From positions 1 to 25,126 of the forward strand of contig JAJYRT010000006.1 in the NCBI GenBank assembly GCA_021793945.1: DNA of 25,126 nucleotides, written 5' to 3'. The translations under genes and the position numbers were made by a program. The stretch comes from Thermoplasmata archaeon. Its GTDB lineage: Archaea; Thermoplasmatota; Thermoplasmata; Thermoplasmatales; Thermoplasmataceae. The notes below the pieces were generated by a model. That model searched no databases, was not told where the DNA came from, and worked only from the letters and a program-made list of their open reading frames with translations. This document shows positions 1-25,126 of the stretch, one piece after another; positions within the stretch are counted from its first letter, which is position 1; each line of letters begins with the position of its first letter.

Positions 1-17
1 AATTGCATAAATAGCAA

Positions 18-24
18 TTTATAC
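18..24 (+). promoter_or_regulatory. TATA box of the VirB-like operon
   Basis: TTTATAC is centred about 25 bases before the ATG at 47. Transcription should therefore begin at or next to the start codon, giving a leaderless mRNA. This makes the 95-residue pilin-like gene the first gene of the operon, although only 46 bases upstream are visible. Confidence 0.55.
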
Positions 25-46
25 AACTCATTAATATAGTGAAATA

Positions 47-334
47 ATGGTATCATTATCACAAATAGGTATAGTTGCGATCTTAAGTTATGTTTCATCC
101 ACAACCCAGCTGTCAGGGGCCCTGAGTAGGTTACTTGAGGTTGTGGTGTCAATTTCTGCTGTGGTAGTTGCCTTGCTATGGATACCCATCGCACTGAGTT
201 TCTTCAGTACTGATGAAAACAAGAGATTTGAGGCGAGAGGTCGGCTCAAGAATGCATTGATTGGTACATTGATATACGTACTGGCAATAAGCGGGGTAAT
301 CTACGCAGTTTTCAATTATGTGGCAATAGGGTAA
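47..334 (+). CDS. Small two-helix membrane protein, VirB2/CedA1-like pilin candidate
   Basis: This encodes 95 residues with two strongly hydrophobic segments (about 30-53 and 69-91). A short charged loop rich in K, R, D and E (54-68) joins them. That size and helical hairpin are typical of VirB2/TrbC-type conjugative pilins and of the archaeal Ced/Ted pilin subunits. The identification rests on topology and gene order, because pilins of this kind diverge beyond easy recognition by sequence. It lies 7 bases before a VirB6-like gene and is followed by PrgI/VirB3-like and VirB4-like genes, all on the same strand. I infer a membrane-extracted pilus subunit of a DNA-transport machine. The alternative is an unrelated small accessory membrane protein of the same complex. 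The ATG at 47 is supported by the TATA box 25 bases upstream. Confidence 0.6.
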   Translation: MVSLSQIGIVAILSYVSSTTQLSGALSRLLEVVVSISAVVVALLWIPIALSFFSTDENKRFEARGRLKNALIGTLIYVLAISGVIYAVFNYVAIG

Positions 335-341
335 TAGCATC

Positions 342-1403
342 ATGCTGTCTATCTTATCTGATATTCCAAAGCTGATTTCCATAATCGTTTACCTTGCGGA
401 CGAAGCATACGTTGGGCTTATCGGAGGGTTTTGGTATTTCCTTGTAAAGTACGGGTTACAACCGTCTTATGCATTCCCCCTGCTTGGACAAAACTCCTCT
501 TTTATGGGGTTTTACTATTACCTTCTTGACAACCTATATTTTGAGGTTGCAGCCTTTGCGATGGTCGCTGTCTCCATATTTATCATGTTCTCTTCTTCAA
601 TTGGCGGGAACATGGGGCTGGGAGAGTTTGGCCTTCGCTTTTCTGCTTCAGTTGTTATATTCATTGGCAGTGTGGGAATAAGCCAGTTCATTGTTCAGGT
701 CTCTTATTATGCATACAGCATTCTTTGGGGATACAACGGCATAAACTGGTTTAGCTTGCTTTCAGTTACAAACATCTCCTCAAACATTTCCATTCCTCTA
801 GCACAGGTTGGATCTTCTAATGCGCTGATTGAGTTTTTCCTTCTTAGCTGGCTTTTCGTTGCCACCTTTGCCATGCTTGGCATGCTCATAGTGAGGCAGG
901 CGATTATTGTTTTCCTTACTTTGATGCTGCCGGTATTCAGCATCTTCATTATAACGCGTGAATCTTCCAAAATTGCAATAAAATTATGGATACTCTTCGT
1001 GGAATCCGCAGTTCTTCCTTTATTTGTGGTTATTTTACTGGTTCTTGTTCACATTTTTTATGGCGATTTCATTCTGCAAATAGGATTCCTGACCCTTGCC
1101 TCCCTTATTCCAACCCTGATAATGTCGAACTCCATGATTTACAGGTTTGCTTCATTTCAATCTGCGTATGGTGAAATTTCTGCTGCATCAGTAATATCTG
1201 GAGCCGCATCCCAGGCTGGATATGCCGGATCCATGATAGCTGGGAATACAAACCTCTCTAATCTTGGAAACATGCTTTCATATCCCGTATGGAACAAGGA
1301 GAAAGGAAACTCTGGCCCACTTAGAACGGGAACGCAGTCGCACAATGGCATCGACTGGAAATCAGTTGAGAATGAGAAATTAACTTACAGGAGGGTAAGG
1401 TGA
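342..1403 (+). CDS. Polytopic membrane protein, VirB6/CedA-like channel subunit
   Basis: This 353-residue protein has about six predicted membrane helices (roughly 63-85, 98-125, 161-185, 186-205, 213-240 and 243-265). They are followed by a tail rich in Ala, Ser and Gly (about 278-305) and a polar, basic C-terminus. A multi-helix core with a small-residue tail after the last helix is the usual plan of VirB6/TrbL proteins. CedA, the channel component of the Sulfolobales DNA importer, belongs to the same broad group. The family call comes from topology and from its place between a pilin-like gene and PrgI/VirB3-like and VirB4-like genes. I infer that it forms the inner-membrane part of a DNA-transfer pore. 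The ATG at 342 follows the upstream stop by only 7 bases. The next gene starts 4 bases after its stop, so the operon is compact and probably translationally coupled. Confidence 0.6.
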   Translation: MLSILSDIPKLISIIVYLADEAYVGLIGGFWYFLVKYGLQPSYAFPLLGQNSSFMGFYYYLLDNLYFEVAAFAMVAVSIFIMFSSSIGGNMGLGEFGLRFSASVVIFIGSVGISQFIVQVSYYAYSILWGYNGINWFSLLSVTNISSNISIPLAQVGSSNALIEFFLLSWLFVATFAMLGMLIVRQAIIVFLTLMLPVFSIFIITRESSKIAIKLWILFVESAVLPLFVVILLVLVHIFYGDFILQIGFLTLASLIPTLIMSNSMIYRFASFQSAYGEISAASVISGAASQAGYAGSMIAGNTNLSNLGNMLSYPVWNKEKGNSGPLRTGTQSHNGIDWKSVENEKLTYRRVR

Positions 1404-1407
1404 TCAG

Positions 1408-2157
1408 TTGGGAGAAAGACAAGGTGTAAGGATTCCCGCTAACGTCAGAAATTACACCCCAAGGATCGGAGGAATGGACGCAAGGAAGATTTCAGCGATA
1501 GCACTTCTCTTTATCATTTCGGCAATTATTTTCCATTTCAGTATGTTGATCTCCATTCTTGTTGCATCCGGTGGATCCATTTTTATTCTTTTTCCAACCG
1601 ATAACGGATTCCTGCCATCAACCATAATGCATAGGTTTTTGTCACTGTTTCATGGGAAAGCGGGCATGCTGAGGTACGAGATAGCTTTGGACTGCGGCAG
1701 CGGAATCTGCATCTTCAGGGAGAAAAACAGGATATTCTCCGTTATCTGTGCAGGTGGCTTGCCTTATCAAATGATGAAATCAAGTGAGATAATTGCCGAA
1801 GCTTCAGCGATTTCCAAATCAATCGATCTATTGACAGCAGAACTAACAGTCATGGCTCTGCCTGTTAAAGCAGAAGTGTCCAGGTATGTAACGGGATCGC
1901 CCGATGATGATTCCATGGATTATGATGGACTGGTCTCATTTCTTGTAAGTGATTCGATCTTTTATAAACCATACTTTTTCCTCAGTTTCAGGCTCAAGCG
2001 GGGTATGTCTCCGCAGCTCGACACCATGAGGAAAGAAACAGAGGAATTCAAGGAAAACCTGCAGAGGGCAGGTCTGGTTGCGGACGTGATCAGTGAAGTT
2101 GAAGATGGCAAGGAGATTTTGAAACAATTGTCGCACGATAGTCTGAACGGGATTTAG
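1408..2157 (+). CDS. PrgI/VirB3-like membrane protein with long soluble C-terminal region
   Basis: This 249-residue protein starts with a segment typical of the PrgI family, the VirB3 equivalent of Gram-positive conjugation systems: IPANVRNYTPRI at 9-20, then an R at 26 leading into a hydrophobic hairpin (about 28-62). PrgI proteins share the pattern of an IP, a Tyr-x-Pro-x-Ile and a basic residue just before two membrane helices. Residues 85-249 are soluble and have no recognised domain. They could correspond to part of the N-terminal domain of VirB4, since VirB3-VirB4 fusions are known in bacteria. The start is a TTG at 1408, directly preceded by AGGTGATC (1398-1405), a near-perfect complement to the archaeal 16S 3' end. 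The stop codon TAG shares its last base with the GTG start of the ATPase gene, which indicates translational coupling. Confidence 0.6.
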   Translation: MGERQGVRIPANVRNYTPRIGGMDARKISAIALLFIISAIIFHFSMLISILVASGGSIFILFPTDNGFLPSTIMHRFLSLFHGKAGMLRYEIALDCGSGICIFREKNRIFSVICAGGLPYQMMKSSEIIAEASAISKSIDLLTAELTVMALPVKAEVSRYVTGSPDDDSMDYDGLVSFLVSDSIFYKPYFFLSFRLKRGMSPQLDTMRKETEEFKENLQRAGLVADVISEVEDGKEILKQLSHDSLNGI

Positions 2158-3776
2158 TGAAGAGGATGGGGGATAAACAGAGGTTTTTAGTCGAGAAACG
2201 TTTTTTGATATCCGGACCTCAGGTAAAACTTTCGCAATATCGAGTTTTCCTGTCACTTGTCGACGGGGACTATGACTCTGCGGGTATGTATTGTTCACTT
2301 CTGGAATCAACAAATATGCGCATTAGGCAGAGAATATCGACTTCATCTATGCCCGAAAAGACTTCAGAGAGAACCATAAAGAGGCTGCACGCTTCACGGA
2401 AGTCTGAAATGAAATACGAGGAAAAGAAGGACAGGACCAGGGCACTTCGCCTTAAGAGGCATGTGGAAACTCTGGAATCGCTTCTCAGAAGCATTTCTGA
2501 AAATGGACGCGGGGTGTATGGAACAGATGTTCAGCTTGTCCTTGAAAGCGACCATCCGATAGAATTATCCAGGGGCACAAGAAGAGTCATGGGGGCACTG
2601 GAATATCTCGGGCTAATCATGAAAATCAACCAGAGAATCACTCGGAAGGAAATTCTGTCCTTACTAGGTCCATTCAATGATGCGAACAAGCGCTACATGA
2701 TGGATTCCCTGTCAGTAGCCAGCATACTTCCGATTCATTTTGAACCAGTCCCTGAGAGCGGAGGGTTGGTCATTGGTGTGGACGATTTGACAGAAAAGCC
2801 GGTATTCCTTGACATATTCGGTGGAAATTCATTCAACATGCTGTCTTTCGGTGAAACCGGTTCTGGCAAATCTTTCTTTACAAAACTCATGGTAAGAAGG
2901 GCGATTCTGACTTCGGCCGTAAATAATGTATACATAATCGATCCACTGGGTGAGTATGATGCTGCTATTTTTCCAGGAGGTGGCGCAGTTGTAAATGTCG
3001 GGAGTGGGGAATACATAGATCCATTGAGGGTTTCCAGTAATAATCCCGAAACGATCGATGCTTTTATCTCAATGCTCATTCATTTTGACAAGGGAATTGC
3101 AGATGATGTCAGGGTTCTAAGGCATTACCTGTCCGAATACCTTCACACTGATGGGCTGAAGACCATGCGTGGCTTTCTTCATCTACTGGCAAATGACAAG
3201 GTTATTCCAAGCTCAGTCAAGTTGATATCAGAACTCTTGTCGTCTGTTTTCATGCATGAAATTGTTATTCATGAGAGGCAGATGGTCATATTCAGGCCGG
3301 GTCAGCTCGTAAGCTCGAGCAATGAACCCGCGATGATTTCCATACTGCTATCAATTCTTTCCATGATAACTTCGACTCACAGCAAGAAGATTGTCCTGGT
3401 GGACGAGGCACATAATCTGATAGACAGTGCAGAGTGTTCGAAGCTCCTTGACACGCTCAGCCGCCATTCGCGCCATTACAGCACGTCAATTATCAGCATG
3501 ACTCAGAATCCGGAGGATTTTTTCATGAATCCCAGATCCCATTCTCTTCTGCTAAACAGTACAAGGATTTTTGGCTTTCGTACCAGATCGTCCAATTCGG
3601 AAGGTTTTTCAATTCCCGGATTTGACGGGTTTCTCGGTGTTAATTTCGCTCCCTTACTTGGAGGAAGATCAGATCCTTACTCAGAGTGTTTCCTGTCGTA
3701 TGAAAATCATCTGCGGAAAGTCAGGATATTATGCACAGAAAGAGAAAAGTCAATAATCGATGCCAGGAATGCCTAG
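2157..3776 (+). CDS. VirB4/CedB-family ATPase
   Basis: This is a 539-residue P-loop ATPase of the HerA/VirB4 group. GETGSGKS (232-239) is the Walker A motif. LVDEAHN around 414-420 is Walker B, with the catalytic D416/E417. MTQNPEDFF from 448 matches the conserved Gln-containing motif after Walker B in VirB4. IIDPLGEYD at about 261-269 matches the Walker A-proximal strand typical of the family. The first 200 or so residues form the separate N-terminal domain found in VirB4 proteins. VirB4 powers pilus assembly and substrate transfer, and CedB is the equivalent in the crenarchaeal DNA importer. The gene begins at GTG 2157, overlapping the previous stop by one base. An ATG at 2166 is the alternative start. 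HerA is less likely because HerA is usually paired with nurA, and here the partners are membrane genes. Confidence 0.8.
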   Translation: MKRMGDKQRFLVEKRFLISGPQVKLSQYRVFLSLVDGDYDSAGMYCSLLESTNMRIRQRISTSSMPEKTSERTIKRLHASRKSEMKYEEKKDRTRALRLKRHVETLESLLRSISENGRGVYGTDVQLVLESDHPIELSRGTRRVMGALEYLGLIMKINQRITRKEILSLLGPFNDANKRYMMDSLSVASILPIHFEPVPESGGLVIGVDDLTEKPVFLDIFGGNSFNMLSFGETGSGKSFFTKLMVRRAILTSAVNNVYIIDPLGEYDAAIFPGGGAVVNVGSGEYIDPLRVSSNNPETIDAFISMLIHFDKGIADDVRVLRHYLSEYLHTDGLKTMRGFLHLLANDKVIPSSVKLISELLSSVFMHEIVIHERQMVIFRPGQLVSSSNEPAMISILLSILSMITSTHSKKIVLVDEAHNLIDSAECSKLLDTLSRHSRHYSTSIISMTQNPEDFFMNPRSHSLLLNSTRIFGFRTRSSNSEGFSIPGFDGFLGVNFAPLLGGRSDPYSECFLSYENHLRKVRILCTEREKSIIDARNA

Positions 3777-4045
3777 TTCGGCGTGCTTCCGTGATATTTT
3801 TCCTGGACATACATAAGCGTTAGTATTCCAAATACAAAGACTGGAGCAACAAACGAGTAAAGTCCAATATCTGTCCAGGTATTATATATTATTGACCACC
3901 CGATATAGAAGCCTGCAGCTATGATTATCAGTGCCAGGCCTATGAATCTGAGTATGTTCGGAACTGTAACATATCCTGGAACGCTCCTCAGGGTTTTCGA
4001 GATTTTATTGTTATCAGGCAAAACAGTTACCAGACGCTGAAACAC
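3773..4045 (-). CDS. Small membrane protein of unknown function
   Basis: The 90-residue reading frame has a basic N-terminus and two clear hydrophobic segments (about 33-52 and 62-80). I do not recognise a family. It converges on the VirB4-like gene, and the two 3' ends overlap by four bases. The listed start is a GTG at 4045. An AT-rich box at about 4052-4061 lies too close to that codon for a standard promoter. It would fit better with initiation further inside, for instance at the TTG codon 9, so the start is unsettled. The next gene, mptD, is divergent and has its own promoter, so this looks like a single-gene unit. The hydrophobic pattern argues for a real gene. Confidence 0.5.
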   Translation of the reverse strand: MFQRLVTVLPDNNKISKTLRSVPGYVTVPNILRFIGLALIIIAAGFYIGWSIIYNTWTDIGLYSFVAPVFVFGILTLMYVQEKYHGSTPN

Positions 4046-4111
4046 AATTCGCTAAATATATGTTTCTATGCACGGAGGTAGCTCGATGCCATTAATCTAC
4101 GATTACCAATA

Positions 4112-4118
4112 TATTTAA
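4112..4118 (+). promoter_or_regulatory. TATA box of the mptD operon
   Basis: TATTTAA is centred about 29 bases upstream of the ATG at 4144, with no good ribosome binding site in between. It predicts an almost leaderless transcript for mptD and the two genes behind it. Confidence 0.5.
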
Positions 4119-4143
4119 CTATTGTCTAGAGATCACGTCATCT

Positions 4144-4506
4144 ATGCACGATCCTGCCGCAAATTATTTCAACTGCACTGAAAGGGAGCGGGCTATTTTT
4201 GAGGCGGGCATCAAATTGGGAACAGTGTATCATCAATACGTCGGGGTACCGATCAACCTGAGCAACCTGAACTCGCTGGAGAATGCAATAAGGGAGAGTG
4301 TCATGGTTCAACCGTTTGTACAAAGTGCGGAGGTCAGCATTGACCCCGAGATGGTAAAAAAGCGACAGGGAATCTACAAATACATTACACTGTCTGGTGA
4401 GATGCTTAAGGTTAAGCTCAGCATTAAATATGGAAGAGAAGAGGTAGTGGCGAGACTTGAATACATACCCGAGATGGATTACCCGCTCATGCATTTGGAT
4501 GGTTGA
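4144..4506 (+). CDS. mptD: Archaeal dihydroneopterin aldolase MptD
   Basis: The 120-residue protein has the length and signature of the archaeal MptD family, which is unrelated to bacterial FolB. MptD splits 7,8-dihydroneopterin into 6-hydroxymethyl-7,8-dihydropterin and glycolaldehyde, a step toward pterin cofactors. The stretch CTERERAIFEAGIKLG followed by VYHQYVG (11-34) is the family hallmark and contains the conserved acidic and histidine residues E20 and H30. The central strand IDPEMV and a C-terminal YIPEMDYPLMH segment also fit. It is the first gene of a unit with a THEP1-like NTPase and trm1. Its TGA overlaps a possible TTG start of the NTPase gene. The pathway end product in this organism (folate-like or methanopterin-like) cannot be told from this window. 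Confidence 0.85.
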   Translation: MHDPAANYFNCTERERAIFEAGIKLGTVYHQYVGVPINLSNLNSLENAIRESVMVQPFVQSAEVSIDPEMVKKRQGIYKYITLSGEMLKVKLSIKYGREEVVARLEYIPEMDYPLMHLDG

Positions 4507-4514
4507 AGAATAAA

Positions 4515-5057
4515 ATGGCAGTCAAAGTAGGTATAACTGGTCCTGTAGGTTCCATAAAAGCGGAAGCACTCAGGAAAATTATCGATATGTTGCAGAAGGA
4601 TGGGCTTGAGGTTCAGGGTCTGCTGGTAACAGAGATTGTCAATAATTCCAAGCTGACTGGATATTCGATATTCGATATTTTCACCAAGAAGAAAGCCGTG
4701 TTTGCAGACACCGTGATCACCTCGCGCGTAAAGATTGACAAACTCGGGGTTGACACCAGGATACTCGAAGAAATTCTTATTCCCAGCTTGCTGAAGGCAA
4801 GAGAAAACGCTGACATAATAGTGATTGATGAAATTGGAAAGCTCGAGAATGCGACAAAGAACGTTCAGAAGGAGATCGAGGAAACACTCAAGTCACCAAA
4901 ACCTCTCATAGTTACGCTCCACAAGAAATCCAGGAATCCTGTGCTGCAGGAAATAAGGAGCCTTGAGGGAATTAGGGTCTTTGATATCACGCCGATCAAC
5001 AGGAACATTCTCCCATTTAAAGTCATGCGGGTACTGAAGGGAGAAGAAGGGCCATAA
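4515..5057 (+). CDS. THEP1-like NTPase family protein with degenerate P-loop
   Basis: This resembles the THEP1 nucleoside-triphosphatase family (about 180 residues). It has an N-terminal VKVGITG strand, an IIVIDEIGKLE Walker B block (101-111) and a C-terminal hydrophobic/basic tail. Family members normally carry GxPGxGKTT directly after the first strand. Here the site reads GPVGSIKA (9-16), so the Gly before the Lys is Ile and the Thr/Ser after it is Ala. The lysine and Walker B remain, but normal phosphate binding is doubtful. I prefer the ATG at 4515, since family proteins begin just before the first strand. A TTG at 4503 overlapping the mptD stop would add four residues. The stop is immediately followed by the trm1 start. 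The cellular role of THEP1 proteins is not well defined. Confidence 0.7.
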   Translation: MAVKVGITGPVGSIKAEALRKIIDMLQKDGLEVQGLLVTEIVNNSKLTGYSIFDIFTKKKAVFADTVITSRVKIDKLGVDTRILEEILIPSLLKARENADIIVIDEIGKLENATKNVQKEIEETLKSPKPLIVTLHKKSRNPVLQEIRSLEGIRVFDITPINRNILPFKVMRVLKGEEGP

Positions 5058-6101
5058 TTGCTAATTCGGGAAGAATCTGCAAGACTGGAAGTCCCTGATG
5101 ATTACGTTATCCACGGACCCGGAAAGAAGATGCCGGGCTTTTACAACCTATCCCAGAAGCTGAACAGAGATTTCTCCATCCTCTTTGTAAAGTCTGTCGG
5201 GCCCAAAATGGCGCTTGATGCCTTCGGTGGAACCGGAGTGAGGGGAATCAGGTTGGCTATGGAGACAGGCGCGAATGTCGTAATTTCGGAACAGAGTCCA
5301 AAGGCTTATGAGTATGTTTTACGCAATATTGCTATAAACAATCTGGAAATCAAGTCATATAATACAGGGTTTTATCAGGCTTGTGATGAAGGCGTTTTCG
5401 ACTACATAGACATTGATCCATACGGTTCGGTTGTTCCCTATGTCGACAGAGCTGTTACGTCAGTAAAGCCGGGAGGATATCTTGGTTTTACTGCAACCGA
5501 TCTCAGCTCTCTCACAGGATCAGTTCCAGCAAAGACCAGACGTCGGTACGGCGCAAATATTACAAACGACACCTTCAGGCATGAAATGGGGATAAGGCTC
5601 CTGATCTCGTACATAGTACACCGAGCGGCTGTCTTTGACCGTGCCGCGACCCCAATGTTCTCGTTCTGGAATTCTCATTTTTACAGGCTTTTCTTCAGGG
5701 TTGAAAAGGGGGTGAAAAAGGCGGATAGACTTATTGATCAGATCGGGTACATAAACAAGAGGCTTATCCTCTGGGGAATTTACCCGGACCTTGAAGATGG
5801 GCCCGTCTGGACTGGCAGAATAAACGATCAGGAAACCACGGAAAGAATTGCGGAGCACTCTGCATCAATTGCCAGCAAGGAACTGGGCAGGTATCTGAGC
5901 CTGATGCCATTTGAGGATGTCTCTCTCCTGTTCAAGGATCTCACTGGAATTTCACAGTATATTCACATCGAAATGCCCAGAATAAATGCAGTCATATCCA
6001 TGCTGCGGGATGCTGGCTGGACTGCTGGAAGGACGGAGTTCTCCAACACCGGGATCAAGAGCAACTGCAGTATCGAAGATGTGATATCCGTACTGAGGTA
6101 G
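5058..6101 (+). CDS. trm1: tRNA (guanine26-N2)-dimethyltransferase Trm1
   Basis: Trm1 uses S-adenosylmethionine to make N2-methyl- and N2,N2-dimethylguanosine at position 26 of tRNA. The 347-residue protein shows the archaeal/eukaryotic Trm1 layout. It has a short N-terminal EVPDDYVIHGPG segment, a FYN element (28-30), the SAM-binding loop DAFGGTGVRG (54-63) and the catalytic DIDPYGS motif (118-124). A conserved YGANITNDTFRHEMG segment follows, then the C-terminal domain with HFYRLFFRVEKG. It is somewhat shorter than the roughly 380 residues of many archaeal homologues. The start is a TTG at 5058 directly after the upstream TAA. No ATG or GTG lies early enough to include the conserved N-terminus. 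It is the last gene of the mptD unit, and the next gene has its own promoter. Confidence 0.9.
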   Translation: MLIREESARLEVPDDYVIHGPGKKMPGFYNLSQKLNRDFSILFVKSVGPKMALDAFGGTGVRGIRLAMETGANVVISEQSPKAYEYVLRNIAINNLEIKSYNTGFYQACDEGVFDYIDIDPYGSVVPYVDRAVTSVKPGGYLGFTATDLSSLTGSVPAKTRRRYGANITNDTFRHEMGIRLLISYIVHRAAVFDRAATPMFSFWNSHFYRLFFRVEKGVKKADRLIDQIGYINKRLILWGIYPDLEDGPVWTGRINDQETTERIAEHSASIASKELGRYLSLMPFEDVSLLFKDLTGISQYIHIEMPRINAVISMLRDAGWTAGRTEFSNTGIKSNCSIEDVISVLR

Positions 6102-6135
6102 GGGCTTGGTAAGGAGTGCAGACCGATCAAAATAA

Positions 6136-6142
6136 TTTATAA
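6136..6142 (+). promoter_or_regulatory. TATA box of the lipid synthase operon
   Basis: TTTATAA is centred 28 bases before the ATG at 6167. It predicts a nearly leaderless mRNA for the UbiA-family gene and the GGGP synthase gene behind it. Confidence 0.6.
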
Positions 6143-6166
6143 TCGGTAGCCTTACCCAAGCAATAG

Positions 6167-7030
6167 ATGAACCCCTGGATTCGCATACTGAGACCATTGA
6201 ATGGTCTGATGGGACTACTTGCTACCTGGATATCCGCACTCATAGGCGTAGGATACGCGTTGCCCAAGCACATTATTCCCATATCAATCGCTTCCATTTC
6301 GGTGTTCCTTGTTACATCGGCTGGCAACATCCTGAATGATATTCTGGATAGCGAGACAGACATGATTAACCACCCAAATCGCCCCATACCATCTGGGCAG
6401 ATTCCCCTGAGGTCGGCCAGGATATACGCCTATCTCATGTTTATCCTGCCCGTTGCACTAGTCATGCCTTATACTCTGGTGGGCGTATATTCGCCTTTCA
6501 TTCTTGTCATAGTGATAGCGGCCGAACTTCTTCTGATATCCTATGAAACCAGAACAAAGAATCTTGGCCTGTCCGGCAATGCAACAGTCAGCGTGCTTGT
6601 CGGGTTGATATTCATTTATGGCGGCATGGCAGTGGGTGCGGTGTCACCCATGATTATACTTTTCATACTTGCGACCCTGTCAAATTTCTCGCGTGAGATT
6701 ATCAAGGATATAGAGGACATCAAGGGGGACATTGGGAGAACAACGTTTCCGAAGGTCCATGGGGCCTCTACTGCCTCAAGAGTTGCCTCAGGAAGCATGA
6801 TACTCGCCATAGTCATCTCGCCATTGCCATTCCTGATTGGAATATTTTCATACCCTTATCTTGCGGCTGTCTCTATTGCAGACATTATATTCGTTATGTC
6901 CATACACGACATTGTGAAAGATCCGGAAAGGAACGAGAAACTGAGCAAAATTGCCATGATACTTGCCCTTGCAGCTTTTGTCATAGGTGGAATCACGGCA
7001 AATATAGTGGTTCCAACGGCCATAATATAA
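6167..7030 (+). CDS. UbiA-family prenyltransferase, digeranylgeranylglyceryl phosphate synthase
   Basis: This 287-residue polytopic membrane enzyme most likely adds the second geranylgeranyl chain to GGGP, giving the archaeal diether lipid core. It carries both Asp-rich motifs of the UbiA superfamily. NDILDSETD (57-65, with N57, D58, D61, D65) is followed by HPNRPIPSG, and the second motif is REIIKDIEDIKGD (176-188, with D181, D184, D188). About eight or nine hydrophobic helices surround them. The assignment to DGGGP synthase rather than a quinone or heme prenyltransferase rests on its archaeal length, the motif pattern, and the GGGP synthase gene 15 bases downstream in the same transcript. 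The ATG at 6167 fits the TATA box. Confidence 0.87.
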   Translation: MNPWIRILRPLNGLMGLLATWISALIGVGYALPKHIIPISIASISVFLVTSAGNILNDILDSETDMINHPNRPIPSGQIPLRSARIYAYLMFILPVALVMPYTLVGVYSPFILVIVIAAELLLISYETRTKNLGLSGNATVSVLVGLIFIYGGMAVGAVSPMIILFILATLSNFSREIIKDIEDIKGDIGRTTFPKVHGASTASRVASGSMILAIVISPLPFLIGIFSYPYLAAVSIADIIFVMSIHDIVKDPERNEKLSKIAMILALAAFVIGGITANIVVPTAII

Positions 7031-7045
7031 CGGAACGGTGAAGAA

Positions 7046-7783
7046 ATGAACGTATTGGAAGAAATAATGATAAGATCCGGGAAGGAAAAGATTCACATGA
7101 CACTGATCGATCCCGCATCTCAAAGCCCTGAAAAATCCTCGTCAATAGCGGCAGATGCAGAAAAGGCTGGAACAGATTATTTCATGATAGGTGGGTCTAC
7201 AGGCATTACTCAGAGCGTAATGGATGAATGCATCATCGAGATAAAGAAGCGTACAGATATCAAGGTCATAATCTTCCCGGGATCTTCAAGCATGATTTCG
7301 AAGTATGCTGACGCAATTTATTTCATGTCACTGTTAAATTCGACGGATCCCGAATTCATCGTCAGGCACCAGATGAAGGCTTCTCAGTTTCTCAGGAAAT
7401 TTAATTTAGAGATTATTCCCATGGGATATCTTGTCTTCGAGCCCGGAATGACCGTTGGAAAGGTGGGAAAAGTCGATCTCATCAGGAGAGAAGATAGTGA
7501 CCAGGCGCTTTCTTACGCACTTGCAGCCCAGTTTTTCGGTATGAAGCTCATCTACTTTGAAGCGGGAAGCGGTGCATCAAGCCATGTGTCTCCAACCCTA
7601 ATATCTGCCGTAAAGCCCAATATCGACATACCGCTACTGGTGGGAGGAGGCATAAGGAACGCTGAATGCGCAAGGGAGATTTCATCATCAGGAGCAGATA
7701 TAATAGTAACAGGAACTATTGCAGAGAAATCCAGTAATGTCTATAGTACCCTTAAGCCCATTATTGAGGCGATTAAGTCATGA
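7046..7783 (+). CDS. Geranylgeranylglyceryl phosphate synthase
   Basis: GGGP synthase joins sn-glycerol-1-phosphate to geranylgeranyl diphosphate, the committed step to archaeal membrane lipids with G1P stereochemistry. The 245-residue TIM barrel has the family motifs: HMTLIDP (17-23), FMIGGSTG, FPGS (77-80), YFEAGSGA (170-177), LVGGGIR (198-204) and the phosphate-binding ADIIVTGT near 217-224. The soluble enzyme makes the substrate of the membrane synthase encoded just upstream. The pair therefore forms a functional two-step operon. GGTGA at 7036-7040, five bases before the ATG at 7046, is a good internal ribosome binding site. PcrB-type bacterial heptaprenylglyceryl phosphate synthases are relatives, but the context here is archaeal. 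Confidence 0.93.
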   Translation: MNVLEEIMIRSGKEKIHMTLIDPASQSPEKSSSIAADAEKAGTDYFMIGGSTGITQSVMDECIIEIKKRTDIKVIIFPGSSSMISKYADAIYFMSLLNSTDPEFIVRHQMKASQFLRKFNLEIIPMGYLVFEPGMTVGKVGKVDLIRREDSDQALSYALAAQFFGMKLIYFEAGSGASSHVSPTLISAVKPNIDIPLLVGGGIRNAECAREISSSGADIIVTGTIAEKSSNVYSTLKPIIEAIKS

Positions 7784-7794
7784 CCTGAACAGAC

Positions 7795-7802
7795 ATGTTT
7801 AA
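7795..7802 (+). promoter_or_regulatory. TATA box of purS-purL
   Basis: TGTTTAAT is centred about 27 bases before the ATG at 7826. It supports that ATG, rather than the in-frame ATG at 7802 that overlaps the box, as the true leaderless purS start. Confidence 0.55.
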
Positions 7803-7825
7803 TGCATCCTTTGCATTTTCCATCC

Positions 7826-8071
7826 ATGCCTAAGATACTTGTCAGGATAGAATATCTTGATGGAGTGGAAGATCCTGAATCAGAAACCGTTCTAAAAAAT
7901 CTCAGGAGCATAGGGTTTGACAATGTGGCTTCCGTAAAGATCTCGAGGTCTTTTGAATTCTCTTTGACCGGAAATGAGAAGGAAGCAATGAAATCTGTAA
8001 GGGAAATTTCAGACAAGCTGCTATATAATCCAGTCATACAGAAATTTACCATCCAGAAGATAAGTGATTAA
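7826..8071 (+). CDS. purS: Phosphoribosylformylglycinamidine synthase subunit PurS
   Basis: The 81-residue PurS is the small structural subunit of the three-part FGAM synthase (PurS, PurL, PurQ) used by archaea and many bacteria in step four of purine synthesis. It starts with the typical PKILVRIEYLDGVEDPE strand. It then has DPESETVLKNLRSIGFDNV, in which the LG-F element and the following strand match the family, and ends with a KLLYNPVIQKF helix. An in-frame ATG at 7802 would add eight residues, but the promoter and the family length favour 7826. The stop lies directly before the purL ATG, or overlaps a GTG alternative. No purQ is seen in this window. Confidence 0.88.
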   Translation: MPKILVRIEYLDGVEDPESETVLKNLRSIGFDNVASVKISRSFEFSLTGNEKEAMKSVREISDKLLYNPVIQKFTIQKISD

Positions 8072-10385
8072 CATGCCCGGAAGGTCCAGGAAAACGGTTC
8101 AGACTGAAGAGGTGGACCTCATCGGTGCGCCTGTCAAAGGTCTTGAGAAGCTAAGTGAAGAACTGTCTCTGTCTCTGAACAGGGATGAGATGATAATGCT
8201 GGCACATTACTTCAGGGATCTGGGAAGGAACCCAACCATGCTCGAGATTCAAGCCATGGCGCAAGCGTGGAGTGAACACTGCTGCTATAAGTCATCCAAG
8301 CTCTACCTCAAGAAATATCTTTCAGGCTTGAAGACAGATTATACTATATTGGCTATGGAAGACGATGCTGGGGTTGTGGAATTCGATAGCGACCATGCCT
8401 ACGTAGTCAAAATGGAGAGCCACAATCATCCCAGTGCCATAGAGCCGTATGGCGGGGCAGCTACAGGGATCGGGGGAATCATACGAGATGTTCTTTGCAT
8501 GGGTGCCCAGCCTGTCGCACTCCTGGATTCGATTTACTTAGGGGACATCAAGGAAAACGCAGCAAACGATCACGCGCTAACGCAGCGATTCACCTTCAAC
8601 GGTATAGTCAGCGGAATCAGGGATTATGGAAACCGTGTAGGAATACCCAATGTTGCAGGATCAGTGGATTTCCACCAGTCATATGACAACAATCCACTGG
8701 TGAACGCTGGATGCATAGGAATCGCCCGGAAAGATAACATAATCAGAAGTAAGATAGAGAAAGTGGGAGATCTACTGATCCTTGCCGGGGGAAGAACCGG
8801 TAGGGATGGCATTCACGGCGTCAATTTTGCGTCTGTGAGGATAAGCGAAAAGGAGTCCAACAAACGGGCTGTGCAGCTTGGAAATCCCATAATAAAGGAA
8901 CCGCTCATTCACTCCATACTGGAGGCTGTCGAACAGGGGCTTATTGACGGGATGAAAGACCTTGGCGGCGGCGGGATGTCAAGCTCGGTTGGGGAGATGT
9001 GCTATGCCGGAGGCACATCCGCAGAAATACACCTTGAGAAGGTTCTGCTCAAGGAATCTGACATGGCTTCCTGGGAAATCTGGATCAGCGAAAGCCAGGA
9101 AAGGATGCTCCTGGCAGTATCGAAAGAAAATCTTGACAGGATCGCAGAGATTTTCAAAAAGTGGGACATTGAGTTTTCGGTAATAGGCACAGTGAAGAAC
9201 GGAAACAACCTTGTTATTTATAACGGGGAAAGAAAGGAGATGGATCTGAGCCTTCCCTTCCTGACTTCTGGTCCTATGTATTGCAGGCCTTACAGAACAA
9301 AAGTTGCGGACAGGAAGGAGACAGCCTTGCCAAGGGAACCGCAGAATTTTAACGAACTGATGTTGAAGTTCGCATCGGATCCAAACGTTTGTTCCCGGTT
9401 CAGGGTCATAAGACAATATGATTTCACAGTCAGGGGTAATACAATATCAAAACCGCTTACAGGGTTTCCAAACCATGAGACTCATTCTGACTGCGCCATA
9501 ATAAAGCCGCTGGAAGAAAGCATGAGAGGGCTTGCCCTGTCCATCGGAACCGCACCAAGGATGGTTTCGCTGAACCCTTATACCGGCACACTTGCTGCCC
9601 TCTCGGAGGGCTTCAGGAATATAATGGTTTCCGGCTCGATCCCGCATTCGATCGTAGATTCCCTCAACTTTGGGGATCCGGAGAAACCGAATTCCATGGG
9701 AGAGTTTGTAGAATCAGTACGTGCCATTGGGGAATTTTGCAGGAAGTTCAAGCTGCCTGTTGTCGCAGGGAACGTCAGTTTATACAATGGATCAAGCAGC
9801 TCCAGCATCATCCCAACTCCCACAATCCTCTTCACGGGGATTTGTGAGAACGTTACAGCCGCACTGAGTTCAGAATTCAAGGGATCCGGAAACATTGTGG
9901 TGCTCATCGGTAACAGCCCTCCGGACCTATCTGGAAGCCTCTACAGCATTTATAGTGGTATCACTTCATACGATGCGCCCGGTGTCGATATTGACGAGCT
10001 ATCCAGGATTTATTCCGGATTCATCGCAGCCTTCCGCCGTGGATTGGTGGTATCGGCGCATGATGTTTCAGGAGGAGGCATTGCGATGACCGCATTCGAG
10101 ATGTCCTTCGGGAGAGGGATAGGTTTTTCCATAGACCTCAGTGACGTGTCACGTGGCAGGATAACGCAGAAATTATTCGCAGAAGCTGGAAACAGGATAA
10201 TTGCCGAGGTTAGGGAAAAAGACTATGAGGAGTTTTCAAAGTGCTTCACGGATGTCAACCTGGTGAAGTTGGGCAGAACCGGTGGAGACAGAGCTATTAT
10301 AGACGATGTGAGCCTGAACTACGTGAATCTCGGAGTGGAGGAACTCAGAGAAGCATGGGATCATGGACTGGACAATTATATATAA
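8064..10385 (+). CDS. purL: Phosphoribosylformylglycinamidine synthase subunit PurL
   Basis: This is the catalytic subunit of FGAM synthase. It converts FGAR, ATP and glutamine-derived ammonia to FGAM. At up to 773 residues it has the small-PurL size, without a fused glutaminase domain. Recognisable motifs are WSEHCCYKSSK near the N-terminus, the SHNHPSAIEPYGGAATGIGG nucleotide/metal site, KDLGGGGMSSS in the middle, and SAHDVSGGGI in the second AIR-synthase-like half. These are the paired motifs of the duplicated PurM-type fold. The listed start is a GTG at 8064 overlapping purS. The ATG at 8073, two bases after the purS stop, is equally possible and costs three residues. Its last codons contain the promoter of the next small gene. 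Confidence 0.95.
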   Translation: MINMPGRSRKTVQTEEVDLIGAPVKGLEKLSEELSLSLNRDEMIMLAHYFRDLGRNPTMLEIQAMAQAWSEHCCYKSSKLYLKKYLSGLKTDYTILAMEDDAGVVEFDSDHAYVVKMESHNHPSAIEPYGGAATGIGGIIRDVLCMGAQPVALLDSIYLGDIKENAANDHALTQRFTFNGIVSGIRDYGNRVGIPNVAGSVDFHQSYDNNPLVNAGCIGIARKDNIIRSKIEKVGDLLILAGGRTGRDGIHGVNFASVRISEKESNKRAVQLGNPIIKEPLIHSILEAVEQGLIDGMKDLGGGGMSSSVGEMCYAGGTSAEIHLEKVLLKESDMASWEIWISESQERMLLAVSKENLDRIAEIFKKWDIEFSVIGTVKNGNNLVIYNGERKEMDLSLPFLTSGPMYCRPYRTKVADRKETALPREPQNFNELMLKFASDPNVCSRFRVIRQYDFTVRGNTISKPLTGFPNHETHSDCAIIKPLEESMRGLALSIGTAPRMVSLNPYTGTLAALSEGFRNIMVSGSIPHSIVDSLNFGDPEKPNSMGEFVESVRAIGEFCRKFKLPVVAGNVSLYNGSSSSSIIPTPTILFTGICENVTAALSSEFKGSGNIVVLIGNSPPDLSGSLYSIYSGITSYDAPGVDIDELSRIYSGFIAAFRRGLVVSAHDVSGGGIAMTAFEMSFGRGIGFSIDLSDVSRGRITQKLFAEAGNRIIAEVREKDYEEFSKCFTDVNLVKLGRTGGDRAIIDDVSLNYVNLGVEELREAWDHGLDNYI
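10376..10385 (+). promoter_or_regulatory. TATA box inside the purL 3' end
   Basis: TTATATATAA spans the last purL codons and its stop. Its centre lies 25-26 bases before the ATG at 10406, so the following small gene probably has its own leaderless transcript. Confidence 0.55.
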
Positions 10386-10405
10386 CAACAGACTGGGGAT
10401 CTAGC

Positions 10406-10669
10406 ATGAACGAACTTGTCAGGAAAAATGAGAAGATATTGGAGAAAAATGTCACCGTTGAGCTTTATTACAAGCTTAATTTCGATGGTGACAGGACTTG
10501 CGGGTACACTAAGATTTTTCTGGACAGGCAGGAAAATTATGATAGCGAGGAGCCATACGAAATATACATGGAACTTTATGAGTGTGGGCTTTCAGAACAA
10601 GAGGCCACGGATAGGTTCAATAAGGTTGTAGGGGAAGTTAAATCAGGAAAAATAGACGTAGGATCCTGA
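10406..10669 (+). CDS. Small acidic protein of unknown function
   Basis: This 87-residue soluble protein is rich in Glu, Asp and Tyr, with a C-terminal helical segment (SEQEATDRFNKVVGEVKSGK). I recognise no family. The same frame is open further upstream into purL, but that part is a shadow of the purL coding sequence. The ATG at 10406 is preceded by a TATA box at the right distance and also by a GGGGATC run at 10395-10401 that could act as a ribosome binding site. It lies 20 bases after purL and ends two bases before the 3' end of the convergent riboflavin kinase gene. It may be a small regulator or partner of the purine genes, but nothing in the sequence shows this. Confidence 0.6.
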   Translation: MNELVRKNEKILEKNVTVELYYKLNFDGDRTCGYTKIFLDRQENYDSEEPYEIYMELYECGLSEQEATDRFNKVVGEVKSGKIDVGS

Positions 10670-10671
10670 GT

Positions 10672-11358
10672 TCACGATCGAACTCCCAGTTCTACCCTGA
10701 CACGGACTCTTGAATTGTCGCTTAGCTTGAGCTTATCCCTGAGATAATCACTGGATATGAGTTCAAGAACATCGCTATATACTGTCCTTTCAGGCATGAT
10801 TGCAGCGCATGGTATTCCCATTATGTCTGCATTGAATGCTTTGACCGCCCCGAATGTCCTGTCCTCTGTCTGAAAGCCATCTATATGTATGCCAGAGCTA
10901 TTTCTCAACCTGCGCAGTTCATTTTGAAACTCCTGGCTGACTCTTATGTTCAGGGTGCCAAGGAATGGGATAAAGCCAAGTTTCTCCTGGAACTGGATGA
11001 TATAGGATTTTCTCGAAATGTAATACCTACCCTCGCCAAGCCCGCTGCTCACTTCTCCTTCAATATCTATTGTATCTGACATATTGAGTATCCTTGTTAG
11101 CGAATCGAGTTCCGTAAAAAGCAAATCCAGTCCTTTTTCCGTAACTGATACGCTTTGCTTGCGGTTCTCCAGAGTCCTGTCTATGTATTTCTCTGAATTG
11201 AGCCTTATCATTAACCTGGATGCTGATTGCTGGCTTATTCCAATTTTTTCAGCCAGGTCTCCGGAAGAGATATTGCGCCTGACGTCATTCCCAATGAGTT
11301 CCTTTATGTATTTCAGCCCGAAGTAAAGCTGGTGGTCACGCTGTTTAGTTTCTCTCAT
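10672..11358 (-). CDS. rbkR: CTP-dependent riboflavin kinase with N-terminal winged helix (RbkR type)
   Basis: The C-terminal half (about 98-228) is an archaeal riboflavin kinase of the RibK family, which makes FMN from riboflavin with CTP as donor. It has GEVSSGLGEGRYYISRKSY, GFIPFLGTLNIRV, GIHIDGF, FGAVKAF and IMPERTVYSDVLELIS segments in the family order. The first 85-90 residues form a winged helix-turn-helix with a clear recognition region (SSGDLAEKIGISQQSASRLM). This two-domain form is known in archaea as RbkR, a kinase that also represses riboflavin genes. The same dual role is inferred here. It is the third gene of a minus-strand unit after aIF2-beta and a PIN nuclease, 51 bases beyond the PIN gene. 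The ATG at 11358 has GTGAGG upstream as a ribosome binding site. Confidence 0.9.
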   Translation of the reverse strand: MRETKQRDHQLYFGLKYIKELIGNDVRRNISSGDLAEKIGISQQSASRLMIRLNSEKYIDRTLENRKQSVSVTEKGLDLLFTELDSLTRILNMSDTIDIEGEVSSGLGEGRYYISRKSYIIQFQEKLGFIPFLGTLNIRVSQEFQNELRRLRNSSGIHIDGFQTEDRTFGAVKAFNADIMGIPCAAIMPERTVYSDVLELISSDYLRDKLKLSDNSRVRVRVELGVRS

Positions 11359-11409
11359 AGATTTTTCCTCACTTTTGGGTTGCTTTGAGCGAGATATACG
11401 ATGCCAAGA

Positions 11410-11769
11410 TCATACGGCCCCAATTATGCTTTTTCTTTTCAGGCTGTATACCTTCAGAAGCTTCTCCTTGGCTGTCACGATCATTTCCCTGTCATTTGTC
11501 AGAAGGGCGCATTTCATGCTCTGAGCAAGATCAATTATTGCGGTATCGCAAGCTCCGGTAACTGCAGCCTTCTCAAACCTGTCGGCTATGGCAACTGCGG
11601 CCCTAGCCTCGTTTATGCGAGTGGAAAGGCCATGAAGTTCATTAATCACACAATCAGGTACAATAATCCTGCTAAAGCCAATCGAAGAAAGCTGCTTCCC
11701 TATGTCGGTTTTGTATCTGACAGAATATATCAGGGCGTTGGAGTCAACAACTATTGTGTCCGTGGTCAT
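11410..11769 (-). CDS. PIN-domain ribonuclease, Fcf1/Utp24-like
   Basis: The 119-residue protein is a single PIN domain with the expected acidic residues: D9 in VVDSNALI, E44 in INELHGL, D75 in CDTAIID and D93 in LLTNDREM. These residues bind divalent metal for RNA cleavage. The layout matches stand-alone archaeal PIN proteins related to eukaryotic Fcf1/Utp24, which act in rRNA processing. It is not typical of toxins. No antitoxin gene lies next to it, and it starts one base after the stop of the aIF2-beta gene, which points to a role in ribosome or translation biology. A VapC-like toxin remains possible but is less likely in this context. Confidence 0.8.
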   Translation of the reverse strand: MTTDTIVVDSNALIYSVRYKTDIGKQLSSIGFSRIIVPDCVINELHGLSTRINEARAAVAIADRFEKAAVTGACDTAIIDLAQSMKCALLTNDREMIVTAKEKLLKVYSLKRKSIIGAV

Positions 11770-11770
11770 C

Positions 11771-12388
11771 TCAGGATTTTGACACTATCTCCGCAATGGC
11801 TGTGCCGTTTCTTATTTTCTTTATTACAACGCGAAGGTTCTCCCCCTTCTTCCCACCTGCAACAATTATAGAGTATCCCTTGTAACTCGTTCTGCCTTCG
11901 CCCGACTTTCCCACTTCGTTAATTGTTATATTGTACTGCTTCCCCTCTTCAAGGTCAGCCTCATTGGACTTCGAGTCTCTCGTAAGTTTAATCGGATGTT
12001 GCGCGCCGCATGCTTTGCAGGTTAGGAGATCTATTCTTCCGATCCTCTGGATCACAGTGTCCGGTGACCCGCACTCGTAACACTTGACGTAGGAATCCAT
12101 GTACTGGCTGAATTTCTTTGATATCTGCGAGGCAGATAATTTACGGTTTATTATGAGTCTTCTTCCGTTTATTGTTACCCCGATTCCAAATTCTTTCATC
12201 AGGTATTTAGCTATAACCTGAGGCTCCCTGTTTATAAGATCCGTGATATCGAGAAAATTTCTTATTATTGTCGACTTCCCCTCAAAAATGACGTCCGGTT
12301 CCGGGATTTTAAGCCTACTATCACTGGTATTTGATTTTGCAAACATGCCCGAAGCTTTTTTGAGTAAATCTTCATAATTATCTGACAT
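11771..12388 (-). CDS. eif2b: Translation initiation factor aIF2 subunit beta with C-terminal TRAM domain
   Basis: This is the beta subunit of the aIF2 heterotrimer that brings initiator tRNA to the small ribosomal subunit. Residues up to about 100 form the N-terminal helix and alpha-beta domain (VIFEGKSTIIRNF, EPQVIAKYLMKEFG, INGRRLIINR). A zinc ribbon follows, with C103, C106, C124 and C127. After the zinc ribbon the protein continues into a TRAM-like RNA-binding domain (about 146-205; EEGKQYNITINEVGKSGEGR, then a SIIVAGGKKGENLRVVIKKI strand pair). I give the start as the ATG at 12388 (205 residues) because a TATA box sits 27 bases upstream. The in-frame ATG at 12400 lies only about 15 bases from the box. 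TRAM-extended forms are known in some euryarchaea. Confidence 0.92.
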   Translation of the reverse strand: MSDNYEDLLKKASGMFAKSNTSDSRLKIPEPDVIFEGKSTIIRNFLDITDLINREPQVIAKYLMKEFGIGVTINGRRLIINRKLSASQISKKFSQYMDSYVKCYECGSPDTVIQRIGRIDLLTCKACGAQHPIKLTRDSKSNEADLEEGKQYNITINEVGKSGEGRTSYKGYSIIVAGGKKGENLRVVIKKIRNGTAIAEIVSKS

Positions 12389-12409
12389 AAATGATTCCAT
12401 ATGGTAACT

Positions 12410-12420
12410 GTTTATATAAC
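12410..12420 (-). promoter_or_regulatory. TATA box of the aIF2-beta/PIN/rbkR unit
   Basis: On the minus strand this reads GTTATATAAAC, centred about 27 bases before the ATG at 12388. It fixes the leaderless start of aIF2-beta and so of the three-gene unit. Confidence 0.6.
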
Positions 12421-12786
12421 CTATGCCAAACGACCAATTTAACGCTCCCTAAACAAAAGAACAGGTTCTTCAGATAAGGTGTTTATTGAGATAAGACGGA
12501 CCTTTGGTGGTTATTTTATTACAGAAGGCTAATTATTTGGAGTTTTGCCATTTATTGGATATCTGTCAGCATAATTCAAATCAAAAATAAGAACGTCCAG
12601 TATAACGTGTTTTACATTTAAGACAAATTATATAAATGTACCAGTATTTCCTATCATGACATTTTAGAAAGCCTGAGCAGATATAAAAAATCATACAAAT
12701 CACGTTAAACTCGTGTCGCTGAGTGTATATATTGTGTCTTACCAATTTCCTGCTAAATTTTCCAAAATGTACATACAAAGCAAATA

Positions 12787-12795
12787 TTTATATAC
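12787..12795 (+). promoter_or_regulatory. Probable TATA box of the RHH/FtsZ-like pair
   Basis: TTTATATAC lies 15-24 bases before the ATG at 12806. With usual spacing, transcription would start near 12815, slightly inside that reading frame. That would favour the TTG at 12830 as the start of the RHH protein. Confidence 0.45.
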
Positions 12796-12805
12796 GGTAA
12801 AATAT

Positions 12806-13246
12806 ATGAACTGTAAGAGGCAAACCAGGTTGGAAAACAAAGACACTAAACTGACAATCAGAATCACGGAGAGCGAGGTCGAGGAAATCGACAGCTTTCT
12901 AAAAGGCAATCCAAGATTCTCAAGCCGTTCCGAATTTATCAGGTTTGCAGCACTAGATTATGTTGCCCAGAATAGGATAAAGATACTGGGGCCCAACGAA
13001 GTTTCCCTCAAACTCGATAAAATCATGGAACAGACACTGGCTTTTGCGATAAGGGAAGGCTTCTTCAACGACAGGAACGACGCCATAATGGAAATATTGA
13101 ACGAGGCGCGGTCAAGTGGCTTAATATCAAAGATCATCGACGCCAAGAACAGTGAACTAAAGGCCGTAATGGACAGGTCCCGAGAAATTCAGCCAGAGAG
13201 CAACACATCCGGGCTTAAAAACAGAAGTAACCAGGACCAGAAATAG
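12806..13246 (+). CDS. Ribbon-helix-helix protein, CdrS/CdrL-like
   Basis: Residues about 14-57 form a ribbon-helix-helix DNA-binding domain. It has the strand TKLTIRITESEVEEID, then a helix, a turn with FSSRSEF, and the helix IRFAALDYVAQNR. A second helical region (about 70-115) and a polar, disordered-looking tail complete 146 residues. In many euryarchaea an RHH regulator of the CdrS type sits beside ftsZ and controls its expression. The next gene here, 22 bases downstream, encodes a degenerate FtsZ-like protein, so the pairing suggests the same functional link. A generic CopG/NikR-like regulator is the alternative. The start is uncertain: ATG 12806 is listed, but the promoter position allows TTG 12830. 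An extension to ATG 12713 runs through noncoding promoter sequence and is unlikely. Confidence 0.75.
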   Translation: MNCKRQTRLENKDTKLTIRITESEVEEIDSFLKGNPRFSSRSEFIRFAALDYVAQNRIKILGPNEVSLKLDKIMEQTLAFAIREGFFNDRNDAIMEILNEARSSGLISKIIDAKNSELKAVMDRSREIQPESNTSGLKNRSNQDQK

Positions 13247-13268
13247 GATAATTGGAAGGTGTGACCGA

Positions 13269-14060
13269 ATGTTTAGGAAGAATATGGAAACGGAAGGCAA
13301 TTACATAAAGGAAAGAATCTGCAAAATAGCGAAAGAGTATGGATCTGACAGGTATGACAGTGCATTGATAGCCATAGGCAATGCTGGTGAGAGGGTCTTA
13401 AAGAAAGTCATACCAATCGAAGAGGCCAGGGTATTCTATCACGCAGTGAACCACAGCAAGAGCAGTGTTAACACTGCATCAGCGTCTGGCAATGACGTCG
13501 CGTACATGGAAATTTACTCCCACAGGCCAATGGAGATAAAAATTGTAAACATCGGAGACGAAGCCTTTGGTGACTTTAATTTCCAGACTGAAAGATATTC
13601 CGGAACACAATTTGAAACAACCTCCGCTGATTTTTCCGATTCACAGGCCGATAGGGAAAAGACGGCATTACGGATATACACAGGCTTACTTAGATCAGAT
13701 TCCTACATACTACTAAGCGCATTCGGTGGAAAATATTCGCAGGAGATGCACACCCAGCTTGCCCGAGTTATGATCAAGAGAGGGACAGCTTTCTTAAACG
13801 TGGTGATAAAACCATCGAGATTGTATCCTCGTGAAAGGGCTGCTGCAGAGATCGGAATAAAAAAACTGAAAGATCTTGGAGCCAGGGTAAAAGAAATAGA
13901 TAATGATGAATACGAGTTCAATGTCACCGGGAATTTTACGAGATACAGTTCAGAAAGCCAGTGGCCCTCCATCAATACCAAGATAGCAAGGGAAGTAGAA
14001 ATATACTTGATGCGGCTTTCAGCGGCTTCTGCGGACGCCAAGAAAATAGTTGCCAGTTGA
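13269..14060 (+). CDS. Degenerate FtsZ/tubulin-superfamily protein
   Basis: The 263-residue protein can be laid along the N-terminal GTPase domain of archaeal FtsZ. The first strand and loop, ALIAIGNAGERV (33-44), matches the FtsZ IGVGGAG element. RVFYHAVN (54-61) matches the strand that ends in NTD. LLRSDSYILLSAFGG (140-154) matches the strand leading to the tubulin signature. LARVMIKRGTAFLNVVIKPS, then RERAAAEIGIKKLKDLG, matches the PF-x-x-EG and following helix. The GTP signature GGGTGTG is missing, however. The site reads SAFGGKYSQEM (150-160). The protein also stops about 100 residues short of FtsZ, without the second domain that supplies the catalytic loop. I infer a pseudo-GTPase regulator or partner of a true FtsZ encoded elsewhere. 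It is cotranscribed with the RHH gene. This is a manual alignment, so homology should be confirmed by profile search. Confidence 0.65.
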   Translation: MFRKNMETEGNYIKERICKIAKEYGSDRYDSALIAIGNAGERVLKKVIPIEEARVFYHAVNHSKSSVNTASASGNDVAYMEIYSHRPMEIKIVNIGDEAFGDFNFQTERYSGTQFETTSADFSDSQADREKTALRIYTGLLRSDSYILLSAFGGKYSQEMHTQLARVMIKRGTAFLNVVIKPSRLYPRERAAAEIGIKKLKDLGARVKEIDNDEYEFNVTGNFTRYSSESQWPSINTKIAREVEIYLMRLSAASADAKKIVAS

Positions 14061-14108
14061 ATATTAGTTCCTAAAAGATAAATAAAAATTTTGGATTCGA
14101 GAAGGAAA

Positions 14109-14576
14109 TCACAGCTGTGATAAAACTTCCTTTTCAGTCATGTTTCGTTCGCAATAAAAGCATCTGAGAATCAGCGGTTTGTCAGATACGACAGAGAACT
14201 CACTGTTTACGGGCTCTTTCACATTTGTGATACATCCCTGATTAGGGCATTTCAATATCCCAACGATGGTTTTTGTAAGCTTTACTGTGAACTTCTCCTT
14301 TATCTGGTAATTGCTCACGATGCTTATGGTAGCATCTGGTGCGACCAGTGAAATCCTGTCCAGATCATCTCTGTTCAGATATTTGTTTTCAACCTTAATC
14401 ACGTCTTTCCGTCCAAGTTTTTCACTCTGTACACGCATTGCTATTGTTGTCGAGACATCGGGGTTATTTTCAATCTTGAGTATTGACACTACTCTCAGAG
14501 CCTTCCCAGCCGGCACATGATCGATCACTGTTCCGTCCTTAATCTTAGAAACCTTCAGTGTTGTTTCCATATTCAC
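14109..14576 (-). CDS. pyrI: Aspartate carbamoyltransferase regulatory subunit PyrI
   Basis: PyrI binds the allosteric nucleotides (CTP or ATP) and, through a zinc domain, joins the catalytic PyrB trimers into the large ATCase complex. The 155-residue protein has the N-terminal nucleotide-binding region with GTVIDHVPAGKALRVVSIL. It ends in the zinc domain with the four cysteines of CPNQGC and RCFYC (about 109-141), the usual C-x4-C ... C-x2-C pattern. It begins at a GTG (14576) that overlaps the pyrB stop as GTGA. An ATG two codons later (14570) is an alternative. The gene is translationally coupled to pyrB, which ensures stoichiometric subunits, and it converges on the FtsZ-like gene. Confidence 0.93.
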   Translation of the reverse strand: MNMETTLKVSKIKDGTVIDHVPAGKALRVVSILKIENNPDVSTTIAMRVQSEKLGRKDVIKVENKYLNRDDLDRISLVAPDATISIVSNYQIKEKFTVKLTKTIVGILKCPNQGCITNVKEPVNSEFSVVSDKPLILRCFYCERNMTEKEVLSQL

Positions 14577-15490
14577 GCCCCCAAAATCATTGAGAGAAGA
14601 GCCATTCTTACAGGTATACCGTAAAATGCCTGCTTGAAATATGCAGCGTTCGGCAGGTAATCAACTTCCGGCTTTATTTCGTCAACTCTAGGCAGAGGAT
14701 GCATTATTATAGCATTCTTCTTCATTTTTCCGACGGCTTGCGCATCAATTGAATAAAGGCCAATAACGCTGTTGTACTCGTTCTGATCAGTGAACCTTTC
14801 TTTCTGGATCCTTGTTACGTAAAACACATCGAACTCATCCATTTTCTCGTCGAGATTTTCTCTAGAGGTCACCTTGATGTTCTTCCCCAATCTTTCCCTG
14901 ATATGTTCCGGCATCTTGAGAATCTGTGGGGATATAAGGGTCACTTCAACATTGAAGTTGGAGAGAGCCAGAAGGAGCGAATGAACAGTTCTCCCATAAC
15001 GCAAATCACCTACCATTGCTATTCTTAACCCGTCGATTTTCCCGAAATATTTTCTCATGGTGTAAAGATCAAGCAGTGTTTGTGTGGGGTGCTGTCCTGA
15101 ACCGTCTCCGGCATTTATCACCGGTTTTGTTGAAAATTTGGAGGCTAGTCTGGCGGCACCTTCAAGGGGGTGCCTGATTACTATAACGTCGGAATAAGAC
15201 TCTGCCATTCTAATGGTGTCCGCAAGAGTTTCACCTTTGGCAACAGATGAGGATTTGACATCTGAGACACTGATCACAGATCCACCAAGCCTGTGCATAG
15301 AGGATTCAAATGAAAGCCTAGTCCTGGTGCTTGGTTCATAGAACAGTGTGGCCATAATCTTTCCATCCAGCATTTCAAGTTTTTTGCCAGCTTCAAGCGC
15401 ATTGAGCATCCTGTCTGATACAGAAAAAATCTCGGATATATCGGATTCGGACACATCGTCAATTGAGACTATGCTTTTATTCTTCAACAT
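14573..15490 (-). CDS. pyrB: Aspartate carbamoyltransferase catalytic subunit PyrB
   Basis: PyrB joins carbamoyl phosphate and aspartate to give carbamoyl aspartate, the first committed step of pyrimidine synthesis. The 305-residue protein shows the carbamoyl phosphate loop STRTRLSFE with upstream FYEP, then SSSVAKGE (the loop contributed to the neighbouring active site). These are followed by RHPLEGAARLAS, NAGDGSGQHPTQTLLDLY, and the aspartate-side HPLPRVDEI. I place the start at the ATG 15490 because a TATA box lies 27 bases upstream and the resulting length matches archaeal PyrB. A TTG eight codons upstream (15514) would lie inside the promoter. The stop overlaps the pyrI start by four bases. 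Confidence 0.95.
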   Translation of the reverse strand: MLKNKSIVSIDDVSESDISEIFSVSDRMLNALEAGKKLEMLDGKIMATLFYEPSTRTRLSFESSMHRLGGSVISVSDVKSSSVAKGETLADTIRMAESYSDVIVIRHPLEGAARLASKFSTKPVINAGDGSGQHPTQTLLDLYTMRKYFGKIDGLRIAMVGDLRYGRTVHSLLLALSNFNVEVTLISPQILKMPEHIRERLGKNIKVTSRENLDEKMDEFDVFYVTRIQKERFTDQNEYNSVIGLYSIDAQAVGKMKKNAIIMHPLPRVDEIKPEVDYLPNAAYFKQAFYGIPVRMALLSMILGA

Positions 15491-15512
15491 CAGGATGGAG
15501 AATCCAGAGAGC

Positions 15513-15523
15513 AATTAAAAAAG
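15513..15523 (-). promoter_or_regulatory. TATA box of pyrB-pyrI
   Basis: On the minus strand this is CTTTTTTAATT, centred about 27 bases before the ATG at 15490. It supports a leaderless pyrB transcript and excludes the upstream TTG as the likely start. Confidence 0.5.
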
Positions 15524-15554
15524 TTTAGGTTAAAAAAAATCTGGTGATAAAAAT

Positions 15555-16136
15555 TTATGGAGGGTGGGCAAGGTGACCATTGAGTGCCATGTATCCGATA
15601 ACCAGAGCAAATATTGTGCCTATTCCAAGTATTATCCATTCCACATAGTACAGCGTCTTTCCTGTTCCTGTGCTGGGCTTCAGGTAAAGAACTGGTGCCA
15701 ATATCGCCCCGATGCCATCGAAGAGGTAAAGTCCCATGGAGGTCACCAAGTTCTGGCCAGATTCAAGTTTAAGCTGCACGATGCTGTACGCTCCAACAAG
15801 GACGTAAATTCCCAACAACAATACTAACAGGGGCATGATCCCCGGGTGCATATCCTTGTAGATCATGAATGCTGCCATTATCAATATCAATCCGAAAAGC
15901 AGAAGCGGGTCGCCAAAAAGCATATTGTAGGCATATCCAAAACCAGTCATTGGCCACGCGAAAGACATGTAAAAACCGCTGACCAAATCAAACACACCGA
16001 CGCCAAACGCAGGCACAATCAGGCTCTTTATCTGCTCCTTGTCCCCTCTTGCGGCGAAGAAGAAGTAGAACGCTCCCAGAAGTGTGCCCATAGCCAGACC
16101 AATCAGCATTACTGCCAGAGGATCAACAAATGTCAT
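15555..16136 (-). CDS. Six-helix membrane protein, DUF981-like
   Basis: The 193-residue protein is almost wholly hydrophobic, with six predicted membrane helices (about 6-29, 39-59, 74-93, 99-122, 130-152 and 162-185). Short loops join them, including conserved-looking GVFDLVSGFYMSFAWPM and FGDPLLL segments. It resembles the DUF981 group of archaeal membrane proteins, whose function is unknown. That match is from memory of the family pattern only. GAGGTG at 16142-16147, just before the ATG at 16136, is a strong ribosome binding site. The mRNA therefore probably has a short leader, unlike most units here. AT-rich boxes upstream at 16149-16157 and 16164-16172 are promoter candidates. It lies 64 bases upstream of pyrB on the same strand, and pyrB has its own TATA box. 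Confidence 0.7.
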   Translation of the reverse strand: MTFVDPLAVMLIGLAMGTLLGAFYFFFAARGDKEQIKSLIVPAFGVGVFDLVSGFYMSFAWPMTGFGYAYNMLFGDPLLLFGLILIMAAFMIYKDMHPGIMPLLVLLLGIYVLVGAYSIVQLKLESGQNLVTSMGLYLFDGIGAILAPVLYLKPSTGTGKTLYYVEWIILGIGTIFALVIGYMALNGHLAHPP

Positions 16137-16334
16137 TTTAACACCTCAAAATATATATTACTAGTTTATAATTAAACGGTGCACTTTATATGTGAGCGAT
16201 GATTTTTTTAGGCGCCTTGCAATATTCAGTGTTTTTCGGCTAGCAGTCTAACTGCATTTATTTCTCTCGGCACAATTATGCGAATCAGAACCAAATGGAG
16301 CGAATACCTGTTGCGCACGGAATATGGATAATAA

Positions 16335-16343
16335 TTTAATTAA
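16335..16343 (+). promoter_or_regulatory. TATA-like box of the HMG-CoA reductase gene
   Basis: TTTAATTAA is centred about 22-23 bases before the ATG at 16361, a leaderless arrangement. There is no ribosome binding site in the gap. Confidence 0.45.
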
Positions 16344-16360
16344 CAATATTATAGGCATAT

Positions 16361-17629
16361 ATGGAAGGAAGAAGTTCTGTCATCCCCGGGTTGCATAAAT
16401 TGCCAATTGCGGATAGGCTGCGGTTGGTAGCAAAATTCTCTGACCTTACAGAATCAGAAATATCTGGCCTGCATGGCTTTGGATCAATGCCGGAAAATGT
16501 AGCGGACGGCATGATAGAAAACGTGATCTCTGTTATGGAAATTCCACTTGGAGTCGCTACCAATTTTCTAATCAATGGGAAGGAGTATCTTATCCCCATG
16601 GCAATAGAGGAGGCTTCAGTGATCGCTGCCTGCTCCAATGCTGCGAAGATCAGCAGATCTACCGGGGGGTTTACTGCCTATGCGTCAGAATCCATAATGA
16701 TCGGGCAAATACAAATACTCGGACTGGACTCACTGGATGACGCCAGGATCAGAGTTTTGCAGGCGGAAAGTAAGATAGTGGACATGGCCAACACCAAGAG
16801 CAGGACCCTTAAGGAAAAGGGGGCCGGAGCCATGACCATTGAGGTTTACCCATTTACCCTACCCGAGAAAATGCTTGTCGTCCACCTGATTGTTGACGTT
16901 TCCGATGCGATGGGCGCAAACATTGTGAACAGCATGTGCGAACATGTAGCACCATACCTGGAAGAAATAACGGGCGGTAGGGTTAACTTAAGGATACTCA
17001 CCAACCTTACAGATAGAAGAATGGCCTATGCTTCGGCGGTTTTCAGGAAAGACCTGATTGGAGGCGAGGAGATTGTTGAGAATATCATCAGTTCATACAA
17101 TCTAGCAGTGGTTGATCCATATCGTGCCGCAACCCACAATAAAGGCATAATGAACGGGGTAGATGCAGTGCTTGTAGCAACCTTGAATGACTGGAGAGCA
17201 ATTGAAGCTGGTGCGCATGCATTTGCTTCTTTCGGAGGGTACAAACCATTAACGAGATACGGCAAGCTTCCGAATGGGAATCTTGGCGTGAGTATTGCGA
17301 TTCCCATGGCAGTAGGTACGGTTGGAGGATCAACCAATACGGTACCCAAGGCAAGAATAACCAGGAAAATCCTGAATGTAGGGGATGCCAGGGAATTTGC
17401 CTCAGTTCTGGCGTCTGTGGGGCTGGCCCAGAACTTTGCAGCCGTGCGTGCATTGAGTGCTGAAGGGATACAGTCTGGCCATATGAAACTGCACGCCAGG
17501 AATATTGCAATTTCGTCGGGCGCAACCGCCAGTGAGATGGAAAAGGTGGTTGATGAAATGCTGAAATCAAGGGACATATCTCCGTCAAGCGCCAGATCCA
17601 TTCTGGATCATTTGCGTAAAAATTCATAA
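16361..17629 (+). CDS. hmgA: 3-hydroxy-3-methylglutaryl-CoA reductase, class II
   Basis: The enzyme reduces HMG-CoA to mevalonate, the committed step toward the isoprenoid chains of archaeal lipids. The 422-residue sequence is of the bacterial-type class II form known from Pseudomonas, Archaeoglobus and Thermoplasmatales. It begins with an N-terminal IPGLHKLPIADRL, then ENVISVMEIPLGVATNFLIN and EEASVIAA carrying the catalytic Glu (E83 or E84). DAMGANIVNSMC (182-193) is the cofactor domain loop, ATHNKGIMNG holds catalytic Lys261, and GHMKLHARN (373-381) holds the catalytic His. It supplies the pathway whose final steps are encoded at 6167-7783. The ATG at 16361 agrees with the upstream TATA-like box. 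Confidence 0.95.
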   Translation: MEGRSSVIPGLHKLPIADRLRLVAKFSDLTESEISGLHGFGSMPENVADGMIENVISVMEIPLGVATNFLINGKEYLIPMAIEEASVIAACSNAAKISRSTGGFTAYASESIMIGQIQILGLDSLDDARIRVLQAESKIVDMANTKSRTLKEKGAGAMTIEVYPFTLPEKMLVVHLIVDVSDAMGANIVNSMCEHVAPYLEEITGGRVNLRILTNLTDRRMAYASAVFRKDLIGGEEIVENIISSYNLAVVDPYRAATHNKGIMNGVDAVLVATLNDWRAIEAGAHAFASFGGYKPLTRYGKLPNGNLGVSIAIPMAVGTVGGSTNTVPKARITRKILNVGDAREFASVLASVGLAQNFAAVRALSAEGIQSGHMKLHARNIAISSGATASEMEKVVDEMLKSRDISPSSARSILDHLRKNS

Positions 17630-17647
17630 ATAGGGCTTAACAATGCG

Positions 17648-18403
17648 ATGGTGAACGAAATGGACGAAATCTCTACATTGCTTAAAGGCGCAGACGGGTT
17701 CCTTAATAAAGAGAAATATATCGATGCAATACGGGAATATCTTAAGGCAACGGATCTGGTCAAGGATAGCGACAAGGAACTCTTGGCAGAGATTTACTAT
17801 AAGATTTCACAGGCATATTCGGCAATAGAGCCAAAAAACATAGAGAATTCAATGAAATATGCCCAGATGTCTCTCGATATTCACACTGAGAACCAGGATA
17901 AAGATCTTCAGGTAGTTGACAGATTGAACATCTTTTACATCCTGCATGATGCAGGAAAGACCAAGGAGTCTGAGGTTGAACTCGATAGGGCCCTCGCCAC
18001 TGCAAAGGAGACTGGCGAAAACAGTCTGATAAACATGGTTCTTCTTGCCAGAGCAGAGTTTTTGAGTGGCCGCAAGAGTGCTGAGGAGGAACTGTTGAGG
18101 ATATATCGTGATGTGCTCGAAACCTCAGGGAAAGATGGTGACTGGGAAAGCTATTTCGAGGCCAAGAGAGGGCTGATAGAAAACATAAGGACTCATGGAG
18201 GCCTGGATGACGCCCTCATGAGTGCACTTAAGGCCCTTGATGAGATAGACGAGATTTCCAGCAACATCAAGAACAAGAAGGAGAGAAAGGAATTCCGCAC
18301 ATCGCTTTCATACATGTATGACATGGCTTCCGATATCGCCATGGAAATGGAGAATGTGGATAAAGCGATTCAAATAGCCCAGCGGCTGTCTGAGAAGGAA
18401 TGA
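17648..18403 (+). CDS. Helical-repeat (TPR-like) protein of unknown function
   Basis: The 251-residue protein is predicted all-helical, with TPR-like patterns. KYIDAIREYLKATDLV (about 23-38) and AEIYYKISQAYSAI (about 47-60) look like a first helix pair. Later pairs occur around 62-76, 108-121 and 200-215. It has no catalytic motif, signal peptide or membrane helix, so it is probably a cytoplasmic scaffold. It lies 18 bases after hmgA. An AT-rich CATAAATAG at 17624-17632, overlapping the hmgA stop, could provide its own promoter. The ATG at 17648 is listed, and a second in-frame ATG at 17660 is possible. It meets the convergent DUF2240-like gene end to end with no gap. Confidence 0.75.
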   Translation: MVNEMDEISTLLKGADGFLNKEKYIDAIREYLKATDLVKDSDKELLAEIYYKISQAYSAIEPKNIENSMKYAQMSLDIHTENQDKDLQVVDRLNIFYILHDAGKTKESEVELDRALATAKETGENSLINMVLLARAEFLSGRKSAEEELLRIYRDVLETSGKDGDWESYFEAKRGLIENIRTHGGLDDALMSALKALDEIDEISSNIKNKKERKEFRTSLSYMYDMASDIAMEMENVDKAIQIAQRLSEKE

Positions 18404-18889
18404 TCAGGCTTTATTCTTCATGTAAACTTCCTCGATCTCTCCAAGGAACGGCTTCAAATCAATTCCTTCATCTGACATAACTGCCATCAGTGCAAGGTCA
18501 AAATTGATGAGCTTTAGATTTGCGGTTACCTCCCTGCTCCTCGCAATCGCCTCCTTTTTTGTCATTTTTCCAGATGCGGATATTGCATCCAGCAACCTGT
18601 CCACCAGTGGTCTGTCCTTGGATGAGCTGAACAGTTCTTCCACATTTACCGAAAAGTCAAGGGGAACAATGATACCGGTTGTGCTGAAAGTCGGAGTGTA
18701 ATATCCGTCTTTTTCTGAGAGAAACCCTTCTTTTATCGATTCAGAGAGAAATTTTTCCACAGATTCGGGGTCAAGAAGGGTTCTCTTGAAAGACAGGAAA
18801 GTGACAAAATCCTGTCTGGTACAGCGATCTGACCCCTTACGGTTAGAAAATGTAATTGCAATGAGCTTTCTCGATGTATCCTTGTCCAT
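18404..18889 (-). CDS. DUF2240-like archaeal protein
   Basis: The 161-residue protein has a helix-rich N-terminal part with winged-helix flavour (TRQDFVTFLSFKR, then a VEKFLSESIKEGFLSEKDGY wing). A PTFSTTGIIVPLDF segment and a second helical half follow. This order fits the archaeal DUF2240/COG3612 family of unknown role. I am moderately sure of the family. The ATG at 18889 shares bases with the possible ATG at 18888 of the divergent thioredoxin-like gene. A CATTTAGG box near 18912-18920 on the minus strand would serve as its promoter. DNA binding is plausible but not shown. Confidence 0.65.
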   Translation of the reverse strand: MDKDTSRKLIAITFSNRKGSDRCTRQDFVTFLSFKRTLLDPESVEKFLSESIKEGFLSEKDGYYTPTFSTTGIIVPLDFSVNVEELFSSSKDRPLVDRLLDAISASGKMTKKEAIARSREVTANLKLINFDLALMAVMSDEGIDLKPFLGEIEEVYMKNKA

Positions 18890-19808
18890 GCCAGGAGTAT
18901 GGACTAATATCCTAAATGCTTTTCATATCCATGAAGGTTTAATAGCGAGCGGGTTGATCCTTTCGATCATGCTTGGCATTTTGCTTGAAAGGATGATCGG
19001 GTCCACCATTAACGGAAGAATAGATAATCCTGAAGGGCAGAGTATCCTGGTTGCTCTCTGGAGCTATGCGAACGTTGAAAGTATTGAGGCTGTTGTTCCT
19101 CTTAATTTCCTTGCAGAAATCGGGGCTGGCAACAAGCTCTCAGTAGTAGGAGTTCATATTGCTGAATATGAATTCCAGAAGTCCAGGGAGAACGTTATTA
19201 AGGAAATTGAATCGCTCAGGATAACTTTTCCGGTGTATCAGGATAACACCAATGAAATATGGGGCTTGCTTAATGCGACCGGTTTGCCGGCTTACTTTCT
19301 CTTTGATTCTTCTGGAGCACTGGTCGCAGATATGAGTTCCAATAACGACCTTTTTGAATATGCCACGGATTTCGCTACCGGCGCAGATGTTTATTTTCAG
19401 GGGAGTGAGATCAGACAGGTGAAAATATCCCAGACATATCTCGGTAGTCTCAGGGGTCTGAAAATAGAAGATATGGCTGACCCGAGAGGTGTTATGGAAG
19501 GGAATAAGGCCAATTTGAAAGGTAGCTTATCAGTCAAGGGAAGCTGGTTGCAGAACGCTGAATCGATAATGGCAAGAGCAGATGGCGATCAGCTGATCTG
19601 CGAGTTCACGGGCTCAGAGCTGTTTGTAGTGGTGAATTCCGGATGGATGGAACTTGCAACATTCGAGATAGGTTGTAATATGTTACGACCTCACCCCCTA
19701 AGCAGCAATCTCGTTTCAGTTTTCAGTCAGGAAATGAACGCTAACATGAAAATAAAAATAAGAGCAAAGAAAAATTTTGAAATTTATTCAATAATAAGCA
19801 GCAGTTAG
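18888..19808 (+). CDS. DipZ-like thioredoxin-fold protein lacking the CxxC active site
   Basis: The order of parts matches the C-terminal half of DipZ/TlpA-like proteins. An N-terminal hydrophobic segment comes first. Next is a thioredoxin fold with ILVALWSYANVES, VVGVHIAEYEFQKS and TFPVYQDNTNEIW, then GLPAYFLFDSSGALV. The jelly-roll-like domain that follows thioredoxin in DipZ comes last, beginning QTYLGSLRG and including LSVKGSWLQNAES. In DipZ the active site is WTYxCxxC. Here it is WSYANVES (19059-19082), so both cysteines are replaced and disulfide chemistry is ruled out. The start is uncertain: ATG 18888 keeps the whole hydrophobic segment, but a GGTTTAATAG box at 18936-18945 points to ATG 18969 as a leaderless start. 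A role as a binding or structural protein at the membrane is inferred. Confidence 0.7.
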   Translation: MPGVWTNILNAFHIHEGLIASGLILSIMLGILLERMIGSTINGRIDNPEGQSILVALWSYANVESIEAVVPLNFLAEIGAGNKLSVVGVHIAEYEFQKSRENVIKEIESLRITFPVYQDNTNEIWGLLNATGLPAYFLFDSSGALVADMSSNNDLFEYATDFATGADVYFQGSEIRQVKISQTYLGSLRGLKIEDMADPRGVMEGNKANLKGSLSVKGSWLQNAESIMARADGDQLICEFTGSELFVVVNSGWMELATFEIGCNMLRPHPLSSNLVSVFSQEMNANMKIKIRAKKNFEIYSIISSS

Positions 19809-19813
19809 AAAAT

Positions 19814-20287
19814 TTACTTGATGCTGGAAAGTTCGTCCTGTATCTTCTTGTAGTCAGGCTCTTTTCCTGGGTCTTCACTGACCCATTGATATCTGACTTT
19901 TCCATCCTTGTCAAGAACAAAGATACTTCTTTTTGAGGCAGTGAGGCCCTTTACACCGACAAAATCCTCATGGATTCCGCCATACATCTTTGATACCGAC
20001 CTGTTGGAATCACTCAGTAGGTCAAAATTGAGGTTGTTTCTCTTATCGAATTCAGCCAGTGAAAAGGGAGAGTCAACACTGATCCCTACAACCTTTGCAT
20101 TCAACTTCTTCAGGTTTGCCATAGAGTCCCTGAATGTACACATCTCCTTAGTGCATACCCCTGTAAATGCTCCGGGGAAAAATGCAAGAACAACTTTCTC
20201 ACCGTGATACTCTGACAGGGATCTCATTTTCAGCTTGGAATCCGGCAATGTAAACTCAGGAGCCTTATCTCCAACTTTTAATGTCAT
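19814..20287 (-). CDS. bcp: Peroxiredoxin, Bcp/PrxQ type
   Basis: This thiol peroxidase reduces H2O2 and organic peroxides. The 157-residue thioredoxin-fold protein begins TLKVGDKAPEFTLPD. It has the peroxidatic site PGAFTGVCTKEMC with C45 and, five residues on, a likely resolving C50, as in Bcp/PrxQ atypical two-cysteine enzymes. VVGISVDSPFSLAEF and the later GLTASKRSIFVLDKDG complete the fold. The start is the ATG at 20287. The same frame stays open upstream to 20359, but those 24 residues lack family similarity and run through a TATA-like box (20316-20325). It is divergent from dph6. Confidence 0.92.
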   Translation of the reverse strand: MTLKVGDKAPEFTLPDSKLKMRSLSEYHGEKVVLAFFPGAFTGVCTKEMCTFRDSMANLKKLNAKVVGISVDSPFSLAEFDKRNNLNFDLLSDSNRSVSKMYGGIHEDFVGVKGLTASKRSIFVLDKDGKVRYQWVSEDPGKEPDYKKIQDELSSIK

Positions 20288-20405
20288 AACAACACCGGGT
20301 GACCATTCTTCTTTGATATTTAATCTTGCTTTATCGCGAGTTTGTACAATTCCCAACAAATTTAGTACTAGGGAGCATTATTCCCGATAATCGGGGTGCA
20401 GTGTA

Positions 20406-21044
20406 ATTAAGGCGATTGCTTTATTTTCCGGTGGAAAGGATTCTTTCCTTGCTATGGAGATTGCTTTGGAGTCAGGATACGAAATAGAATGCGCCCTGAC
20501 AGTCAAGCCAGAGGAATTTTCACCGATGTATCATTATCCAAACGTTGAAAAATCACGTCTCCCTGCAAGTCTTCTAGGTCTGGACGTAAAATTTTGCGGC
20601 GAGGATGAACTGGAGAGCATTGTACAGGTATACGCCGCAAATGGGGTGAAGGCGATGATCTCTGGAGCAATAGCATCCGATTACCAGAAAACCAGGATAG
20701 AGAAAATGTGCACAGAACTTGGGCTGATTTCCGTTACGCCGCTATGGCGCAAGGATCAGGAACTTGTCCTCGATGAGCTTATCAGCAGGGGAATCCGTGC
20801 AATGCTGGTCTCAGTTTCTGCCGAAGGTCTGGACGAAAGGGATCTTGGCAGGACCATAGATGCGGAATATATCTTGCACCTTAAGCAGATATCCCGGAAA
20901 AGGAGAATTAATATTGCAGGAGAAGGCGGAGAATACGAAACTTTTGTGTACGCCATACCTGGAAAGCAGGCAATTGATTCAGGAAGAACTAGAATTATCT
21001 GGGAAGGTTCTCACGGGTACCTGATCATAGGCGCAGATGAGTAA
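20406..21044 (+). CDS. dph6: Diphthine--ammonia ligase Dph6, apparent AUU start codon
   Basis: Dph6 performs the last, ATP-dependent amidation that makes diphthamide on elongation factor 2. The protein is a PP-loop ATP pyrophosphatase. The nucleotide site is SGGKDS at residues 8-13, and GEGGEYETF (about 172-180) is the family signature near the C-terminus. Length is 212 residues, normal for archaeal members. The first ATG in frame (20454) lies after the PP-loop and would remove it. Back to the in-frame stop at 20388-20390 there is no ATG, GTG or TTG. The ATT at 20406 lies seven bases after GGGGTG (20393-20398), a good ribosome binding site, and gives the expected N-terminus (KAIALFSGGKDS). 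Initiation at AUU is therefore inferred. The alternatives are a sequence error or a decayed gene. Confidence 0.85.
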   Translation: MKAIALFSGGKDSFLAMEIALESGYEIECALTVKPEEFSPMYHYPNVEKSRLPASLLGLDVKFCGEDELESIVQVYAANGVKAMISGAIASDYQKTRIEKMCTELGLISVTPLWRKDQELVLDELISRGIRAMLVSVSAEGLDERDLGRTIDAEYILHLKQISRKRRINIAGEGGEYETFVYAIPGKQAIDSGRTRIIWEGSHGYLIIGADE

Positions 21045-21080
21045 ATCACTCCATTTTTCCAGAAAATCCATCATTTCACG

Positions 21081-22151
21081 CTAAATTTTTACTCTCTCCA
21101 CTTCCAGGGCGTCCCATGTCGGGTACTCTTCCACTTCGTACATTTCATAATCAACGCTATTCTTGATATCTTCAAGCATCCATGGAGGAACTTCAAGCCT
21201 CTTCTTCACCGGATTCACATGTATGCTGGCAGGGTCCATTCCGATGGATATGAGCCGGTCGCGCATTTCAATCACGTCTCCTCCCTCCACTATCCCTCTG
21301 ATGATAGTACCGTCCTTGGTGATGACATCTATGTCGCGAGCAACATTCTTTGCCCTCCTTTTCAGCCTGTTCTTCAATTGAACGCCATCCTTGAAAGCGG
21401 CGGAACAATAATGTACAGTAAAGTCTGGAAATTGCCTTACCATATTTGTTGCGAGGGATTGGCTTCCCGTTGCACCGGATTCGTAGTCGCTTTTAACATG
21501 GTAACCCCGTCCAAGCAGATTGCCATAGTTAGTTTCTGAGAATTCCAGCTCATTGAGGTTTATGAAATCAAGATCCATTTTCCTGGCAAATTCTATGAGA
21601 TCCTGTGTATCCTTTGTTCTTCCCGGAAGGCTCGGCACTTCGATACCAACGCTCATTCCATTGTCCCTCGACCACTTGATCCGATCCTTGAACACTGATC
21701 TGTCCATCATCGACCATATCTCTTCTGGAGGGTGGAACCTGATTTCGTCCAGTCCGGCTTTAGCCACGGTCTCAATTGCCTTCTGCGTCCCGCTTATGGT
21801 ATATAGGTGAATGTGGTGTTCACTGCCAAATTCCTCTTTAAGAATCTTAATGTACTCGGAAGTTCGCTGATAGTATTTCAGTGGGTCTCCACCAGTTATT
21901 CCAGTGCCAGTTGCGCTGATCATTCTCGCTTCATAGATTACATCTTTCATATTCTTGAGCGGCATCTCATCAGCATACATGACATCCTTCATTTTCTTGG
22001 GTTCTGATATGGGGCAGTAAAAGCATTTTGCGTCACAAATCCCTGAAACAAACAGCACCATCTTGCCGCCCTTTGCGCATAGCTGACACCCAAGTGGGAG
22101 TTTGCCCGAATAGGCAGAACCTCCGCTCATCCTTCTCATACGTTTCGTCAT
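21081..22151 (-). CDS. Radical SAM protein, COG2108-like
   Basis: The 356-residue protein has the radical SAM cluster motif CDAKCFYC (C39, C43, C46), preceded by two further cysteines (C22, C25) in LGCQLCAKGGK. The TGITGGDPL element (about 82-90) is the usual second SAM motif. The family resembles the archaeal COG2108 group, distantly related to pyruvate formate-lyase activating enzyme, whose substrate is unknown. A C-terminal part (about 270-345) with short strands looks like a separate small domain. The ATG at 22151 is listed. A GTTAAATAC box on the minus strand at 22161-22169 lies at leaderless distance from the fifth codon, ATG 22139, which may be the true start. It is divergent from a second, different radical SAM gene. 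Confidence 0.8.
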   Translation of the reverse strand: MTKRMRRMSGGSAYSGKLPLGCQLCAKGGKMVLFVSGICDAKCFYCPISEPKKMKDVMYADEMPLKNMKDVIYEARMISATGTGITGGDPLKYYQRTSEYIKILKEEFGSEHHIHLYTISGTQKAIETVAKAGLDEIRFHPPEEIWSMMDRSVFKDRIKWSRDNGMSVGIEVPSLPGRTKDTQDLIEFARKMDLDFINLNELEFSETNYGNLLGRGYHVKSDYESGATGSQSLATNMVRQFPDFTVHYCSAAFKDGVQLKNRLKRRAKNVARDIDVITKDGTIIRGIVEGGDVIEMRDRLISIGMDPASIHVNPVKKRLEVPPWMLEDIKNSVDYEMYEVEEYPTWDALEVERVKI

Positions 22152-22287
22152 TTTATACCTGTATTTAACATTCGTGTGCGTTCAGAAGCAGAAATATTCA
22201 GTATCTCATGGGAATGGAAATTTTCGGTGTAAAATACTTCTATAACGAGCAATCCAAGCTTATTACACTGATATGTAAGGTATATCG

Positions 22288-22297
22288 AATATATTCT
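22288..22297 (+). promoter_or_regulatory. TATA box of the HpnH-like radical SAM gene
   Basis: GAATATATTC is centred 24-25 bases before the ATG at 22316. It supports that codon over the in-frame ATG at 22208, which lies upstream of the box. Confidence 0.5.
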
Positions 22298-22315
22298 AAT
22301 ATGTGTTATTTTTCC

Positions 22316-23479
22316 ATGGAAACTCCGATCCCAAATTTAAACCCACCAGTCTCAGGGTTTAAGGGAGATTTGCATGAAAACCTTGAGAGATATATGGGGG
22401 CGCTTGGATCAATGCTTAAGTCAAGGCTGTTCACCCATTCTCCGTTCTTCCTCGCCCACGCTATGACTTTTGGCTGCAATTCCAGGTGTAAAAGCTGCAC
22501 TTACTGGAAAAATACCCCGCGCATGAATGAAGATCTTTCAACGGATGGAGTTTGCCAGCTCCTCGATGACGCTTATTCCGCAGGAATGCGTGGGTACTAT
22601 ATGTTTGGCGGTGAACCACTCATAAGGAGAGATATAGGTGAGATAACTGATTACGCCAAGGAGAAGGGATTCATAACCGTTATGAACACCAACGGTTCAT
22701 TCATGGAGAAAAAGGCTGAAGAATTGAGGAATCTTGACTTTGCCTTCGTGTCTCTAGATTATTACAACGATTTTGACGACATAATCCGGGGTAGGCCGGG
22801 AACCTTCCAGGAAGTTATGAAGGGTATAAGCGCACTGAAGAGAATAGGAAGGACTAAGGTTTCACTGGTCACCACCATAAGCACCCTGAACTGGGGGTCT
22901 ATGCGCAAGATGGCCGAGTTTGCAAAATCTCTGGGAATAGGAATATCGTTCAACTCCATAGAACAGTCCATGGACTTCGGACAGACAGATGAGAGTAACA
23001 CTCCTAACTTCCAAATCGGGCTGAGCAGCGAGCAGCTGCGGGAGTTTTACGTAACCCTCCTTAAGCTGAAACGTGAAGGTTTACCGCTTATGGAGACAGA
23101 ACAGGTATTGAAGGATTACGTTGACGGGAAGCCCTGGACATGTCACTTTCCTAAAATGTTTGTCTACGTCACTCCAGACAAGCAGGTATACAATTGCGAC
23201 TATACCTATGCATACGATCTCAGGAAAGGATCGTTCAAGGATTTTTTCACCAGCAAGTCCTTCAGGGATTATGCGCATAAATCCGAATCCTGCAATAGAT
23301 GTGTTAGAACCTGTGTCAGGGGGTATTCGTATACATACAACATGTATCCGCGCCAGATACGGGGACTTGCAGGGGAAGCAAGGAACCTGTTTAACAGGTC
23401 AGTCGGGGACTACGAATTCCAATCAGCAGGTGGTGCCTCAGATGCCGGAGCAACGAGGCCAAACGCAGGTGCCCATTAA
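22316..23479 (+). CDS. Radical SAM protein with SPASM-like C-terminal cysteines
   Basis: The protein has 387 residues. The radical SAM motif is CNSRCKSC (C54, C58, C61), followed by YYMFGGEPL (about 95-103) and a VMNTNGSFM strand, as in HpnH/MoaA-like enzymes. The C-terminal third contains five more cysteines (C276, C294, C326, C329, C333; CNRCVRTC) that could hold an auxiliary iron-sulfur cluster of the SPASM/twitch type. The last 30 residues are low-complexity Ala/Gly and probably disordered. Substrate is unknown; related enzymes act on peptides, lipids or sterol-like molecules. I chose the ATG at 22316 from the TATA box. A longer frame begins at 22208 but runs through the promoter. The 3' end overlaps the convergent wHTH-like gene by four bases. 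Confidence 0.8.
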   Translation: METPIPNLNPPVSGFKGDLHENLERYMGALGSMLKSRLFTHSPFFLAHAMTFGCNSRCKSCTYWKNTPRMNEDLSTDGVCQLLDDAYSAGMRGYYMFGGEPLIRRDIGEITDYAKEKGFITVMNTNGSFMEKKAEELRNLDFAFVSLDYYNDFDDIIRGRPGTFQEVMKGISALKRIGRTKVSLVTTISTLNWGSMRKMAEFAKSLGIGISFNSIEQSMDFGQTDESNTPNFQIGLSSEQLREFYVTLLKLKREGLPLMETEQVLKDYVDGKPWTCHFPKMFVYVTPDKQVYNCDYTYAYDLRKGSFKDFFTSKSFRDYAHKSESCNRCVRTCVRGYSYTYNMYPRQIRGLAGEARNLFNRSVGDYEFQSAGGASDAGATRPNAGAH

Positions 23480-24084
23480 TCTGGGGATTCGTCCAGCCGT
23501 TTCTGGATGCCTTCATTGATCTCCGGTGAATAAGCGTCGAGATCTACCCTGCTCTTCAGCAACTGTATAAGTATGGATATGGCGAAGTTTCTGTCGCGGC
23601 TGGTTGGCTCGAGAAGAGCATTGTTTTCTGGGATTTTCAGGCCGATTTTACCAAGCCTTTCAATGTATTCTGGTCTCTTCACGGAATTTGTCTTCTTATA
23701 CAGGTTGGGGATATCGACATTGCATCTCTCTATCTCCCTGAGGAAAATTGGCCTGTTGAAGAGCAGGTACAGCGTCTCCAGGACACGATCGGCAGCATTT
23801 TCCTGATCCATTTCCCTGCAGACAGATCCAACCTGATCATATATATCGAACTCTTTTTCCATGTTTATGGAATATACTCTGGAAGGCCTGATTTCCCTGA
23901 CACTAAGTATTCCGGTCCTTACCATCGCCTCAAGATATCCTGTAAGGAAAAGCCGGTTTCGCTTTGTACCGGTTTCCATGAGTTTCTTGGCTATGGCGGA
24001 GATGGACATGCTCTCCGTGGAAAGAAGGCTTATGATTCTGTCCCATATTAGTGAATCTGTATCCTCACCGGGCAAAGACTTCAC
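23476..24084 (-). CDS. Winged-helix-like protein of unknown function, coupled to purB
   Basis: The roughly 200-residue protein is mostly helical. Residues about 10-75 look like a winged helix: WDRIISLLSTESMSISAIAKKL, then a recognition-like TKRNRLFLTGYLEAMVRTG, then a two-strand wing with LSVREIRPSRVYSI. A second helical domain follows with ETLYLLFNRPIFLREIERC. I do not recognise the family. The gene overlaps the end of purB by 20 bases, so its expression is tied to purB. The listed start is GTG 24084. A TTG at 24075 sits nine bases after a GGAGG (24085-24089) and may be the better start. Transcription regulation is possible but unproven. Confidence 0.6.
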   Translation of the reverse strand: MKSLPGEDTDSLIWDRIISLLSTESMSISAIAKKLMETGTKRNRLFLTGYLEAMVRTGILSVREIRPSRVYSINMEKEFDIYDQVGSVCREMDQENAADRVLETLYLLFNRPIFLREIERCNVDIPNLYKKTNSVKRPEYIERLGKIGLKIPENNALLEPTSRDRNFAISILIQLLKSRVDLDAYSPEINEGIQKRLDESPD

Positions 24085-25126
24085 CCTCCAGTGATTTTCT
24101 TATCTCCTTGGCAGACCTGACTGACCTGTCGCAGATAGCACCTGCCACGCCTGTGAACAATTCAGGCCTCATGGCGTTACGCAATTCATCTGGTGTCAGG
24201 AGTTCAGTCTTTCCTGAGATGGTCTCCGATAATTTTTTTCCGGTTGCCAATGACTCCATGGCGGATAACCTTACCAACTCGTGTGCCTCCTGCCGCGGCA
24301 TTCCGCTGGTAACAAGCAATTTTACAACGTTTTCCGACATCGCGAGTTCATTGGACAATGCAGTAGTTCGCATTCTTTCTGAATTTACTGATAACCTTGA
24401 GAAGATGTTGGTTGTCTTTACAAGTATATGGTCTATTAGCACGCTTGAATAAGGTATTGTGAACCTCTCAAGCGCGCTGTTGGTAAGGTCCCTTTCATGC
24501 CACGTAACTGCAGCTTCGTATTCCGGGGACACCAGCGATCTTATGAACCTCGCCAGGCTGCAAACGTTTTCAGATTCTATTGGGTTCCTCTTGCTCGGCA
24601 TTGAACTCGATCCCACCTGACTATTCGTGTTGAAATATTCCGAAACCTCGTCTATTTCAGTTCTCTGAAGGTTCCTGACCTCTGTTGTGAACTTTTCAAG
24701 GGAGGTGGCGATGTTAGAGATCAGCTGCAGGTACTCTATATATCTGTCCCTGTCCACAACCTGCGTTGCCCCATCTTCCGCGCCAATCCCGAGGAATTCC
24801 ATCACGGATTCCTGCACCTGAAGCGCTTTTTCTCCCAGCGCCGCTCCGGTGCCAACCGGCCCAAGAATCTTGCCCACGAGGACACGCTTCCTGGTCTCAA
24901 TTGCTCTTTCTATGTGGCGACCAACTTCGTTCAGGTACACAGACATCTTCAAACCAAAAGTTATGGGGCTTGCCTGCTGACCGTGTGTTCTCCCTACCAT
25001 GACTGTGTCCCTGTGCCTGATCACCAGTTCCATTAAGGCAGCCTGCAGCGCGGTCAGGTCAGAAAGCAGATAGGAGTAGAAATCCTTCAGCTGCAACGCC
25101 GTTGCTGTATCAAGTATGTCATTTGA
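24065..25126 (-). CDS. purB: Adenylosuccinate lyase PurB (5' end outside the window)
   Basis: PurB cleaves SAICAR to AICAR and adenylosuccinate to AMP, releasing fumarate in both purine-synthesis steps. The visible part shows VGRTHGQQASPITFG, the family signature SSSMPSKRNPIESEN, and the N-terminal SNDILDTATALQL, which extends without a stop to the right edge. The fumarase/aspartase superfamily fold is therefore clear. About 353 residues are visible. The remaining N-terminal part, perhaps 90-100 residues, lies beyond the window. The TTG at 25096 is internal to the gene and not the start. It is followed by a wHTH-like gene that overlaps its last codons. Confidence 0.95.
   Translation of the reverse strand, partial: SNDILDTATALQLKDFYSYLLSDLTALQAALMELVIRHRDTVMVGRTHGQQASPITFGLKMSVYLNEVGRHIERAIETRKRVLVGKILGPVGTGAALGEKALQVQESVMEFLGIGAEDGATQVVDRDRYIEYLQLISNIATSLEKFTTEVRNLQRTEIDEVSEYFNTNSQVGSSSMPSKRNPIESENVCSLARFIRSLVSPEYEAAVTWHERDLTNSALERFTIPYSSVLIDHILVKTTNIFSRLSVNSERMRTTALSNELAMSENVVKLLVTSGMPRQEAHELVRLSAMESLATGKKLSETISGKTELLTPDELRNAMRPELFTGVAGAICDRSVRSAKEIRKSLEGEVFAR

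Follow-up and report, generated by a model that had tools for sequence, protein, structure and literature searches.

The four genes at the left end of the window, i.e., the whole 25,126-nucleotide stretch of Thermoplasmata DNA analyzed here, are best read as a domesticated, vertically inherited minimal T4SS of the conjugation type, the most likely role of which is DNA exchange. That these genes encode a T4SS-type machine we regard as very likely. The complete statement, i.e., a minimal domesticated T4SS fixed in the Thermoplasmata chromosome with DNA as its cargo, is somewhat favored, and to the same modest degree we lean towards DNA as the cargo.

The four plus-strand genes, orf1 (47..334), orf2 (342..1403), orf3 (1408..2157) and orf4 (2157..3776), are confirmed in the sequence with intergenic gaps of 7, 4 and −1 bases, in line with the tight packing described previously; they are real and form one operon. 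Comparison with two close relatives gave dN/dS values of 0.06–0.24, indicating purifying selection on all four, and the distances of the operon genes track those of the neighbor genes. These dN/dS values, together with the matching order in which other genomes carry the homologues, make the observation more than chance. A preliminary description of this DNA took the locus to be cut off at the left, which is not borne out. In two relatives (L001 and L002), a thioesterase gene is the next same-strand gene upstream of orf1, and the bases directly upstream of orf1 are conserved between these loci and the window. In addition, a TATA-like box (18..23, plus strand) lies 24–29 bases upstream of the orf1 start, as expected of a probable leaderless promoter. 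The motif TTTAWR starts at −36 to −24 of orf1 in 17 of 24 loci, a set that includes the window and some close copies; after shuffling, the count was 1.57 on average and never above 6. By their sequence, these features mark orf1 as the first gene of the operon and the locus as complete on its left side.

The best-defined component is orf4 (539 aa, GTG start), which carries a Walker A motif (GETGSGKS; 2850..2873, plus strand), a Walker B motif (LVDEAH; 3396..3413, plus strand) and a TQ motif (MTQNPEDF). These motifs are all present as the preliminary description claimed, as is the sequence IPANVRNYTPRI that it reported. In an 18-row alignment, G232 and G235–S239 of Walker A and D416, E417 and H419 of Walker B are invariant. 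orf4 matches PF12846 with 40.4 bits, above the cut-off of 27.5, and a search of the PDB with it lists VirB4 (4ag5, E 7.8e-7) and one other chain, the nucleoside triphosphate hydrolase 8j4u (E 0.055). The best named equivalog in NCBIfam is NF045975 (E 6.3e-29), although its 100.3 of 590 bits are under the cut-off. In a quick tree rooted on HerA, which has SH-aLRT support only and calls for caution about long branches, including where HerA meets TraG, a branch with support of 97 parts 45 VirB4-type rows, the window among them, from HerA and TraG, which form clades apart with supports of 100 and 99, respectively. On this evidence orf4 is a VirB4-type ATPase, as previously described, which falls outside HerA and VirD4 and in no named subfamily. 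No match to orf4 was found in viral contigs.

orf3 (249 aa, TTG start) is supported, by alignment and modeling, as a membrane hairpin in the VirB3 position (1480..1590, plus strand; residues 25–61) joined to a VirB4 N-terminal domain (1660..2154, plus strand; residues 85–249). In many relatives, the homologues of orf3 and orf4 are one protein, in which orf3 corresponds to columns 2–214 and orf4, colinearly, to columns 232–672; orf3 aligns with the N-terminal part of these fused relatives with a probability of 99.5. The AF2 model of orf3 shows helices at residues 25–42 and 46–61, and a simple hydropathy scan gives a single segment, 30–48. The top matches of the model by both Foldseek and VIA are R388 TrwK/VirB4, i.e., the VirB4 N-terminal domain, with every Foldseek match at an E above 0.001, SAM-lyase chains at ranks 3, 6 and 10, and an ESX-5 chain whose VIA-align score, 8.4, differs by less than 1 from the scores of four among the five VirB4 entries. 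A profile search of the PDB with orf3 gave no meaningful match. Since orf3 aligns as the VirB4 N-terminal domain and is fused to orf4 in relatives, VirB4 appears to be split in two here, which implies that the VirB4 of other T4SSs is represented by two polypeptides, one of them predicted to be membrane-anchored.

The earlier assignment of orf3 to PrgI holds in part. The predicted membrane hairpin in the VirB3 position stands, and orf3 has the features of a PrgI/VirB3 protein taken as a two-helix membrane protein adjoining or fused with VirB4, given the helices of the model and the fusion in relatives. However, the PrgI family PF12666 does not match orf3, and the protein also carries the VirB4 N-terminal domain. 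Nor does PF12666 match at the place of orf3 in six further genomes (those of L001, L002, L003, L006, L008 and L021); for comparison, a clear PrgI-VirB4 fusion (L035) is matched at 3e-22. In a mixed alignment, two of 24 proteins match the PrgI Pfam family, the best with an E of 0.071, and hhalign of the orf3 profile with one true PrgI-VirB4 fusion aligned the N-terminal 30 columns only, with a probability of 1.2. No match was found between orf3 and orf2, and the orf3 profile finds no orf3 in the regions L081–L086 and L092 of a second group.

orf1 (95 aa) possesses two hydrophobic helices with a charged loop, also seen as two hydrophobic segments in a hydropathy scan. It matches PF18895 (T4SS_pilin) with an E of 4.2e-5 and 24.0 bits, slightly under the gathering score of 26.6; the same family is matched by all 23 orf1 members at E <= 0.01, the best at 1.2e-7, and the NCBIfam Mbov_0395 pilin-like family (NF045849) matches orf1 with an E of 4.7e-5 and 23 of 40 bits. 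These family matches support the proposal, made in the preliminary description, that orf1 is a VirB2-type two-helix pilin. The orf1 profile retrieved no pilin chain from the PDB at E <= 10, gave a probability of 2.7 with one Spiroplasma pilin, and no CedA1/CedA-like kinship of orf1 and orf2 was detected.

orf2 (353 aa) is a polytopic membrane protein and, as a candidate, probably the VirB6-type channel. The VirB6 assignment made previously receives suggestive backing from the predicted fold, for which R388 VirB6-type chains rank first without significance, but none from sequence profiles: VirB6-type Pfam families match none of 27 orf2 members at E <= 0.1, a PDB profile search gave no meaningful match, and the orf2 profile does not match the polytopic proteins of L030 and L037 (Laceyella and Spiroplasma). 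One of the 27 members touches PF18895, with an E of 0.092.

The operon is, with high probability, fixed in the chromosome and not mobile. Besides the window, 24 Thermoplasmata loci have homologues of orf1, orf2 and orf4 in this order; among 15 further regions, orf1 and orf2 are present in all and orf4 in 13, i.e., in every region uncut by a contig end. An orf1 homologue was found in 151 of 400 Thermoplasmata genomes surveyed; the contig scan used one P-loop pattern and therefore missed members with another motif, a limit from which this survey is free. A match to Ta0583 supports the presence of operon copies in Thermoplasma genomes. Across many genomes the operon occupies the same chromosomal slot between metabolic genes, with housekeeping neighbors in conserved synteny; in a set of ten genomes, nine matched, each with a single copy. 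No mobile-element gene was recognized among those window genes that match Pfam, and no relaxase or VirD4 was found beside the operon, in agreement with the housekeeping setting described earlier. The relaxase family PF03432 was likewise found in none of the 69 genomes searched; among 14 control genomes, it was detected only in Lactococcus lactis. In 31 of the 69, a VirD4/TraG-like ATPase (PF12696, TraG-D_C) is encoded elsewhere in the genome; apart from hits on orf4 itself, no listed PF12696 match adjoins the operon. The other 38 orf1 genomes, G001 included, have no separate TraG match (35 without a hit and three hitting orf4 alone).

Among known systems, the Mollicute conjugation modules (Mbov_0395/Mbov_0397 of mycoplasma ICEs; pSHM_1 of Spiroplasma) provide the best NCBIfam matches of orf1 and orf4, all far under the equivalog cut-offs. 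Thermoplasma cells are wall-less, as are Mollicutes. In pSHM_1, a PF18895 pilin, a polytopic protein and VirB4 follow one another in this order and are then followed by VirD4; the pilin of the Spiroplasma module matches PF18895 with 27.5 bits (over the cut-off) and, weakly, TrbC/VirB2, and its VirB4 has, like orf3, an N-terminal hydrophobic stretch (by eye) with no match to PF12666. However, the Mollicute modules are mobile, VirD4 adjoins VirB4 in pSHM_1 and VirB4 is in one piece, whereas the archaeal operon showed neither a VirD4 nor a relaxase, occupies a fixed chromosomal slot and has VirB4 in two pieces. The split also sets the operon apart from the R388 inner-membrane complex (TrwM/VirB3, TrwK/VirB4 and TrwI/VirB6), as does the lack of recognized VirB5 or B7–B11 counterparts.

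The Ced and Ted systems of Sulfolobales and Thermoproteales are likewise chromosomal, relaxase-free sets of VirB2, VirB6 and VirB4 types (PMC9905601, PMC11868833). Ced, too, has its VirB4 N-terminal domain spread over two proteins, CedB and CedD (PMC11868833), but both partners have an ATPase domain of their own, whereas here orf4 alone does. Membership in the Ced family is not supported, as orf4 scores 32.8 bits against the CedB cut-off of 700, and the CedD score reaches 20.9 of 600. The best reading is that the operon works like Ced/Ted by analogy, while family-level sequence does not place it as a member. Unlike Ced/Ted, the Thermoplasmata operon has a VirB3-position hairpin; VirB3 has been stated to be absent in archaea (PMC11868833). 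T4SS components of Cuniculiplasma (CSP5_1185-1189 / CPM_1190-93) were listed in 2016 (PMC5155288), most likely representing the same operon; in that listing they carry no VirB2, VirB3 or VirB6 assignment and no link to Ced/Ted. A literature search by arCOG numbers returned this paper only.

In the proposed mechanism, orf3 would dock the orf4 ATPase ring beneath the orf2 channel, and ATP hydrolysis would pull orf1 pilins out of the membrane to form a short pilus or conduit. DNA, possibly single-stranded, would then move through the assembly between neighboring cells and enter homologous recombination. As no dedicated relaxase was found, host nucleases would supply the DNA end, which is also the proposal made for Ced and Ted. 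Against this picture, NurA, the proposed source of single strands, was not found in 23 of the 69 genomes, many of them drafts. That such DNA is imported rather than exported seems to us possible but rather doubtful. The fuller picture of a domesticated conjugation machine apart from Ced/Ted, old in Thermoplasmata, with a split VirB4 and exchanging chromosomal DNA in wall-less acidophilic archaea, is put forward tentatively, as a close call that falls slightly on the doubtful side.

A domesticated T4SS could instead build an adhesion or biofilm pilus or export proteins, having lost DNA movement, which we consider unlikely, if worth weighing. PF03432 is absent, no coupling protein was found in the operon, and in L079 and L080 pilin-type domains form the ends of larger proteins, encoded by five and four tandem genes; these proteins have a signal-like segment and, for the most part, an ectodomain. 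However, the pilin of the window's own group is bare, without an ectodomain, and Ced moves DNA even though Ced and Ted also lack a relaxase, per the account in PMC9905601. A variant of the best reading, in which the machine exports DNA with a VirD4/TraG-like ATPase encoded elsewhere and conjugates donor chromosomal DNA, appears fairly improbable. The off-operon TraG-D_C matches in 31 genomes leave room for such coupling-protein-dependent export, and the Cuniculiplasma paper (PMC5155288) names, in addition to the cluster, an ATPase of the TraG/VirD4 family; against it stand the 38 genomes without a separate match, and the TraG-like frames of three of the four genes read (L119, L121 and L122) start near Walker A and lack an N-terminal membrane anchor. 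In L121 and L122, the TraG-like gene lies beside a gene resembling citrate synthase by eye.

It is very improbable that the genes belong to an integrated conjugative element, whether as a remnant or as an active part, despite the Mollicute ICE proteins (NF045975, NF045849) as best NCBIfam matches and the gene order shared with a Spiroplasma plasmid. The constant slot, the single copies, the purifying selection and the absence of mobile-element genes among the Pfam-matched window genes and of viral contig hits for orf4 argue against it, and a mobile element was rejected on the synteny and the lack of a PF03432 relaxase. The possibility that orf4 is HerA, acting with NurA in DNA end resection beside unrelated membrane genes, is practically negligible. 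DUF87, the HerA central domain, does match orf4 (E 2e-8), but the best PDB match is VirB4, and HerA was rejected on the tree and on the orf3-orf4 fusions. A grouping of orf4 with HerA beside nurA was checked as well: at the four NurA loci used, the adjacent gene, assumed from this position to be HerA, is at a different genomic site than the operon and belongs to a separate clade.

Returning to the minimal T4SS, Ced and Ted provide the precedent for a domesticated system moving DNA (PMC9905601), and this operon, if it moves DNA, would add a further, separate example from a different archaeal phylum. It could then help explain gene exchange among these acid-loving archaea and provide a cause, so far missing, for the heavy recombination reported in Ferroplasma-type populations (PMC2704941). 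If orf3 is read correctly, it would, given the stated absence of VirB3 (PMC11868833), be the first VirB3 counterpart recognized in archaea, and the operon would show VirB4 divided at the border of the membrane-docking domain and the motor. As cultured Thermoplasma probably carry copies, the way in which these archaea recombine becomes directly testable.

A convergent gene for a small protein with two transmembrane segments (3773..4045, minus strand) is a conserved neighbor in 28 of the 31 sources compared. It was considered as a fifth, CedA2-like component and dropped, as it is more widespread than orf1 (299 versus 151 of 400 genomes) and several orf1-positive genomes have it far from the operon; judging from this distribution, it is probably a neighbor and not a component. 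It also lies beside orf4 in L090 and L135–L137, which are Thermoplasma-like and in which the other synteny is broken.

The window operon comprises a VirB2-type pilin (orf1, 47..334), a polytopic protein (orf2, 342..1403), a membrane hairpin joined to a VirB4 N-terminal domain (orf3, 1408..2157) and a VirB4-type ATPase (orf4, 2157..3776), all on the plus strand and at the positions of the preliminary description, and the evidence supports a T4SS-type machine and its parts. In an orf4 tree of 53 rows, built by a quick method and rooted with HerA, the HerA rows (support 100) and the TraG/VirD4-like rows (support 99) form separate clades, and the window protein falls in a set of 45 rows (support 97) that also holds bacterial VirB4 and further VirB4-type proteins from archaea. 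The earlier reading of orf4 as VirB4-like rather than HerA is thus upheld; the four HerA rows were assigned by position, as genes adjoining NurA. Long branches lead to several rows and connect HerA with TraG, and the Micrarchaeota row lies outside the 45-row set, so the inner group order is unreliable.

The T4SS pilin family PF18895 matches orf1 at 24.0 bits, slightly below its cut-off of 26.6, and matches 23 of 23 orf1 homologues at E ≤ 0.01. On the Spiroplasma plasmid pSHM_1, the pilin scores above the PF18895 cut-off and has a weak match to TrbC/VirB2. PF18895 also matches in a Haloferax volcanii control and in 7 of 200 genomes from the phylum of the Bathyarchaeota genome G423 (locus L093), above the cut-off in one.

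The candidate VirB6 is orf2, which has seven hydrophobic segments and a small-residue tail. No Pfam family fits it, and none of 27 members matches a VirB6-type family. A search with its structural model (pLDDT 71, pTM 0.61) against 350,542 chains returned as its top three hits chains of the R388 T4SS stalk (TrwJ/VirB5 with TrwI/VirB6), at an E of only 0.11–0.16; their residue numbering (2–273) suggests that they are TrwI/VirB6. In VIA-align, a designed repeat scored equally well (9.6 vs 9.1).

The genes are spaced by 7, 4 and −1 bases, with a one-base overlap of orf3 and orf4, consistent with a single transcript. A scan of genome contigs yielded 46 loci, 24 of which, window excluded, have the order orf1, orf2, orf4 homologue; L009/L010, L016/L019 and L017/L018 are near copies, so the independent loci number fewer than 24. 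The remaining five Thermoplasmata loci (L004, L012, L014, L026, L029) are truncated by a contig end. A TATA-like box, TTTATA, occupies window positions 18–23, 24–29 bases 5′ of the orf1 start, and TTTAWR starts at −36 to −24 of orf1 in 17 of 24 loci compared, window included and some of the 24 being close copies (shuffles: mean 1.57, maximum 6). Loci L001 and L002, with an orf4 88% identical to the window's, have a thioesterase gene 5′ of the operon on the same strand. Box and thioesterase indicate that orf1 is the first gene, so the locus, previously thought cut off on its left, is complete there. Between the window and these two loci, dN/dS is 0.06–0.08 for orf1, 0.08–0.09 for orf2, 0.22–0.24 for orf3 and 0.16–0.19 for orf4.

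Across the class, orf1 was matched in 151 of 400 surveyed genomes, 69 at E ≤ 1.6e-29 and 82 more weakly, the weaker group's pilin having an additional N-terminal hydrophobic, signal-peptide-like segment. Among 15 hand-picked usable regions, 11 from the weaker group, orf1 adjoins orf2 in all 15, and orf4 is present in the 13 that are not cut short. At E ≤ 0.01, the orf3 profile found an orf3 part in L078–L080, L087, L088, L090 and L091, and none in L077, L081–L086 and L092. Very long frames on the G+C-rich contigs of L077, L082 and L083 may be merely over-long open frames.

Relatives carry genes for an Lrp/AsnC-type protein, a winged-helix-like protein (MarR_2, below cut-off), rpiA and the thioesterase 5′ of the operon; dihydroneopterin aldolase, NTPase, Trm1, UbiA and PcrB-family genes lie 3′. 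Of 31 sources compared, 21 have the thioesterase and 20 have rpiA; the aldolase, the NTPase and Trm1 each occur in 19. The further window ORFs scanned are metabolic or informational or match no Pfam family, and their Pfam matches include no integrase, transposase or relaxase, in agreement with the housekeeping setting, free of an obvious mobile element, noted before. Pairwise distances of orf2 and orf4 track those of neighbouring genes (Spearman 0.29–0.88, equalled or exceeded in no more than 10 of 500 shuffles), and those of orf1 more weakly (down to 0.18; 32 of 500); since all compared loci share the block, this shows joint evolution of the block, not absence of whole-block transfer.

No PF03432 relaxase was found in the 69 genomes whose orf1 match is strongest; NurA was found in 46 of them and TraG-D_C in 34, the sole TraG-D_C match being orf4 by position in G007, G293 and G364. 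A TraG/VirD4-like ATPase lies away from the operon in 31 genomes, and no such separate match was found in the other 38. By CedB score the window operon falls outside Ced, the relaxase-free DNA-import system of Sulfolobales; its gene set is comparable in make-up to Ced and to Ted of Thermoproteales, and by analogy may work like them. The best NCBIfam matches by sequence are mollicute ICE conjugation proteins, far below cut-offs, and the gene order of pSHM_1 matches that of the window.

In the proposed mechanism, orf2 would form a VirB6-like channel, to which an orf4 ATPase ring would dock via orf3; the assembly would build an orf1 pilus and move DNA between cells, by import or export. DNA as cargo is suggested by the known roles of T4SS, Ced and Ted and by the heavy recombination reported for Ferroplasma in PMC2704941. 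For Cuniculiplasma, PMC5155288 lists a cluster of type IV secretion components that is most likely the same operon: a VirB4, a multipass and a membrane protein, and a protein conserved only in Thermoplasmatales; PMC10354927 notes a VirB4 in E-plasma. The main text of PMC9905601 contains no word starting with Thermoplasma, and PMC11868833 none starting with Thermoplasmat. In the open-licence literature, we found no paper assigning VirB2, VirB3 or VirB6 in Thermoplasmata or linking the operon to DNA exchange.

Several loci show further features. In the closely related L079 and L080, tandem genes 5′ of orf2 (five and four, respectively) encode proteins that end in a two-helix part of orf1 type; most of these proteins begin with an ectodomain. 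Directly 5′ of orf4, L079 (2426–2836, minus strand), L081, L084, L086 and L092 have an extra ORF of ~119–136 residues with hydrophobic stretches and no clear Pfam family (two tested). On the Thermoplasma-like contig of L090, a homologue of the actin-like Ta0583 (10921–11901; 2fsj, E 2.7e-207) lies directly 3′ of the operon; none was found in regions L135–L137. The TraG/VirD4-like ATPases of L121 (643–2625) and L122 (173–2143) have a frame start near Walker A, lack a membrane anchor and adjoin a gene that by eye resembles citrate synthase. In the window, a small two-helix membrane protein (3773–4045, minus strand) without a Pfam family has counterparts in 299 of 400 Thermoplasmata genomes; in the window's relatives its gene is usually convergent with that of orf4. 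On a Bathyarchaeota contig (L031, 8605–11104), a weak PrgI match (E 0.008, below cut-off) adjoins a VirB4-type ATPase, and a Micrarchaeota contig (L045, 7834–11071) carries four genes in a row that resemble the window operon in layout, encoding proteins of 114 (weak T4SS_pilin match, E 0.034), 347 and 239 residues, then a VirB4-type ATPase.
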